From Pricia mediterranea (GTDB lineage: Bacteria > Bacteroidota > Bacteroidia > Flavobacteriales > Flavobacteriaceae), in the NCBI RefSeq assembly GCF_032248455.1, contig NZ_JAVTTP010000001.1:1240001-1304000 (forward strand): DNA of 64,000 nucleotides, in the 5' to 3' direction. The position numbers and the translations under genes are program-made. Shown here piece by piece: positions 1 to 64,000 of the stretch. The notes below the pieces were generated by a model. That model had not been told where the DNA came from and searched no databases. It worked only from the letters and a program-made list of their open reading frames with translations. Positions within the stretch are counted from its first letter, which is position 1. Each line of letters opens with the position of its first letter.

Positions 1-912
1 GGTAGAATCACGCAGAGTAATACATGGTATTCCCAAGGCTGTGGTTTCTTCTGTAATACCTCCTGAATCCGTTATCACGCATCGTGCATTGTTAACCAGA
101 TAAATAAATTCCAAATAACCTAAAGGATCCATTTGCACTAAATTCATATCTTCATAAGTTATTTCTTCAAGAACTTTTTTTGTCCTGGGATGCACAGGGA
201 ACAAAACGGGATATGGGGCTGAACTTCGTAATATTACATCTAGTAAATTTTTTAAATTCCGGGAATTATCCACGTTCGCGGGACGATGCAGGGTAACTAA
301 AAAAAATTCGTTTTGTTTTAGATTATTCTTCTGCCATATGGGAGGTTGAATCAAATTTTCAATATTCTGATACAAGGTATCAATCATTGTATTTCCCACT
401 AAATGAATTCTCTCTTCAGAAATTCCGTTTTTAATTAAATTAGCATTCGCTAATTCTGTAGTAGTAAAAAAATAGTCACAAATAGAATCAGTTACCATTC
501 TATTAATTTCTTCCGGCATTCTCATGTCTCCCGAACGGATACCAGCCTCGACGTGTACTACATCAATACATTCTTTTTTGGCGGTAATAGTGCAAGCCAT
601 CGTAGAGGTAACATCTCCTACAACTAAAACAACGTCAGGACGATGGAAATCAATCTCTTTTTCAAAACCTATCATAATTGCAGCTGTTTGATGGGCTTGG
701 GTCCCTCCACCAGCACCCAGGTTTACATTAGGCTCGGGGATACCTAATTGCTTAAAGAAATCACCGCTCATCTTATCGTCATAGTGCTGACCTGTATGCA
801 CCAGTCGATACTTAATTTTTTTATTTTTTTCGTTGAATACATGAATTGCTTTAATGATTGGGGCAATCTTCATGAAGTTTGGCCGGGCTCCGGCAACAAT
901 CGTCATCCGCAT
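1..912 (-). CDS. wecB: UDP-N-acetylglucosamine 2-epimerase (non-hydrolysing), 3' end outside window
   Basis: Interconverts UDP-GlcNAc and UDP-ManNAc in the cytoplasm, supplying ManNAc for surface glycan. The reading frame starts at the ATG at 912-910 and stays open for 304 codons to the window edge, so the C-terminal part (family length about 370-390) is missing. The N-terminus reads VAGARPNFMKIAPI, typical of the family. Further in are HTGQHYDD, HVEAGIRSGD and, near the edge, DSGGITEE with the UDP-binding Ser/Glu residues. The next gene upstream on the same strand is a WecG/TagA-type transferase, which in other systems uses ManNAc-derived donors, so the pair fits one pathway step. The call is firm; the exact sugar destination is inferred. 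Confidence 0.93.
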   Translation of the reverse strand, partial: MRMTIVAGARPNFMKIAPIIKAIHVFNEKNKKIKYRLVHTGQHYDDKMSGDFFKQLGIPEPNVNLGAGGGTQAHQTAAIMIGFEKEIDFHRPDVVLVVGDVTSTMACTITAKKECIDVVHVEAGIRSGDMRMPEEINRMVTDSICDYFFTTTELANANLIKNGISEERIHLVGNTMIDTLYQNIENLIQPPIWQKNNLKQNEFFLVTLHRPANVDNSRNLKNLLDVILRSSAPYPVLFPVHPRTKKVLEEITYEDMNLVQMDPLGYLEFIYLVNNARCVITDSGGITEETTALGIPCITLRDST

Positions 913-1234
913 AGATCAGTTTAAAATTGAAGATGAAAAATTATTTATTTAATTTACTTCAGCACTTGATTATACACCGCTAAAACTACTATATACCACT
1001 TATTTAAACACAATTGAAACACCTTTTCTTCATTGTCCCAAAATTTAAAGTTACTCAATTTTCCTATTTTAGAGTACTCCGGATTCTGGGGTAGCTTTCA
1101 AACCTACCTATGAAACTATACAAGTGAAAATGGCGTTGTTTGATGTATAAAATAAAGAGAAGTAAAAAACTATCTCCGTCAGGCATTTTTAATCTCTGTT
1201 GGAATGATAATATAAAAAATCATTCAGACAGAGT
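913..1234. other. Gap of 322 bp between wecB and the WecG-like gene
   Basis: AT-rich, no credible reading frame, no clear hairpin followed by a T-run and no good TAnnTTTG promoter box on the minus strand. I see nothing functional that I can support here; wecB may be co-transcribed from upstream. Confidence 0.4.
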
Positions 1235-2008
1235 TTAATTTACACCCTCTTTGAATCTCAAACGTTCATTTAGAACCATTAATATAAACTTTGTATTTCC
1301 AACAAGATATCGTTTCCACATTCTTTTAGGTTCTTGTAAAAAACGATAGAACCATTCTAATCCAGCATTTTGCATCCAAACAGGAGCTCTTTTTACTCTG
1401 CCAGAAACGACATCAAAGCTTCCCCCTACTCCCATAATGAAATTAACTCTATGAAGTATTCCCTTATTTCTGTACAAAAAAAGTTCTTTTGTGGGCGAGC
1501 TTATTGCTACTAATAGTATGTTTGCTCCACTGTTAGAGATGCGTTCTGCAATTTTACTTTCTTCCATTAAAGTAAAATACCCATTGCGATACCCGGCAAT
1601 AATATCTGGAGAATATTCCTCTGAATATCTGTCCACTACAGATTTTACCACCTCTTCTTTTGCTCCTAAAAAGAATATTTTATATTTCTTTATATGAGAT
1701 AATTTTATAAGATGTTCCATTAAATCGATTCCCGCTACTCTTTCTTTTAGCGGTTTTCCCAAGAATCTAGAAGCCCACACCACAGACTGCCCATCTGCAT
1801 TAATTAAATCACTGCTATTAACACTTTTTTGTAATTCTAAATCTGTACGCATGGCTACTATTTTGCCCGCATTTACAACCACATGATGGATTTGTTCATT
1901 ATCTCGAATCGCCATTTCTATTTTGTCAAGAGTCTCCTGAAAGCTTAGATTATGGATTTTGGTATTGAGAATATGAATTTGATCTGTAGTTTTGTAGATT
2001 TTTTTCAA
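1235..2008 (-). CDS. WecG/TagA/CpsF family glycosyltransferase (GT26)
   Basis: A 257-residue member of the GT26 family, which moves N-acetylmannosamine or its uronic acid onto a lipid-linked sugar at the inner face of the membrane. Visible family marks are NADGQSVVWASRFLG with the catalytic-region Asp near residue 70, the RVAGIDLMEHL segment, the central FFLGAKEEVV strand-loop, GVGGSFDVVSGRVKRAP, and the C-terminal tail GLEWFYRFLQEPKRMWKRYL, which in the family helps membrane attachment. Length is normal (about 240-260). wecB follows on the same strand, which supports a ManNAc-type donor. The acceptor cannot be read from sequence. Confidence 0.9.
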   Translation of the reverse strand: MKKIYKTTDQIHILNTKIHNLSFQETLDKIEMAIRDNEQIHHVVVNAGKIVAMRTDLELQKSVNSSDLINADGQSVVWASRFLGKPLKERVAGIDLMEHLIKLSHIKKYKIFFLGAKEEVVKSVVDRYSEEYSPDIIAGYRNGYFTLMEESKIAERISNSGANILLVAISSPTKELFLYRNKGILHRVNFIMGVGGSFDVVSGRVKRAPVWMQNAGLEWFYRFLQEPKRMWKRYLVGNTKFILMVLNERLRFKEGVN

Positions 2009-2196
2009 AAGTCTAAGGAAATTTTTTAATGATATTCAACGTTTAATAGATACAACTAATAACCTCAACATATCAAATAAATATCAACCTTGGCAATTTT
2101 TTTATTGAAAATTTTCATTTCATAAAATAAACCATGTAAATAAAGGCATATTTTTATTAAACATTAAACAGACTGTTTTCATAGCAAGCCTCATTA

Positions 2197-4053
2197 TCAA
2201 TTATTAAACAAATAATTTAGACTTAATAGATGAAATATTTGCTTTTCTAAATTTTCGCCCTCCTTATGTCTATTCAGTATTTCCCTAACTTTGTTTTGAT
2301 TGAACATAGTCAAAAAAGCAGAATTATGCATAAATATATTTTCCAGTTCATTCCTATTTTCTCTAAACCAAATTTCAGTAGGAGATTTAAAACCTATTTT
2401 TTTTCTATTGATAATGGAACCCGGCAAATATTCCTGTGCAAACGCTTTATGGATAATCTTTCCTTTCCTTGAATTGTATTTATATTTACTATCTAAAGAT
2501 TCAATAAATGCGATTAGACTATTGTCCAGAATAGGAACCCTACATTCAAGGCCAAAATTCATGGTGATTTTATCTGTATACATCAAAAGGTCATCTGCAA
2601 GTGAAGTACGTAAATCATAATATAAAAACAGGTCTTTTAATTCACTATTGTTGGGAGTTCTACTTTTCCAGATTTCACTTATTAGAGTCTGGTATTGTTG
2701 CATTTCATTTAATCCTTGTTTCCTAGTTTTTGGATTTACTATGTTTGCAACATAATTTTGGGATGAGATTGCGCAATATTCCATCCAGGATGAAACCAAA
2801 TCTTCAGGTTGAATAGCTTTAAGAAATCTTCTAAGATGTTCCTTATTTTTATAAACAAAATCAATTTTATCTAAAGGTGAGCTTATTTTTCTAAAAAAAC
2901 GAATTTTCTCGAGATAAGGTAGTGCCCTATATTTGTTATAACCGCCCAGAGGCTCATCTGCACCTTGCCCACTCAAAACCACTTTGACGTGAGAAACAGC
3001 TAATTGGGAAAGAAAATACATAGGGATAATGGAGGTTGTCGCTATGGGTTCTTCTACGATTTGTGCAATTTGTTTAATTGATGTTAAAAAATTAGGAAAG
3101 TTTATTTTTTGGTCATAATGATCGAGTCCAAGTATTTCGGCAGTCTCACGGGCATAACTTATTTCGTCAATTTCTTTATGGTCTCCCTCAAAACCAATAG
3201 TAAAAGCCTTTAATTTTTTAGCACTCCTTTTTTGGGCAATTGCAGCAACCAAAGCTGAATCTACACCACCACTTAGTAATATCCCTATATCAACATCTGC
3301 CATGAGCTGTCTTTCCACTGCACTTTCAAAAAGATCTCCATAGATATTGACAAGCTTTTTAAACTCATCTTTTCTTGTACCTAACCGCTCCCCTTTCACA
3401 AAATATTCCTTACTAACCTTGACAACACTTTCGCACAGATCAAAGGAGATAAGTTGCCCTGGTTCTACCTTTTTGATCTCATCAAACACAGTTAATGGGG
3501 ATGGGCTGTATCGCATTCTTAGTGTGATAAATGCAACACCTCTGTTTATTGCAGATTTTATGTAAGATTTGATAGGTCTTATCTCAGAAGAAAACATTAA
3601 TCGGTTTCCGTCAAAATAGTAATATAATGGTTTAACGCCAAAACGGTCCCTGGCCAGAAAAAGTTTCTTTTTTTGCACGTCCAAATAAGCAAGAGCAAAA
3701 ATTCCGTTCAGGCAAGAAAGACTTTCAACAATTGAGAAGTGTCTCAAATAATTAACTATGGTTTCAGTATCGGAATGACCTCTAAAGGATATATGGGGTA
3801 ATTTTTTTTTAAGCTCCAAATGATTATAGATCTCTCCATTAAAAATGATAGAGGCATTATTATCACAAGCAGACATAGGCTGACTACCAGCCTCGCTTAA
3901 ATCTACAATGGAAAGGCGACGGTGTAAAAGCGAAACTGAATGCTCTCCTATATCAAAAGATTGAATACCCGATGCATCAGGGCCACGATGTTGAATTAAA
4001 TTTAGATATTCTGAAGTATTATCAAAATTGACACTGCCCAGGATTCCACACAT
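2197..4053 (-). CDS. asnB: Asparagine synthase (glutamine-hydrolysing) / glycan amidotransferase
   Basis: A 618-residue class II glutamine amidotransferase. The N-terminus MCGILG places the catalytic Cys at position 2 and is followed by QHRGPDASG. The C-terminal synthetase half has the ATP pyrophosphatase loop LLSGGVDSALVA near residue 260. Housekeeping AsnB makes asparagine from aspartate. Copies inside capsule or O-antigen loci, such as this one, are often thought to amidate uronic acid residues of the polysaccharide. Location between glycosyltransferase genes supports the second role, but the sequence alone cannot separate them. A relic insertion element lies directly upstream and may have displaced its original promoter. 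Confidence 0.9.
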   Translation of the reverse strand: MCGILGSVNFDNTSEYLNLIQHRGPDASGIQSFDIGEHSVSLLHRRLSIVDLSEAGSQPMSACDNNASIIFNGEIYNHLELKKKLPHISFRGHSDTETIVNYLRHFSIVESLSCLNGIFALAYLDVQKKKLFLARDRFGVKPLYYYFDGNRLMFSSEIRPIKSYIKSAINRGVAFITLRMRYSPSPLTVFDEIKKVEPGQLISFDLCESVVKVSKEYFVKGERLGTRKDEFKKLVNIYGDLFESAVERQLMADVDIGILLSGGVDSALVAAIAQKRSAKKLKAFTIGFEGDHKEIDEISYARETAEILGLDHYDQKINFPNFLTSIKQIAQIVEEPIATTSIIPMYFLSQLAVSHVKVVLSGQGADEPLGGYNKYRALPYLEKIRFFRKISSPLDKIDFVYKNKEHLRRFLKAIQPEDLVSSWMEYCAISSQNYVANIVNPKTRKQGLNEMQQYQTLISEIWKSRTPNNSELKDLFLYYDLRTSLADDLLMYTDKITMNFGLECRVPILDNSLIAFIESLDSKYKYNSRKGKIIHKAFAQEYLPGSIINRKKIGFKSPTEIWFRENRNELENIFMHNSAFLTMFNQNKVREILNRHKEGENLEKQIFHLLSLNYLFNN

Positions 4054-4093
4054 ATAGATATAACTAGTTTTGTTTAATGATTGGGAATTAGTA

Positions 4094-5390
4094 CTGATGC
4101 GTTAATATTTAATAGTCAAGTAAATTCATTTGTTCTTTGAAATTTTGATTTGAGTTTTTTTCTGCAAGCAGTTCTTTTATGAATATTTTGTCCATGGCTG
4201 ATAAGCTTAGTATTTGCAGTATCTCGTAAATTGACAAACTACTGCGCAGGGAGTGTTTGATGTTCGCTATTATCAAGTGTGTGCAGATTGCGGTTCATAC
4301 GTGTATGTCGACTACATTTTCGGAATGTCCCCATAGCCTTTTTATGGTCAGGTTCTGTTTTCCACTTGAAGAACACCTCTATTTGTCACCTGTTTCTGTA
4401 AAGCCTTGGTATTTCAAGGGCCGAGACTTCATGGTTGTTGGTCAAGAAATAAAGAGTGATCTCTTTTTTTATGTCTTGGTATTCAACCAATCTAAGTGGT
4501 TCGGGATATAACTTTTTAGACCTGTGCCCATTGAGCAAGATGGTCTTGTCGCTTCTCAGGCCTGTTTTCGTGTTTATGTTGTAATTCTGGTAAATGACGG
4601 TATAACCCATATTGGACTTTGCCCTTGACACGAAGAAAGCGCCGGCAAGATTTATGTCGGAAAGTGCCTCGAAGTCATTATAGGCCTTGTCCGTAAGGTA
4701 GATTGCACCGAATACCGGCACCAGTACATCCAGCACATTGCTATTGTGATATTTCCCGTCCGTAATCAGCACAAAGGAAGGTATGTTGTCGCGCAGGTCG
4801 AGCAGTGTATGGATTTTTATGGCTCCTCTGGACTATTTCCCCGGCGCCCATTGGAAAAGCACCAAACTAAGGGAATTCGTAGTCGAGTCCCACGCGAACA
4901 CTTCATTGTCCAACTTGATATTGGGTATGGAGGTGCCCGCCTAAAAAGGGCGTACCTAACCGATCAAGTATTGGCCGAAGTCCGCGAATATCCTCCAGTC
5001 CCTGTTCTCATTTGCACGTGATAGGGAAGACTGATTGACGTGACCGCCCGTTCCCAAATGGTATAACTTGTTCTTGTGCGCTTTAAGGCAAGTAGAGATA
5101 TCCCTGAGAGAATTAAGGGCGGTCAATTGACCAAAGAACAATTGGGCGAACTGGTTCCAACAATTGAAATCACGGGTTCTGTAATCGCCATTGTATCGCC
5201 TGACACATTTCCCGAACTCATACCTGTTCACATATTGTAGGACTTGGGCGAAAATATATTTTCCAGAATTCATTACAGTCTGCTTTAGACTGCTAAGCTA
5301 AAACTCATTTCAAATCAAAAAATCAAAGAACGTCTTGAATGTCCTATAAACGTTGCGATAAAACAAAAAATTAAAAAGTTAACGCATCAC
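4094..5390 (-). mobile_element. Decayed IS4-type insertion sequence with intact ends
   Basis: The element is about 1,297 bp. Its ends are imperfect 12-bp inverted repeats: CTGATGCGTTAA at 4094-4105 and, read on the minus strand from 5390, GTGATGCGTTAA. The 5-bp sequence TAGTA flanks both sides (4089-4093 and 5391-5395), as expected of a target-site duplication. The interior codes, on the minus strand, for a DUF4372/DDE transposase broken by frameshifts and stops. The element is therefore a dead copy that still shows its insertion boundaries. It sits in the gap between asnB and the toroid-protein gene and interrupts no recognisable gene. Confidence 0.85.
4109..5273 (-). pseudogene. IS4-family DDE transposase, multiply frameshifted
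   Basis: Pieces of one transposase lie in order on the minus strand in different frames. 5273-4956 starts MNSGKYIFAQVLQYV and carries the DUF4372 N-terminal domain (CWNQFAQLFFGQLTALNSLRD). Next comes LDNEVFAWDSTTIS, in another frame, with the first catalytic Asp. 4772-4386 holds LITDGKYHNSNV and the core up to SALEIPRLYRNR. After a further shift the QIEVFFKWK segment appears, containing the third catalytic residue (Glu). Another shift leads to IKRLWGHSENVVDIHV, an in-frame stop, then IYEILQILSLSAMDK and the natural stop at 4109-4111. At least three frameshifts and one nonsense codon rule out activity. Confidence 0.85.
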
Positions 5391-5489
5391 TAGTAATGGG
5401 GAATATATCTCCAATTTATGGAACTTGCCTTATTAATCAAGCATATAATTTCCTTCAAAAACTCTTAGCACTATTTATTGCTTCGTTAT

Positions 5490-6662
5490 TTAATAATATT
5501 TTATTTTTTTTGAAAGTGCATATAGATAGGGTAAAGTAGCCCATCTTAAGGTGTTTTTATTAACTTTTAAATTTGGGTAGACAATATGGGAGTAAATATC
5601 ATCACCTGCTACAAAGTTTAATTTTATAGATGCTAATAATTTTTCTATTAACATGTCATCCTTTAAAAGGATAGCAAGATTCAGCATTTCTGCATTGTCA
5701 TATAAGTCATATTTAACCGGAGATAACCTATCCGTTACACTAAAACGTTTAAATAAATTTCTTTTTGAATCCCATAAATGATTTTTTAAAAATTGGTAAC
5801 CATGAGAAATAATTTTCTCACTATTGGATAATGGCACTATTTCATTAACCTTAAAAATATTTTTTAAAACAAAGCAAGTGTGAAAACAATCTATAAAGTT
5901 ACCAGGAGTCTTATCGGAATAATAATACCAACTTCCATCAGAATTTTGGTGATTTACTAGAAATTGATAAAGACGTTTTACTTTATCTTCGCTATACTTA
6001 CGCCCTAAAGGACTCTTATCTATTAATAAAGCATAACTCAGCATGGCATAAGAATTTGCGTTGATGACAATTCGCTTCTCTGGTCTTGGCGAATAAGATA
6101 ATGCCAGTACTGAATTCTTATCTATCATCTTGTGCAAATCGCCATCCAAAAAATTAAAAACACTAACAATAATATTATCATATTTATTATCTGATGTTAA
6201 CTTTTGAAAATCTATAAAAGCCTCTAATACATAAGGGGTATGTGTAACATGGGGAATATTTTCATCATAAACTGCAATTTTAGAAACCCACGGCATATTA
6301 AGACCCCAACAGTAACCACTAAAGCCATGACTATAATTATTTGCAAGCCAACTTATTGAATCGCGGGCAAACGATAAATATTGAGTTATCTGTGTTTTTC
6401 TGAATAATTCCGTCCCAATTAAAGCTTTATAGGCATGGGCAATGGGATATGGTCTTTTATCATAGCCATATCTTATATTGTTATATATGTAAAAATCGAA
6501 TATAGTTAGACCTGCAGAAGGCAATACGCCTAATATTTTGTTTTTATAGAAAACCTTTTTTATATTTTGTCCCAGTTGGGTATTCCATATATCATATGGA
6601 TCAGGAGTTTCCAGGTTCACCGAGGATAAATGTTTTTCAAATAATTGCAAAGATTGGGTCAT
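5490..6662 (-). CDS. Uncharacterised alpha/alpha-toroid-like protein in glycan locus
   Basis: A 390-residue protein without a signal peptide or clear membrane segment. It shows repeated helix-rich units with aromatic and small residues (YANNYSHGFSGYCWG, HQNSDGSWYYYSDKTPGNFIDCFHTCFVLKNI, WDSKRNLFKRFS) that resemble the alpha6/alpha6 toroid fold of terpene cyclase-like and glycan-acting enzymes. DGSWYYY followed by a Cys/His-containing helix is reminiscent of prenyltransferase/cyclase toroids. Similar proteins occur in exopolysaccharide clusters (VpsJ-like), where their role is poorly known. Its neighbours are glycosyltransferases and heptose genes. I do not recognise a specific function; a role in polysaccharide maturation is only an inference from location. 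Confidence 0.55.
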   Translation of the reverse strand: MTQSLQLFEKHLSSVNLETPDPYDIWNTQLGQNIKKVFYKNKILGVLPSAGLTIFDFYIYNNIRYGYDKRPYPIAHAYKALIGTELFRKTQITQYLSFARDSISWLANNYSHGFSGYCWGLNMPWVSKIAVYDENIPHVTHTPYVLEAFIDFQKLTSDNKYDNIIVSVFNFLDGDLHKMIDKNSVLALSYSPRPEKRIVINANSYAMLSYALLIDKSPLGRKYSEDKVKRLYQFLVNHQNSDGSWYYYSDKTPGNFIDCFHTCFVLKNIFKVNEIVPLSNSEKIISHGYQFLKNHLWDSKRNLFKRFSVTDRLSPVKYDLYDNAEMLNLAILLKDDMLIEKLLASIKLNFVAGDDIYSHIVYPNLKVNKNTLRWATLPYLYALSKKIKYY

Positions 6663-6731
6663 AATTTTTAAACCTTTGGTTTTGAGAAATATTCAAGAAG
6701 GAATCTTTAATTAAGGTCCATCCCAATGATT

Positions 6732-7787
6732 TTAATTATAAACATAATTCAAATAAAAATCTTTATAGTTGCTTGCATTAAACTGAGGCAAATCCGTGGC
6801 TGTGGTCAAAATTCCAGAATTATTTTTTAAATCACTATCCACTTCATTTATAACTTTCATAAGAGAATTTAAATCTCTATTCTTAAAAATATAAGTACCA
6901 GCTGGCCTCTTCACAACATCTGAAGCAATTACTATCTTTCCCAAAAATAGCCCCTCCCTAACCGTTAGTGCATCACCATCAGTATTGGTAGCACGAAGAA
7001 TTATATCCGCTTGTTTTACTAAGCTTATAAATGAAATAGAAAATTTATGTAGAAAAAAAAGGTTGCCCAAGTTATATTTTTGAATCAGATCTTCATATAA
7101 TTTGACACTTAATCTTCCCGTGGTATCACTTACTATAAATACAAAGGCAATTTTTATATTTTTTTCCTTGCATAATTTAGCCGCTTCTATGCATATGTCC
7201 AATCCGTATAAATCCTCATTATTACATATATCTAGTCTTGAAGCATTTGAACAACATATAAAATAACCTTTATCTTTTTTATCCTGTAGCCAATTGTTTA
7301 TTGTTAATTGTAGTGGCTCCTCCTCTTGTAGGTTGGGAGGAAGAAATGCGTTTTTTATTAAAAAGTTCTTCAAATTAAACTTTTGAGAAATCTCCTCACT
7401 CACCAATATCACAAGACCAGTTTGCTTAAATATAAATAGGTCGATATATTTTTCAATAAAAGTTTTACCTTTTTCTTCGTATGCGTGCACAGTAATTATC
7501 ATTTTCTTGTTCAAAATCTTTGCCGTGCAGAAATGTAATAAACGTAACAAATAATGCCCACTGTGAATATGGATGATATTAGATTTTGACACCAATTTAA
7601 AATAGGTTAAAAAATTAAAGGACCTTAAATTAAAAAGTGTGGGTTTTAGGTGAGGGGACTCATCAATTTTGATAATTTCAAAGTTAGCGCTAAGAAGTGT
7701 TATTAATCTTTTGATATGAACACTTACACCGCCAAAAGGCGGAGGATATGGACCAATTATTAATAATTTCCTTTTTTGGGATCCCAT
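6732..7787 (-). CDS. Glycosyltransferase, GT4 family
   Basis: A 351-residue GT-B fold glycosyltransferase. The N-terminal domain opens with LLIIGPYPPPFGGVSVHIKRL, the usual first strand and glycine-rich loop of GT4 enzymes. The C-terminal domain contains a family-like donor-binding stretch around ADIILRATNTDGDALTVREG, with a Glu in the position normally occupied by the EX7E motif, and GKIVIASDVVKRPAGTYIF. The second Glu of EX7E is less obvious, so assignment to GT4 rather than a relative is moderately sure. It acts at the cytoplasmic face on a lipid-linked repeat unit. Donor and linkage cannot be read. It lies 22 bp upstream-side of gmhB on the same strand. Confidence 0.82.
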   Translation of the reverse strand: MGSQKRKLLIIGPYPPPFGGVSVHIKRLITLLSANFEIIKIDESPHLKPTLFNLRSFNFLTYFKLVSKSNIIHIHSGHYLLRLLHFCTAKILNKKMIITVHAYEEKGKTFIEKYIDLFIFKQTGLVILVSEEISQKFNLKNFLIKNAFLPPNLQEEEPLQLTINNWLQDKKDKGYFICCSNASRLDICNNEDLYGLDICIEAAKLCKEKNIKIAFVFIVSDTTGRLSVKLYEDLIQKYNLGNLFFLHKFSISFISLVKQADIILRATNTDGDALTVREGLFLGKIVIASDVVKRPAGTYIFKNRDLNSLMKVINEVDSDLKNNSGILTTATDLPQFNASNYKDFYLNYVYN

Positions 7788-7808
7788 TACCTTTTTTTTC
7801 CTAACAAA

Positions 7809-8333
7809 TTATTCCCATTCTGGAAGACCCAATAGATCTTTCGTAGATTCGATATGAATATCAGCAATAGGGTTACTTCCAGATGAAATTAAAATTGTCC
7901 GGAGGCCCAGTTCCTTTGCCGGAATGATATCTGTAACTGAATCCCCTATCATCCAAGAATTCTGAAAATCGATAGGATAGTCTTCTAAGGCATAAAAAAA
8001 AAGGCCTGTTTTGGGCTTTCTACACACACAATTGTCCTCGTTCAAGTGTGGGCATACGTAAAAATAATCAATAAAAGATCCGGTTTTTTTGTCAATGCTC
8101 TGATTTAGCTTTATGACTTCATTATAATCTATTAGCCCCAGGCCTATACAGCGCTGATTCGTTACCACCAGAATCTGTGAAAATTGCGATCGGATAAATT
8201 TTAAAAATTCTGAAATTCCAAGTAAAATCTCAATATCTTCTTCTTTTAATACATAGCCGTCATCAATCTTTTTGTTCAGCACCCCATCACGATCTAAAAA
8301 AAGCGTATCGTATTTTTTATTTATTGCTGCCAT
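7809..8333 (-). CDS. gmhB: D-glycero-D-manno-heptose-1,7-bisphosphate 7-phosphatase (HAD family)
   Basis: A 174-residue HAD hydrolase. LFLDRDGVLN carries the nucleophile and acid/base Asp pair, VVTNQ gives motif II, and MIGDSVTDIIPA gives the Mg-binding motif. The zinc loop typical of GmhB and histidinol phosphatases is present as CPH...CVC followed by RKPKTGL. Length matches the family (170-190). Next to gmhA, hddA and hddC it completes the four-step route from sedoheptulose 7-phosphate to GDP-D-glycero-alpha-D-manno-heptose. Its start overlaps the 3' end of hddC by 17 bp, suggesting coupled translation. Confidence 0.9.
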   Translation of the reverse strand: MAAINKKYDTLFLDRDGVLNKKIDDGYVLKEEDIEILLGISEFLKFIRSQFSQILVVTNQRCIGLGLIDYNEVIKLNQSIDKKTGSFIDYFYVCPHLNEDNCVCRKPKTGLFFYALEDYPIDFQNSWMIGDSVTDIIPAKELGLRTILISSGSNPIADIHIESTKDLLGLPEWE

Positions 8334-9036
8334 TTTTAAATATTTTTTGAGCCAAATTGTAGTCTTCTGGAATGCCTATATCTATAAAAAAATCTTCAAA
8401 ACACTTCCCATACGCTTGAGTAATTTTTAAATACGGTTTGAAAAAATCATTTTCCAGAGAAAATTTTTGTGGTAATTCAAACGGTTCAAAAAGGTTTTTA
8501 TTAATAAAATACGTGCCGCCATTAATAAGACAGCTTTCTTCTTGATCATGCTTATTTTCTGAAAAAGACAAAATGCGATCATTTGAGGAGCATGCTACTC
8601 GCCCATATCTGTTAGAAAAAGGTAATTCTTTCAATGCTATGGCAATTTCAGCATTTTTTTTGTGGGCAAAGATTTCCAATTGGTTTAAGGGGATATTAAA
8701 AAAGGTATCTCCATTTACGATAAAGGTATAAGAACCATCAACTTTGGTAATGGCTTGACTTATGGCGCCACCAGTTCCCAGGGGTTGATTCTCAATACTA
8801 TAAGAAATTTGTAAGTCAGAAAATTTTTTGTTCTGTGACAAATAGTTTTGTATAATCTCATGTTTATAACCTACCGCCAGGACTACTTTTGTAATCTTAT
8901 TCTTTATCAGATAATCAAGGATGTAATCCAGAAAAGGCTGGCCGTTAACTTCTGCCATCGGCTTGGGCACATCTTTGACAACCGCTCGCAGACGTGTGCC
9001 CAGACCTCCTGCAAGGACTATTGCTTCATCTGTCAT
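8317..9036 (-). CDS. hddC: D-glycero-alpha-D-manno-heptose 1-phosphate guanylyltransferase
   Basis: A 239-residue sugar-nucleotide transferase. The N-terminal signature AIVLAGGLGTRLR and VKDVPKPMAEVNGQPFL are the nucleotide-binding and metal-associated motifs. VNGDTFF holds the catalytic Asp region and FIDIGIPEDY is the usual C-terminal motif. In this gene company it should join GTP and heptose 1-phosphate. Base specificity (GTP against ADP-type HldE) is inferred from neighbouring hddA and the lack of an HldE-like fusion. It overlaps gmhA by 11 bp and gmhB by 17 bp. Confidence 0.88.
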   Translation of the reverse strand: MTDEAIVLAGGLGTRLRAVVKDVPKPMAEVNGQPFLDYILDYLIKNKITKVVLAVGYKHEIIQNYLSQNKKFSDLQISYSIENQPLGTGGAISQAITKVDGSYTFIVNGDTFFNIPLNQLEIFAHKKNAEIAIALKELPFSNRYGRVACSSNDRILSFSENKHDQEESCLINGGTYFINKNLFEPFELPQKFSLENDFFKPYLKITQAYGKCFEDFFIDIGIPEDYNLAQKIFKNGSNK

Positions 9037-9619
9037 ACTCTTTTTCTTTAAAAAGTTCGCGTTCTACGATCTCGCAGATAATGTGGCCGATTAGAATGTG
9101 CGTTTCCTGAATCCTGGGAGTATCAGTTGATGGTACATTGATCAATAAATCGGTTTCCGCCTTCATCTGTCCCCCAGTGCTACCCGTCAAGGCGATAGTG
9201 CTAACCTCTGATTTTTTACACTCTTGAAAAGCCCGAATAATATTTTTTGAGTTACCAGAAGTTGAAATACCTATTAGTATATCCCCTTTAGCTCCTTTTG
9301 CCTTAACCAATCTTGCATAAACCTCATCATACGAATAATCATTTGCAACCGCTGTAATGTAAGAGGAGTTTACATGCAATGCTTCAGCAAACAACGGATC
9401 ACGGTCAAAATAAAACCTTCCGGAAAATTCAGCTGCCAGATGCTGTGCATCTGCTGCACTTCCACCGTTTCCACAAAATAGGACTTTACCTCCACTTTGA
9501 AATACATGGATTATCTGCCATGCGGCCTTTTTTATAATTTCAAGCAAGTCCCTGTCTTTTGCAAGTCGACTTTTAACCGCTATGCTTTCTGATATCTTGG
9601 ATAAGATAAAACTTTCCAC
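9026..9619 (-). CDS. gmhA: Sedoheptulose 7-phosphate isomerase
   Basis: A 197-residue SIS-domain isomerase converting sedoheptulose 7-phosphate to D-glycero-D-manno-heptose 7-phosphate, the first step of heptose nucleotide synthesis. Visible marks are the phosphate-binding CGNGGSAADAQHLAAEFSGR, which also carries His and Glu of the zinc/active site, GISTSGNSKNI, and ETHILIGHIICEIVE with the second metal-binding pair. Length is typical. It sits between a GT4 gene and hddC in the same strand; the 11-bp overlap with hddC points to one operon. Confidence 0.94.
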   Translation of the reverse strand: MESFILSKISESIAVKSRLAKDRDLLEIIKKAAWQIIHVFQSGGKVLFCGNGGSAADAQHLAAEFSGRFYFDRDPLFAEALHVNSSYITAVANDYSYDEVYARLVKAKGAKGDILIGISTSGNSKNIIRAFQECKKSEVSTIALTGSTGGQMKAETDLLINVPSTDTPRIQETHILIGHIICEIVERELFKEKEYDR

Positions 9620-9637
9620 TATCTATCTTTTTAAAAA

Positions 9638-10750
9638 TTAATGTGATTTTGCTGCCAAAACTTCGGCAAACATTGTATTGTATTTGTTTACAAGAGCAAT
9701 AGTGGAATAATTAGCTTGCGTGTAATTTGCCAGTCTTCCCCTAAGTTTTTTATATTCCCGTGCTGACATTTCCATACAATTTTTCAGAACCTGCTCCAAA
9801 TCTGCCTGCGACGAAAGGTCATAACTATATCCCGTAACGCCTTCTTCGGTGAACTCAATAAAACCCTCTGCATTGCTCACTAATACCGGTTTATTATAGT
9901 TGTATGAAATCATCAATGGACCACTTTGCGTGGTATCCCTATAGGGAAGAACCACATAATCTGCCATTTCAAAAAAGAAGGGGATCTCTTCATTAGCGAT
10001 AAACCGGATGTTTGATATGACTTGATCTGAACCATTTATAATAGGCACATAAGTTTCCTCCCAATCATCACAGCGACCAGCAATTACAAGCCGCGCATTC
10101 TTATGGTTATCTTCAATGTTCTTAAAGGCTTTAAGCAATATATCCAATCCTTTGTAGGCTATAATATTTCCGAAAAAAAGGAAATTTACTTCATTATTGG
10201 ATTCCTTTTTATCTGGAAGTGCACCAAAATCGATTAGGGGCAGGGAGATAGTATAAACAGTTTTATGCGGAATTCTTTTATGCAACAGTTTTTTTTGAAT
10301 TTTTGAAAAAGTTTGAAAATTCCAGAATTTCTCGATTAATATGCTATTGCTTAAGTCAGTTAGACGACCAAAAGATGAATTGCTATGAGTTTTTACATCA
10401 TGCAATGCAATTATCGTTCTGGAAGGATTTAATAACCCTATTAAGGTATTGAGGTAAAGTTGACCAAAATTAGCAAAATAAATCAAATCTGTATTTGAGT
10501 TACGTATATGCCTAACTATCGAAAAATAGGTTATAAGCAACCTGGGGTCCCTAAAACGGTGGTTTAGTTCAAATGGGATAAAATGAATATTATTCTCTTT
10601 ACAATACTCTGCTAATTCCTTTTTGGTATAGTTAGAATTTTTGTAAGGTATAATAACAGCGTAAGTAATCTCATGATATTTACCAAGATACTTGAGAATG
10701 CTCATTTGATTATCACTAAACGCAGATGATGATAAAAAATAAATTTTCAT
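9638..10750 (-). CDS. Glycosyltransferase, GT4 family
   Basis: A 370-residue GT-B glycosyltransferase. The N-terminal half starts MKIYFLSSSAFSDNQMSILKYL. The linker and C-domain show LFFGNIIAYKGLDILLKAF, ARLVIAGR, and EIPFFFEMADYVVLPYRDTTQSGPLMISYNYNKPVLVSNAEGF, which is the donor-site region of GT4 enzymes. The usual first Glu of EX7E is not obvious (SGPLMISYNYNKPV stands there). It overlaps hddA by 4 bp (ATGA). A heptosyl or hexosyl transfer in the same repeat unit is plausible because the gene lies between hddA and gmhA, but donor specificity is not readable. Confidence 0.83.
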   Translation of the reverse strand: MKIYFLSSSAFSDNQMSILKYLGKYHEITYAVIIPYKNSNYTKKELAEYCKENNIHFIPFELNHRFRDPRLLITYFSIVRHIRNSNTDLIYFANFGQLYLNTLIGLLNPSRTIIALHDVKTHSNSSFGRLTDLSNSILIEKFWNFQTFSKIQKKLLHKRIPHKTVYTISLPLIDFGALPDKKESNNEVNFLFFGNIIAYKGLDILLKAFKNIEDNHKNARLVIAGRCDDWEETYVPIINGSDQVISNIRFIANEEIPFFFEMADYVVLPYRDTTQSGPLMISYNYNKPVLVSNAEGFIEFTEEGVTGYSYDLSSQADLEQVLKNCMEMSAREYKKLRGRLANYTQANYSTIALVNKYNTMFAEVLAAKSH

Positions 10751-11808
10751 AATCCTAGAATATGTGCGCTCCTCACGTCTTTTTCAATCTTCCAACTGGA
10801 AACACTGTCATTAAAAAAATGGAAATTCACAAACTCGCCCCCAAATTCGGCCAGGGCTTCCTTAACCTCCAGCCGACGCATGGGATCTACAAAAAGCATC
10901 ATAAAACCGCCTCCTCCTGCACCAGAAATTTTTCCACTTACAGCACCAGCACCCAGAGCTTTATTATAAATTGCGTCTATATGATCATTGCTTATTAAAG
11001 ATGAGGTCTTTTTTTTGGCCTCCCACGCATCCTGCATAATCATAGTTAGATTTGCTATTTCACCTTTTAATAAAAATTCCTTGATAAGGTAGGCATCGTT
11101 TTTAATCTGGTGCATGGCCCTCAAGCGGTTTACATTTGAACTTTTTAAGCTGGATTTCTGATCTTCGATAATTTTGGAAGATGACCGGGAAACACCAGTG
11201 TAATATAATAGCATAGATGTTTCCAATTCCTCAATGTGTGCTTTCTTGATACGAAGTGGGTTAACAATTACACGGTTATCTGCATTAAACTCTATAAAAT
11301 TAAATCCCCCAAATGTTGCTGCATATTGATCCTGCTTGCCGCCGCTCAATACAAGATCTTCTCGCTCTATGGAATAGGCAAGTTGTGCAACGTCATACTC
11401 ACCCAAAGGTAGGTTGAGTAATTCTATAAAGGCTTGCAGGATACACACGACCATCGTAGAAGAAGATCCCAGCCCAGAGCCAGCAGGTGCATCACTATAG
11501 GTTTTTATGGTAAAGGCAAATGGGGCAATATTAAAGTCCTTTATAATCCGGTTATAGACCCCTTTATGGAGATCAAGTTCCCCATTGATTTCAAGTTCTG
11601 CTGAAACTTCGAATTCTATTTCCTTTTTCAGGTCCAGGGCCACCATTTTAATCATTCCAGTTTCGGTTCGCTGTAGGGTACAATACGAAAATAAATCAAT
11701 TGTAGCGCTGAGTACACAGCCTCCGTAAGTGTCACTATAGGGGCTCACGTCTGTTCCCCCACCCGCAAGACCCAGACGCAATGGGGCTTTAGATCTAATT
11801 AAGGTCAT
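10747..11808 (-). CDS. hddA: D-glycero-alpha-D-manno-heptose 7-phosphate kinase (GHMP kinase)
   Basis: A 353-residue GHMP-superfamily kinase. It starts LIRSKAPLRLGLAGGGTDVSPY, has the ATP loop PAGSGLGSSSTMVV, and ends with KISGAGGGGFMMLF. These three blocks in this spacing identify the HddA/fucokinase-like branch, which phosphorylates the anomeric hydroxyl. With gmhA, gmhB and hddC it makes the GDP-heptose route. The gene starts inside the last 14 bp of the HldD-like epimerase gene. Confidence 0.92.
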   Translation of the reverse strand: MTLIRSKAPLRLGLAGGGTDVSPYSDTYGGCVLSATIDLFSYCTLQRTETGMIKMVALDLKKEIEFEVSAELEINGELDLHKGVYNRIIKDFNIAPFAFTIKTYSDAPAGSGLGSSSTMVVCILQAFIELLNLPLGEYDVAQLAYSIEREDLVLSGGKQDQYAATFGGFNFIEFNADNRVIVNPLRIKKAHIEELETSMLLYYTGVSRSSSKIIEDQKSSLKSSNVNRLRAMHQIKNDAYLIKEFLLKGEIANLTMIMQDAWEAKKKTSSLISNDHIDAIYNKALGAGAVSGKISGAGGGGFMMLFVDPMRRLEVKEALAEFGGEFVNFHFFNDSVSSWKIEKDVRSAHILGL

Positions 11809-12754
11809 AATGCATTTTTAAAAGTTCGTTAATATATAAATTAATTTTTTCCTTATTTCCATGGGTTTGCTTTGCTATTAGCGGTAACAATTTTTCGGCC
11901 TTTGTAAAAAATTGAAAACTATGCTCCAGTTCTTTGGGCAACGGTATTTTTTTTATCAGGGTCTCCTTATTAGGCTTTATTCCTTTTGCCACAAAAGCAC
12001 TGGCAACAATATCTGCAACTTCCAAGTGTGATACAGGGTTATCACCCCCCAAGTCATAAATACCATTTACGATACTTTTATCTTCCAATATAGTTAGAAT
12101 CACTTCGGCAACATCTTCTACCCAAACATAATCCCGTGCAATATCGCGGTTAAAGACGTCAATAAAACCATTTTGCCGAACAAAGGTGAAAAACCGCAAA
12201 GGCAAACTGGCATTTTCATCTTTATGGAACTCTCCCAATCCAAAAATATTGAAAAGCCTCAACCCTATCACCTTATTTTCAAAAGAGGATAGATTGGCGC
12301 TTACATGTTTGTCAAAAAGCCACTTGGACCAGGCATAAATATTATGGGGGTTTTCGGAATTCTGATCTTTCTCTGTTTTGGGGGCATTACCATATACCGC
12401 GGAACTTGAAGCATAAATCAAGGGGATATCCCGATCCTGAGCTATATCCAGATACATCTTACTATGTTCATAATTGGCCGTCATCATAATGTCGGCATCC
12501 TTTTCCAAGACATCCGCGTTAGCTCCAATATGTAGAATAGCAGAGATTTCATAATGCTCCAATACAGTCTTAAGAGAGGTAATACCTTGCTTATAAGAAA
12601 TATAATCTACGAAGTTGAGGGATGTCAAGTTTTTGAATTTACGCTCATCATAATTATCAATTATTATGATATTATTTTGCCCTTTAGCATTTAATTTCTT
12701 GACAACATTTGAGCCTAAAAACCCGCAACCCCCCGTAACTATTATGTTTTTCAA
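11795..12754 (-). CDS. HldD-like nucleotide-heptose/sugar epimerase (SDR family)
   Basis: A 319-residue extended SDR enzyme. IIVTGGCGFLGSNVVKKL binds NAD(P); ASSSAVYG and NIYAWSKWLFD give the Ser and YxxxK catalytic residues. Several stretches follow the pattern of ADP-heptose 6-epimerase HldD/RfaD: IIDNYDERKFKNLTSLNFVDY, VIGLRLFNIFG, RDYVWVEDVAEV and LEHSFQFFTKAEKL. HldD normally acts on ADP-heptose, yet the adjacent genes make GDP-heptose. It may epimerise GDP-heptose or be a related 4,6-type enzyme; this is open. The gene overlaps hddA by 14 bp. Confidence 0.8.
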   Translation of the reverse strand: MKNIIVTGGCGFLGSNVVKKLNAKGQNNIIIIDNYDERKFKNLTSLNFVDYISYKQGITSLKTVLEHYEISAILHIGANADVLEKDADIMMTANYEHSKMYLDIAQDRDIPLIYASSSAVYGNAPKTEKDQNSENPHNIYAWSKWLFDKHVSANLSSFENKVIGLRLFNIFGLGEFHKDENASLPLRFFTFVRQNGFIDVFNRDIARDYVWVEDVAEVILTILEDKSIVNGIYDLGGDNPVSHLEVADIVASAFVAKGIKPNKETLIKKIPLPKELEHSFQFFTKAEKLLPLIAKQTHGNKEKINLYINELLKMHYDLN

Positions 12755-12774
12755 ACTATTTATAATTTTTATAT

Positions 12775-12955
12775 TTATACGCTCCGGTATGAATTGGCCA
12801 GCTCCTCCCAGCCATAATGCTTATTATAAATAAATAGCATAATGCTTGGGTCAAGCTAAATATTTTTTTAGCCACGGCTTTATCTGCATTGATGTATTTC
12901 TGCGACTTTAGCAGCCGTTTGCTATATCTGCGCCTATAATAAACAGCTCTACTCT
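12775..12955 (-). pseudogene. Possible 3' remnant of a GT4 glycosyltransferase
   Basis: In the gap before the epimerase gene, the minus strand reads NKHYGWEELANSYRSV then a stop at 12777-12775. This resembles the C-terminal helix of GT4 enzymes (pattern HYGWEELAxxYxxVY). Upstream of it the match breaks into other frames, and an open 67-codon frame in a different phase (12959-12756) covers the same DNA without family resemblance. The stretch looks like the tail of a deleted glycosyltransferase gene, but it is short and the call is tentative. Confidence 0.35.
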
Positions 12956-14431
12956 TCAATTATAATTTTTATTAATCCATTTAGACTTATCAAAGCCATT
13001 TCCTTTCTTGATATATAAAAAAGTAAAAACCAAACTTAATGATAACATCAAAGTAAAAAGCATAAATACGAAAATTGGATTATAGTGGTCTGCTATATAA
13101 TTATAACCTAAAGCAAAAACCAACAACAGAATATAAACAATGAGGCTATTTTTGAAATTGGTTATCCCTCTTTTAGCAAGAAATATATTCTGGGATATAT
13201 GGAAGATTATAAAAGAGACAAATATGGAATAATTAATAACTGTAAGGGATTTAAAATATGATAAGCCTATGAAACAGCCGGCCAAATAAATCAAAAAACT
13301 AAAAATGTTTAATAGCATATCGACTTTTTCATGTTTCATTGCTACTATAAGGTTGGCTTGAAGTAAAACAGTAGGAAAAATAAGCATGGTCAGGAACATC
13401 TCTTTCAAGCTTAGTATGGCACCTACATATTGTTCTCCAAAAACATAAGGAAGAAGTATATCGGCAAAAGAATAAATAAATGAATAAGACATCACCGAAT
13501 AAATGCTATAAACGAAAAATAATTTTTTATAGAACAGCTTTTGTGCATCTTTATCGCCAGAGTTGTAATATTTAACAAATTGAGTGTAGACAGTGGCTGC
13601 CACAATTGTAGGCAAAATCATTCCAATTGAAAGTATTTTGAATGAAATTTCATAATCTGCTACATCCTGCAGGGTGAGTGTTTTGGCTATAATAATATTT
13701 GAAATGCGCCAATATATGATTGCTACACTGCCAATAACTACAAATTGCCAGTTTAATAAAATTTGCCTCTTAACATCCTCCCAAGCTATAGTAGAATGAA
13801 ATACATATTTTAAATTTAGAGTATTGGATGAACCTACTTTAATAAATAAATTAAGGGTTAAAAACCGGACAGATATTAAAAGGATACAAAGAGTTGTTAT
13901 AGAAAAGGGGTAGATTAACAACAGGCATCCCAACATCAAGCGAAAAAATGCGTCCAAAACCAAAACACTAAAGGTCTTTTTTTGCTTAAATTCGGCTATG
14001 TTAAGGTTCTTAATACAGTAAATGATATTATCAAAGATAATGTTTGAGCCGAGTATGATACATAACCATCTAATATGAGCATCAGGATATAGAATAAGTG
14101 CTAGGACAATATTTATCAGATAAAAAATCAAACCTAAACCAGTTTGAATTTTTATGAACTTCCCTGTGAAGCCTGCCTTATCTATTTCCACATCGAATTC
14201 TCTTATAAACCATTGTCCTAATCCCATGGATGAGAATGCAACTAGTATTTGATAGACTGTGGAAGCAATCAAAAAAAATGCAAAATCGGCACTATTATAT
14301 TGGCGCGCCAGAATAACAAAAAACAAGCCAACAAAAATGGTTTGAAGGATATTGGCGCCAATTCCCCACGCACTATTTTGTATAATTTGCGACTGGGATA
14401 TTTTTGTCTTCAAGACCCTATATATCTTCAT
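12956..14431 (-). CDS. wzx: Oligosaccharide flippase (Wzx-type, MATE/MVF-like)
   Basis: A 491-residue polytopic membrane protein with about 12-14 hydrophobic segments spread over the whole length, starting around residue 20 (SAWGIGANILQTIFVGLFFVI). The pattern SSMGLGQWFIREF near residue 75 and early charged loops fit the polysaccharide-flippase family that moves undecaprenyl-linked repeat units to the periplasm. It overlaps the downstream end of the Wzy-like gene by 14 bp. Sequence identity in this family is always low, so the call rests on topology, length and location. Confidence 0.85.
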   Translation of the reverse strand: MKIYRVLKTKISQSQIIQNSAWGIGANILQTIFVGLFFVILARQYNSADFAFFLIASTVYQILVAFSSMGLGQWFIREFDVEIDKAGFTGKFIKIQTGLGLIFYLINIVLALILYPDAHIRWLCIILGSNIIFDNIIYCIKNLNIAEFKQKKTFSVLVLDAFFRLMLGCLLLIYPFSITTLCILLISVRFLTLNLFIKVGSSNTLNLKYVFHSTIAWEDVKRQILLNWQFVVIGSVAIIYWRISNIIIAKTLTLQDVADYEISFKILSIGMILPTIVAATVYTQFVKYYNSGDKDAQKLFYKKLFFVYSIYSVMSYSFIYSFADILLPYVFGEQYVGAILSLKEMFLTMLIFPTVLLQANLIVAMKHEKVDMLLNIFSFLIYLAGCFIGLSYFKSLTVINYSIFVSFIIFHISQNIFLAKRGITNFKNSLIVYILLLVFALGYNYIADHYNPIFVFMLFTLMLSLSLVFTFLYIKKGNGFDKSKWINKNYN

Positions 14432-15734
14432 TCTTCCGATTTTGTTTCTCAGAATATGAAATAAGCAAGCATATAATGGTTACAACAACAATTAGAATCC
14501 TGTCGTCAAAAAGGGAATACACCGAGGTAAATGCAACAACCCAACACACCAAAGAACCAATTAAGAAGGCTAACCTGTTTTCAGAAGGATTTCTAACAAA
14601 AAAGTAAAAACCCCTGGACAGTGGCAGGATTATGAAAGTTAAAAAAAGAGCGAATCCCACAAAACCAACCTCCACCAAAACTTTCAAATAACCATTTTCG
14701 GGTTGATCGAAATAAAGAATTTCATCTTCAATTATATGATATTGATCTGGCTTATGCCGCATAATATAATTTTGATAATTACCCCAACCAATGCCCAAAA
14801 ACGGGTGGGCTTTTGCTATTTCGAAAGCATCTATCCAAATGGATTGACGGTATTCGAAGTCTGAATCCAAATCTTCTGTTCTCTGTAAAACAGGTGAATT
14901 TTCCAAAATTATGTTGTAGGAAAAGTATCCGAAGATAAAAAGAGCAATTATATATGCGAGGTATCTTCTACCAACCAAAATAAAGATTACAAATAAACCA
15001 ACGAACAATCCTGCCAATGCCGCGCGGCTAGCAGTTAAAGTAAGAGCAAATATCCCTGACACAAAAACAAAATATTGTATTATTATAGCTTTTCTTTTCA
15101 TCTCTTTGAGAGAGGTAAGAAATATAATGCTTCCCATTGCCAGATATTGGCCATGTAATTGCGGATCATGAAAAATGCCGGGATATCGAATAAAATCTTC
15201 TGCTGAAAAAGCAATATTAGGGTTAAGATTAGGGTACCATGTAAAATTTAGTCCGACAACTATTTGTATGGACAAGAAAATTAACGAAACAATAAAACTA
15301 AATTTTATTGCATTGATCACTTTTAAATGAAATGTAGAATTAATTAAGCATTCAGTAATTAGAAAACGACCGAATATAAAGATAGGTAGGATTTTTATTA
15401 ATTTTAGTAAAGCATTTTCAGGATAGTCAGAGACCAACATTCCCACAAAAATTATGCTTATTAGAGCAAGAAAAAGGGTAAAATAAAAATTGAAACGCTT
15501 TAGATTACTAATCGTAACAAACCGTCTGAAAAGAAATACAAGACTGAAAAAAGTTATTACATCAAAAATTTTAAATCCTCCCCAATCCTCTTTTACAACT
15601 TTCAACGCCATTAATGGTAAGAAGTATAATATAAATAACAGATACTGTTCCACAGAACATCGTCTAAAAAAGGCTACTATAAAAATAACAAATGTTAAAA
15701 CAGGTAAAATAATGATCAAGTTGTCGCCTAACAT
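14418..15734 (-). CDS. wzy: O-antigen ligase/polymerase family protein (Wzy-like)
   Basis: A 438-residue protein with about ten membrane segments and a large periplasmic loop between residues about 260 and 345. The loop contains SIWIDAFEIAKAHPFLGIGWGNYQNYI, the typical O-antigen ligase/Wzy motif (HPxxGxGxGNY). In a Wzx/Wzy system it polymerises repeat units on the periplasmic side. WaaL ligases look alike, so polymerase is inferred from its place between wzx and wzc. Confidence 0.83.
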   Translation of the reverse strand: MLGDNLIIILPVLTFVIFIVAFFRRCSVEQYLLFILYFLPLMALKVVKEDWGGFKIFDVITFFSLVFLFRRFVTISNLKRFNFYFTLFLALISIIFVGMLVSDYPENALLKLIKILPIFIFGRFLITECLINSTFHLKVINAIKFSFIVSLIFLSIQIVVGLNFTWYPNLNPNIAFSAEDFIRYPGIFHDPQLHGQYLAMGSIIFLTSLKEMKRKAIIIQYFVFVSGIFALTLTASRAALAGLFVGLFVIFILVGRRYLAYIIALFIFGYFSYNIILENSPVLQRTEDLDSDFEYRQSIWIDAFEIAKAHPFLGIGWGNYQNYIMRHKPDQYHIIEDEILYFDQPENGYLKVLVEVGFVGFALFLTFIILPLSRGFYFFVRNPSENRLAFLIGSLVCWVVAFTSVYSLFDDRILIVVVTIICLLISYSEKQNRKNEDI

Positions 15735-15799
15735 TTCTTTTTGTCCAACAGATTATTTCTCTACTTCTTTATTCAAAGTGACCTAAGTAATTCAAGAGA

Positions 15800-18133
15800 C
15801 TATTTATGTGCCGTATAATAACTTGAATCAAATTTATATCCATATCCATACCCATACCCACTGGTCTCTTTGACAAACCCCCTCTTTTTTAAGCCATTGA
15901 AAACAATGGCCGCGTGTTCTAATGATTTATCGGTCTGCTTTTGACCTAAGCGCTGCACAACCCTTTTGGGCGTGATGGCGTGGCGTACGACAAATAGGGT
16001 AATATCACTAAACTGAGCGAACAGGTTGCCCTCCGAAACAAGGCTGATGGGGGCGGAGTCCATTATGATATAATCAAAGCGCTCCGACAGCTCCCCGAAA
16101 AGAAGTTCTAACCTTCCATTCAGCAGCAATTCGGTATGGTCACCGCCCTGAGTACCAGCGGGGGTCACAAACAGGTTTTCGTCCAATTCGGTCGGTGTGA
16201 CAATGTCTTCAAATTGTGCCGTTTCCCCTAAAAACTGCACAATACCATCGTTTTTTAAGAGGCCATAGGTTTCGGATGTATTCGGTTTTCTAAAATCCAT
16301 ATCGACCAAAACCACATTTTTACCGCTGCGGGCAAGGCTGTAAGCGAGGTTTTGACTCACGAAACTCTTACCCTCACCGGTAAGGGTTGAGGTGACCAGA
16401 ATTTTCTTTTTCTTAAATGTCCTGTGGTACAGTCCCAAATTGGCATCCAATTGGCGGAGCTGCTCAATCAAGACTTGATCTTCGGGCTTTTTGAAAGAAA
16501 GCTGTCTATCATTTTCCACATAGGAAAGTTCTCCGATTACGGGCAGATCCGTATTCTCTTCGATCTCCGAGCGGAAAAGGATTTTATTGTTCATCATCTC
16601 CTTGATGACCACATACCCCACCCAAACGCCTACTGCGAGGAAAAACGCGATACCATAAATCTCAAAGCCTTTGGGACTTATAGGCTTCAAGGAAGCTTGG
16701 GCCTTAGTAACCACATTATTATCGCTGTTGCCTGGTACATAAGAAAGTGCCATCTCTTCCCTTTTTTGTAGCAAAAAGGCGAAAAGGTCGTTTTTTACGG
16801 CCTTGCGTCGGCTAATCTCCAGCAGTTTCCGTTCTTGTTCCGGGATGGTTTTCAAAGCGGAGCTATACCTACCGGAAGTTGAGCTTAGATTAGAAAGACT
16901 TGCCTGTAAGTTGGTCTTCTGGCTCTGTACGTTTTCTAGAATACTGGGGCGTATTTTATTGATTTCGTCCCGCAGCGATGACAATAAAGGGTTATTGGCC
17001 CCAGTCGTACTCTTTAGCCTCTCATATCTGATTTCGGCATCATAGAGTTTCTGCAGCAGTTGCGTTAACACGGAATCGTCAATGCCCAAGGTGGAAGGTA
17101 CAAGGCTACCCTCGGTATCTTTGGATTGTATGTAATTCTCCACTTTTTCGAGAATAGATAGCTGGAGGTTGATATCGGCAATTTTCTGATCGGTCTCTCC
17201 CGCATCCTGCAAGTACAGCCGACCCTGTTCGCTGAGGTCAACAGCGCCCCTGTCGGAGCGGTACTTCTCTATCTCGCCCTCTAAGACATTGAGTTCACCC
17301 TCCACATTTTTAATACGGTCTTCAATAAATTTCATGGTGTTTGCCGCCAGCCTATTTCGTTCTTGAATATCCTTTTGGTTATAAGCTTTAATCAACCCAT
17401 TTAAAACATCCTCCCCCCTGCTAGGCACGGCATCTTCGTAAAAAAGGTTGACTACGGTTGAAAGTTTTTCCGGGGGTATTACTTCGAACGATTGTAGCAT
17501 TGCTTCCGTTACGCTGCGTGGATTGACCAACTCAAAATACAGATCACTATCGGCCGGCCGTACTTTGTGGCTATTCTCAATAAAGCGTACTTCTCCAAAA
17601 GGACTGTGAACCCATCGATCGATGGGGTAGGCCTTTCCATCGACGGTAAGGGTTTTTTTTGAGCTATCGTAGTTAAAATAATGTTTGGCAGGTCCGTCTT
17701 CGGGAACAACTATTTTTTCCGGTCTTTCAATCTGTACTAGAATGGGTGACGAAGAATAGGCCGATACGGACTTAATGCTTAGGCCAAAGAATGTAGTCTT
17801 CTCATATACAGGGGCGTACAGATTCAATGTATCCACTACCTTTTTCATCAAATCTGGAGATTGGAGTACTTTGATCTCATTTTCCACAATCTTTTTAGAA
17901 TCGAAGGGGTTCATCGATTCTACCATTTTAGAATCGTCAACTCCTTTGTTTTCGTCTTTGATAATCAATGTGGCTGAAATCCCATATGTGGGCGTCCGAT
18001 ATTTTTTGTATCCCCAGGCCAGGGCAAAGCTTGCTAACAGCAAAATAGCTAGAAGCGGCCAGAACGGGAAAAACAAGTCGACCAAACTAGTGAATAGGTC
18101 TTCATTTTTTGTTGATTTTTTGGTGTAGGACAT
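15800..18133 (-). CDS. wzc: Polysaccharide co-polymerase with tyrosine autokinase (Wzc-like)
   Basis: A 777-residue inner-membrane protein controlling chain length and export. An N-terminal Wzz domain follows a first membrane segment near residue 20 (FPFWPLLAILLLASFAL). A long periplasmic coiled-coil with a GNVR-type region spans the middle, and a second membrane segment lies near residue 500. The cytoplasmic BY-kinase has Walker A STLTGEGKSFVSQN, Walker A' VVLVDMDFRKP and Walker B IIMDSAPISL. The C-terminus is a short tyrosine cluster with repeated Gly-Tyr steps (GYGYGYGYKF, then SSYYTAHK), the autophosphorylation tail. The wza gene ends 18 bp before its start, so both form one transcript. 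Confidence 0.94.
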   Translation of the reverse strand: MSYTKKSTKNEDLFTSLVDLFFPFWPLLAILLLASFALAWGYKKYRTPTYGISATLIIKDENKGVDDSKMVESMNPFDSKKIVENEIKVLQSPDLMKKVVDTLNLYAPVYEKTTFFGLSIKSVSAYSSSPILVQIERPEKIVVPEDGPAKHYFNYDSSKKTLTVDGKAYPIDRWVHSPFGEVRFIENSHKVRPADSDLYFELVNPRSVTEAMLQSFEVIPPEKLSTVVNLFYEDAVPSRGEDVLNGLIKAYNQKDIQERNRLAANTMKFIEDRIKNVEGELNVLEGEIEKYRSDRGAVDLSEQGRLYLQDAGETDQKIADINLQLSILEKVENYIQSKDTEGSLVPSTLGIDDSVLTQLLQKLYDAEIRYERLKSTTGANNPLLSSLRDEINKIRPSILENVQSQKTNLQASLSNLSSTSGRYSSALKTIPEQERKLLEISRRKAVKNDLFAFLLQKREEMALSYVPGNSDNNVVTKAQASLKPISPKGFEIYGIAFFLAVGVWVGYVVIKEMMNNKILFRSEIEENTDLPVIGELSYVENDRQLSFKKPEDQVLIEQLRQLDANLGLYHRTFKKKKILVTSTLTGEGKSFVSQNLAYSLARSGKNVVLVDMDFRKPNTSETYGLLKNDGIVQFLGETAQFEDIVTPTELDENLFVTPAGTQGGDHTELLLNGRLELLFGELSERFDYIIMDSAPISLVSEGNLFAQFSDITLFVVRHAITPKRVVQRLGQKQTDKSLEHAAIVFNGLKKRGFVKETSGYGYGYGYKFDSSYYTAHK

Positions 18134-18151
18134 GGTGGTTTCTACAATATT

Positions 18152-18979
18152 TTATAAACGATCAATCGCAATGATACCGAACGAAAGCGCACTAATAATC
18201 ACCGGTAGCCATTGCACCGCTCTCGAAGTGCTGGCCACCTTTGATTTGTTGGGCTGAACGTAAACAATATCGTTGGATTGCAAGTAGTAATAAGGCGAAG
18301 TTAAAAGCTCGTCAGTGGTGAGATCGATGCGGTGTGTGTGTTTCACCCCTTCTTTTTCACGAATCAACAGCACATTATCGCGTTTCGCGTAAATAGTAAG
18401 ATCGCCTGCCAGACCGAGTGCTTCGAGAAGGGTAACCTTTTCATTAGGGATGGTCAGAACGGATGGGTTTCGCACCTCTCCCAATACAGATACCTTATAA
18501 TTTAGATAACGAACATCGACGATGGGCTCCAATAAAAGCTTTTGGCTGGTCAATTCTTGGGTAATCTTCTCCCGAAGCTCCTTTTTGGTCAATCCAGCCG
18601 CCTTGAGCCTGCCTAAAATAGGGAAACGTATAAACCCTTCTTGGTCGATGAGATAGCCAGAGGCCTGGGTGGTCTTCCCTTCCGATGACGAACTTTGAGT
18701 AGCGATAAGGTTAGAAACATTAAAAATTTCAGCAGCATCAGGGTTTAAGCTGCTCACCGAAATACTCAAAATATCATTTTTCTGTAAAACTGGCTCCAGA
18801 CTCTCAACTTGCCCCTCGAACTCCGCTTCGCCTACCTCGTTAAAATAAGTCGCTTTTTTTATGTTGACGCACGAAGTGAGAAAGAACGGCGCAGTGAGAA
18901 CTACCACGAGTTTAAATCCAGAAAAAGTAAACAACCAACTGTAGAATGTGTCGAATAGTTTGGAGTACTTCGTTATCAT
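18152..18979 (-). CDS. wza: Polysaccharide export outer-membrane lipoprotein (Wza-like)
   Basis: Outer-membrane exporter of capsule or exopolysaccharide. I place the start at the ATG 18979-18977 (275 residues), because from here a signal sequence leads to the lipobox LTSC; a longer frame to 19048 adds 23 residues with no signal character. After the Cys come the export domain (QKNDILSISVSSLNPDA), GFIRFPILGRLKAAGLTKKELREKI, a SLBB-type domain (VSVLGEVRNPSVLTIPNEKVTLLEALGLAG) and a C-terminal hydrophobic segment with VQWLPVIISALSFGI. It is first in the minus-strand capsule operon, divergent from wbaP. Confidence 0.9.
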   Translation of the reverse strand: MITKYSKLFDTFYSWLFTFSGFKLVVVLTAPFFLTSCVNIKKATYFNEVGEAEFEGQVESLEPVLQKNDILSISVSSLNPDAAEIFNVSNLIATQSSSSEGKTTQASGYLIDQEGFIRFPILGRLKAAGLTKKELREKITQELTSQKLLLEPIVDVRYLNYKVSVLGEVRNPSVLTIPNEKVTLLEALGLAGDLTIYAKRDNVLLIREKEGVKHTHRIDLTTDELLTSPYYYLQSNDIVYVQPNKSKVASTSRAVQWLPVIISALSFGIIAIDRL

Positions 18980-19504
18980 AAAAAGCGGCTGTTTTGAATA
19001 CCAAAGATCATAACAATGATAAATTCTCAAGTCAAAAAATAAACTCAAATAATTTATATCACAGATTTTATTTTAATAAGGTCTTTGCCTTTTGTTACGC
19101 AAAGTAAAATAAATCAGGTACAAAATAGGTATATTTTTCTGGTTTAATTGATTCGTAGCGCACTTGTGGTGTTTTCCGACAGAGCAAGTAGGTTTATAGT
19201 ACGTATCCGGTTGTAAGACTGGCGATTACCAAATAAAATTTCAATAAAAATGTTGTATGCTTAGCACTCGAATACATATATTTGGCCCGAGTGTTAATTA
19301 TATATGCCCACGATAATCCTCAAATCCTACAGCATTTAACTAAACCCATAATTTTTATAGGTTAAGTCTTACTTTATTAGTTGATGTTTTTCGCAGAACT
19401 AACCACTTACCAGATTGGTGTGCTATAAATCACCTAATTGTTGCTATCGGAACAAGCCAATAAACAATAGTGGTCAACAGACCGACATTGTTGTAATTGT
19501 AAGG
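18980..19504. other. Divergent control region between wza and wbaP
   Basis: About 525 bp between the two chosen start codons. It holds a good plus-strand promoter for wbaP (listed separately) and a long wbaP leader of some 215 nt. Small inverted repeats are present: CTTTGC/GCAAAG around 19082-19104 and CACTCG/CGAGTG around 19266-19292. For the wza side I find no clear TAnnTTTG box. A frame extension of wbaP upstream to 19415 and of wza upstream to 19048 both exist but look non-coding. Confidence 0.5.
19253..19284 (+). promoter_or_regulatory. Bacteroidota-type promoter for wbaP
   Basis: TTG at 19253-19255 and TATATTTG at 19277-19284, 21 nt apart. This fits the Bacteroidota consensus of a -33 TTG and a -7 TAnnTTTG. 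It points to a start near 19290 and a leader of about 215 nt. Confidence 0.65.
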
Positions 19505-20860
19505 ATGACAAGATTTAAAAATTCCGACCTAATAATTCCCATTTCCGTAGTAATACACTTAGGTATTATTAACGTCACTTTGTCTTTGCTTACCCCCGAC
19601 ACCTACAATAGCGTTTATCATATTTTATATTACAATGTTACCTGGCTTCTTATTACCTATGGCATGGGCTATTATCCAACCAGCCGAAAAGAGCGATTTA
19701 CTACCAATCTAAATCAAACGCTTCGACTTTATTTGACCTACGGCTTGGCCTATTTCGCGCTATTCGGGGTAATCGGTAAAATTTATAAATCCTTCGAATA
19801 CCAGCTTTTCGTCTATTTATTGATTTGTGCCTTTTTAATTTTATACCGCATACTTTTTTATTGGGCAAGACGCAATTATCGTACGGTTGGCGGCAATTCA
19901 GTAAATGTTATCGTAATGGGTGATGATCCAAATTTGACAAAAATACAAAGAGTATTCGACGAACCTGAACTGGGATATAGGTACCTGGGCTACTTTGACG
20001 ACAATCTATCAAAAAGCTCTAGCCACCTAGGGAAAATCATAGATTGTTTTCGATTTACTCTTGACCATAAAGTGGATGAGATTTACTGCTTCGCCTCAAA
20101 ATTCAACCATAAGGAGCTGAAGAATCTGGTCAACTTCGCAGACAACAATCTTATAAAGATAAATATTATTCCCGATAATAAGGAAATTATTTCCCGGACC
20201 ATGTCCATTGAGCTATATGACAGTATTCCGGTACTACGCCTTCGAAAAGTACCTCTGGATACCGAGTACTCACGTATAGCTAAGCGAACTTTTGATATCA
20301 TTTTCTCTTCGTTGGTACTAATCTTTATTCTTTCCTGGCTTACCCCCCTATTATTCATATTGATTAAATTGGAGTCTCCCGGTAACCTCTTCTTCAAGCA
20401 AAAACGTCACGGCTTAAAGCGAAATGTTTTTTGGTGCTACAAATTTCGATCGATGCACGCCAACGGAGACTCTCACAAAAGAATGGCTTCAAAAAACGAT
20501 AGCCGCACCACGCGCATTGGTAAATTATTAAGAAGGACCAGTATAGACGAACTTCCACAATTTTATAATGTCTTTATGGGCGATATGAGCGTGGTTGGCC
20601 CCAGACCCCATATGGAGTTACATACATGGGATTATCAAACTACAGTGGACAAATATTTGGTGCGACATTTTGTAAAGCCCGGTATTACAGGGCTTGCCCA
20701 AATAAGGGGGTATCGAGGGGAAATCACCAAAAAGGCCGACATATTGAATAGGGTTAGATTGGATATCTTTTATATCGAAAAATGGAGCTTGGCACTGGAC
20801 TTGAGGATTGTGTATCAAACCATCGGAAATGCATTTAAAGGGGAAGAAAACGCGTATTGA
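19505..20860 (+). CDS. wbaP: Undecaprenyl-phosphate sugar phosphotransferase (WbaP/WcaJ type)
   Basis: Starts polysaccharide synthesis by moving a sugar 1-phosphate onto undecaprenyl phosphate. I choose ATG 19505, preceded by TAAGGA, giving 451 residues; an upstream frame to 19415 would add 30 residues that are unlike the family. The N-terminal half has four membrane segments and a CoA-binding-like domain (VNVIVMGDDPNLTKIQRV). The catalytic C-terminus starts RTFDIIFSSLVLIFIL, then KQKRHGLKRNVFWCYKFRSM, LRRTSIDELPQFYNVFMGDMS, VVGPRP and HFVKPGITGLAQIRGYRGE. All motifs are intact. It is the only glycan gene here on the plus strand. Confidence 0.92.
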   Translation: MTRFKNSDLIIPISVVIHLGIINVTLSLLTPDTYNSVYHILYYNVTWLLITYGMGYYPTSRKERFTTNLNQTLRLYLTYGLAYFALFGVIGKIYKSFEYQLFVYLLICAFLILYRILFYWARRNYRTVGGNSVNVIVMGDDPNLTKIQRVFDEPELGYRYLGYFDDNLSKSSSHLGKIIDCFRFTLDHKVDEIYCFASKFNHKELKNLVNFADNNLIKINIIPDNKEIISRTMSIELYDSIPVLRLRKVPLDTEYSRIAKRTFDIIFSSLVLIFILSWLTPLLFILIKLESPGNLFFKQKRHGLKRNVFWCYKFRSMHANGDSHKRMASKNDSRTTRIGKLLRRTSIDELPQFYNVFMGDMSVVGPRPHMELHTWDYQTTVDKYLVRHFVKPGITGLAQIRGYRGEITKKADILNRVRLDIFYIEKWSLALDLRIVYQTIGNAFKGEENAY

Positions 20861-21088
20861 GAAAGTCTAACCCAAAAGTTTTTAAAGCCAATGATTCGGT
20901 TTGGGATTAGTTTAACAGAGGGAAGCGATTGGTATTCTGAATAATGTTTTCGAGATTTCCATCAAAATAGTACCTTTCTACAAGGTTAGTATTTTGAAAA
21001 ACAACTTCTGAATAAATACCCAGATGCAGATATTTCAGCCCAGGGCCCAATAGCAACGATTGTAAACCTTTTTTCAAACTATAGTGTA

Positions 21089-21340
21089 ATGATCCTTTTC
21101 TTCGGCACCCGTCCCGGTAAAACGGAAATCAGTCAACTTCACGGCATCACGTGCCCCTATTGCGAACAAACGGGTACGTTGTCCGTGTCGAGAACGAGCA
21201 ACTGGTTCCATCTTTTCTGGATCAAGCTGTTCCGGATATCCTCGAACACGGTTGCGGAATGTTCGCATTGTAAACGGGTCTATTATGAACAGGAGTTTAC
21301 GGAGCCGATGCAGAAGGCCCTTGAGGCCCATCAGCCCTGA
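21089..21340 (+). CDS. Small zinc-ribbon protein
   Basis: An 83-residue protein with two Cys pairs: ITCPYCEQTGT near residue 22 and AECSHCKRVYY near residue 57, which together can bind one zinc ion. It starts MILFFGTRPGKTE and its middle, NWFHLFWIKLFRI, is hydrophobic. Short proteins of this layout are common and conserved in Flavobacteriia, but no function is known to me. It stands alone on the plus strand between wbaP and the minus-strand sigma-factor trio. Confidence 0.75.
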   Translation: MILFFGTRPGKTEISQLHGITCPYCEQTGTLSVSRTSNWFHLFWIKLFRISSNTVAECSHCKRVYYEQEFTEPMQKALEAHQP

Positions 21341-21493
21341 CCCCAAAAGAAGGAACTCTTTGCGGGGTTTTCTGGGAACCCGTGGACAAAGTGTCGTTTA
21401 TTACGACAGGATACCTCTTGTAGATTTTTCGTTAATCTGTCGTAGCGATGGATAATGTGCCCTTATGATGCAAAGCCGACAAAACAAGAGGCA

Positions 21494-22567
21494 TTATTGA
21501 AGGTCGAACCTCAACCCTAAAGATACATTGTGCTGTTCGACCTTAGCGTCATTGAAGATGGGATTCAGGTCGTATTTTAGATACAATAGCACACTATCGA
21601 AACCAGCGTAGGCGCTAAGCCCGTAAATCAGGTTGCCCGTATTGTAATCCCGTTTCAGTTTTTCCTTCACTTTGTCCCCGTCCATTTCATATTTCAGTTT
21701 CTGTCGAGTGCCCAGATTAAAGCCGCCATAGCCTCCAATACCGAAGCGGAACTGATTACGGATCGAGTAGCGGATACTATCATCGTTTTGCTTGAATTCC
21801 GAAGGACCGAATTCAAGGTGTACCGGAAAGACCAAATTATCCATCCGCAACTTTGATTTCTTCAATTCAAATTCAAATTCCTCCAGTTCGGGCTGCCCGT
21901 CATTGAGCACGAAGTATCGGTTGCTTTCGGGTTTTAGCCCATTGAACTGCAACGAGGCGCCATAATGTAAACGCAAGGCATTGGAGTTTTTGAGTATTCT
22001 CCTATTCCAGGCCCATCCTATTTCAAAAAAGCGGCTGCCCCCGATCTTATAGGGCGAATCATCGAGTGATTGTCCGTCGATAACGGCATTGTTGAGTCCG
22101 AATGCTACAATCGGCCCCCCGTAGGTACGTCGATCATACTGCACCTTTTTCTGCTTTCCCGAATTGTATTTCACTCCGAAAAGCACATCCCCGTCCCCAT
22201 CATCGGCACCAAATCCGATATCAATAAAACTAGTGTCAGTATTTAGGTCCACCGCCCCCTGGCGTTTCAACAGGGCGATCGTATTCTCCAATATAGCTAC
22301 TTTATTATCAATATTTTTGGCCCGTTTTTCAGCGGCGGCCGTTTTCAGTTGCGCTGCTTTTTCTTTGGAAATCTCTCCCTTATCCTGACGCTTATTGATG
22401 ATTTCTACCTCGTTCTTTAAGGCCTCACGCTCGACCTCGGTCACGGCCTCCTTTTTTCGTTCCAATTGTTCTACCTTGTACTTTAGGGTTTCATCGTCTT
22501 GTCCTGCTAGGTACTGTGACAGCAATAAAATGGATATTATACATAGGCATTTGATAACAGTTCTCAT
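21494..22567 (-). CDS. Secreted coiled-coil plus beta-barrel outer-membrane protein
   Basis: A 357-residue protein. A signal peptide (VIKCLCIISILLLSQYLAGQ) is followed by a charged coiled coil over about residues 28-105 (LKYKVEQLERKKEAVTEVER and similar). The rest alternates short hydrophobic strands with turns, with many aromatic strand ends and a final LGLRFDLQ ending in Gln rather than Phe, and looks like an outer-membrane barrel. It is the last gene of a unit with an ECF sigma factor and a membrane-anchored regulator, so it may be a target or sensor of that system. No named family is recognised. Confidence 0.7.
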   Translation of the reverse strand: MRTVIKCLCIISILLLSQYLAGQDDETLKYKVEQLERKKEAVTEVEREALKNEVEIINKRQDKGEISKEKAAQLKTAAAEKRAKNIDNKVAILENTIALLKRQGAVDLNTDTSFIDIGFGADDGDGDVLFGVKYNSGKQKKVQYDRRTYGGPIVAFGLNNAVIDGQSLDDSPYKIGGSRFFEIGWAWNRRILKNSNALRLHYGASLQFNGLKPESNRYFVLNDGQPELEEFEFELKKSKLRMDNLVFPVHLEFGPSEFKQNDDSIRYSIRNQFRFGIGGYGGFNLGTRQKLKYEMDGDKVKEKLKRDYNTGNLIYGLSAYAGFDSVLLYLKYDLNPIFNDAKVEQHNVSLGLRFDLQ

Positions 22568-22650
22568 GACTTTTCCTTTTTATGGGTCCGCAGGTATTTG
22601 GTGCGGTCCTAATGAACGATTGATATTGATTGATTGATGGACAAACCCCT

Positions 22651-22676
22651 CCCTGCCCGATGCCGATTGGGCAGGG
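22651..22676 (-). terminator. GC-rich hairpin between the anti-sigma-like and barrel genes
   Basis: CCCTGCCC at 22651-22658 pairs with GGGCAGGG at 22669-22676 (8 bp, 10-nt loop). There is no clear T-run after it on the minus strand, so it may be an RNA-processing or attenuating stem rather than a true terminator. Confidence 0.35.
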
Positions 22677-22700
22677 AACACGCTGAGATTTAAATATGGT

Positions 22701-23456
22701 TTACTTATTGCGGTCGGCAACGCCGGTTCTGACCTTTAGGTACCCCTCTTTCAAGGCATCAAAAATCTGATCTCGGAACGACTGGTCCAGTTCGTCTTCT
22801 ACATCGGCCAGGAGCGCCCTGGCATCGACGGAATTTCCATTGTTGAATAGGCGCTCTTTCAATAGCTGCCTTTGCGCTGCCCTTAACAGGGAATCGATTT
22901 CAGCCTCGGTCACACCGTTCTTTTTGTTTTCCAGCAATTCGATCTGGTCGACCACTTCGTTTACCTTGTTCGAAATAAGTGCTTCGGATGTATTTGAGGG
23001 CAGGACCACCTTCTCATGTCGATCTTCTGGTCCGTTCAAATCTACTATGGACCTTTCTGCAGGTCTATCCATATGGGGCTTCGTACTATTTGTGATGATT
23101 TTTTCCTGCCGAACCTCGGTCGCTATGATGGCATTGTCTTCCGTAGCTCCGTCCGAATCAGCTTCTTCTCCTTGGTTCGACTCCGTTTCGGACCTTGCGG
23201 GTGCGGCATCCTTTTTTATTTCGGTTATCTCAGTGTTCGGAACGGATAATGGCTCTTCATTAGTAAAGAACAATACGGATAGAAACAGAATTCCAATAAG
23301 TCCGGCCGCGATGCCATACTTCCAAAACCGAGGTGAAGTTCGGGTTTGCGATACTTCCAATTGGTCGGATATCCTGCCCCAGGCTTCTTCGGAGGGTTTT
23401 ATTTCGCGACTTCGCAAGCGTTCTTTCAGCTGTTGTTCAAACTTATTCGGTTCCAT
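22701..23456 (-). CDS. Membrane-anchored anti-sigma-factor-like protein
   Basis: A 251-residue protein with a cytoplasmic N-terminus of about 45 residues (FEQQLKERLRSREIKPSEEAW), one membrane segment at about residues 46-65 (YGIAAGLIGILFLSVLFF) and a charged, low-complexity periplasmic region. The N-terminal EAWxxI pattern is common in Flavobacterial proteins encoded after ECF sigma factors. It overlaps the sigma-factor gene by 14 bp. Role as anti-sigma factor is inferred from order and topology; no zinc-binding ZAS motif is seen. A short pattern, LExKKxxVTExE, is shared with the barrel protein downstream. Confidence 0.6.
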   Translation of the reverse strand: MEPNKFEQQLKERLRSREIKPSEEAWGRISDQLEVSQTRTSPRFWKYGIAAGLIGILFLSVLFFTNEEPLSVPNTEITEIKKDAAPARSETESNQGEEADSDGATEDNAIIATEVRQEKIITNSTKPHMDRPAERSIVDLNGPEDRHEKVVLPSNTSEALISNKVNEVVDQIELLENKKNGVTEAEIDSLLRAAQRQLLKERLFNNGNSVDARALLADVEDELDQSFRDQIFDALKEGYLKVRTGVADRNK

Positions 23457-24006
23457 ATCCTATGATATTATTTTGTTTTAGCTGCTCCCGCAATAGCCTT
23501 TTCGCCTTGGACAGCTGCGATTTCGAGGTGTTTTCGGAGATATCCAACATTTCGGCGATCTCCTGATGTTTGTACCCCTCGATCGCGTGAAGCACGAACA
23601 CGGTGCGGTACCCATCGGGCAAGGCATCGATGAGGGACTGAAGAGCATCCAAATCCCATCCGGAGCTGTCCGCCGCCGTCTGTGGATACGCCTCTTTTAA
23701 GACAATCTCATCATACACTATAAACTGGTTCTTGCGTAAAAACGAGATGCTTTCCCGAACCATGATCCGCCGTACCCATCCTTCGAAACTACCTTCGTGC
23801 CGAAACGTTCCCAAATGTTTGAACACCTTCACAAATCCCGTTACCATGACGTCTTCGGCAAACTGTAAATCCTTGATATACCCTCTGCAAACCCCAAGCA
23901 TTTTTGGAGCATACATATCATACAACCGCCGCTGCGCTTCCCGGTTACCGGAGGCCGATCTTTTGATCAGCTGCTTTTCGTTCTTGTAAAAAGGTATAAT
24001 TTTCAA
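23443..24006 (-). CDS. ECF-type RNA polymerase sigma factor
   Basis: A 187-residue sigma-70 family factor. Region 2 is visible as AQRRLYDMYAPKMLGVCRGYIKDLQFAEDVMVTGFVKVFKHL and region 4 as LIDALPDGYRTVFVLHAIEGYKHQEIAEMLDISENTSKSQLSKAKRLL, with the helix-turn-helix at its end. Length is typical. It heads a three-gene unit (sigma, membrane protein, outer-membrane barrel), the usual Bacteroidota arrangement for an envelope response. No autoregulatory promoter could be identified in the 252 bp upstream (24007-24258), which otherwise hold nothing I can support. Confidence 0.9.
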   Translation of the reverse strand: MKIIPFYKNEKQLIKRSASGNREAQRRLYDMYAPKMLGVCRGYIKDLQFAEDVMVTGFVKVFKHLGTFRHEGSFEGWVRRIMVRESISFLRKNQFIVYDEIVLKEAYPQTAADSSGWDLDALQSLIDALPDGYRTVFVLHAIEGYKHQEIAEMLDISENTSKSQLSKAKRLLREQLKQNNIIGYGTE

Positions 24007-24258
24007 AGTTGTTGAGTTGCCTTCTATTTACTAAGACGCAGGCAATGACGATAAGGTTGCCCGAAGTGCGAAATAATTTAAAATCGTGATATCGACAAGA
24101 GGCAAATTGTGGTTTGGACCAATCTTCCCCGCACCGGATAAAGGGATTAGATACCTGCTATGTGATGCTAGGGGAAGCTTGGAAGGTCAAGAATGCCACT
24201 TTGTAAATCGCAGAGTTCAAAGCGATGATGGGACCACTACGAGTGGCAATCCCGTATC

Positions 24259-25236
24259 CTATTTCTTACGATCCACCACATAATTGACCATCAGTTCCAA
24301 GGCACTTTTATATTCCGATGGCGGATAGGTGGACAGTAAATCCAGCGCCTCTTCCTTGAACTCCAACATCCTATTGACCGCGTACTCCAGACCGCCATTA
24401 TCCTTTACAAAGGCAATGACCTGTTTTACCCGCTTCTTATCTTTGTTGTGGTTTTTGACGGAATTGATCAGCCACCTTTTCTCGGATGCGGAACAATGGT
24501 TCAGCACATGGATCAAGGGAAGGGTCATTTTCTGTTCCTTGATATCGATGCCCGTAGGCTTTCCGATTTTTTTTGCACCGTAATCGAAGAGGTCGTCCTT
24601 GATCTGAAAGGCCATCCCGCAGAGCTCTCCGAACTTGCGAAACGTCTCGACATCGGGAGCATCCGGTTTTACCGAACAGGCACCGAGGCTGCAACACGCA
24701 GCGATCAAAGTGGCCGTTTTTTGGCGGATGATATCGTAATACACTTCCTCGGTAATGTCCAACCGTCGCGTCTTTTCGATTTGCAGTAGTTCGCCCTCGC
24801 TCATTTCACGTACGGCCACGGAAATAATCCGCAAGAGATCGAAATCTTCATTGTCGATGGATAATAACAATCCTTTTGACAAAAGATAATCCCCCACCAA
24901 GACCGCAATTTTATTCTTCCAAAGCGCGTTGATGGAAAAGAAACCGCGACGTTTATTGCTTTCATCGACCACATCATCGTGCACCAAGGTGGCGGTGTGT
25001 ATCAGTTCGATGACCGATGCCCCCCGATAGGTACGCTCGTTAACGGCTCCGTCGTTCAACAACTTGGCGGTCAAAAACACGAACATGGGACGCATCTGCT
25101 TGCCCTTGCGGTTTACGATGTAATAGGTAATCCGGTTCAGCAGGGCCACTTGCGAAGACATGGACTCCCGGAACTTCGTTTCGAAAAGCTCCATTTCCCG
25201 CTCAACGGGCTGTTTTATCTGTGATACGATCTTCAA
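24259..25236 (-). CDS. ispB: Polyprenyl diphosphate synthase (long chain)
   Basis: A 325-residue all-helical trans-prenyltransferase making the long isoprenoid chain for menaquinone. The first Asp-rich motif is LVHDDVVDESNKRRG and the second is QIKDDLFDYG. Small residues before the first motif fit a long-chain product. The C-terminus LELMVNYVVDRKK is complete. Exact chain length (hexa- to octaprenyl) cannot be told from the sequence. It precedes nothing related; rlmN lies upstream on the same strand, 74 bp away. Confidence 0.92.
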   Translation of the reverse strand: MKIVSQIKQPVEREMELFETKFRESMSSQVALLNRITYYIVNRKGKQMRPMFVFLTAKLLNDGAVNERTYRGASVIELIHTATLVHDDVVDESNKRRGFFSINALWKNKIAVLVGDYLLSKGLLLSIDNEDFDLLRIISVAVREMSEGELLQIEKTRRLDITEEVYYDIIRQKTATLIAACCSLGACSVKPDAPDVETFRKFGELCGMAFQIKDDLFDYGAKKIGKPTGIDIKEQKMTLPLIHVLNHCSASEKRWLINSVKNHNKDKKRVKQVIAFVKDNGGLEYAVNRMLEFKEEALDLLSTYPPSEYKSALELMVNYVVDRKK

Positions 25237-25310
25237 GCGATTCGGTGTATCTGGTTTGGATTTCTAAAAATAGGGAAAAATAGTTGGCAGTCGCAGTAGG
25301 CAGTATCTAT

Positions 25311-26357
25311 CTACTTCTTATTCGCCAATTGTCCGCAAGCCGCATCGATATCCTTCCCCCTTGAACGGCGTACGGTTACGACGATACCGTTGCGCTCCAG
25401 GGTATCGACATACATATCCAGGGCGCTACCCGACGCCTGTTGGAATTCCCCATCGTCAATAGGATTGTATTCGATAAGGTTCACCTTCGAGGGCGCGAAC
25501 CTACAGAATTCCACCAAGGCATCGACATCGTTTTGGGTATCGTTGATGCCCTCCCAGACTACATATTCGTAAGTGATCCTACTTTTGGTCTTGGCGTACC
25601 AATATTGCAGGGCCTCCCGAAGATCGGCCAGCGTAAAGGTAGCGTTAAAGGGCATGATAGACGTACGGATTTCGTCGATGGCGGAATGCAGGGAGACCGC
25701 CAGCTTGAACCGCACCCCATCATCGGCCATTTTTTTAATAAATTTGGGCACCCCACTTGTGGAAACCGTGATACGCCGCGGCGACATGCCCAGCCCTTCC
25801 GGGGAGGTAATCATATCGATGGCCTTCAACACGTTATTGTAGTTCATCAACGGTTCGCCCATCCCCATAAAAACGATATTGCTCAGGGGACGGTCAAAAT
25901 ACAACCGGCTCTCATTGTCAATGGCGACCACTTGGTCGTAAATTTCATCGGGATTCAGATTCCGCATCCGTTTTAACCGGGCGGTGGCACAGAAACGACA
26001 GTCCAGGCTACAGCCGACCTGACTCGACACACAGGCGGTCGTTCTTGTTTTGGTAGGGATGAGAACGGACTCCACCACAAGATCATCGTGCAGGCGTACG
26101 GCGTTCTTTATAGTTCCATCGCTACTGCGCTGCATCTGATCGACCTTGATGTGGTTGATTACGAAGTTGGCCTCGAGCATGTCACGGGTCTTCTTGGAGA
26201 TATTGGTCATGCCCCCGAACGAATGCGCCGATTTTTGCCAGAGCCATTCATAGACCTGGTTCCCACGAAAAGCCTTATCCCCTTGCGATACGAAGAAATC
26301 ACGGAGCTGTTCTTTGGTCAGGGCCCGAATGTCTTTTTTTTTGGTATGCTGAACCAT
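25311..26357 (-). CDS. rlmN: Dual-specificity 23S rRNA A2503 / tRNA A37 C2-methyltransferase
   Basis: A 348-residue radical SAM enzyme. The cluster motif is CSLDCRFCATA (CX3CX2C) after ACVSSQVG. Other family marks are GMGEPLMNYNNV, TVSTSGV, KLAVSLHSA, YEYVVWEGIND and the second catalytic Cys in DIDAACGQL near the C-terminus. It methylates C2 of adenosine in 23S rRNA and some tRNAs. Length is normal. A terminator hairpin separates it from queA upstream. Confidence 0.95.
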   Translation of the reverse strand: MVQHTKKKDIRALTKEQLRDFFVSQGDKAFRGNQVYEWLWQKSAHSFGGMTNISKKTRDMLEANFVINHIKVDQMQRSSDGTIKNAVRLHDDLVVESVLIPTKTRTTACVSSQVGCSLDCRFCATARLKRMRNLNPDEIYDQVVAIDNESRLYFDRPLSNIVFMGMGEPLMNYNNVLKAIDMITSPEGLGMSPRRITVSTSGVPKFIKKMADDGVRFKLAVSLHSAIDEIRTSIMPFNATFTLADLREALQYWYAKTKSRITYEYVVWEGINDTQNDVDALVEFCRFAPSKVNLIEYNPIDDGEFQQASGSALDMYVDTLERNGIVVTVRRSRGKDIDAACGQLANKK

Positions 26358-26377
26358 ATTTTCAAAGATAACGAATC

Positions 26378-26419
26378 AAAAAATCCCGCCTACCTTTCAA
26401 GGGGTTAAAACGGGATTTT
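26378..26419 (-). terminator. Intrinsic terminator after queA
   Basis: On the minus strand AAAATCCCG (26419-26411) pairs with CGGGATTTT inside a following run of six T (26388-26378). The loop of about 22 nt contains a small CCTT/AAGG stem. It lies between the queA stop (26481) and the rlmN start (26357), so rlmN likely has its own promoter or is read at reduced level. Confidence 0.7.
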
Positions 26420-26480
26420 GGTAACAATTAGGATGATGGAAGCTGAAGCTTATCCCCTTAAGGATGCACGATGCCAAATC

Positions 26481-27530
26481 TTAAATAATCAGCATGGCAT
26501 CTCCGTAGGAGTAGAACTTGTACTGCTCCAAAATGGCTTCCTTATAGGCCTTCTTCATAAAGTCGTGGCCCATAAAGGCCGATACCATCATCAGTAGCGT
26601 CGATTTGGGCAGGTGAAAGTTGGTCACCATCGCATCGGCGATACTGAAGTCGTAGGGAGGAAAAATAAATTTGTTGGTCCACCCATCAAAGGTATTCAGG
26701 GTCTGATCGGATGAAACGGCACTCTCCAATCCTCGCATAGCGGTAGTGCCCACCGCACATATTTTCTTCTTTTTGGCCTTGGCCCTATTGACGATCTCGG
26801 TCGCCTTTTCATCGATTATCAGCTCTTCGCTATCCATTTTATGCTTGGAAAGGTCCTCGACCTCAACAGGATTGAACGTACCCAGCCCCACGTGCAGGGT
26901 GACTTCGGCAAAATCAACACCCTTGATTTCCAAACGTTTCAATAGATGCTTTGAAAAGTGCAGTCCGGCGGTAGGTGCGGCCACCGCTCCTTCATGTTTT
27001 GCATAGATGGTCTGGTACCGGCCTTCGTCTTCGGGCTCGACATCCCTTTTTATGTACTTGGGAAGCGGGGTCTGGCCCAGCTCACGGAGCTTCCTTCTAA
27101 AGTCAATGTACGATCCATCGTAGAGAAAACGCAAAGTTCTGCCCCTTGAAGTGGTATTATCGATGACCTCTGCCACTAAATCCTCGTCATCACCGAAATA
27201 GAGCTTGTTCCCGATACGAATCTTACGGGCGGGATCGACCAGAACGTCCCACAGTCGTTGCTCCTCATTGAGTTCCCGTAGTAAAAAAACCTCGATTCTC
27301 GCTCCGGTCTTTTCCTTGTTCCCGTACAGACGCGCCGGAAAAACCTTGGTGTTGTTCAAAACCATCACATCGCCCTCATCGAAATAATCGATCATGTCCT
27401 TGAACATTTTGTGCTCGATCTTTCCCGTGTCTCGGTGCACTACCATCAATTTCGATTCGTCCCGGTTTTCCGCAGGATATTCGGCCAGTAAATTATCGGG
27501 CAATTCAAAATTGAAGTGCGATAATTTCAT
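26481..27530 (-). CDS. queA: S-adenosylmethionine:tRNA ribosyltransferase-isomerase
   Basis: Makes epoxyqueuosine in tRNA by moving the ribosyl part of SAM to preQ1. I choose ATG 27530 (349 residues), because the protein then begins [20 protein letters not shown] like its relatives; an ATG 30 bp further upstream is possible. Conserved parts include [60 protein letters not shown] and [18 protein letters not shown] strong promoter lies 84-115 bp upstream. Confidence 0.94.
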
Positions 27531-27613
27531 TTTCTGGTATTTATTCGGTTTAAGAGCCATAGTTAAAATTTGTTGTACTTAGATACGGATAGCCCGTACT
27601 GTTTTTGCGGCTG

Positions 27614-27645
27614 CAAATATACGACCTGCGGATAGGGGTTGTCAA
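27614..27645 (-). promoter_or_regulatory. Bacteroidota-type promoter for queA
   Basis: On the minus strand TTGAC (27645-27641) and TATATTTG (27621-27614), with 19 nt between TTGAC and the -7 box. Both match the Bacteroidota consensus. Expected start is near 27607, giving a leader of about 75 nt. Confidence 0.72.
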
Positions 27646-27853
27646 GTAAAAGGGAGATTATATTACAACTAGGTAGAAAAGGGAGATGTGGGATACTTTG
27701 ATGGGCCGAATTTGATTTTTATGAGGGACTTACTTGACGGAAGACCGAAGACGCATGACGGGTAGATCGTACGGAAGGAAAAAAGGCGGTAAATGGAAGA
27801 TTTAAAAGATTGAAGGATGGAAGGACGAAAGGATGGATGATATCTTAAAAATA

Positions 27854-29086
27854 TCATTCTGCTTCTCTTACGGCCAATTGCAGAAATTGAAGGTCTTTCC
27901 AAAAATCGGGATAGGATTTTGACACTACTTCGGCATCATTGATGTACAGGGATGTCTTTAAGGCCAAAGGTGCAAAGGCCATCGCCATTCTATGGTCGTT
28001 ATAGGTGTCAATAGCCACATCTTTTTTTAATGTGGACGACGGCATGAGGGTCAGTGTTTTATCCGTTACCGAAATATTGGCTCCCATTTTGCCGAGTTCC
28101 GTATGTAGGGCCTCGAGCCTATCGGTTTCCTTGATCTTGAGGGTATGGAGTCCGGTTAAATGGCACCCGACCCCCAGCCCGAAGCAGGTTGCGGCAATGG
28201 TCTGGGCAATATCGGGGGCATTGGCCAGGTCATACTGCAGTTCCTTCTGTTGGTGGTTCCCTATTTTTTTAAGGAGGATGTGGGTGTCGGAAAAGGAAGT
28301 TTGAACTCCAAAATCCTCATAAATATCGGCAAGTACGCTATCGCCCTGCAAACTGTTCTTCTTGTACGCGGATAGTTTGATTTCACTGCCTATTTCACAA
28401 AGGGCCAAAATACTATAGAAATAGGATGCGGAGCTCCAATCGGATTCCACCGTCAGAACGGTAGGTCGCACCATTGTTTTAGGTTCCACCTTTATGACAT
28501 TGCCTTTAAAGGAATTGACCGCCCCTATCTCGGATAAAAGGCCCAATGTCATTTTGATGTAGGGTACCGAGGTGATTTTTCCCACCAGTTCCAGCTCCAA
28601 CCCGTTTTCAAGACTGGGGGCTATCAAGAGCAGCGAGGAAATGTACTGGCTGCTGATATCCGCGGGAAGGCTGACTCGTCTTTCGTTCAATTTTTTTCCC
28701 TTGATCCGTATCGGGGGATAACCTTCGTTTTTCTCGTACTCAATATCCGAACCCAGCCTCCGTAGAGCCTCGACCAAAACCTTCACGGGCCGCTCGGTCA
28801 TCCGCTGGGAACCTGTCAGGGTAACGTCGGTGCCGGCTTGGGATGCGAAATAACCGGTCAAAAAACGCATGGCGGTACCGGCATGGTGAATATCGACTGT
28901 ACCCTTCCTGGTTTGCAATCCCATTTCCATAACCTTGGCGTCATCGGAATTGGATAGGTTTTTAATGCTAATATTTGGATATAGTGCGCGGAGCAACAGC
29001 GACCGATTGGATTCGCTTTTGGAGCCCGTGATTTCAATATCGGCTTTGATCAAACGATTAGGCGGTGTCGAAAGGTGTAGTTTCAA
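27854..29086 (-). CDS. aroA: 3-phosphoshikimate 1-carboxyvinyltransferase (EPSP synthase)
   Basis: A 410-residue enzyme of the shikimate pathway, joining shikimate 3-phosphate and PEP. Family motifs seen: ITGSKSESNRSLLLRAL (N-terminal Lys and Ser), HHAGTAMRFLTGYFAS, MTERPVKVLVEALRRLG, ADISSQYISSLLL, and DYNDHRMAMAFAPLAL (as YNDHRMAMA). In the N-terminal block Gly replaces the usual Leu-Pro, as in many Bacteroidota. It lies at the downstream end of the aromatic gene cluster. Purine-rich repeat DNA follows its stop codon. Confidence 0.93.
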   Translation of the reverse strand: MKLHLSTPPNRLIKADIEITGSKSESNRSLLLRALYPNISIKNLSNSDDAKVMEMGLQTRKGTVDIHHAGTAMRFLTGYFASQAGTDVTLTGSQRMTERPVKVLVEALRRLGSDIEYEKNEGYPPIRIKGKKLNERRVSLPADISSQYISSLLLIAPSLENGLELELVGKITSVPYIKMTLGLLSEIGAVNSFKGNVIKVEPKTMVRPTVLTVESDWSSASYFYSILALCEIGSEIKLSAYKKNSLQGDSVLADIYEDFGVQTSFSDTHILLKKIGNHQQKELQYDLANAPDIAQTIAATCFGLGVGCHLTGLHTLKIKETDRLEALHTELGKMGANISVTDKTLTLMPSSTLKKDVAIDTYNDHRMAMAFAPLALKTSLYINDAEVVSKSYPDFWKDLQFLQLAVREAE

Positions 29087-29292
29087 GATGCTATGGTTTT
29101 AAAGGTTTTACCGTAGATGGTTTTTATAATCTTAAAAGCCGATGGTCTCACAGCAAGTGTGCCACGGAAAAAGGACAAAAAGAGCAAGGAATAAAGACAA
29201 AAAAAAGGTTTTAGGGTGTGCAGGGATATGTGTCGATGGAAATACAAAGCAATAGAGGCCGTGAAAATACAAGACAACTGCGGGCATCGTAA

Positions 29293-29619
29293 CTACTTCA
29301 ACTTTTCATTGCCCTGATGCCGGTCATGGTCCCGTTTGGCTTTAAGGGCCAGTTTTTTGTCAAAGGCTTCTTGCAGATCGATGTCCGTTTGGTTGGCGAG
29401 ACATAGGACAACAAAGAGCACGTCGGCCAGTTCCTCGCCCAAGTCCTTGTCCCTATCGGAGTCCTTTTCGCTCTGTTCGCCGTATCTACGGGCAATAATA
29501 CGTGCCACTTCCCCGACCTCCTCGGTCAGTTGTGCCATATTGGTCAACTCGTTGAAGTAGCGCACCCCGTGCGCCTTGATCCAATCATCTACGTCTTGCT
29601 GTGCCTTTGTAATACTCAT
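29293..29619 (-). CDS. MazG-like nucleotide pyrophosphohydrolase
   Basis: A 108-residue all-alpha NTP pyrophosphatase. It shows the metal-binding pattern EEVGEVARIIARRYGEQ and, further on, DLGEELADVLFVVLCLANQTDIDL (EExxE...ExxD). Small MazG-type enzymes like this clear non-canonical nucleotides. It stands between dtd and aroA in the same strand, with no functional link to aromatic synthesis that I can name. Confidence 0.88.
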   Translation of the reverse strand: MSITKAQQDVDDWIKAHGVRYFNELTNMAQLTEEVGEVARIIARRYGEQSEKDSDRDKDLGEELADVLFVVLCLANQTDIDLQEAFDKKLALKAKRDHDRHQGNEKLK

Positions 29620-29724
29620 TTACCGTGCTTTATGATGCTCTCCCGTGTTTATGGGGCGCTGATTAGCTTGTCTTGATAGTGCTCGTTGCTTTCAGTTTCC
29701 ATTTTTCCGTCTTCCTGACGCTCA

Positions 29725-30177
29725 TTACTCCCTGTTCTTGGTATCGATAAGTATGGTCACTGGACCATCGTTAAGCAGCTGCACTTTCATATCGGCCCCG
29801 AATACTCCCGTACCTACTTGCTTTCGTAGATCATTTTCTATCCGGGCAATAAAATCCTTGTAGAGCGGAACCGCCACCTCGGGCTTTGCCGCCTTGATGT
29901 AGGAGGGCCGATTCCCCTTTTTGACAGAGGCGTGCAGGGTGAACTGACTTACAACGATGGCATCGCCCCCAATGTCGATTACCGAATCGTTCATCACGCC
30001 CTCGGAATCGTTAAAAATCCTGAGGTGGACAATTTTTCGGGACAGCCATTCGATATCCTCCTGGGTATCCGCATCTTCAATTCCCAATAACACCAATAGC
30101 CCGCTCCCAATTTCGGAAATGATTTTTCCCTCCACGGTTACACTTGCCTCGGATACCCTTTGGATTACTGCTTTCAT
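29725..30177 (-). CDS. dtd: D-aminoacyl-tRNA deacylase
   Basis: A 150-residue homodimeric enzyme that frees D-amino acids (classically D-Tyr) from tRNA. Family motifs are MKAVIQRVSEASVTVEG at the start, VVSQFTLHASVKKGNRPSY (SQFTL) in the middle and GVFGADMKVQLLNDGPVTI (the cross-subunit Gly-Pro motif is here NDGPVT). Its position behind rsgA in the aromatic amino acid cluster is suggestive, because D-Tyr and D-Phe are classic substrates of the family, but co-expression is only inferred. Confidence 0.95.
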   Translation of the reverse strand: MKAVIQRVSEASVTVEGKIISEIGSGLLVLLGIEDADTQEDIEWLSRKIVHLRIFNDSEGVMNDSVIDIGGDAIVVSQFTLHASVKKGNRPSYIKAAKPEVAVPLYKDFIARIENDLRKQVGTGVFGADMKVQLLNDGPVTILIDTKNRE

Positions 30178-30253
30178 TAAAATCGATCACTATATGAAAC
30201 CGCCTACCGATTAACTGTGGCCCTATTGCCAAAACCTACGACAGAAAGATTTA

Positions 30254-31207
30254 TCAACTATTTTTTCCGTGAATGTCTATCCTATAATTGTCTTCCTCTC
30301 CCGTAATCATTTGCACGTAGCTTCGGTATCGGCTCCACGCCACCTCTCCTTCCTCAAGCGCCTCTTTAACGGCACATTCAGGTTCGTTCAGATGCAGGCA
30401 ATTGTTGAATTTGCAATTCTCTTTCAACGCGAAGAACTCGCGAAAATAATCACCGATCTCATCCTTGTCCATATCCACTACCCCAAAGCCTTTGATACCC
30501 GGGGTATCGATAATCCGCCCCCCGAAACTCAGGTCGAACATTTCAGGGAAGGTGGTGGTATGCTGCCCTTGCAGGTGCTGCTCGGAAATTTCGGCGGTCT
30601 TAAGGTCCAAACTGGGCTCGAGGGTGTTGACCAAAGTAGATTTCCCCGCCCCGGAATGTCCCGCGAACATGCTGGTCTTGTCCCGCATCATCTGCCGTAC
30701 CTTTTCGACATTCTTACCGGTTAAGGCGGAGATACCGATACACGTATATCCGATTTGGCGATAAAGGGCGGCCAAAAATTTGATTTCGGCCAGTTCTTCG
30801 CTATCATAGGTATCCGTTTTATTGAACAACAGTACTGCAGCCACGTCATACGCCTCCGCCGTGGCCAGAAAACGATCGATAAACAAGGGATAGGTCGTAG
30901 GATTGTTTAGCGTTACCAGTAAAAAAACCTGATCGAGATTGGCGGCAATGATGTGGGTCCGTTTTGAGAGCTTGACCGATTTTCGAACAATGTAGTTTTT
31001 CCGGTCCGCTATGGCCGAAATCGTACCAAAGCGCTCGTCCCCCAATTCTTCGATTTCGAATTCGACGACATCGCCTACGGCAATGGGGTTGGTACTTTGT
31101 ATACCCTGAATTCGAAACTTTCCCTTGATCCGGCAATCGACAAAGTCACCGTTCTCCGTCTTAACGCTGTACCAACTCCCCGTTGACCTGTAAACGGTTC
31201 CCTTCAT
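30254..31207 (-). CDS. rsgA: Ribosome small-subunit-dependent GTPase A
   Basis: A 317-residue circularly permuted GTPase in late 30S subunit assembly. An OB-fold N-terminus (MKGTVYRSTGSWYSVKTENGDFVDCRIKGKF is the region) leads to LFNKTD (G4), ISALTGKN (G5), AGHSGAGKSTLVNTL (G1) and DTPGIKGFGV (G3), in permuted order. The C-terminal zinc knuckle is CKFNNCLHLNEPECAV. All elements are intact. It starts 52 bp after the aroG-CM stop. Confidence 0.95.
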   Translation of the reverse strand: MKGTVYRSTGSWYSVKTENGDFVDCRIKGKFRIQGIQSTNPIAVGDVVEFEIEELGDERFGTISAIADRKNYIVRKSVKLSKRTHIIAANLDQVFLLVTLNNPTTYPLFIDRFLATAEAYDVAAVLLFNKTDTYDSEELAEIKFLAALYRQIGYTCIGISALTGKNVEKVRQMMRDKTSMFAGHSGAGKSTLVNTLEPSLDLKTAEISEQHLQGQHTTTFPEMFDLSFGGRIIDTPGIKGFGVVDMDKDEIGDYFREFFALKENCKFNNCLHLNEPECAVKEALEEGEVAWSRYRSYVQMITGEEDNYRIDIHGKNS

Positions 31208-31258
31208 ACCGTCAACTTGTTGGTACCAACGGAGACAGCTCGCCCGTATTTTTTGGGA

Positions 31259-32341
31259 CTATGCATGTATTATTTTTTCCTGATGATTGATCGATTCCTG
31301 GTGGATGGCCTTAAAGAGTTTCAGAATAAATTCTTCACTAAGTCCTTTGGACTCCCCTTCCAAAATCATGGCCCCCAAGATCTCGTTCCACCGGGTCGTT
31401 TGTAAAACAGCGACGTTCCGTTCTTTTTTCAAGGCTCCGATACCGTCGGAAATCTTCATTCGTTTCCCCATGGTTTCGATAATCTGATGGTCGAGCACAT
31501 CGATCTGGGCCCGCAGATTGCTTAATTTGGTATTGTATTCCGCTGCGGGCGAGGTTTCCTTACGGATACGCAAATCTTCCATAATCTGCACCAAACGACT
31601 GGGGGTCACCTGCTGGGCGGCATCGCTCCAGGCGTTATCGGGATCGTGATGGGTTTCGATCATCAGCCCGTCGAAATTCAGATCCAAAGCGGTCTGCGAC
31701 ACGTCGAAAACCATATCGCGCTTTCCGGTGATGTGCGACGGATCGTTGATGATCGGCAGATCGGGGAAGCGGGTCTGTAGGTCGATGGCCAGTTGCCATT
31801 CGGGAATGTTCCGGTATTTGGTCTTTTCATAGGTGGAAAAACCCCTATGGATGACGCCCAGTTTTGCAATGTTTGCCGTATGTAGGCGCTCAACGGCCCC
31901 TAACCATAAGGAAAGATCAGGGTTTACGGGATTTTTGATCAGCACCACCTTGTCCGTTCCTTCCAGGGCGTCGGCGATTTCCTGAACGATAAAGGGACTC
32001 ACCGTTGACCTTGCCCCGATCCATAAGAGGTCGATGTCGTGCTCCAATGCCAGCTCGACATGGGCACGGTTGGCCACCTCGGTCGCGGTCTTCATCCCCG
32101 TTTCCTCTTTGACCCTTTGCAACCACTTCAGGCCGAGCGAACCAACCCCTTCAAAATTCCCGGGACGGGTACGCGGCTTCCAAATGCCTGCACGGTAGTA
32201 GTTGACATCGGTGTCTTTTAGACTTTGGGCTATGCCCATAACTTGTTCTTCGGTCTCCGCACTGCACGGTCCCGCGATTACCAGCGGGTGGTCTAGGTTC
32301 ATGTCGTCTAACCACGACCTCATTTGTTTGTTGTTCTCCAT
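31259..32341 (-). CDS. Bifunctional DAHP synthase / chorismate mutase
   Basis: A 360-residue fusion. Residues about 1-255 form a DAHP synthase of the KDPG-aldolase (I-beta) type: LVIAGPCSAETEEQV, YRAGIWKPRTRPGNFEG, LLWIGARSTVSPF, VLIKNPVNPDLSLW and IINDPSHITGKRD. Residues about 270-360 form an AroQ chorismate mutase (LSNLRAQIDVLDHQIIETMGKRM, IGALKKERNV, ILKLFKAIHQESI). It thus catalyses the first step and the Phe/Tyr branch step. This fusion is usual in Bacteroidota. It lies behind tyrA in the cluster controlled by the pheA-upstream attenuator. Confidence 0.95.
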   Translation of the reverse strand: MENNKQMRSWLDDMNLDHPLVIAGPCSAETEEQVMGIAQSLKDTDVNYYRAGIWKPRTRPGNFEGVGSLGLKWLQRVKEETGMKTATEVANRAHVELALEHDIDLLWIGARSTVSPFIVQEIADALEGTDKVVLIKNPVNPDLSLWLGAVERLHTANIAKLGVIHRGFSTYEKTKYRNIPEWQLAIDLQTRFPDLPIINDPSHITGKRDMVFDVSQTALDLNFDGLMIETHHDPDNAWSDAAQQVTPSRLVQIMEDLRIRKETSPAAEYNTKLSNLRAQIDVLDHQIIETMGKRMKISDGIGALKKERNVAVLQTTRWNEILGAMILEGESKGLSEEFILKLFKAIHQESINHQEKIIHA

Positions 32342-32454
32342 AGTTTGATTAATTTAATCTTTGGACAAGAAGACGGAAAGCATAAAGAAGAATGATGTTA
32401 ACATCTAGTCTTTGCTCCTTCCTCTTTTAGTCCCTGTTATTCTAGTGCTTGCTT

Positions 32455-32499
32455 ATTCTTTTAGTCCTTATTCTTTTAGTCCTTATTCCTTTCGTCCTT
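32455..32499. repeat. Three tandem 15-bp units between tyrA and aroG-CM
   Basis: Two perfect copies of ATTCTTTTAGTCCTT (32455-32469, 32470-32484) and one variant ATTCCTTTCGTCCTT (32485-32499), in a gap that is similar pyrimidine-rich DNA from about 32405 to 32524. The same unit type occurs at 54761-54858. Confidence 0.8.
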
Positions 32500-32524
32500 C
32501 TTCATTCTGTCATTCCTCCCTTCG

Positions 32525-33391
32525 TCATTTCCCCATACTGTTCAAAGGTATCCCTTTTAAAATTTCCTTGATCCGGTTAGTGTCGTTCATTTCATGAAAA
32601 ATGCCTTCGTAATCTTCATCTTCAAGCAGTTGTTTGAACTCCTGCAGGTTTTGGATGTACTCGTTCAGCGTATCCAAAACATTATCCCTATTGTGCTTGA
32701 AAATGGGGGTCCACATGGCGGGGGAGCTTTTGGCCAGGCGTACGGTACTTTCGAAACCACTGCCCGCCATGTCAAAGATATCGCGTTCGTTCTTTTCTTT
32801 GTCGATAACGGTCTTCCCCAACATAAACGAGCTGATATGTGACAGATGCGACACATAGGCGATGTGCTTGTCGTGCGCTTCGGGATTCATATAGCGGATG
32901 CGCATGCCCATTTCCTGAAAGATTTCCAACGCCTTTCCCTGTAATTTGAAGGCCGTTCGCTCGATCTCACAGATGATATTGGTCTTGCCCGCATACAAAT
33001 TTTCTATGGCCGCGGACGGTCCTGAAAATTCCGTTCCCGCAATCGGATGCGCCGATAGATAGTTTCTTCGCTTCGGATGGTCGGCAAGCGTTTTACAGAC
33101 CAAGCTTTTGGTCGAGCCGCCATCAAGCACGACACAATCGTCGTTCACGGCATCGAGGACTTTAGGAAGCTCCTGTACCATAGCATCCACGGGCACGGTA
33201 ACGATGACCATATCGGCAATGTCCAATTCGTCATAGCTCGATCTTGCATCGATCAGGCCGAGGGACAAGGCCTCCTCTTCGTGGGATGGATCGATATCTA
33301 TGCCATAGATCTTAGACTCCGGCCGAAGGCGTTTGAGGTCCTTGGCGAAGGAGCCCCCGATCAAACCGATACCGATGATAAAAATGTTCAT
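32525..33391 (-). CDS. tyrA: Prephenate dehydrogenase
   Basis: A 288-residue NAD(P)-dependent dehydrogenase making 4-hydroxyphenylpyruvate. The dinucleotide site is MNIFIIGIGLIGGSFAKDL; further motifs are DGGSTKS, YLSAHPIAGTEFSGP (catalytic His) and HDKHIAYVSHLSHISSFML. No chorismate mutase or ACT domain is attached; mutase activity comes from the next gene. It lies in the order pheA, aminotransferase, tyrA, aroG-CM. Confidence 0.94.
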   Translation of the reverse strand: MNIFIIGIGLIGGSFAKDLKRLRPESKIYGIDIDPSHEEEALSLGLIDARSSYDELDIADMVIVTVPVDAMVQELPKVLDAVNDDCVVLDGGSTKSLVCKTLADHPKRRNYLSAHPIAGTEFSGPSAAIENLYAGKTNIICEIERTAFKLQGKALEIFQEMGMRIRYMNPEAHDKHIAYVSHLSHISSFMLGKTVIDKEKNERDIFDMAGSGFESTVRLAKSSPAMWTPIFKHNRDNVLDTLNEYIQNLQEFKQLLEDEDYEGIFHEMNDTNRIKEILKGIPLNSMGK

Positions 33392-33628
33392 TTTTCTTGT
33401 TTAATGATAAAAGGAATTCAGATTAAAAACTTTTGTTTCTTTTCACTTTGTACGTATCCCATTTTACGACACTTAGTTCGGAAAACTCCTCACTCTATTT
33501 AATTCCTGTTTATTTTGATTTTAGGAACGTTTTAAATTTTGTCAATTATTTTTAGGGGCCTTTTTTGTTCAACCGTCATTGCTCATTCCGTCCTTCCTCC
33601 TTTAGCCCTTCCTAATTTCACCCGAGAT

Positions 33629-34786
33629 CTAAAACCTCCCGATCGCTTCCCGGATATTTTCCTCCGTTACACAAAGGGAAAGCCGAATGTACCCCTCGCC
33701 GTTGCTCCCGAAAATTGTTCCCGGGGCAATAAAAATATCCTTCTCGTATAAAATTTCATCTATAAACGTCTCCGCAGGTTTACTTCCTTCGGGCAATTTG
33801 GCCCAAACGAACATCCCGACGGCTTCTCGATCATACGTACACTGCAACTTGTCGACCAGTTCAAAAATCAGGTTTCTTCTTTCCCTATATATAGTATTCA
33901 ACCCGTCGAACCATTCTTGCAGGCTTTGCAGGGCGGTAATCGCCCCTTTTTGGATGCCATAGAACATTCCCGAATCCATATTGCTCTTTACCTTTAGCAC
34001 GGCCTCTAGATGTTCCGCGCTGCCCAATACCATCCCGACGCGCCATCCGGCCATATTAAAGGTCTTACTGAGGGAATTCAGTTCCAAGGCGACCTCCTTT
34101 GCGCCCTCAACGGACAAAAGGCTGGTCGGCGCCTCGTTCAGCACAAAACTATAGGGATTATCGTTGACCAGCAGAATAGCGTTTTTTCGCGCAAAGGCGA
34201 CCAAACGTGCGAGCTGTTGGGTGTCGGCCGTAGCCCCGGTCGGCATATGCGGATAACCGACCCACATGATTTTTACCTTGGATAGGTCTTCTTGTTGTAG
34301 AACATCCAGATCGGGAAACCATCCATTTTCTTCGGACAGGTCATAATATTTGGGTACCGCATCCACCAATTTGGTGACAGAGGTATAGGTTGGATAGCCC
34401 GGATTGGGAATCAGCACCTCGTCCCCCGGATTTAAAAAGGCCAGGCTGATATGCATGATACCCTCCTTGGAACCCATCAGCGGTAGGATTTCTTTCGCCG
34501 GATCCACCTCGACCCCGAACCTCGTCGCGTAGAAGGTAGAAATAGCTTCCCGCAGCTGGGGAAGACCTTGATAACTTTGATACTGGTGCGCCCCTGCTTC
34601 CAGTACAGCGTTCTGCATGCTCTCTATGATCGGTTTTGAAGGGGCCAGATCGGGACTGCCGATGCCCATATTGATGATCGGACGACCTTCTGCGGCCAGC
34701 CCGCGCACCTCGCGCAATTTCTTTGAGAAATAATATTCCTCGACCGTTTGCAGGCGATCTGCAGTTGTTATTTCTGAAATTGTCAT
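33629..34786 (-). CDS. PLP-dependent aromatic aminotransferase (class I)
   Basis: A 385-residue fold-type I aminotransferase. The PLP lysine is in LNSLSKTFNMAGWRVGMVLG; other conserved parts are NPGYPTY, YPHMPTGAT (Pro-His-Met-Pro instead of the common NPTG), NDNPYSF and YIRLSLCVTEENI (substrate-carboxylate Arg). Its start overlaps the pheA stop by 4 bp, and tyrA follows, so it very likely transaminates phenylpyruvate and 4-hydroxyphenylpyruvate. By sequence alone it could also be a prephenate or other keto-acid aminotransferase. Confidence 0.86.
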   Translation of the reverse strand: MTISEITTADRLQTVEEYYFSKKLREVRGLAAEGRPIINMGIGSPDLAPSKPIIESMQNAVLEAGAHQYQSYQGLPQLREAISTFYATRFGVEVDPAKEILPLMGSKEGIMHISLAFLNPGDEVLIPNPGYPTYTSVTKLVDAVPKYYDLSEENGWFPDLDVLQQEDLSKVKIMWVGYPHMPTGATADTQQLARLVAFARKNAILLVNDNPYSFVLNEAPTSLLSVEGAKEVALELNSLSKTFNMAGWRVGMVLGSAEHLEAVLKVKSNMDSGMFYGIQKGAITALQSLQEWFDGLNTIYRERRNLIFELVDKLQCTYDREAVGMFVWAKLPEGSKPAETFIDEILYEKDIFIAPGTIFGSNGEGYIRLSLCVTEENIREAIGRF

Positions 34787-35610
34787 ATCCTTACATTTTT
34801 ATATTCCCCCAAAACCTTGAAATCTTCTGCCATGATGCCCAAAAGTGATTTTGCCTTGTCAAAATCTTTATAAGTATCAAAGGTCACATCGACGAAAAAA
34901 GCATATTTCCAAGGGGTCTCTATAATCGGCAGCGATTGTATCTTGGTCATGTTCATGTTGCAGTCGCTCATTACATTGAGCACTGTGGCCAGACTGCCGC
35001 GCTTATGGTCGGTGACAAAACGTACAGAAGCTTTATTTATCTCATCTTTGGGAATCAGCTTGTTTTTTGTACTTACAATGATAAAACGTGTCTCATTATT
35101 TTTAATGGTCTGAATTTGCGGTGCTACGATGTCCAAATCGTAGAGACTGGCAGCGACTTCCGGTGCAATGGCCGCAATATGGAACCACGTCTCCTCTTGT
35201 ATGCATTTTGCAGTTTCGGCGGTATCGACGTCCTCGACCATTTTTATATGGGGGTAATCACGGAAAAACTCCTTGCATTGCAACAAGGCCATAGGATGCG
35301 AACGAACCTCTTCGATATCTCCGATATTTTGGCCCTTCAGTACCATCAGGTTGTGGTTGATGTTCAAATAATGTTCCCCGATAATGTGAAGATCGTTGTG
35401 ATAGACCAGGGCATAGTTGGGAATGATGGAGCCTGCAATGGAATTCTCGATAGCCATTACGCCCATAGCTGCGGTTTTGTCCAATAGTCGATCGACTAGA
35501 TCGTCGAAAGACCTACTCTCTACCAAGTCGGTATCGTCGCCGAAATACTCCCGCACCACTTGGTGGTGGTTGGAGCCTTTAATACCCTGTATCGCAATTT
35601 TTTGTTTCAT
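34783..35610 (-). CDS. pheA: Prephenate dehydratase
   Basis: Converts prephenate to phenylpyruvate. I use the ATG at 35610 (275 residues; KIAIQGIKGSNHHQV), since the 13 residues of the longer frame to 35649 are unlike the family. The catalytic part has AIENSIAGSI and the region ETRFIIVST (Thr-Arg motif as NNETRFIIVS). A C-terminal ACT domain begins near KASVRFVTDHKRGSLATVLNVM, with Phe-binding character, so the enzyme is probably inhibited by Phe. It is the first gene after the attenuator at 35943-36067. Confidence 0.94.
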   Translation of the reverse strand: MKQKIAIQGIKGSNHHQVVREYFGDDTDLVESRSFDDLVDRLLDKTAAMGVMAIENSIAGSIIPNYALVYHNDLHIIGEHYLNINHNLMVLKGQNIGDIEEVRSHPMALLQCKEFFRDYPHIKMVEDVDTAETAKCIQEETWFHIAAIAPEVAASLYDLDIVAPQIQTIKNNETRFIIVSTKNKLIPKDEINKASVRFVTDHKRGSLATVLNVMSDCNMNMTKIQSLPIIETPWKYAFFVDVTFDTYKDFDKAKSLLGIMAEDFKVLGEYKNVRI

Positions 35611-35942
35611 AGTTGTTTTTCCCGCCCCTGTCGGGAGATAGTCCTCCATTTTTGCATAATGGCTGTATATTTTTTTGGTGCTCTAACCCTGAAAGCAGGC
35701 GTTGCATGATATTATTCTTTCGAACTGCGCTCTACTCGTACCTTTCGTCACTCTTTTGCCTTCCGCCATCCTTTTTCCTTTTTCTTTACGTCCTTTAGTC
35801 AAACTACATGTTTCCGTTTGTTTCACAGAAACAATCACAGAAGCTTTTTGCTTCCATGATTTAAATCCTGGCCTTGCTTTTCAATCGTTGCGACTTCCAG
35901 GTCCCAGACCTCTCTACCACATAAATTCTTAGAATGTCTTTC

Positions 35943-35969
35943 AAAAAAAAGTCCCGCATTATGCGGGAC
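35943..35969 (-). terminator. Attenuator terminator upstream of pheA
   Basis: On the minus strand GTCCCGCAT (35969-35961) and ATGCGGGAC (35959-35951) form a 9-bp stem, or about 7-8 bp with a realistic loop, followed at once by eight T (35950-35943). This is a textbook intrinsic terminator. It lies 333 bp before the pheA start and directly behind the leader peptide, so it should stop most transcripts unless an alternative fold forms. Confidence 0.9.
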
Positions 35970-35995
35970 CTTGTTTGTCTATATGTTCAAATATA

Positions 35996-36067
35996 TCACA
36001 ACAGTCCCGCTTCTCTTTTAAAAAAGAAGTAAAAAAAGGAACCGCTATAGAAATATTGCTTCGACAT
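35996..36067 (-). CDS. pheL-like: Phe/Tyr-rich leader peptide of the aromatic operon
   Basis: A 23-codon reading frame, ATG at 36067-36065 and TGA at 35998-35996. Residues 5-7 are Tyr-Phe-Tyr and residues 11-16 are Phe-Phe-Tyr-Phe-Phe-Phe: six Phe and three Tyr codons in 23. Directly after it comes the terminator at 35969-35943. Such a peptide is a sensor: ribosomes stall on these codons when charged tRNA-Phe or tRNA-Tyr is scarce. It is too short for routine gene finding. The symbol only marks analogy to proteobacterial pheA leaders; homology is not claimed. Confidence 0.88.
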   Translation of the reverse strand: MSKQYFYSGSFFYFFFKREAGLL

Positions 36068-36197
36068 GGTACACTTAAACTTGCGCTAAAGTAATAATTA
36101 TATTTTAAAAATGGGATTTGAAGGGATTTTTTTTATAAGTGGATGTAAAATAAATTCTGAAATGTTATAACATTGTTCCAACTTTAATTATTCATAA

Positions 36198-36464
36198 ATA
36201 AAAAAAACAAGGCCTTGCTTGGTCATATCCCCCAACGAAGCCAATAATAACCTGAATACGATTTTAAACGCGCCGATTACCTCGGCGATACGGAAGTTTC
36301 CCATGCGAATGGATATCGTATTAAAAAATAAAAGAGGTCAGATCGCGCTCGACCAAATGCGCTGCATCGATAAATCGAGATTATTCGAAAAGATTGATTT
36401 GCTGAACGGAGACCAGATTAAAAAACTTCGTTTACTTTTGAGGGAGTTTTTAATTGATGACTGA
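36198..36464 (+). pseudogene. Truncated MazF/PemK-family toxin gene
   Basis: The plus strand reads IKKTRPCLVISPNEANNN and continues through APITSAIRKFPMR, KNKRGQIALDQMRCIDKSRL to REFLIDD and a stop. This matches the middle and end of MazF/PemK endoribonucleases (KKTRPCVVISP, APIT, QIRTIDKxR). The N-terminal 15-20 residues are missing: an in-frame TAA at 36195-36197 stands just before the homologous part and no good start exists. No antitoxin gene is adjacent. It is most likely a dead relic; translation from the TTG at 36219 cannot be excluded but would lack the first strand. Confidence 0.65.
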
Positions 36465-36506
36465 GCACTCTTTGCAAGAATATTAAGTAAAGTATTTAAA
36501 CTCCAA

Positions 36507-37400
36507 ATGTCGATAACCGTCAAGAACATCTCCAAATCTTTCGGACACCAGAAGGTGCTTCAAAACGTCTCTTTTGAGCTCCAAAAAGGGGAGATTACGG
36601 GATTTTTAGGTCCCAATGGCGCCGGGAAGTCCACCATGATGAAAATTCTGACGACCTATCATCGGGCGGACGAGGGGGAGGCGAAGGTCAATGGGTTCAA
36701 TGTGGTCACCGAGAAAAAAAGCGTACAAAAAAGTATCGGTTACCTGCCCGAACACAACCCCTTGTATTTGGATATGTACGTTAAAGAGTATCTAGCTTTC
36801 AATGCGGAGGTCTATAAAACGGACAAAAATCGGATTGCCAAGGTCGTCGAACAAACGGGACTCACCCCGGAAGTCCACAAAAAAATAGGCCAGCTATCCA
36901 AAGGCTATCGTCAGCGAGTGGGCCTGGCCGCGGCGCTTTTGCACGACCCCCAGGTCTTGATCCTCGACGAACCTACAACCGGCCTGGATCCCAAGCAACT
37001 GCTTGAAATCAGAAAACTCATCCGACAGATCGGAAAGGAAAAGACCATTCTACTTTCTACCCACATCATGAAAGAGGTAGAGGCCGTTTGCGATCGGGTG
37101 CTGATCATCAGCAAAGGTACACTAGTAGCGGATAAAAAACTGTCAGACCTGCGGGATGAAGAGGAACAAATTATCGAGGTGGAATTCGATTACCGGGTCG
37201 AGGAAGCGTTTTTGAACCAATTGCCCCATGTGGCACTGGTACGAAATACAGGGGGATTCCGTTATGAAATCACTTTCGATACCTCAACAGACATGCGGCC
37301 GGCCGTTTTCGACTTTGCCCACGACAACAAGCTCAAAACCTTACAGCTCAGCCGGAAGAATAAGAATTTAGAGGGGTTGTTCGGGGAGTTGACTTCGTGA
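36507..37400 (+). CDS. gldA: Gliding-motility ABC transporter ATP-binding protein GldA
   Basis: A 297-residue ATPase. Walker A is GPNGAGKST, the signature is LSKGYRQRVGLAAALLHDP, Walker B is VLILDEPTTGLDP and the switch His is in LSTHIMKEVE. The C-terminal domain after residue about 215 matches GldA-type transporters rather than simple ABC ATPases. GldA with GldF and GldG forms an ABC complex needed for gliding in Flavobacteria; gldF and gldG are not in this window. Generic ABC-2 ATPases are similar, so the specific name is likely but not certain. Confidence 0.85.
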   Translation: MSITVKNISKSFGHQKVLQNVSFELQKGEITGFLGPNGAGKSTMMKILTTYHRADEGEAKVNGFNVVTEKKSVQKSIGYLPEHNPLYLDMYVKEYLAFNAEVYKTDKNRIAKVVEQTGLTPEVHKKIGQLSKGYRQRVGLAAALLHDPQVLILDEPTTGLDPKQLLEIRKLIRQIGKEKTILLSTHIMKEVEAVCDRVLIISKGTLVADKKLSDLRDEEEQIIEVEFDYRVEEAFLNQLPHVALVRNTGGFRYEITFDTSTDMRPAVFDFAHDNKLKTLQLSRKNKNLEGLFGELTS

Positions 37401-37414
37401 TGCTAAAGACACAT

Positions 37415-37882
37415 CTAAAATTTCAAGGCTAATCCTAAGCCGTTATGATTGCCAATAGGCTCTAGAGATAAAGAAGTTCGACTATTAAGTTTTTGATTGT
37501 ACCCTAAAATGGCTTTTCTTTTTGAATTATTGGCCGAAACGAAGAAAATCGCAGCAATTGTGGCTGAGCCCAAGGTACCGATTAACGGGATAGTAGCGTC
37601 ATTGTCCTGCCCCATCTCGGCACCGGTCCAAAATGCAAATCCAAATTCGGAAACCAAGGCTACCGTTGCCAAGGTGTTTTGTAATTTTGATCTCTTCCAA
37701 AATTTTTCTAGTTGAGCATCACTCTTCATTAAGGTTTCCAACTCCTTTTTGGTTATCTCCTTATCGTCCTGATAATACTTTTGGCCCCAAAAACTTGGAA
37801 ACATTGTAATTTCCTGAGCATTTGATAATTTGGTGAAAGTAGTGAATATAACAACAAAAACAATTGCTTTCAAGATGTTCAT
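37415..37882 (-). CDS. Small secreted/membrane protein, paralogue of the next gene
   Basis: I choose ATG 37882 (155 residues), where a signal peptide follows at once (NILKAIVFVVIFTTFTKLSNAQ); the longer frame to 37957 adds 25 residues. After the signal comes EITMFPSFWGQKYYQDDKEITKKELE, then two hydrophobic segments (TVALVSEFGFAFWTGAEMG and LGSATIAAIFFVSA) and a C-terminus GLGLALKF. The layout and motifs match the protein at 38067-38534, so the two arose by tandem duplication. No function known to me; Gly/Ala-rich hairpin segments suggest membrane insertion. Confidence 0.6.
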   Translation of the reverse strand: MNILKAIVFVVIFTTFTKLSNAQEITMFPSFWGQKYYQDDKEITKKELETLMKSDAQLEKFWKRSKLQNTLATVALVSEFGFAFWTGAEMGQDNDATIPLIGTLGSATIAAIFFVSANNSKRKAILGYNQKLNSRTSLSLEPIGNHNGLGLALKF

Positions 37883-38003
37883 AACAAGATTGATTTGGAA
37901 TTTTCGAGATAAAAATTCAGCTATAATTTGACTTGTTTTGAGAACGAAAAAAAGCACTAATTATTACCATTCTATTTGAAATTTTTTATCACTAAAAGAA
38001 ATA

Positions 38004-38033
38004 ATGACACATCCCAAAATCGGGATACGTCAT
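38004..38033 (-). terminator. Hairpin after the 38067 gene
   Basis: ATGAC and ATCCC on one side pair with GGGAT and GTCAT on the other, with one unpaired base in the stem and a short loop. On the minus strand it follows the stop of the 38067 gene and is trailed by a T-rich stretch (TTATTTCTTTT). On the plus strand seven T follow it, so it could work in both directions. Confidence 0.6.
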
Positions 38034-38066
38034 TTTTTTACTTTCAACTGATTAATTGGCAATGAC

Positions 38067-38534
38067 TTAAAACTTCAACGCCAGTCCCGTGCCATTTTGA
38101 TTGTTGACAGGCACCAATCGGAATGAAGTACCTCCTGACAAACTATCGTTGTAGTTTAAAATGGCCTTACGTTTATTTTCTGAAGCCGCTTTAAAGAATA
38201 TCATTCCTATGGCTCCCGTACCGACCGTTGCGATAATGGGCCCGGTCAAGGGCTTGCTTTGGTCGAGATTGCTTACCAACCAGACCACAGATCCTAAATT
38301 TGCCACGCCGGATATAAGTCCCCCTAAAGCGAGTTTTTTGGACTTCCGCCATTCGTTCTGCGCCACCTGGCTATCCATCATTATTTTATCGACTTCCTTC
38401 CAGGTCAGTTTTTCTTTATCCTGATAGAAACTCTCCCCCCATGTACCGGGGAAGGCGGTTATTTCCTGGGCGGAAAGGTTTGAAGAAATCAGTACGATAG
38501 TCACGAGAGCAAAAATTTGCTTGAACAATTTCAT
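38067..38534 (-). CDS. Small secreted/membrane protein, paralogue of the 37415 gene
   Basis: A 155-residue protein with signal peptide KLFKQIFALVTIVLISSNLSAQ and then EITAFPGTWGESFYQDKEKLTWKEVD, two Gly-rich hydrophobic segments (LGGLISGVANLGSVVWLVSN and IIATVGTGAIGMIFFKAA) and the C-terminus GTGLALKF. The order of motifs equals that of its neighbour: EIT-FP-WG-YQD, two hydrophobic hairpins, KRKAIL-YN, GLALKF. Function unknown. Confidence 0.65.
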   Translation of the reverse strand: MKLFKQIFALVTIVLISSNLSAQEITAFPGTWGESFYQDKEKLTWKEVDKIMMDSQVAQNEWRKSKKLALGGLISGVANLGSVVWLVSNLDQSKPLTGPIIATVGTGAIGMIFFKAASENKRKAILNYNDSLSGGTSFRLVPVNNQNGTGLALKF

Positions 38535-38689
38535 AGTATAAAATTTTAGTTTCGTTCAACAAATTACGAAAAAGGTTGGACACTATGGACGCTTTCGGAG
38601 CGTATTTTACTCCAAACGGATTTTAGTTTCTCGCCGTACATATCGGAAGTGCTTTATAATTGCGAATAAATCAGTTTTGCTCCTACATT

Positions 38690-39952
38690 CTATACATCAA
38701 TGACCTTATGCAAATTCACCAAAGTAGCGATTGCTACATTCAATTCTTCTTGCACCTTGGGGTCCGTGCAATTAAGCAATATTGCGAATACCATCCCCGC
38801 TTCGGGATATACGAAGAAATTGGAGTAGCCCCCCACCCCGTTTCCTACGTGCCCGTAGTATGGCCTTCCCTTGGCATCTTCGCTTATCTGCCAGCCAAGG
38901 CCGTAATAGGTCGGCTTCCCGTTTACTACTTGGGAGTTCAAAAATTGGGCGCGAACCGATTCGTTCAGGATGGCCTCCTCTAGATGGGCCTGTCCAAATT
39001 TTGCGATATCCGCGGAGGTGGAGAGATAGCCTCCACCGGCCAGTTTGTAAAAGTTATTTACGGGAATGGCCTCCCGGAAACCTCCACGGCGGTTTTTGGT
39101 ATAAAATTTTGAGACGTGAGGGAATATTTTATTCGAAGGCCAGGCCTTCTTCGGCCCATCCTTGCTTGTCCTAAGCGCATCGGAAGCTTTTAAATCCTCG
39201 GTCTTATTTGAATTTCCCGTATGTGTTGTATCCTCACGGTAATTGACATCCCCCGTACCATCGGTTTCTCGACCGTCTTCCCCATTTTTGTCAAAATGGT
39301 TCCCCGACGGGGATTCGGGAAATGTGTTTTCCATGGCCAGGTGTTCCAAGACTCTTTGCCGTACGTATTCCTCGAATGGTATTCCACTGGCCTCCTGCAT
39401 GGCCAACGAAACCAAGACCCAATCGTAACTGTTATAGAGATAGCCCTTACCGGGTTCGAAGATCAGCGGATCATTCTTAAAAATATCGATCCCCTCCTTG
39501 ATGGTGTAGGGCTGGTTCAATCCGTATTCGACCCCTCGGTATCCCCGGATACCGGCCGTATGGCTTGCAAGCTGACGTATGGTAAAATCCCATTTTTTCT
39601 TGGGATAATAGGGGACATACTCGTAAAAGGAAGCATCGAGATCAATCAGTCCTTCGGCAACCATATGGGCCAAGGCGGTGGCGGCGATGGGCTTGGATAC
39701 ACTGGCAATCCGGAATAGCGTCTTATTGGGGTCAACGGGAAGTCGCACTTCCAAGTCGGAATAGCCATATCCCTTCTGAAATATGGTTATTCCATCCTTC
39801 AGAACGCTGACCGAAAGTCCGGGCACTTTTCCCTCGTATATCAATTCGGCCAACAAGGCATCCACTTTGGTCAATCCATTCAATACCTGGTCATGGCCAA
39901 GGATTCGTTGCTTGGCAAAAAGATCTTTCAAGTATTTTTGTACGGGCTTCAT
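38690..39952 (-). CDS. Serine hydrolase, beta-lactamase class C / esterase EstB family
   Basis: A 420-residue penicillin-binding-protein fold hydrolase. The catalytic SxxK is in RIASVSKPIAATALAHM, the second motif is YLYNSYDW (Tyr-x-x-type base) and the third is YYGHVGNGVGG (HxG in place of KTG). No N-terminal signal is seen, so it may be cytoplasmic or use an unseen upstream start. A hydrophilic, Asp/Thr/Asn-rich stretch near residues 205-255 (HFDKNGEDGRETDGTGDVN) is longer than usual. Substrate is unknown: peptide, ester and D-amino-acid targets all occur in this family. Confidence 0.85.
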   Translation of the reverse strand: MKPVQKYLKDLFAKQRILGHDQVLNGLTKVDALLAELIYEGKVPGLSVSVLKDGITIFQKGYGYSDLEVRLPVDPNKTLFRIASVSKPIAATALAHMVAEGLIDLDASFYEYVPYYPKKKWDFTIRQLASHTAGIRGYRGVEYGLNQPYTIKEGIDIFKNDPLIFEPGKGYLYNSYDWVLVSLAMQEASGIPFEEYVRQRVLEHLAMENTFPESPSGNHFDKNGEDGRETDGTGDVNYREDTTHTGNSNKTEDLKASDALRTSKDGPKKAWPSNKIFPHVSKFYTKNRRGGFREAIPVNNFYKLAGGGYLSTSADIAKFGQAHLEEAILNESVRAQFLNSQVVNGKPTYYGLGWQISEDAKGRPYYGHVGNGVGGYSNFFVYPEAGMVFAILLNCTDPKVQEELNVAIATLVNLHKVIDV

Positions 39953-40129
39953 TGCAAGGGAAAATGTGTGCTAGACCGCCACCGATTATAAATTCTTGGT
40001 CGGCAATCCCTTAGTGTTACTACGAAATAGAGGATTATATGATAAATTCTCCGGACTTGTGAAACATCGAATCTCGGGCTATCATTAGGATGCGGCCGGT
40101 TCGACCTTAGATCAATACCGCGCATACGA

Positions 40130-40867
40130 CTATCGAAATAGCAATCGCCCTCTATAAAGTTCCTCTACCGAGATGCTATCGGGCCGGTTCGAACTGATGA
40201 CGTCTCCGGTAGCACGAATCGCTCCTTGTATTGAGGCTTGGGGATTTACCAACATATCGTTCGAGCCGCGATGGTTCAATATCACGTTTTGCGCCGTTAC
40301 ATCAGCGGCTTCGATTCGGGAATCGCCTGCGGCAATTGTCAATCGCAGCGTATCGGTAGTACCTTTCAATCGAAAATAGGCAATGCCGTTGACGACTACA
40401 CTGAGGTTTTGGTTGTCCACCTCCAGATCGAACTCCCCGTCGGTGGTCGCAGCCTCGGGAACATTGAAACTTTCGGACAAGAGGCTCAGGCTATCGTAGG
40501 CCAGGACCCCATCGCTCTTGATCCGCCAGCCCGTACTGCTTCGGATTTCAGAAATATTGGGCGAGGTGATATACACCGTGGTCAGTCCGTATTCGCGAAA
40601 ATAATTACAATCGTTCGTATCCCTGAGCAGCAAACGGTCGCCTTCCACCTTTACCGAGACCTCGTCTCTCAGGTATTCCCCGGTGGCTATCTCGACTTTT
40701 TGCACGTCGCCCTGTTTTATTACCAAACTCACATTTTCAAAGACCGTAATTTTTGTAAAATCGGGAACCACGACCTCTTCACGGACCATGTTCCCGGCAT
40801 TTTGAAGGCAGTCGGGGGCGCTTTCCGTATTGCATCCTAGTAAGAACAAGGCAGTCCATAACAGCAT
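40130..40867 (-). CDS. DUF2807 (head GIN domain) putative lipoprotein
   Basis: I choose ATG 40867 (245 residues), because MLLWTALFLLGCN then gives a lipobox Cys; the frame extends upstream to 40951 without signal character. The body begins REEVVVPDFTKITVFENVSLVIKQGD and continues as repeated short beta strands (VSVKVEGDRLLL, LDLEV-type steps such as FDLEVDNQNLSVVVNG), typical of the right-handed beta-helix DUF2807 proteins, widespread in Bacteroidota and sometimes called auto-transporter adhesin-like. Location should be the cell envelope. Function is not established. Confidence 0.82.
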   Translation of the reverse strand: MLLWTALFLLGCNTESAPDCLQNAGNMVREEVVVPDFTKITVFENVSLVIKQGDVQKVEIATGEYLRDEVSVKVEGDRLLLRDTNDCNYFREYGLTTVYITSPNISEIRSSTGWRIKSDGVLAYDSLSLLSESFNVPEAATTDGEFDLEVDNQNLSVVVNGIAYFRLKGTTDTLRLTIAAGDSRIEAADVTAQNVILNHRGSNDMLVNPQASIQGAIRATGDVISSNRPDSISVEELYRGRLLFR

Positions 40868-41020
40868 TACACGTGTCAGGGCATTCCTTGTGTTGCGGAT
40901 AGATCCCAGATCTCCGGTACCACATCCCAAATTCCAAATTGCAAATCCCAAATCGTTTACGTTTTGATTTCCTGTTTAGGGTGCATTAATTTTTCTATCA
41001 TAAAGCTTCCACCTGACATT

Positions 41021-42115
41021 TTATAACCGTATCCCGATCCCGAATTCGACCGCCTCTGCTTTGGCGCCGTGGGATTTTAAGGTAACGGCCCCAAAAACCT
41101 TTTTCCCAAAATAGCGCTTTAAACCGACCCGATTGTACACCCGCCCCTCAAAATCGTAGGGATAATACACGTAATAGCCCAGCTGCGCAATAACCGACAG
41201 TTTATTAATAAACATTTCATGGCCTACGAAAATGCCCACGCGTTTATAATCGGTATCCGCGGCAATGTCGTTCTCGGGAAAGGAAACGGACTGAAATTCT
41301 ATAAGTTCCTTAAGAAAATTACTGAAAAATACATCCGCCCCCATATGAACGGCACTTTTCTGGCTTAACCGCTTGTCGGCATATCCCGATATAATGTAGA
41401 AGGGATATTCCCCGTGGCCTATATTGTCGCTGGCATTGACCCCTCCCCGGAATATCAGGTTATATTTTATGGGTTCGGTCACCTTGATTTTTTCTCTTCT
41501 AATGTATTGGTTTTCGGCCTGTTGCAAGGTATAGACCAGCCCCAGATTAAAGGCCAGGGTGTTTGTCGATGTATTCGGTGCCTTAAAATTGGCGTTGGAA
41601 TAGTGAATAATTGACAGCCCCGCTTTAAGTCCCAAATTTTTATAGATGTTTTCCTTGTGGTAATTGAACATGAGCATCGTGGAGCTTAAAATATGAGATC
41701 CGTAGGCATTGTTTCTGAAATTGCGGTTCCGATCATAGGGATTGGTCGTATAGGCTGCCCCCTGCCCGATACGGACTTGAAGGTTCCGTTGAAAAAAATA
41801 GAAATTAAAATGGGCGTAAAGTCCGTAATTCTTGCCCAAGGTGGGATTGACCATATCCTGATACACGAAAGATGCCCCCAGATCGGGATAGTTGTATCCC
41901 TGTTGCCAATTTTCACGGCCATAGGTCTTTCTGTTATACCCCAAAACAAGGCCCGCCGGATGCTCGGTGATCAAATGCGAGATATCCGGATTGTGCAGGA
42001 TAATGGATCCGTAAAAGGCACTTACATCAAAGGCGTAGTTGTGTTTCGGTTCGTCCGATTGGGAGAAGCAACATCCCACGGCGAATAAAAAAAGGAGAAA
42101 TACCCTTGGGTTCAT
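41021..42115 (-). CDS. Acyloxyacyl hydrolase / lipid A 3-O-deacylase (PagL-like)
   Basis: I choose ATG 42115 (364 residues), which gives the signal peptide NPRVFLLFLFAVGCCFSQ. A small outer-membrane barrel follows. The PagL-type active site region is LSIIHYSNANFKAPNTSTNTLAFNLGL, where His and Ser (HYSNANF) are the catalytic pair. Such enzymes trim an acyl chain from lipid A. Length is above that of minimal PagL (about 150) but usual for the Bacteroidota branch. It follows metF by 32 bp without obvious link. Confidence 0.8.
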   Translation of the reverse strand: MNPRVFLLFLFAVGCCFSQSDEPKHNYAFDVSAFYGSIILHNPDISHLITEHPAGLVLGYNRKTYGRENWQQGYNYPDLGASFVYQDMVNPTLGKNYGLYAHFNFYFFQRNLQVRIGQGAAYTTNPYDRNRNFRNNAYGSHILSSTMLMFNYHKENIYKNLGLKAGLSIIHYSNANFKAPNTSTNTLAFNLGLVYTLQQAENQYIRREKIKVTEPIKYNLIFRGGVNASDNIGHGEYPFYIISGYADKRLSQKSAVHMGADVFFSNFLKELIEFQSVSFPENDIAADTDYKRVGIFVGHEMFINKLSVIAQLGYYVYYPYDFEGRVYNRVGLKRYFGKKVFGAVTLKSHGAKAEAVEFGIGIRL

Positions 42116-42146
42116 GGGAGGCAAATATAGGTATGAAGTGCGAGAT

Positions 42147-43100
42147 TCAAAACACCTTGCCCGCAATGGCCTTGATATTGTCCGATTTTCCCATGGAGTA
42201 GTAATGCAGCACGGGAACTCCCGCGGCCTTTAGTTCCCTGGATTGCTCGATACACCACTCCACCCCTACTTGGCGGACGGCCTTGTTGTCTTTACAATCG
42301 TCGACGGCATCGATCAAATCCTGAGGCAGGTCGATACGGAATACCTGGGGCAGCAATTGCAGATGGCGTTTTACGGCGATGGGCTTAATACCGGGGATGA
42401 TCGGAACCTCGATCCCTATTTCCCGGGCGGCATCGACGAAATCGAAATATTTTTGGTTATCGAAGAACATCTGGGTCACCACGTAATGCGCCCCGGCATC
42501 GACTTTTTGCTTCAAACGTTTTAAATCCGATTTCAAGGATGGGGCTTCCAGATGCTTTTCGGGATAGCCCGCCACCCCGATACAGAAATCCGCACAGTGA
42601 TCGGTCTCGACCGTGTCGTGCAAGTAGTTCCCGCGGTTCAGGGCGTCGAGCTGCTCTACCAGGCCCACGGCATAATCATGACCGCCTTTGGTCGGTTTGA
42701 AATATTTTTCGTCCTTCATCGCATCGCCCCGCAAGGCCATTACATTGTCGATGCCCAAATAATGACAGTCTACCAGTACGTATTCGGTTTCCTCCTTTGA
42801 AAAGCCGCCGCAGAGCAGGTGGGGCACGGTATCGACATCGTACTTGTGCTTGATGGAGGCGCAGATGCCCACGGTTCCGGGCCGCATCCGGGTCAATTTT
42901 TTGTCGAGAAGTCCATCACGATCAATGTAAACATATTCCTCCCGGGAGGTCGTCACGTCGATAAACGGCGGCTTGAACTCCATCAACGGATCGATGTTGT
43001 CGTAGAGCTCCTGAATCCTGTGGCCTTTTAGGGGCGGGATGATTTCGAAGGAGAACAAGGTTTCTCCCTTGGCTTCTTTTATATGGTCGCTTACTTTCAT
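42147..43100 (-). CDS. metF: 5,10-methylenetetrahydrofolate reductase
   Basis: A 317-residue FAD enzyme reducing methylene-THF to methyl-THF for MetH. It shows FSFEIIPPLKGHRI near the N-terminus, ALRGDAMKDEKYF (folate-binding RGD region), and GAHYVVTQMFFDNQKYFDFV plus PIIPGIKPI in the second half. Family order and length are complete. It lies behind metH in the unit headed by the first SAM riboswitch. In the 225 bp between it and metH a dispersed palindromic fragment (CTCGACTGCGCTCGG near 43207) is seen. Confidence 0.94.
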   Translation of the reverse strand: MKVSDHIKEAKGETLFSFEIIPPLKGHRIQELYDNIDPLMEFKPPFIDVTTSREEYVYIDRDGLLDKKLTRMRPGTVGICASIKHKYDVDTVPHLLCGGFSKEETEYVLVDCHYLGIDNVMALRGDAMKDEKYFKPTKGGHDYAVGLVEQLDALNRGNYLHDTVETDHCADFCIGVAGYPEKHLEAPSLKSDLKRLKQKVDAGAHYVVTQMFFDNQKYFDFVDAAREIGIEVPIIPGIKPIAVKRHLQLLPQVFRIDLPQDLIDAVDDCKDNKAVRQVGVEWCIEQSRELKAAGVPVLHYYSMGKSDNIKAIAGKVF

Positions 43101-43325
43101 GTTTGTCTGCCCTCAAAGGGTTTTCAAAATTCGTTACTATTGTTTTTATTTGGGCGTCCGGGCGGGCTTTCCGCTGTATTTTTTTAGGGTCGTCTTTGGA
43201 CTGTACCTCGACTGCGCTCGGTAGAACCGCTCAAGGTGACACTAAAAAAGATGCCGCTGCAATCCCTGACGCGGCGTACTCAATGTTTTCTAATTTTTGC
43301 TTCGGGAACAATGCTACCATCTGTA

Positions 43326-46226
43326 CTAGTCATCTGCAATATTGGGTGCCAGCCATTTCGTAGCCTCTTCCAACGGCATCCCTTTGCGTTCGGCGAAATC
43401 CGCTACTTGGTCTTCCTTTATTTTTCCGACCCCGAAGTATTTGGATTCGGGGTTGGCGAAATAATAGCCGCTTACCGAGGAACCGGGCCACATGGCGAGA
43501 CTGTCGGTCAGCTTGACCCCGACACGTTCCTCGACCTGCATCATCTTCCATATCGTCCGCTTTTCCAAGTGATCGGGACAAGCAGGATACCCCGGTGCGG
43601 GACGGATGCCTTTATATTTCTCAACGATCAGCGCCTCATTGTCCAATTTCTCGTCGGCCGCGTAGCCCCAGTGCTTTAGTCGGACTTCCCGATGTAAATA
43701 CTCGGCGAAAGCTTCGGCCAACCGGTCCGACAAGGCTTTTATCAAGATGGAATTGTAGTCGTCGAGGTCTTCCCGGTACTTTTCGGATAGCTCGTCCGTG
43801 CCAAAACCGGTGGTCACACAAAAACAACCGATATAATCTTGCTTACCCGTTTCCTTGGGGGCTATAAAATCCGCCAGGGCATAGTCGGGCACGCCTTCGC
43901 GGCGTTGTAGCTGCTGGCGGAGGGTCCGGAAGACGAACCTGCCGCCACCTTCACCGTGAGCGGAATCGTTCTCGACTGCGCCTGTCTTGAGCGTAGTCGA
44001 AAGGCTCGAACTCTTCTCTACTGCGCCTGTCTTAAGCATAGCCGAAAGGCTCGAACTGACATTTTCTGGCTGATCTGATTCTCCCGAACCGTTCCCAGCT
44101 GCTTGCGCATCCTTTTGGCGGCTGCCTGTTACATCACCAGGTAGTATCGAACCGGCGGTTATTACTTCGATATCGTCGTGGTTTTCCAGGGTATTGGCCG
44201 GAAACAATCCGAAGATGCCCTTCCCTTTTAGCTTTTTGTTTTCCACCACATCCTTTAGCATGGCCTGTGCATCGGCAAAGAGTTCGGTGGCCTGTTCCCC
44301 TACCACCTTATCCTCTAAAATATCGGGATATTTGCCGTGCAGTTGCCAACTCCGAAAAAAAGGCGTCCAGTCGATATACTCCAGCAACTTTTTCATATCG
44401 ATGTCCTCGATAACCTGAATGCCGAGCTGTTTGGGCTTTACGATTTCCGATGTTTCCCAATCGATTTTAAAGCGGTTTTTACGGGCCGCCTCCAGGGTTT
44501 TGTACTCCTTGTGCTTGGAGCGGTTCTTAAATTTTTCCCGAAATACCTCGTAATCTTCCTTGATGGATTTTTTGTAGGCCTTTGAGGTCTCCTTTTGCAA
44601 CAGGTCGCCCACCACGGTTACCGCCCGCGAGGCATCGTTGACGTGTACGACGGACTGGCTATACTGCGTATCGATCTTCACCGCGGTATGGGCCTTACTG
44701 GTGGTCGCGCCCCCGATCAACAACGGTACCGTGAAATTTTTACGCTGCATTTCCTTGGCCAGGTGCACCATTTCATCCAACGATGGAGTTATAAGTCCGC
44801 TTAGCCCGATAGCATCTACCTGGTGCTTGATGGCTTCTTCCAATATTTTTTCCGGGGGCACCATAACGCCCAGGTCGATAATCTCGTAATTGTTACAGGC
44901 AAGTACGACCCCGACGATATTTTTCCCGATATCGTGGACATCCCCCTTGACCGTAGCCATTAAAATCTTACCGTTTCCGCCCTCATCGCCTTCCACGGGA
45001 TTGAGCAGCTTCTCTTCTTCGATATAGGGAAGTAAATAGGCGACCGCTTTTTTCATGACCCGTGCGGATTTTACCACTTGGGGCAAGAACATCTTTCCGC
45101 TACCGAAAAGGTCGCCCACGACGTTCATCCCGGTCATCAGGTTCCCTTCGATGACCTCTATGGGCTTGTCGGCCACTTGCCGGGCTTCCTCGACATCTTC
45201 GATGATATATTGGTCGATCCCCTTGACCAGGGCCCGGGTAATCCGATCTTGCAATTGGTCTTCACGCCACGAGAGGTCCACTTTGCTTTCCTTGGCCTTT
45301 CCTACAACGGATTCGGCAAAGTCCAACAACCTTTCGGTAGCGTCGTCCCTTTGGTTTAAAATGACATCCTCTACATGCGCCAACAAATCCTTGGGGATAT
45401 CATCGTAGATTTCCAACATCGTCGGATTCACGATTCCCATGTTCATGCCCGCCTTGATCGCGTGGTACAAAAACACAGAATGCATGGCCTCGCGCACGGG
45501 ATTGTTACCCCGAAAACTAAAGGAAACATTACTTACGCCTCCGCTGACATGGCAATGGGGCAGATTTTCCCGCACCCATTCGGTCGCTTCGATAAAATCG
45601 AGCGCATTACGCCTATGTTCGTCCATTCCCGTCGCGACGGGAAATACGTTTAGGTCGAAAATGATGTCCTCCGGTGGAAATCCGACTTGGTCCACCAATA
45701 TGTCATAAGACCGTTTTGAAATTTCTATCCGGCGTTCGTAGTTATCCGCCTGGCCTACCTCATCGAAGGCCATGACGATAACGGCGGCGCCGTATCTTTT
45801 AATAAGTTTGGCGTGGTGGATGAACTCCTCCTCCCCTTCTTTTAAACTGATGGAATTCACCACGCACTTGCCCTGGACCACCTGTAGTCCCGCTTCGATA
45901 ATTTCCCATCTAGAGCTATCGATCATGATCGGCACCCGGGCAATATCGGGTTCGGCGATGACCAAGTTGAGAAACTTGACCATAGCTTCCCTACCATCGA
46001 TCAGGCCATCGTCCATGTTGATATCGATAATCTGCGCCCCGCCCTCTACCTGTTCGCGGGCCACTTCAAGGGCCTCTTCGAACTTTTCTTGTTTGATCAG
46101 CCGTAGGAATTTTTTCGAACCCGCCACGTTGGTACGCTCCCCAACGTTTACAAAATTGCTTTCGGGGGTGACGATCAGGGGTTCTAGTCCGCTTAATTTC
46201 AAATATTTTGATCTAGTTTCCTTCAT
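43326..46226 (-). CDS. metH: Methionine synthase, folate/B12/activation subunit
   Basis: A 966-residue cobalamin-dependent methionine synthase lacking the homocysteine module, which is the separate gene upstream. Order: pterin-binding barrel ([28 protein letters not shown]), cap and B12 domain with [12 protein letters not shown] (His ligand) and [12 protein letters not shown], then the activation domain ([30 protein letters not shown]). Inside the activation domain, residues about 690-765, is a foreign-looking Ser/Glu/Gly/Lys-rich insert with two 15-residue repeats (SSLSxxLKTGAVE), encoded by a tandem palindromic repeat. The frame stays open, so the enzyme is probably functional. The start follows the metH1 stop with almost no gap. 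Confidence 0.95.
43969..44057 (-). repeat. Tandem palindromic (REP-like) repeat inside metH
   Basis: Two 44-bp copies, 43969-44012 and 44014-44057, period 45 bp, differing at four positions. Each holds a near-palindrome, TCGACTGCGC and GCGTAGTCGA in copy 1 (9 of 10 pair), separated by about 9 nt. Because the period is a multiple of three the frame is kept, and the copies encode SSLS-x-x-LKTGAVE twice. Confidence 0.85.
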
Positions 46227-47225
46227 TTATTGACTTACGACCAGCGAAGGTCTTGGATTATATTTTTTAGCCAGGTCGGCAATAGCCGTAATATGTTCAG
46301 GGGTCGTGCCGCAGCATCCCCCGATGATATTTATCAGATCCTTTTCTAGATATTCTTCGATCTGCTCCGTCATTTGCTTGGGTGTCTGATCGTATTCCCC
46401 GAACGCATTGGGCAAACCGGCATTGGGATAGGCCGAAACAAAATGGTCCGATCTATGGGCCAGCACCTCCAAATACGGTACCAGTTGGTCTGCCCCCAAG
46501 GCGCAATTGAAGCCGACAGATAGAAGAGGAATATGGGAGATGCTAATCAAAAAAGCCTCCGCCGTCTGGCCGGACAAGGTTCTCCCCGAGGCATCGGTAA
46601 TCGTACCGCTGACCATGATCGGGGGGTCGATATTGCGCTCTTCCTTAACTTCCTCTATGGCGAAAAGTGCCGCCTTGGCGTTCAAGGTATCGAAGATGGT
46701 CTCCACTAAGAGCAGATCGGCCCCACCGTCGAGCAAAGCCTCGACCTGTTGCTTGTAGGCCAAACGCAGTTCGTCGAAGGAAATCGCACGAAATCCTGGG
46801 TCGTTTACATCGGGGGACATGCTGGCCGTTTTGTTGGTCGGGCCGATACTGCCTGCTACGAACCGTGGCTTTTCCGGCTCCTTGGCCGTGAATTCATCGG
46901 CCACTTTTTTGGCAATGCGGGCGGACTCATAATTGAGCTCGTACACCAAATCTTGCATATGATAATCGGCCATGGCGATCGTGGTACTGGAAAAGGTATT
47001 GGTCTCCACGATATCGGCCCCGGCGGCGAAATATTTACCATGTATCTCTGCGATAGCTTCGGGTTGGGTCAACGATAACAGGTCGTTATTGCCCTGTAAC
47101 GGATATTCCCAATCTTTGAACCGCTCGCCCCGGAAATCCTTTTCTGTGAATTTGTAGCGTTGTAGCATAGTGCCCATGGCACCGTCGAGGATTAAAATCC
47201 TTTCTTTAAGCAGGTCTTTGATCAT
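46227..47225 (-). CDS. metH: Methionine synthase, homocysteine-binding subunit
   Basis: A 332-residue homocysteine S-methyltransferase domain protein, equal to the first module of one-piece MetH. Start [17 protein letters not shown]; zinc ligands are in SVGFNCALG and [14 protein letters not shown]. It acts with the following 966-residue subunit to methylate homocysteine. The two-gene form is common in Bacteroidota. A SAM-I riboswitch lies 97 bp upstream. Confidence 0.93.
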
Positions 47226-47321
47226 AGGGCAATAGTATTATTAAACCCGTTCGTTTGCACCGGTTTGTTTCAAGTGATCGTTATCAAGTAAGAAAGAAGT
47301 TTAGACGGATTGTCTTTTTGC

Positions 47322-47467
47322 GTTATCTGCCAAAATACTGAAATACCCGAAATTTCGGAACAGTACAAGGTAGAACGTAGCACCTTCTCAGGTCCCGAAA
47401 GATGCGGGATAATCCAAAGGGTTGCTAAGGCTTCACAGGGTCTAGTCCCTCCGCCTTTCTTGATAAC
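47322..47467 (-). ncRNA. SAM-I riboswitch upstream of metH
   Basis: Minus-strand aptamer. The P1 arms are GTTATC (47467-47462) and GATAAC (47327-47322). After the 5' arm comes AAGAAAGGCGGAGGGACT, then ACCCTGTGAAGCCTTAGCAACC, a variable stem (TCCCGCATCTTTCGGGA) and AAGGTGCTACGTTCTAC. These are the conserved blocks of the SAM-I aptamer (S-box). SAM binding should lower expression of metH and metF. The expression platform between 47321 and 47226 shows no obvious terminator, so control may act on translation. Confidence 0.93.
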
Positions 47468-47493
47468 ATCACAGTTTATGAATGAACTAATCG

Positions 47494-47524
47494 CAAAGTA
47501 AAGGTACAGGTGGGTGAAAAGCAA
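47494..47524 (-). promoter_or_regulatory. Likely promoter of the metH riboswitch transcript
   Basis: On the minus strand TTG (47524-47522) and TTACTTTG (47501-47494), 20 nt apart; the -7 box has one mismatch to TAnnTTTG. The expected start near 47488 lies just before the aptamer at 47467. Confidence 0.55.
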
Positions 47525-47638
47525 GGAAAGCGCGTGATTTTTGGGTTGAACGATCAATCGGCTACCGAGTAAAACGCATCCACTATAAACCGCATCACGC
47601 CACTTTGTGAATACGTTTGGACTGATCCTTCCTCAAAA

Positions 47639-48700
47639 TCACGCTATCCGCTGCACGACCTCTTTCTTGGCCTCTTTTTTGGAGCCGTCGAATCCGGTGA
47701 CCCCGCCCACCGTGGTATATTTCATGACATAACGTTTATCGGGATTTATGATTTTATAGGCGAACTGGCACATGATCGCGGCCTCGTGGAAACCGGATAG
47801 AATCAATTTCAGCTTGCCTTCATAGGTATTGACATCCCCGATGGCAAACACCCCGGGCAGATTGGTCTGATAGTCTTTCGCGTTGTTGACCTTGATGGCG
47901 TTGCGTTCGATTTCGAGCCCCCAATCGCCGATCGGTCCCAATTTAGGGGATAGGCCGAACAGGGGAATGAAATTATCGGTCTCGACATATACTTCCCCTT
48001 TGTCGGAAGCGTTGTGCTTGACGACCACGGCTTCCAAATGTTCGTCGCCGTAGAGTTTTTTGACCTCCGCTTCGGTGAAAAGCTTGATTTTGCCCAACTT
48101 GGCCAGCTCGGATGCCTTCTCGACGGAATCCAAGGCGCCACGGAACTCTTTTCGACGGTGCACGAGGGACACTTCCGACGCTACATCGGCCAAGTAGATG
48201 GCCCAGTCCAAAGCGGAGTCCCCACCCCCGGCGATAACCACCTTCTTATCGCGATAGACTTCCGGGTCTTTGATCATATAGGCCACGCCCCTGTCCTCAA
48301 ACTCCCTGATATTTTCGATAGGTGGTTTTCGCGGTTCAAAGCTACCTAGGCCCCCTGCAATAACCACTATCGGGGCGTGGTGTTCTGTACCTTTGTTGGT
48401 AGTTACGATGTACGAGCCATCATCCTGTTGAGCTAGGGTCTCGGCGCGTTCCCCTAAGGTAAAACCGGGTTCAAAGGGTTTGATCTGCTCCATCAGGTTA
48501 TCGACCAAGTCGCCCGCCAATATCTCCGGAAAGGCCGGAATATCGTAAATGGGTTTTTTGGGATAGATTTCCGAACATTGTCCGCCCGGTTGGGGCAGGG
48601 CATCTATTAGATGGCACTTCAGTTTCAACAATCCCGCTTCGAATACGGTAAAAAGTCCCGTGGGACCTGCGCCGATGATAATCAAATCTGTCTTTACCAT
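47639..48700 (-). CDS. Ferredoxin/flavodoxin-NADP+ reductase, thioredoxin-reductase-like
   Basis: A 353-residue two-dinucleotide-domain flavoprotein. FAD site: LIIIGAGPTGLFTVFEAG; NADPH site: KVVIAGGGDSALDWAIYL with HRRKEFRG; C-terminal FAD motif: GVFAIGDVNTYEG. The redox CxxC of thioredoxin reductase is absent, which marks the YumC-type ferredoxin-NADP reductase. It lies behind cobA and the sulfite reductase gene, so it probably supplies their electrons through ferredoxin. The 240-bp gap before it holds short TAGTATTGAGTA-type repeat DNA. Confidence 0.9.
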   Translation of the reverse strand: MVKTDLIIIGAGPTGLFTVFEAGLLKLKCHLIDALPQPGGQCSEIYPKKPIYDIPAFPEILAGDLVDNLMEQIKPFEPGFTLGERAETLAQQDDGSYIVTTNKGTEHHAPIVVIAGGLGSFEPRKPPIENIREFEDRGVAYMIKDPEVYRDKKVVIAGGGDSALDWAIYLADVASEVSLVHRRKEFRGALDSVEKASELAKLGKIKLFTEAEVKKLYGDEHLEAVVVKHNASDKGEVYVETDNFIPLFGLSPKLGPIGDWGLEIERNAIKVNNAKDYQTNLPGVFAIGDVNTYEGKLKLILSGFHEAAIMCQFAYKIINPDKRYVMKYTTVGGVTGFDGSKKEAKKEVVQRIA

Positions 48701-48940
48701 TTTTTGTATAGTATTGAGTATTAAGTATAATTCTAATTCTTTAAAAGACCCTAACCTGAGTGTAAGACTTAGGATGAAGGACTAAAATTCTTTGAAAAGC
48801 GGCCCGTTCTACAAAAAGGTCAAAGGGCTTACGTCTTAGGATAACTCATTTTATTTCATATTTAACGATATTGGTAAAAAGGCGGACAAGCATTTTGAGT
48901 ATTTAAGTTATCGCAATGAATAATGCTTCAGGAGTATGTC

Positions 48941-49747
48941 CTAATACTCCGTACTTACTACTTTGTACTCCCTTTTAATGCTTTGGATGCGTTCCCGATG
49001 CCGTACTACCTCCCCGATAATAATAATCGCGGGATTGGCCAGTTGCTGCATCTCGACTTCCCTTTCTATGGATGCTATGGTGCCCGTTCCGACTTTTTCA
49101 TTCTCTCGGGTGCCGTTTTGGATGATGGCGACGGGCGTTTCCGATTTACCCTCTTTTTTGAACAGGGCCACGATTTGGGATAATTTGGACATCCCCATTA
49201 AAATGACCACCGTAGCGGAGCTTTTGGCGGCCAATTTCACATCGTTCGATAATTTGTGTTCTTTGGTGGTGCCGGTGATGACCCAGAAACTTTCGGCGGC
49301 TCCCCTCTTGGTCACTGGAACTTGCTGCATAGCCGGTACGGATAGGCAGGATGATATTCCCGGCACCATCACCGTATCGAGTCCATGTTCGGCAGCGTAT
49401 TCCATCTCTTCGGCCCCTCGTCCGAAAACAAAAGGGTCTCCCCCCTTGAGCCGTACTACGTGACCATGGGATTTCGCCCGGGCTACGATCAGTTCGTTGA
49501 TCTGCTCTTGTTGGTACGAATAACAACCTCTGCGCTTTCCGACGAAAATATGCTCCGCGTTGGGGGCATATTGCAAGAGGTCGGGATCTACTAAAGCGTC
49601 GTATAATACCACGTCCGCATCCTGCAACGCCTTTACGGCCTTTAGGGTAATCAGCTCCAGGTCACCGGGACCCGCTCCGATAAGGGTCAAAAGTCCGGGG
49701 GCACGTCGGCGCGGAGTATGGGTATTGGATTTTTTGAGAATTTCCAT
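48941..49747 (-). CDS. cobA: Uroporphyrinogen-III C-methyltransferase
   Basis: SAM-dependent enzyme of siroheme synthesis, providing the cofactor of the adjacent sulfite reductase. I choose ATG 49747 (268 residues), 14 bp after the sulfite reductase stop; a longer frame overlaps that gene. Motifs: LTLIGAGPGDLELITLKAVKAL, VVLYDALVDPDLL, VVRLKGGDPFVFGRGAEEMEY, VPGISSCLSVPAMQQVPVTKRG and VILMGMSKL. The oxidase/chelatase part of CysG is not fused and not present here. Confidence 0.94.
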   Translation of the reverse strand: MEILKKSNTHTPRRRAPGLLTLIGAGPGDLELITLKAVKALQDADVVLYDALVDPDLLQYAPNAEHIFVGKRRGCYSYQQEQINELIVARAKSHGHVVRLKGGDPFVFGRGAEEMEYAAEHGLDTVMVPGISSCLSVPAMQQVPVTKRGAAESFWVITGTTKEHKLSNDVKLAAKSSATVVILMGMSKLSQIVALFKKEGKSETPVAIIQNGTRENEKVGTGTIASIEREVEMQQLANPAIIIIGEVVRHRERIQSIKREYKVVSTEY

Positions 49748-49760
49748 CGTGTTTCGTTGT

Positions 49761-51851
49761 TTAGGCCTCGGCCAATTCTTGGTTCCTGAATGCTTCAATG
49801 GATTTTAAGAACCCCTTGGCATCCCTCAAATAACTCTGTGCAAAGGCTTCGGTGGGTTCCTTTTTCTTGATCTGCAGGGCCAGGTTTTCAAATCCGCCGG
49901 CAACGGAAATCCTCCCTGAGGAGACGAACTTTTCGTCAAAATCCTTTATGATACTGATATGGGTGTTGGTTTTCGTTTTCTCCATCGTCAACAGGGCCTT
50001 GGCGGTATTGACCATGGAGGAATAGGCATGATAAATCGCTGCAGCCCACTTTTTGTCCTCCAGAGCCAATTCGGCGTTCTGGATTTTCTCCTCGCTGTCG
50101 AAAAGCAGGGTGGCCACCAAATCGATAATAACCCCGGCGCATTCGCCCACGCCTATGGCCTTTTTATATTTCTCCGTGTTCCCCCAATCAATAAAATCGG
50201 AAGCTTCCAAGTTGTCGGTCGCCGCCAACGGCTTTAGAAAATCGTAAAAGTACCGCTGTCCCCTATCCTCGTAATACGCCACGAACGATTGTCCGCTCCC
50301 GTTCGCATCAAAATCGTCGAGGATGGCCCGCAAGGCCTGCGGTCCGCGTTTGCTCGGCACCTTGATGACTTTATCGGCATAACGGCCGTTGCCGTTTCCG
50401 AAATTGCCGCCCCCGAGCAATACCTGTAGTGCGGGTGCGACCAGTTTATCCTTGGTTCGAATGCTCATTCCCTGAAAACCGATATTGGCCATGTTGTGCT
50501 GGCCACAGGCGTTCATACAGCCACTGATCTTGATGGTCACATCGGGATTGTCGATATAATGCGGATACTCCGCCTTGATCACTCGCTCCAATTCCTCCGC
50601 AATGCCCGTGCTGCTCGCGATACCAAGGTTGCAGGTATCGGTACCGGGGCAGGCGGTGATGTCCACGGCCGTATTGTATCCGATTTCGACAAAGCCCAAT
50701 TTTTCCAGTTCGGTATAGAAAAAGGGAAGCAGTTCATTTTTCACATAGGGAATCAGAATATCCTGTCGTAGCGTAAACCGTAGTTCCCCGGCGGCATAAT
50801 GCTCAACCAGATCGGCCAGCTGGCGTGCCTCCGGCGTGTAAAAATCCCCTAGCAGCACCTTAATACCGATGGCCACATAACCCTCCTGTTTTTGGGGTAC
50901 GAGATTGGTGGACTTCCATTTTTCAAAGACTTCCCTGTCCTTGATTTCCGTTTTTGGGATATCGGTGTCCGCCACTTGTATTTTGGGATAAGCTTCCGCA
51001 TTTATGGGATAGGATTGGTGGGGGACAGCATTTTGCTCCTCCTCCAACAATTCCTTAAATCCGTCAAGACCGATATCCTTAAGTAAGAATTTCATACGGG
51101 CCTTGTTCCTGTTGTTACGTTCGCCGTAGCGGTCGAAAACGCGAACGACCCCTTCCATCAGGGGGATGATCTTATCGGAAGGTAAAAATTCGAACAACAG
51201 ATCGGCGTGCCGGGGCTGGGCGCCCAATCCACCACCTAGCAGCACTTTGAATCCGCGTATCCCGTTGCGCTCCTTAGCGATAAAACCGAGATCGTGCAAG
51301 TAGGACAGTCCCGTATCGGCATCACTTGCGGAAAAGGATACCTTAAACTTTCGGCCCATTTCCTGATTGGGGGCATTACGAAGAAAGTACTCGAACAGCC
51401 CTTGGGCGTAGGGCGATACATCAAAGGGCTCGTCAACATCAATGCCCGCAGTTTCGCTAGCGGTAACGTTACGAACGGTGTTGCCGCAGGCTTCCCGTAT
51501 GGTTACCTCATCCTTTTCCAGCTCGGACCATAGTTCTGGGGTGCGCTCGACATCCACATAATGGATCTGGATATCCTGTCGGGTGGTAATATGCAGCCTG
51601 CCCGTAGAGTACTCATCGGAAACGTCGCAGATCCGGCGCAATTGGGCCGAACTCACTTTCCCGTACGGCCGTTTAATGCGGATCATCTGCACCCCTGGTT
51701 GGCGCTGGCCGTAGATGCCACGAGCCAATCGGACGCTCCTAAAGCTATCGTCGGTGATCTTCCCCTCTTTAAAAAGGTGGATTTTATTTCCGAGATCCAA
51801 GATATCCTTTTCGACTACGGGGTTTTCAAGTTCTGTTCTAAAGCTTTGCAT
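49761..51851 (-). CDS. Siroheme sulfite (nitrite) reductase fused to a HEPN-like domain
   Basis: A 696-residue protein. Residues about 1-560 form a ferredoxin-type siroheme reductase: RGIYGQRQPGVQMIRI and RLHITTRQDIQIHYV at the N-terminus, NTVRNVTASETAGID, and the 4Fe-4S/siroheme ligands TACPGTDTCNLG and SGCMNACGQHN. Residues about 575-690 are an extra all-helical domain with KKWAAAIYHAYSSMVNTAKALL, like HEPN domains, but without the RX4-6H nuclease motif. Sulfite is the likely substrate because cysH, cysD, cysN lie upstream and cobA follows; nitrite cannot be excluded by sequence. Confidence 0.9.
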   Translation of the reverse strand: MQSFRTELENPVVEKDILDLGNKIHLFKEGKITDDSFRSVRLARGIYGQRQPGVQMIRIKRPYGKVSSAQLRRICDVSDEYSTGRLHITTRQDIQIHYVDVERTPELWSELEKDEVTIREACGNTVRNVTASETAGIDVDEPFDVSPYAQGLFEYFLRNAPNQEMGRKFKVSFSASDADTGLSYLHDLGFIAKERNGIRGFKVLLGGGLGAQPRHADLLFEFLPSDKIIPLMEGVVRVFDRYGERNNRNKARMKFLLKDIGLDGFKELLEEEQNAVPHQSYPINAEAYPKIQVADTDIPKTEIKDREVFEKWKSTNLVPQKQEGYVAIGIKVLLGDFYTPEARQLADLVEHYAAGELRFTLRQDILIPYVKNELLPFFYTELEKLGFVEIGYNTAVDITACPGTDTCNLGIASSTGIAEELERVIKAEYPHYIDNPDVTIKISGCMNACGQHNMANIGFQGMSIRTKDKLVAPALQVLLGGGNFGNGNGRYADKVIKVPSKRGPQALRAILDDFDANGSGQSFVAYYEDRGQRYFYDFLKPLAATDNLEASDFIDWGNTEKYKKAIGVGECAGVIIDLVATLLFDSEEKIQNAELALEDKKWAAAIYHAYSSMVNTAKALLTMEKTKTNTHISIIKDFDEKFVSSGRISVAGGFENLALQIKKKEPTEAFAQSYLRDAKGFLKSIEAFRNQELAEA

Positions 51852-52387
51852 TCTTTAAGTATTTAGTAGTTAGTATTGAGTAGCTAGTACTCGGTACTCT
51901 TTGAACATTAACTCCCTCCTTATCACTGTACCACTGTATATTTACTGCTATTTTCGGATGTCATAATTGTTCATGTATCGATATGGATTATAGGGATGCG
52001 CTGGTAGCAGTATGACCCTGTACATGGTTTTCGAACAGAGCAGCACAACACATCCGGTTTAAAAAATTTGACTAATTCGCATCATCTCGTAAATAGTATT
52101 TGTTATTTAATCTATAGAGTTAATAGGATAATTTGGATGCTACTCCCAATTGTTTATGTATCATCCATTAATCAAACGCTTAGCAACTAAAAAGCCACAT
52201 CCTACCTCTGGAACTTAGTACCCGAAAGCCACCAAACAATATCCAATAAACCTAGCCGAAAAACTTTTCATCATCAGGCGGCCCGCCTCATACACCTAAA
52301 AGGAAAGGAAACAAAGAATCTATAATCCCGTACTCCGTATACAGCACCCCATCAACGTACTCAATACTTAATACTCAGTACTAAGAA
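51852..52387. other. 536-bp gap between cysN and the sulfite reductase gene
   Basis: AT-rich region without a gene. It holds a 15-bp near-palindrome TAATCTATAGAGTTA (52109-52123) that matches a site before cysH at 13 of 15 positions, and TAGTATTGAGTA-type repeats at both ends (about 51855-51900 and 52358-52385). No clean TAnnTTTG box was found on the minus strand. The length and the shared motif suggest that the sulfite reductase-cobA part has its own control. Confidence 0.5.
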
Positions 52388-53641
52388 CTAATCCTCCGAT
52401 ATAAACCCGGCCCCCACCGTGCCGTTCGACTGGGTATCGATCAAAATGAACGAGCCGTTGGTTCGGTGTTTCTTGAAAGGGTCATAAAAAATCGGTTTGT
52501 TCAGTTTAAAGGTGACCTCCGCGATATCGTTCATACCGAGGCTATCGGTTTTTTTATCGATACCCGAATAATCGGGATGTATCTTATGATTGATTGTACT
52601 GACCTTGGCCAATACTTTGTTTACCCCGTGCTGTACCACATATTTTTTTCCAGGTACAAGGTTTTGGGAATCCATCCACGATACCGTCGCGGTAAATTGT
52701 TTGTCGATGCTGGGCAGATTACCGGTCTTGACCAACATATCGCCTCGGCTCAGGTTGATCTCGTCTTCTAAGGTAATCGTTACCGATGAGCGCCGGGAAG
52801 CGGTTTCGTACTGTTTATCGTGGAAATAGATAGCCTTGATTCTCGATCGGGTTTGCGAGGGAAGGGCTACGACCTCATCCCCTACGCTCAGCTCGCCACC
52901 GTACACTTTTCCGGCAAACCCCCTGAAATCATGATGTTCGTCCGTTTTCGGGCGGATCACATACTGCACCGGAAACCTCGGCGTACCTACATTGGATACC
53001 GCTGCAAGGTCCAATGCCTCTAAATGTTCAAGCAAGGTTGTTCCCTTGTACCAAGACATATTGGTGGAACGGTGGACCACGTTGTCGCCCTTTAATGCAC
53101 TAACGGGAATAAAAGTGATCTTTTGGTCCTCATAATCCCGTTTGGCCATCAGTTTCTCGAAATCTGCTTTGATCTGCGTATATTTTTCCTCCGAAAAATC
53201 GATCAGGTCCATTTTATTGATGGCCACGATAACTTCTTTTACGCGGAGCAGGTTATTGATAAAGAAATGACGGTTGGTCTGCTCTATGACACCTTTTCGG
53301 GCATCGATCAGAATAATGGCGGCCTGTGAAGTCGAGGCTCCGGTGACCATGTTTCGGGTATATTCCACATGACCGGGCGTATCGGCGATGATATAGCTCT
53401 TTTTCTTGGTGGAAAAATAGATATGTGCTACGTCTATGGTAATGCCCTGTTCGCGCTCGGCTACCAGTCCGTCCGTAGCCAGGGAGAAATCCAGATAATC
53501 GTATCCGTTTTTCCTGCTTCTTTGTTCAATGGCCTCCAATTTGTCGTCGGTAAGGGATTTGGTATCGTAGAGCAGCCTTCCGATCAAGGTACTCTTGCCG
53601 TCGTCCACACTACCTGCGGTTGCTATTTTTAATACTTCCAT
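52388..53641 (-). CDS. cysN: Sulfate adenylyltransferase, GTPase subunit
   Basis: A 417-residue EF-Tu-like GTPase that drives APS synthesis by CysD. G1 is GSVDDGKSTLIGRLLYD, G3 is DTPGHVEY and G4 is NKMD; beta-barrel domains follow. Unlike many CysNC proteins, no APS kinase is fused at the C-terminus, which ends QSNGTVGAGFISED. It follows cysD by about 50 bp. Confidence 0.95.
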   Translation of the reverse strand: MEVLKIATAGSVDDGKSTLIGRLLYDTKSLTDDKLEAIEQRSRKNGYDYLDFSLATDGLVAEREQGITIDVAHIYFSTKKKSYIIADTPGHVEYTRNMVTGASTSQAAIILIDARKGVIEQTNRHFFINNLLRVKEVIVAINKMDLIDFSEEKYTQIKADFEKLMAKRDYEDQKITFIPVSALKGDNVVHRSTNMSWYKGTTLLEHLEALDLAAVSNVGTPRFPVQYVIRPKTDEHHDFRGFAGKVYGGELSVGDEVVALPSQTRSRIKAIYFHDKQYETASRRSSVTITLEDEINLSRGDMLVKTGNLPSIDKQFTATVSWMDSQNLVPGKKYVVQHGVNKVLAKVSTINHKIHPDYSGIDKKTDSLGMNDIAEVTFKLNKPIFYDPFKKHRTNGSFILIDTQSNGTVGAGFISED

Positions 53642-53649
53642 TTGGTTAT

Positions 53650-53686
53650 TAGTATTGAGTACTTAGTATTGAGTATTTAGTATTTT
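53650..53686. repeat. TAGTATTGAGTA-type repeat in the cysD-cysN gap
   Basis: AGTATTGAGTACTT, AGTATTGAGTATTT and AGTATT follow each other, filling the gap between the cysD stop (53692) and the cysN start (53641). Relatives occur in other gaps of this operon (48707-48728, 51855-51900, 52358-52385). Confidence 0.75.
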
Positions 53687-53691
53687 CCAAC

Positions 53692-54594
53692 TCAAAAATA
53701 CCCCTGCTGCTTCCTTTTTTCCATGGCGGCTTCAGAGCGTTTGTCGTCGATTCGGGCACCGCGTTCGGAAATGGTGGAGTCCCTAATTTCGGCGACAACG
53801 GATTCGATATCCGAGGCTTCCGAAAACACGGCGGCGGTACAGCTCATATCGCCCACGGTACGGAAGCGCACCATTCGCTCCAAGACTTCCTCATCTTCCT
53901 CTTGAAATACATAATCCGAATGCGACCATATCAGGCCGTCCCGCATAAAAACCTTTCGCTTATGGGCAAAATAGATGGAGGGAATTTCGATTTCCTCGTT
54001 TTGGATGTAGGACCATACGTCAAGCTCAGTCCAGTTTGAAATTGGGAAAACCCGAACGTTCTGCCCCAATTCAATCTGTCCGTTCAGCATATCGAAGAGT
54101 TCGGGACGCTGGTTGCGCTCGTCCCACTGGCCAAAATCGTCACGGACGGAAAATATCCGCTCCTTGGCGCGCGCCTTTTCCTCGTCACGTCTGGCCCCGC
54201 CGATACAGGCGTCAAATTTGAATTCTTCGATGGCATCGAGCAAGGTGGTGGTCTGCAGGGAATTCCTGCTCGAATACCGTCCGGATTCTTCCTTGACCTT
54301 ACCCTGATCGATGGAATCCTGAACGTTCCTCACGATAAGTTCCAATCCCAATTCCTCTACCAGCCTATCGCGAAACTCAATAGTCTCGGGAAAATTATGA
54401 CCTGTATCGATATGCATCAAGGGAAAGGGAATCTTTGCCGGCCAAAAAGCCTTCTGCGCCAACCGCACCAAGGTTATGGAATCTTTTCCGCCGGAAAACA
54501 ATAGCACCGGCCTTTCGAATTGCGCCGCCACCTCGCGGAAGATGTAAATGGCCTCGTTTTCCAAGGCGTTGATGTGAGATGTATCCTGTTTCAT
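53692..54594 (-). CDS. cysD: Sulfate adenylyltransferase, catalytic subunit
   Basis: A 300-residue PP-loop ATP pyrophosphatase that joins sulfate and ATP to APS with CysN. Motifs: LLFSGGKDSITLVRLAQKAF, PFPLMHIDTGHNFPE, ACIGGARRDEEKARAKERIFS, VFPISNWTELDVW, and the C-terminal RRSE-like RIDDKRSEAAMEKRKQQGYF. All intact. The 268 bp to cysH is filled mainly by a 15-bp tandem repeat. Confidence 0.95.
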   Translation of the reverse strand: MKQDTSHINALENEAIYIFREVAAQFERPVLLFSGGKDSITLVRLAQKAFWPAKIPFPLMHIDTGHNFPETIEFRDRLVEELGLELIVRNVQDSIDQGKVKEESGRYSSRNSLQTTTLLDAIEEFKFDACIGGARRDEEKARAKERIFSVRDDFGQWDERNQRPELFDMLNGQIELGQNVRVFPISNWTELDVWSYIQNEEIEIPSIYFAHKRKVFMRDGLIWSHSDYVFQEEDEEVLERMVRFRTVGDMSCTAAVFSEASDIESVVAEIRDSTISERGARIDDKRSEAAMEKRKQQGYF

Positions 54595-54760
54595 AGGGAT
54601 GCGGTTATTATTTGAGGGTTATTTATTTTTAAATTTTGAAAACCAACAGTTTGAGGAAAGACAAAAGGGATAAGGAATAAAGACTTTTACCTCGGTTTGT
54701 TAGCCTATTCATAATCTTTGTCATTCACTGTCTTTTAGACTTCGTTCGCTCAGTCCTGTC

Positions 54761-54858
54761 TCCTTCCGTCCTTGCTCCTTTCGTCCTTGCTCCTTCCGTC
54801 CTTGCCCCTTTCGTCCTTGTTCTTTTTTCCTTGTTCTTTTTTCCTTGTTCCTTTCGTT
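54761..54858. repeat. Tandem 14-15-bp repeat array between cysH and cysD
   Basis: Six and a half units: TCCTTCCGTCCTTGC, TCCTTTCGTCCTTGC, TCCTTCCGTCCTTGC, CCCTTTCGTCCTTGT, two of TCTTTTTTCCTTGT, and a partial one ending at 54858, five bases from the cysH stop codon. Pyrimidine-rich on the plus strand, so purine-rich in the cys transcript. Related units occur at 32455-32499. Confidence 0.85.
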
Positions 54859-54862
54859 AGAG

Positions 54863-55486
54863 TCAAGAATGGAGTCCGCATTCCCGGTTCTCCAACACTT
54901 TGGTCGGATCGAAATAATGGTGCTCGTTAGGCAAATTATGTTGTTTCAAATAGGCGTCCAGCTGGGTATCGCTCCAATGATAAAAGGGACTCACCTTTAA
55001 CACGCCATTTTTGCCAAGGCTCAAAATATCGAGGGAATCGCGCAGTGCGGTCTGGCCCTTTCTCAGATTGGTGAACCAAACATCCGGCCTGTGTGCCGCC
55101 ATCGCCCTTCGAAAAGGCTCCAGCTTTACCTGTTCGGTAAATTCGGCATGCCTGGGATCGTCGATCTGGGGAATCCCCATCACGCTGTCCCGATGCGCCG
55201 TCGTCTGTTTAGGCACGTACAAATCGATGTTCAGGTTCAAGCGCTGGATCAAGTCTTCGGCATGTTTATAGGTGTTGGGTGTATTGTACCCCGTATCGCA
55301 CCAAATTACGGGTATATCCTCCCGCACTTCGGAAACAGCATTTAGTATGGTTACCTCATAGGGCCGGAAATTAGTGGTCACCACTGGCCTATCGGCGTAT
55401 TCCACCGCCCATGATATAATCTCCTCTGGCGGAATGCCCTTGAACTGTGCGTTCAATCGTTTGATCGATTCTTGTGAAAATCCCAT
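54863..55486 (-). CDS. cysH: Phosphoadenylyl-sulfate (or APS) reductase
   Basis: A 207-residue PP-loop reductase producing sulfite. It has VVTTNFRPYEVTILN, IPVIWCDTGYNTPNTYKHA, FTNLRKGQTALRD and VSPFYHWSDTQLDAYL. The catalytic Cys is in the C-terminal RECGLHS. Only two Cys residues occur, so the CC...CxxC iron-sulfur ligands of bacterial APS reductases are absent and the protein resembles the cluster-free PAPS type. No APS kinase (cysC) gene is in the window, so the true substrate is open. Confidence 0.9.
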   Translation of the reverse strand: MGFSQESIKRLNAQFKGIPPEEIISWAVEYADRPVVTTNFRPYEVTILNAVSEVREDIPVIWCDTGYNTPNTYKHAEDLIQRLNLNIDLYVPKQTTAHRDSVMGIPQIDDPRHAEFTEQVKLEPFRRAMAAHRPDVWFTNLRKGQTALRDSLDILSLGKNGVLKVSPFYHWSDTQLDAYLKQHNLPNEHHYFDPTKVLENRECGLHS

Positions 55487-55501
55487 GTCGAAACTATTAG
55501 T

Positions 55502-55774
55502 TTATCCTGCTTGTTTCCCCCAACTTATTTTATTCCAAATACGCTCATGAAAAAAATATAAAACCATTTTCGTGGCAAAGTCAATCGAAGCAATCGACGC
55601 CGCTATGGCCACCTCTCCCGTAAGGATGTACGATATCAACAAGGTGTCCATCGTGCCAATTACCCTCCAGCTCGTCGCCTTGGCAATACTGCGCAAAGGC
55701 CGTTCGGATTTCCGTGCTGCGGAATATTTCTTTTGGGAAGCCTCTTTATTTAAAATCAAATGGTCTAAAATCAT
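55502..55774 (-). CDS. DUF2061 membrane protein
   Basis: A 90-residue protein whose core, RSIAKATSWRVIGTMDTLLISYILTGEVAIAASIASIDFATKMVLYFFHERIW by region, is the DUF2061 signature with two membrane segments. DUF2061 proteins often accompany sulfate-assimilation genes in Bacteroidota and other phyla. It is first in the cys unit, 15 bp before cysH. A role in sulfur transport or assembly is an inference from location only. Confidence 0.85.
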   Translation of the reverse strand: MILDHLILNKEASQKKYSAARKSERPLRSIAKATSWRVIGTMDTLLISYILTGEVAIAASIASIDFATKMVLYFFHERIWNKISWGKQAG

Positions 55775-55817
55775 TGGTCGATTAAATCTAATTACCCCAT
55801 CAACTTAATAGAGTAAA

Positions 55818-55888
55818 CAAAAATAGGAGTAAATTATTGGTATGGGCAAAGCTTTATTCCCAAAAATTACAATTAACCTATAGATTTA
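55818..55888 (-). promoter_or_regulatory. Candidate cys operon promoter and upstream motif
   Basis: On the minus strand TTTG (55850-55847) and TATTTTTG (55825-55818), 21 nt apart, fit the Bacteroidota consensus and lie about 45 bp before the DUF2061 start. Further upstream, at 55874-55888, plus-strand TAACCTATAGATTTA is a near-palindrome centred on CTATAG. A 13-of-15 match lies at 52109-52123 before the sulfite reductase gene. It may be an operator, possibly for the neighbouring Rrf2 regulator. Confidence 0.5.
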
Positions 55889-56002
55889 GTAGATTGATAA
55901 AATAATGGGGGATTAATTAAGGAATGTTCAATTGAGACGGGGGACTTTGACTTCGGGCGCAACCTTGACGCGGGAAGATGAGTGACGGGTTGAATAAAGC
56001 TT

Positions 56003-56413
56003 TTAAATAATCAAATCCGCCAAGGTATTGTTCCGATAAACTTCCAGATTGGCGTCCCTCACTTTGAGCATCAATTTGTTGACGGAACAGGAAGCTTCAT
56101 CGGGACAGTCATCGCACTTTTCGTAAAAATTCAGGCTTACGCACGGCACCATGGCAATCGGACCTTCAAGGATGCGCATGACGTCGGTCATCAATATCTC
56201 CTCTGGGTCCTTTATAAGATAGTATCCTCCACCCTTTCCTTTCTTTGATCCCAGAAATCCGGTTTTCCGGAGAGTCAGCAGAATACTTTCCAGAAATTTT
56301 TGTGAGATATTCTCATTCTCTGCGATTTCGGCAATTTGAACTGGATTTTTATCCTTTTGGGTAGCCAAATAAGTCAAAGCTTTAAGGCCGTATTTCGTCT
56401 TTTTGGAGAGCAT
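56003..56413 (-). CDS. Rrf2-family transcriptional regulator
   Basis: A 136-residue winged-helix regulator. The DNA-binding part is KTKYGLKALTYLA, PVQIAEIAENENISQKFLESILLTLRKTGFL and GKGGGYYL. Residues 91-109 carry four Cys (VPC...EKCDDCPDEASC), the place where IscR and NsrR bind an iron-sulfur cluster; CymR lacks these. It follows metZ by 24 bp and stands directly before the cys operon, so control of sulfur genes in response to cluster or sulfur state is likely but unproven. Confidence 0.9.
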   Translation of the reverse strand: MLSKKTKYGLKALTYLATQKDKNPVQIAEIAENENISQKFLESILLTLRKTGFLGSKKGKGGGYYLIKDPEEILMTDVMRILEGPIAMVPCVSLNFYEKCDDCPDEASCSVNKLMLKVRDANLEVYRNNTLADLII

Positions 56414-56437
56414 TACGCGAAGATAGGGAAAAAGAGA

Positions 56438-57610
56438 CTACCCCAATGCCTGTTCGATATCTCGGATAATGTCATCCACATGTTCGAGCCCGACCGAAAC
56501 GCGGACCATACCGTCGGTGATTCCGGTTTCCGATCGTTCTTCGGTCGTTAGCTTGCTGTGGGTGGTCGATGCGGGGTGGGTGACGATACTACGGGTATCG
56601 CCTAGGTTGGCAGAAAGGGACAACATCTGAATGGAATCGAAGAACTTTTGTCCGGCTGCCAGTCCGCCTTTGACCTCGAAAGCGACAACACAGCCACCGG
56701 CTTTCATTTGTTTTTTGGCGATTTCGTATTGGGGATGGGATTTTAGGAAAGGGTACTTTACCCAATTTACCTTAGCGTGTCCTTCAAGATATTCCGCCAA
56801 TTTTAATGCGTTTTCGCAATGTCTGTCCACACGAACCGACAAGGTTTCCAGGCTTTTGGAAAGTACCCAAGCGTTAAAAGGGGAAAGCGACGGGCCGGTA
56901 ATTCTTGAGAACCGATATATCTTATCTATCAGTTCACTGCTGCCTACCGTAATACCGGCCAGCACCCTACCCTGGCCGTCCATCAATTTGGTACCGGAAT
57001 GGATGACCAGATCTGCTCCGGATTTTATCGGTTGTTGTAAGTAGGGGGACGCAAAGCAATTGTCAACAATAAATGTCAAATTATGTTTTTTGGCGATGTC
57101 GGCCAAAGCTTCCATATCCAGTACATCGACTCCGGGGTTGGTAGGTGTTTCGGCATAGAGAATTTTGGTGTTCGGTCGGATGAGCTGCGATATCTTTTCA
57201 ACCTCGTCTACCTTGAAATAGGAATGTTCGATATTCCATTTTGGCAAAAAGTTCGTGAATAGCGAATGGGTAGATCCGAAAACGCTACGGGCCGAAACGA
57301 TATGGTCCCCGCTATCCAACAGTGCCGCAAAGGTGGAAAACACCGCCGACATGCCCGATGCAAAAGCGTAGCCCGCCTCTGCTCCCTCCATTTGGCAGAC
57401 TTTTTCAATGAATTCTGAGGAATTGGGATTGGAATAACGCGAATACACGTTCCTTTGCTTTTCTTCCGCAAAAGAGGCCCGCATATCCTCTGCATCCTCG
57501 AATACAAAGCTCGATGTCAGGTAGAGCGGGACGGAATGTTCCAGGTTTTCCGTACGGTTCAGTTGGGTACGGATCGCGTTGGTCTCAAATTTATTTTTCT
57601 CGTTGCCCAA
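56438..57610 (-). CDS. metZ: O-succinylhomoserine sulfhydrylase-type PLP enzyme
   Basis: A 390-residue member of the Cys/Met metabolism PLP family. Motifs: YSRYSNPNSSEFIEKVCQMEGAEAGYAFASGMSAVF, YAETPTNPGVDVLD, FIVDNCFASPYLQQP, DLVIHSGTKLMDGQGRVLAG (PLP lysine in SGTK) and VTHPASTTHSKLT. The GQGR after the lysine motif is typical of MetZ. It adds sulfide to an O-acylhomoserine to give homocysteine. With MetY upstream the window has two such enzymes, which may differ in acyl preference. Confidence 0.88.
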   Translation of the reverse strand: MGNEKNKFETNAIRTQLNRTENLEHSVPLYLTSSFVFEDAEDMRASFAEEKQRNVYSRYSNPNSSEFIEKVCQMEGAEAGYAFASGMSAVFSTFAALLDSGDHIVSARSVFGSTHSLFTNFLPKWNIEHSYFKVDEVEKISQLIRPNTKILYAETPTNPGVDVLDMEALADIAKKHNLTFIVDNCFASPYLQQPIKSGADLVIHSGTKLMDGQGRVLAGITVGSSELIDKIYRFSRITGPSLSPFNAWVLSKSLETLSVRVDRHCENALKLAEYLEGHAKVNWVKYPFLKSHPQYEIAKKQMKAGGCVVAFEVKGGLAAGQKFFDSIQMLSLSANLGDTRSIVTHPASTTHSKLTTEERSETGITDGMVRVSVGLEHVDDIIRDIEQALG

Positions 57611-57649
57611 AATATGCTGTCTAATTATCTAAGGTTTACATTTCTATCA

Positions 57650-57755
57650 GTCACAGACCAACCATCAATCGTCATCGTTCACCAGTCACCCGCCGCCCGT
57701 CAACCATTATCCGTCACCAGACATCCGTCATCCGAACCCCGTCTCTTTTCTCCTC
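57650..57755. repeat. CGTCA-rich degenerate repeat before metZ
   Basis: The 146-bp gap between the metX-thrA stop and the metZ start is filled by short, irregular copies of CGTCACC/CGTCATCC/CAGTCACC. On the plus strand it is almost free of long purine runs. It resembles, but does not equal, the 15-bp arrays elsewhere in the window. Confidence 0.6.
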
Positions 57756-57756
57756 C

Positions 57757-60700
57757 TCACCCTTTCTCCGCAATCCGCAAAATATCACCAAAAACCCCTC
57801 TTGCCGTTACCGCCGCCCCGGCCCCGGCACCTTGGATGACCAGCGGATGCTCCCCGTAGGATTCCGTATAGATTTCGATAATGGAATCGGAACCTTTTAC
57901 CTGGCCAAGAGCACTCTGTTTGGGCACGGAAATCAGCTCTACGTCCAAAATTCCCTTTTCCTTTTGTAGGTCGCCGTGCAGGTCGCCTACGTAGCGTAAT
58001 ACGTGATCGGGCTGCTGCTCTTTTTTAAGGGTATCGAATTTTTCGTCCAAAATATCGAGCTGATCTAAAAAGTCTTCGACCTTCCCTTTTCTTAATTTCT
58101 CGGGAATCAGGTTCTGGATATCGATATCGGAGAATTCATTGCGCAACCCCAGTTCCCGCGCCAGAATCAACAGCTTGCGGCCTACGTCGTTGCCGGACAG
58201 ATCTTCCCTAGGGTCGGGTTCGGTATAGCCGCTGTTCATCGCATCCTTTAGAATATCCGAAAAGACTTGGTCGGATTCCGAAAAGGTATTGAAAATATAG
58301 CTTAACGAACCTGAAAAAACCCCTTTGATCTGGGTGATGTTCTCGCCAGAAAGGTGTAGTAACTTGATGGTATCTATTAATGGCAAGCCGGCACCTACGT
58401 TCGTTTCGTATAGGTATTGTTTTTGGTTTTTGTCCAGTTCATCACGTAGAGATCGGTAGTAATCGAAATCAAGGGTATTCGCGATTTTATTGGAAGATAC
58501 CAAGTCGAACCCGTTTCTGACGAAGTCCACATAATGTGCCACAAAATCCTCGCTGGCGGTATTATCAACCGCAATCAGATTTTCGAGGTGGTTTTCCTTG
58601 GCGTACAAAATGACGTCCTCGAGCGCGTAAGGTATCCCTTTTTCGTCGAGGGAGTTCTTCCAGTCGTTGGATATCCCATTTTTATCCAAAAGTACCTTGC
58701 GGGAATTGGCGATGGCGAAAATTTTGACATCGATGCCCTTACGTTCTTCGATGGACTTAGCGGATTTTAAAATTTGGTCGATCAGCGTGCCGCCTACGTT
58801 GCCGTGTCCGAACAAGGCCAGGTTCAACTTGTTGCTTATCCCAAAGATTTGGCCGTGCATCACGTTCATCGCTTTGTGGAGGTCCGCTTTTTTCACCACC
58901 AAACTGACGTTCTTTCCGGAGACCGTATTGTTGAACAACAGCGGCACGATCTGATTCTTGATCAGGGCATTATACGGAAGATGGAAGGTACTAAGGTCCT
59001 GCCCGACTACCGAAATGACCGATACTTCCTCAAGTACGGTAATCGTGTTGATGTCCCTATTGACATAATCGCCCTCGAATTCGGCGTCCAAAGCTTTTTT
59101 GGCCCTTAAGGCCTTATCGGAATCCACCACCAGGCCGATTCCCCGCTCCGAAGACCCTTGTGAGATGATACTGACACTTATGTTGTTCCGTTCGAGCGTT
59201 TTAAAAATCCGTGCATCGATACCTACTTTTCCCAGTAGTCCCCGCCCCTCAAGATTGATCAAGGATACGTTTTCGATAACGGAGAGCGATTTAATGCCTT
59301 CTTTTTCAGTCTTCGCACTGATCAAAGTGCCTTCGTTATCATTGTTGAAGGTGTTTAAAATACGCAGCGGGATATTCTTCTCGATAAGCGGAATGATGGT
59401 CTTCGCGTGTAAGATCGTCGCCCCGAAATTGGCCAGCTCGTTGGCTTCCCCATAGGATAGGTTGTCGATACGTCTTGCATCGGCCACAAGATCGGGATTG
59501 GCGGTAAAGATGCCATCGACGTGGGTAAAGTTCTGTAGCTCTTCGGCATTGAGAAAGTTAGCGAACAAAGCCGCGGAATAATTGCTGCCGTTTCTGCCCA
59601 AAGTGGTCGTGTCGCCATTTTCGTCCGAAGCAATAAACCCAGTGATTATGGGTATCGCATCGGGCTCAAGCTGCTCGAATCTTTTGAGTATGCTTTCTTT
59701 GGAGGCTATCTCCATCACCGAGGCATCCCCGAAATTGGAGTCGGTCTTTACCAACTCCCGGGCATCCATAACTTGCGCATTGAGTCCCCTGTCCCGCAAC
59801 GCATGGGCAACCACTTTAGCGGAAATCAGCTCCCCGAAAGAAAGTGCCTGATCTTTAATCTTGGCACTGTAGTCGCCCAGAAGGGCCACTCCCTCCAAGA
59901 GTTTGGTCAGCGCTTCGAACTCGGAGGATAAATCGATATTTTTAAAGTTGAATTTCTGATACTCCGCAAAAGCTTCCAGCTCAAGCTTATACTGCTCTCG
60001 TTTTGCGGCCGTATCCAACATCGCTTCCAGTTGGTCGGTCGCTTTCCCTCTGGCGGACAGGACCACCGCAATAGGCTCCCCGGCCTTTCCCCTGGTCGTT
60101 AAAATTTCCAAAACCCGTTCAATACCTTCGCCGTTGGACAGCGACCTTCCGCCGAACTTCAGGATCTTGACCCGGCCTACCTTTCCGTTGCTATCGAAAA
60201 TGGGTTTTAGCAACTGTTCCATCTGCTCGAATTCGATCAAAAAGGCATCATGGCCGTGCAGGGAGTTGACTTCCCCGTAGGTCACGTTACTGTTCGCCTG
60301 GGCAAGCCGCTTATAGGTGTCCTTATTCTCCTGGGCCGTAAAAAAAAGATCGGAATCGACCCCGATGATATGAATGTTGGTGTCGCTTCGTTGTAAGTTT
60401 CTGAAATTCTCCTGTCCGTCACGGGTTACGTCGATGGTCTTCAGCAATTGGTTCATCAACTTGTAGGCCGACAACTGAAAGCGATCCTGCAGTTTATCGC
60501 CGTGGTGCATCAACCAGCTCTCGACGTTAAAGACCTGCAGCTCTTCGTTGGTACTCCGTTTGAAGCGGTCTTTAAACGACTCGGGTGTTCGGTAGCATAA
60601 CATGGCGTGCATGCGTGCGTCATGGACCGGCTGCTTTGAATTGATCAAGAACTGCTCCTGTATCTGGCAATTGGCAATCAACCAGTCGGTAGATTTCCAA

Positions 60701-61143
60701 TCGGATGCCACGGGGACCAAGTGTTTCGTGATTTTAGGATTGATAGCGGCCATTTCCCAAGCGATGCCCCCACCTAGGGACCCGCCGATAATGGCAAATA
60801 GCCTGTCTATCTTTAGCTGCTGTAAGCCCCATAAAAAGATGCGGGCGATATCACCGGCCACAAAATCCTTATAATTTTCGATAACGAACCCATTGTGGCC
60901 GTTGCCCGGCACATTGAACGAAAGTATCGTATATCTATTGGTATCGATACGTTTGCCCTCCCCGATCAGTGCGGACCACCAACCGCCGTCGCCGGTAACA
61001 TTGGAGTTTCCGGTGAGGGCATGGTTCACGAGTACGATGGGCGCGGAATGCAGCTCGCGCCCGAACAGCTCGTACGAAAGTTCGATATCTTGGTTGACAC
61101 CGCTCAGGGTGGTATAGTTCTTAAGTTTTAAATGATGGAGCAT
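57757..61143 (-). CDS. Fusion: homoserine O-acyltransferase - aspartokinase - homoserine dehydrogenase
   Basis: A 1,128-residue protein with three enzymes. Residues 1-318 are a MetX-type alpha/beta hydrolase: VNHALTGNSN, nucleophile Ser122 in GGSLGGG, Asp265 in GVDSDLFF and His298 in HGHDAF. Residues about 325-770 are aspartokinase with ACT domains (KILKFGGRSLSNGEG, GFIASDENGDTTTLGRNGSNYSAAL by region). Residues about 772-1128 are homoserine dehydrogenase (LALFGHGNVGGTLIDQIL, NVGAGLPLIDTIKLL, GVFSGSLSYIFNTF, GYTEPDPREDLSGNDVGRKLLILAR). It links aspartate to activated homoserine in one chain. It starts 61 bp after the metY stop. Confidence 0.92.
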   Translation of the reverse strand: MLHHLKLKNYTTLSGVNQDIELSYELFGRELHSAPIVLVNHALTGNSNVTGDGGWWSALIGEGKRIDTNRYTILSFNVPGNGHNGFVIENYKDFVAGDIARIFLWGLQQLKIDRLFAIIGGSLGGGIAWEMAAINPKITKHLVPVASDWKSTDWLIANCQIQEQFLINSKQPVHDARMHAMLCYRTPESFKDRFKRSTNEELQVFNVESWLMHHGDKLQDRFQLSAYKLMNQLLKTIDVTRDGQENFRNLQRSDTNIHIIGVDSDLFFTAQENKDTYKRLAQANSNVTYGEVNSLHGHDAFLIEFEQMEQLLKPIFDSNGKVGRVKILKFGGRSLSNGEGIERVLEILTTRGKAGEPIAVVLSARGKATDQLEAMLDTAAKREQYKLELEAFAEYQKFNFKNIDLSSEFEALTKLLEGVALLGDYSAKIKDQALSFGELISAKVVAHALRDRGLNAQVMDARELVKTDSNFGDASVMEIASKESILKRFEQLEPDAIPIITGFIASDENGDTTTLGRNGSNYSAALFANFLNAEELQNFTHVDGIFTANPDLVADARRIDNLSYGEANELANFGATILHAKTIIPLIEKNIPLRILNTFNNDNEGTLISAKTEKEGIKSLSVIENVSLINLEGRGLLGKVGIDARIFKTLERNNISVSIISQGSSERGIGLVVDSDKALRAKKALDAEFEGDYVNRDINTITVLEEVSVISVVGQDLSTFHLPYNALIKNQIVPLLFNNTVSGKNVSLVVKKADLHKAMNVMHGQIFGISNKLNLALFGHGNVGGTLIDQILKSAKSIEERKGIDVKIFAIANSRKVLLDKNGISNDWKNSLDEKGIPYALEDVILYAKENHLENLIAVDNTASEDFVAHYVDFVRNGFDLVSSNKIANTLDFDYYRSLRDELDKNQKQYLYETNVGAGLPLIDTIKLLHLSGENITQIKGVFSGSLSYIFNTFSESDQVFSDILKDAMNSGYTEPDPREDLSGNDVGRKLLILARELGLRNEFSDIDIQNLIPEKLRKGKVEDFLDQLDILDEKFDTLKKEQQPDHVLRYVGDLHGDLQKEKGILDVELISVPKQSALGQVKGSDSIIEIYTESYGEHPLVIQGAGAGAAVTARGVFGDILRIAEKG

Positions 61144-61203
61144 CTAATTTTACATCTTAAGTTCAACTCCTCTTTTCAATGGGCGATGCCCTGGAAGATG
61201 GCG

Positions 61204-62484
61204 CTACGCGTCAATTGTTGCAAACGCATTTTCAAGGTCGGCTTTTAGGTCGTCGATATCTTCAAGCCCGACCGAGAGACGGATCAAATCTTTGGTCACC
61301 CCGGTAGATTCCTGGGCTTCGTCGTCCAATTGCTGATGGGTGGTGCTTGCGGGATGGATTATCAATGACTTGGTATCCCCAATATTGGCCAGCAGCGAAA
61401 AGAGCTTCGTATGGTCCGCTATTTTTTTCGCGGATTCAAAGCCGCCCTTGACCCCAAAGGTAATGAGGCCACTCTGTCCCTTAGGCAAATACTTTTGCCC
61501 CAGATCATAGTATCTACTGGACTTCAACCCTGGATAGTTCACCCAGGTCACCACGTCGCGACCTTGTAGCCATTCGGCCAAGGCCAGGGCGTTTTCGCTG
61601 ATATGTTTCATCCGCACCTCGAGCGTTTCCAGACCTTGAATAATTTGCCAGATATTGAAAGGGCTCGGGGCAGCCCCTAAATCCCGTAATCCTTCGATCC
61701 GGGCCTTTGCGATGAATGCTGCCGGACCCAAGGCCTCGTGATAGACTAACCCGTGATAGCCCGGGGAGGGCTCCGTGAATTCGGGAAAATTGCCGTTGCT
61801 ATAATCGAAGGTACCGGCATCGACGATGGCTCCACCCAGGGCGGTTCCGTTACCGTTGATGTACTTTGTCAAAGCGTGAATGACGATGTTCGCCCCGTGT
61901 TCGATGGGATTGATCAGGGCGGGCGTTGCGACGGTGTTATCCACGATAAACGGCACCTTGGCCTTTTTAGCCACCTCTGAAATCGCCTTGAGGTCCAACA
62001 CATCCAATTTCGGATTGCCGAGGGATTCCACAAAGACCGCCCGGGTATTGTCCTGCAGCGCTTTTTCAAAATTCGCCGGATCGGAAGGGTCGACAAAAGT
62101 GGTTGTAATACCCAGTCTCGGCAGGGTTACCCCGAACAGGTTGTAGGTACCCCCGTACAGGCTGTTACTGGTAACGATATGGTCGCCGGACTTTAACAGG
62201 GTCAAGAAGGTTGTCGATAGCGCGGCCATGCCCGAAGCCGTAGCCACCGAAGCTATACCCCCTTCAAGGGCTGCCATACGCTGTTCGAGCACATCGTTGG
62301 TCGGGTTGTTCAACCGGGTATAGATAAAGCCCGGTTGCGAAAGATTGAAAAGGTTGGCTGCATGGTCCGAATCCTCAAACACGTACGAGGTGTTTTGGTA
62401 CAGCGGCACGGCACGGGTTCCCCCATGGGCCTTTACGTCATGTCCGGCATGTAGGGCGTTGGTAGCAAATTTAGAATCGCTCAT
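61204..62484 (-). CDS. metY: O-acetylhomoserine sulfhydrylase
   Basis: A 426-residue PLP enzyme adding sulfide to O-acetylhomoserine. Motifs: FATNALHAGHDVKAHGGTRAVPLYQNTSYVF (in pieces), YTRLNNPTNDVLEQRMAALEGG, VESLGNPKLDVLDL, FIVDNTVATPALINP, IVIHALTKYINGNGTALGG (PLP lysine in LTKY) and IIHPASTTHQQL. Length of about 425 with this lysine motif is typical of MetY rather than MetB/MetZ. First gene of the unit behind the second SAM riboswitch. Confidence 0.94.
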   Translation of the reverse strand: MSDSKFATNALHAGHDVKAHGGTRAVPLYQNTSYVFEDSDHAANLFNLSQPGFIYTRLNNPTNDVLEQRMAALEGGIASVATASGMAALSTTFLTLLKSGDHIVTSNSLYGGTYNLFGVTLPRLGITTTFVDPSDPANFEKALQDNTRAVFVESLGNPKLDVLDLKAISEVAKKAKVPFIVDNTVATPALINPIEHGANIVIHALTKYINGNGTALGGAIVDAGTFDYSNGNFPEFTEPSPGYHGLVYHEALGPAAFIAKARIEGLRDLGAAPSPFNIWQIIQGLETLEVRMKHISENALALAEWLQGRDVVTWVNYPGLKSSRYYDLGQKYLPKGQSGLITFGVKGGFESAKKIADHTKLFSLLANIGDTKSLIIHPASTTHQQLDDEAQESTGVTKDLIRLSVGLEDIDDLKADLENAFATIDA

Positions 62485-62692
62485 GATTTTTGGTTTTTAT
62501 TGTTAGCGTACTTATTGATAGTGTTTGTTTTAGACCGCTCAAAGGCAATAGCCGTTTCCAATATCCACCGGGTGGTTAGCGGACTGCCATTTCAATCGGG
62601 TCTAAAGCGGGCTCCCGAGGGTTTGTCCCAAGCTGACTCGATAATATCAATAAGTTATGAAGAAAGTAAATTACGGAAGGTAATTCGTTTGT

Positions 62693-62839
62693 GTTATCTG
62701 CCTAGTTGCCGAATCCGAAAATCTTCAAACATCACTAAGTAGAACGTAGCACCTTCTCTATACCCTTCCGAAAGCAATCGGTAGGCAAGAGGGTTGCTAA
62801 GGTTTCATAGGGTCCAATCCCTCCACCTTTCTTGATAAC
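62693..62839 (-). ncRNA. SAM-I riboswitch upstream of metY
   Basis: Minus-strand aptamer with P1 arms GTTATC (62839-62834) and GATAAC (62698-62693). It has AAGAAAGGTGGAGGGATT, ACCCTATGAAACCTTAGCAACC, a variable stem near 62765-62785 and AAGGTGCTACGTTCTAC, the same blocks as the metH copy. It should repress metY, metX-thrA, metZ and possibly the Rrf2 gene when SAM is high. Between the aptamer and metY (209 bp) no clear terminator is seen. Confidence 0.93.
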
Positions 62840-62877
62840 TGATCAATACGTGTTTGAACGTTCGAAAACTCTAAAAA

Positions 62878-62885
62878 CAAATATA
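62878..62885 (-). promoter_or_regulatory. -7 box of the metY riboswitch transcript
   Basis: TATATTTG on the minus strand at 62885-62878 equals the Bacteroidota -7 consensus. A start near 62872 would lie 33 nt before the aptamer. The -33 region is T-rich (TTTCGGTTTTTC) but has no exact TTG. Confidence 0.6.
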
Positions 62886-62931
62886 CTCATGCTACTTGAA
62901 AAACCGAAAGTTTTGGGAATTTTATTTTTTT

Positions 62932-62986
62932 CTTTGCCTAGGCACGACACAGCGAAAGCTGTGGGCGAGCCGAAGCGTTGGCAAAG
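62932..62986. other. Nested inverted-repeat element between metK and the metY promoter
   Basis: CTTTGCC (62932-62938) and GGCAAAG (62980-62986) enclose a hairpin CACAGC-GAAA-GCTGTG (62948-62963) with a GNRA-type loop. No T-run follows on either strand, so it is not a plain terminator. The rest of the 675-bp gap (62485-63159) holds the riboswitch, its promoter and AT-rich DNA without a supported gene. Confidence 0.5.
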
Positions 62987-63159
62987 CATAGCCTAAGCTA
63001 CGGTGGATAATTTTAACGACGGCAAAGGAAAAAAGAAAGATACAAAAATCCGGGTCTTCAGTTGGCAGGAGTAGATAACAACGGACGATGGGATTTTCCT
63101 AATGCAAAGCCATTAAAATCGCTTTCCATATCAAAATCCAATAAAATTGTTGGATTAAA

Positions 63160-64000
63160 TCATAACTTAAATGATTTTTTAACCTCCGCTACCCTATCCA
63201 ACTTTTCCCAAGTGAACAATTCCACCTCTTTTTCGACACGGCCGCTGTAGGGAGATTCGTAAATCTTTTTGACCGTTTTAGGTTCTTTCCCCATGTGGCC
63301 GTAGGCCGCGGTTTCTAGGTAGATCGGATTTCGTAGTTTGAGGCGTTCTTCGATGGCAAAGGGACGCATATCGAACAATTCCGCGACCTTTTTGGCGATT
63401 TCCCCGTCGCTTAGTTCGACTTTCGAGGTGCCGTAAGTCTCCACGGAAACTGAGGTAGGCTCCACCACCCCGATAGCGTAACTGACCTGTACGAGCAGCT
63501 CTTCGGCCACTCCTGCGGCGACCAGATTTTTGGCGGCGTGCCTGGCGGCATAGGCGGCACTGCGGTCGACCTTACTCGGATCCTTTCCGCTGAAGGCCCC
63601 ACCTCCGTGGGCGCCTTTGCCCCCGTAGGTATCGACGACAACTTTTCGGCCCGTGAGTCCCGCATCGCCATGGGGGCCCCCAATGACAAATTTTCCGGTC
63701 GGGTTGATATGATAGGTAATCCGATCATCGAACAGGCCCTGAATGTTTTTGGGCAGCTGCGCCTTCACCCGGGGAATCAATATCCCCACGATATCTTCCT
63801 TTATCTTGGCCAACATCTTACCATCATCCGTGTCGAATTCGTCGTGCTGGGTAGAGACCACAATAGTGTCTATCCGTTGTGGCACATTTTCATCGGAATA
63901 TTCCAAGGTTACCTGCGCCTTGGCATCGGGCCGTAAGTAGTTGATTTCATCATTTTCGCGACGCAGATCGGCCAAAACCTGCAATAATCTATGGGATATG
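63160..64000 (-). CDS. metK: S-adenosylmethionine synthase, 5' part outside window
   Basis: Makes SAM from methionine and ATP. The frame is open to the right edge, so about 280 C-terminal codons are visible and the N-terminal third (family length about 415-430) is missing. Seen are [71 protein letters not shown] and the C-terminal domain [20 protein letters not shown] in sequence order. A TTG near 63984 is an internal codon, not the start. Its stop lies 275 bp before the metY promoter. Confidence 0.95.

Follow-up and report, generated by a model that had tools for sequence, protein, structure and literature searches.

A predicted four-segment transcription attenuator upstream of pheA in Pricia mediterranea and related Flavobacteriaceae

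The operon for phenylalanine and tyrosine biosynthesis of the marine flavobacterium Pricia mediterranea, which also includes a common-pathway enzyme, is very probably controlled by a four-segment, ribosome-mediated transcription attenuator located upstream of pheA. The element was analyzed in the window, i.e., the whole 64,000-nt stretch of contig NZ_JAVTTP010000001.1 (positions 1,240,001 to 1,304,000; all coordinates below are those of the window), and in homologous regions of other genomes. An initial annotation had read this locus as a Phe/Tyr attenuator, and comparison of sequences supports this reading. The features of trp-type attenuators are found here in the sequence and its folding: an open reading frame (ORF) rich in codons for the end products, a predicted terminator, a mutually exclusive antiterminator, a protector helix, and an appropriate geometry of the stall and stop sites.

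Structure of the leader region and the downstream operon

The leader ORF, MSKQYFYSGSFFYFFFKREAGLL, is encoded on the minus strand from ATG at 36067 to TGA at 35996. Its 23 codons include six Phe and three Tyr codons, as had been described initially; the frame is conserved in the family and its codons are constrained in frame. The terminator begins 23 nt past the leader stop and reads in full AAGGTCCCGCA-TAA-TGCGGGACTTT, with the arms GTCCCGCA/TGCGGGAC followed by a run of eight T (35943..35950, minus strand) forming the tail of an intrinsic terminator. The 9-bp GC-rich stem reported previously consists of eight Watson-Crick pairs and one G-U pair, or of 11 pairs if the tail-side A-T pairs are counted. 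Its 5′ arm is segment 3 (35962..35972, minus strand), which contains GTCCCGC at 35969-35963, and its 3′ arm is segment 4 (35948..35958, minus strand). Segment 2 (35989..36010, minus strand) carries GCGGGAC at 36010-36004, a copy of the terminator 3′ arm that can pair with the 5′ arm; this repeat had also been noted, and its pairing covaries in relatives. There is a third helix at the locus, between leader codons 4-10 and segment 2 together with the RNA past the stop codon. Its 5′ strand is segment 1 (36038..36058, minus strand), whose core was recovered by RNAalifold and is supported by the helix counts given below, and its partners are most of GCGGGAC and the nucleotides down to 35989. The initial annotation had called the anatomy complete: the leader, terminator, and antiterminator stand, while this protector helix, a 340-nt spacer before pheA, and hints in the literature had been overlooked.

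Such an arrangement hardly arises in shuffled sequence. The 127-nt leader RNA folds with a z-score of -5.86 relative to 200 shuffles. In dinucleotide shuffles of the 1,000 nt upstream of pheA, a short ORF (no longer than 30 codons) with at least nine Phe/Tyr appeared in 5 of 2,000 cases, and such an ORF followed by an 8-bp GC-rich terminator in none of the 2,000.

Four genes follow on the same strand. The prephenate dehydratase gene pheA (34783..35610, minus strand, or possibly starting at an in-frame ATG at 35649) has a best NCBIfam match of 183 bits, under the cut-off of 219. The end of pheA is overlapped by a gene for a class-I-type aminotransferase, presumed aromatic (33629..34786, minus strand) and assigned at the family level, as none of the 25 matches listed exceeds the cut-off of its model. 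The prephenate dehydrogenase gene tyrA (32525..33391, minus strand) matches NF006307 over the cut-off, and is the only gene of the operon to pass a curated cut-off among the NCBIfam matches listed. The last gene encodes a DAHP synthase with a chorismate mutase domain (31259..32341, minus strand; best match 186 bits, under the cut-off of 279). Of 80 related named loci retrieved, 75 exceed 6.6 kb, and all of these show the same gene order, which agrees with the gene assignments made at the outset. Among named relatives, a Pricia MAG is nearest, with a PheA identity of 88%.

Distribution and covariation

The occurrence of the element was assessed by scanning 1,000 nt upstream of pheA for a leader with at least six Phe/Tyr residues making up at least 25% of the peptide, followed by a terminator. 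The family data set comprised 189 Flavobacteriaceae regions, namely the window, 80 nearest named loci, and 108 regions from further genomes; eight exact duplicates left 181 distinct regions. Besides the named loci, 110 of the 186 family genomes carrying pheA were read, counting the Pricia genome itself: the 30 best and 80 selected manually. The duplicate of the window itself (L082) was dropped from this set, and L099 was left out of the scan. A Phe/Tyr leader with a terminator was present in 188 of the 189 regions (180 of 181 distinct), the sole miss being L173, which has no leader; in L099, outside the count, both parts are visible by eye. The opposite strand gave no hits in 189 regions, and five other residue pairs used as controls gave 0 to 13. 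A stricter pass recovered 179 of 182 distinct regions, missing L099, L173, and L180.

Outside the family, all 39 listed pheA regions of the class Bacteroidia were inspected, including two with uncertain starts because the PheA match begins only from residue 28 (L226) and 48 (L228), and one of only 539 nt (L229). By the scan criteria, the element was found in 22 of these loci and was absent from 17; among the rows listed, some of the 22 have no good antiterminator match. Controls on these loci plus one family member yielded 1 of 40 for the opposite strand and 0 to 4 of 40 for other residue pairs. Three non-family leaders (L205, L215, and L219) have 27-29 codons with 11-14 Phe/Tyr and share a similar tail, VEREFVCI or VKREFVYV, possibly representing a separate subtype.

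Two alignments, with members chosen by length and by eye, were used for analysis of compensatory changes: A1 of 70 leaders and A2 of 23 Flavobacterium-type leaders. Of the 123 dereplicated leaders, 30, mostly divergent, were left out. Without prompting, RNAalifold returned the terminator and the core of helix 1:2. In A1, 98.9% of the cells of helix 3:4 are paired and five of nine pairs are doubly changed, a count equalled in 0 of 500 shuffles; the values for helix 2:3 are 91.0% and four of seven pairs, equalled in 5 of 500. Helix 1:2 has 87.9% of cells paired and 8 of 17 pairs doubly changed, with 39 double-change cells versus 20.8 in shuffled alignments. Two of its five shuffle measures are not decisive, as the number of doubly changed pairs was equalled in 31 and that of pair types in 109 of 500 shuffles. 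Judged by doubly changed pairs, helix 3:4 is thus the strongest and helix 1:2 the weakest, since shuffles equal them in 0 and 31 of 500 cases. The covariation score was equalled in 0 of 500 shuffles for each of the three helices, and controls with slid strands reached paired fractions of at most 44.3% (1:2), 43.5% (2:3), and 58.3% (3:4).

The 23 leaders of A2 have another 1:2 pairing, UUAUACAUA with UAUGUAUAA, in which 87.4% of cells are paired and three pairs are doubly changed; shifting the strands by two still gives 62.6% and 67.0% there because the letters are repetitive. Helix 2:3 of A2 is 87.0% paired and too invariant for covariation. Among 178 anchored leaders (L174 excluded), 57 have a match between segments 2 and 3 of at least 6.5 out of 7 positions, relative to a shuffled mean of 31 and a maximum of 42. 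The comparison with relatives that the initial annotation had suggested thus found both the aromatic codons and the competing pairings conserved, with compensatory changes.

Proposed mechanism and alternative explanations

In the proposed mechanism, transcription probably begins some 10-15 nt upstream of the leader, and a ribosome would follow RNA polymerase through the leader. If charged tRNA-Phe or tRNA-Tyr were scarce, the ribosome would stall on the aromatic run (codons 5-16), where it would cover segment 1 and stop short of segment 2. Segment 2 could then pair with segment 3 while segment 4 is yet to be transcribed, so that no terminator would form and pheA, the aminotransferase gene, tyrA, and the DAHP synthase/chorismate mutase gene would be transcribed. 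With plentiful aromatic amino acids, the ribosome would reach the stop codon and cover segment 2, and helix 3:4 would terminate transcription. In the absence of a ribosome, segments 1 and 2 would pair and again leave 3:4 free to form.

The spacing of the leader is consistent with this scheme. Of 174 leaders, 164 have segment 2 at a distance of 12-13 nt from the last Phe/Tyr codon, measured from its first base, and 155 have a stop codon starting 12 or 17 nt downstream of the segment 2 start (L106, L164, L168, and L175 were left out of these counts). A ribosome with a codon in its A site reaches about 12-13 nt downstream; therefore, the last stall site would leave segment 2 just free, and a ribosome at the stop would cover it. 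The window RNA was also folded with the ribosome footprint blocked. With a ribosome stalled at codon 16, the last Phe codon, the full RNA formed the antiterminator with a probability of 0.94 and the terminator with 0.07. With a ribosome at the stop codon, the terminator probability was about 1, and without a ribosome it was also about 1, with helix 1:2 at 0.85. Placing the ribosome on the first Tyr codon favored the antiterminator (0.98) in the nascent RNA; once segment 4 was present, its probability was 0.23 and that of the terminator 0.83. For a last-codon stall over 174 full-length leaders, the averages were 0.45 for the antiterminator and 0.53 for the terminator. The order of folding and synthesis must matter, since these full-length folds, for the first Tyr codon and on average, are less clean. 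By this modelling, a stall at the first aromatic codon would be effective only if folding is under kinetic control. Similarly, before segment 4 is made and without a ribosome, the equilibrium fold of the window RNA favors 2:3 (0.90) over 1:2 (0.09), so protection by helix 1:2 depends on this helix forming first. The ribosome positions proposed initially as the switch mostly hold in this folding: they do so for a stall at the last Phe codon and for the stop codon, the exception being a stall at the first Tyr codon in full-length RNA.

The aromatic block is inherently T-rich owing to its Phe and Tyr codons, and one could imagine a constitutive terminator next to an accidental U-rich frame, conserved only since U-rich RNA binds a regulator. 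This explanation is hardly credible given how the leader behaves as a coding sequence. In the aromatic part of the 70 leaders of A1, 70% of single-nucleotide codon differences are synonymous or Phe-Tyr exchanges in frame versus 22% and 33% in the shifted frames, figures that are descriptive because pairs of related sequences are not independent. Third codon positions vary most (2,433 of 4,312 pairwise differences in codons 11-16), and Phe-Tyr swaps are tolerated. On average, the 179 leaders have 9.3 Phe plus Tyr in frame, compared with 3.1 and 4.2 when read out of frame. All 70 aligned leaders have an aromatic residue at codon 7, which precedes the Phe/Tyr run: Trp in 45, Tyr in 16, and Phe in 9, encoded as TGG, TAT/TAC, or TTT/TTC. 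The number of leaders with an unpaired middle base in this codon, nine, equals the number with Phe there, and pairing alone is thus not a sufficient explanation for an aromatic codon 7. One Trp codon is present in 113 of the 179 leaders. Hence, the "Phe/Tyr" signal may be one of all aromatic amino acids, and it is possible, judging from codon content, that the leaders sense Trp besides Phe and Tyr.

Two further explanations concern the link between the leader and pheA. The constraint on the ORF at the codon level would equally be expected of a functional micropeptide, with the hairpin being the terminator of its own gene and pheA being transcribed from a promoter in the spacer, for which the long spacer of the window (35611..35942, minus strand) leaves room. 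Measured from the terminator stem to where the PheA match begins, the spacer is 340 nt in the window and at most 114 nt (median 38) in the other 178 regions, so that the window spacer is the longest, three times the longest of the others. It is very improbable that the leader is such a separate gene: segment 2, inside the ORF, changes together with segment 3, outside it; the last Phe/Tyr codon keeps its 12-13 nt distance to segment 2 in 164 of 174 leaders; TAnnTTTG is absent from the window spacer; and the spacers of relatives, down to 11 nt from stem to PheA match, have no room for a separate pheA promoter. Somewhat less remote, yet still unlikely, is that the element is real in the family and has decayed in the Pricia genome, pheA having escaped its control through the poor match of the -33 box and the insertion of a long stretch. 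Upstream of the leader, a putative -7 promoter element, TACTTTAG (36086..36093, minus strand), lies 18 nt before the ATG. In 166 of 179 regions, the element TAnnTT(T/A)G occurs upstream of the leader at a distance of up to 60 nt, with the same 18-nt gap to the ATG in 74 of the 166. The -33 box of the window reads CCCA versus TTTG in Pricia relatives, and a MazF/PemK-like ORF (36219-36464, plus strand), located upstream of this promoter and divergent from it, matches only profile positions 25-109 of 109, its N-terminal part apparently missing, which may be a sign of local rearrangement. Against decay, the leader, all four segments, the -7 box, and the 18-nt spacing are intact; the poor -33 box is not unique, since 28 of the 166 regions have 3-4 mismatches there; the leader model, in which the window itself was included, scores the window at 114.7 bits; and no ORF of at least 80 amino acids lies between the terminator and pheA on the pheA strand. 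The insert at 35611-35942 is a single copy in the genome. The odd -33 box, the long spacer, and the MazF-like fragment may thus reflect a rearrangement around an attenuator that is still complete.

Relation to known attenuators and significance

A search of Rfam at the gathering threshold gave no match at the pheA attenuator locus. In a relaxed search, the top match was RF01859 Phe_leader (full model, 32.8 bits, E 0.0014), followed by 18 lower-scoring matches, all under their own cut-offs. Phe_leader, which we take to be the enterobacterial attenuator of pheA and pheST, likewise combines a Phe-rich leader peptide with competing antiterminator and terminator before pheA. However, the score is lower than the gathering score of 55, the leader at the pheA locus mixes Tyr (and in many relatives also Trp) with Phe, and it stands before a whole Phe, Tyr, and DAHP synthase operon. 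Another peptide-leader element of the same phylum is RF01692 Bacteroid-trp (Bacteroidete tryptophan peptide leader), a cis-regulatory motif of Bacteroidetes, as far as the consulted text describes it (Weinberg 2010, PMC2864571). It is centered on Trp rather than on Phe and Tyr, and was absent from the matches of the pheA locus up to an E-value of 10.

The initial annotation knew of no described case in Flavobacteria. In fact, the accessible text of a 2021 study of Flavobacterium psychrophilum reports a structured pheA 5′ element without an Rfam match, present in other genera of Flavobacteriaceae, and strong clues for leader-peptide attenuation upstream of amino acid biosynthesis operons (PMC9723704). 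As far as this text goes, the element belongs to the same gene and family as the attenuator described here, while the pheA leader, segments, covariation, and range are not spelled out in its accessible main text. The claim of novelty was thus overstated, given this element and the catalogued RF01692. No explicit pheA attenuator in Bacteroidetes was found beyond these hints in the mostly open-access literature searched; a comparative paper by Lopatovskaya (2010) may contain one. The mechanism is classic ribosome-mediated (trp-type) attenuation and is not new. Relative to the earlier text, the present analysis adds the anatomy of the four segments and their covariation, the ruler-like spacing, how widely the element occurs in the family and class, and the position occupied by Trp; it also provides a defined leader family that scores below every Rfam cut-off at the pheA locus.

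Two other biosynthetic loci of the genome have similar leaders. Upstream of trpE, the leader MIKNTVHTWWWNNFRYAS with three Trp codons (WWW) is followed by a terminator (L250:1551-1608; terminator from 1638) and scores 50.3 bits against RF01692 (cut-off 49). The frame MINSSAHHRFYTIAQAR upstream of hisG (L251 minus strand, offsets 1563-1617 of the reverse complement) also precedes a terminator and, with two His codons only, is a weak candidate for a His attenuator. Considering these leaders, such attenuation is probably used more than once in the genome. Upstream of thrA and ilvD, in stretches of 4 and 5.5 kb, the scan listed no gene-strand terminator scoring >19. A genome search with the leader model R1 at E up to 10 yielded nine further matches (best 29.8 bits, E 0.06); no second attenuator copy was seen, as the most aromatic short frame at seven of the nine match loci had 5 Phe/Tyr of 34. 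NCBIfam gave no leader-peptide family at E up to 0.01. Elsewhere in the window, SAM riboswitches over the Rfam cut-off were identified at 62691-62841 and 47320-47469 (both on the minus strand). The former precedes two frames on its own strand, 61204-62484 and 57757-61143. The latter frame (minus strand, 1,128 amino acids) joins an alpha/beta-hydrolase domain, presumably homoserine O-acetyltransferase, to aspartokinase-homoserine dehydrogenase domains.

For the aromatic operon, the likely signal is the charging of tRNA-Phe and tRNA-Tyr, and perhaps of tRNA-Trp. Translation in Bacteroidota starts largely without Shine-Dalgarno sites, and to our knowledge transcription-translation coupling has been little studied in this phylum. 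An attenuator that is retained, with compensatory changes, in nearly all pheA regions scanned in the Flavobacteriaceae provides indirect evidence of such coupling in Bacteroidota, and the leader could be a ready reporter for it. A more far-reaching interpretation is tentative, and we consider it somewhat doubtful as a whole: one leader would read all three aromatic amino acids and govern an operon with the first enzyme of the shikimate pathway and both branches, the switch would be old and spread through the class Bacteroidia, and the 12-13 nt ruler would imply that ribosomes track RNA polymerase closely in Bacteroidota.
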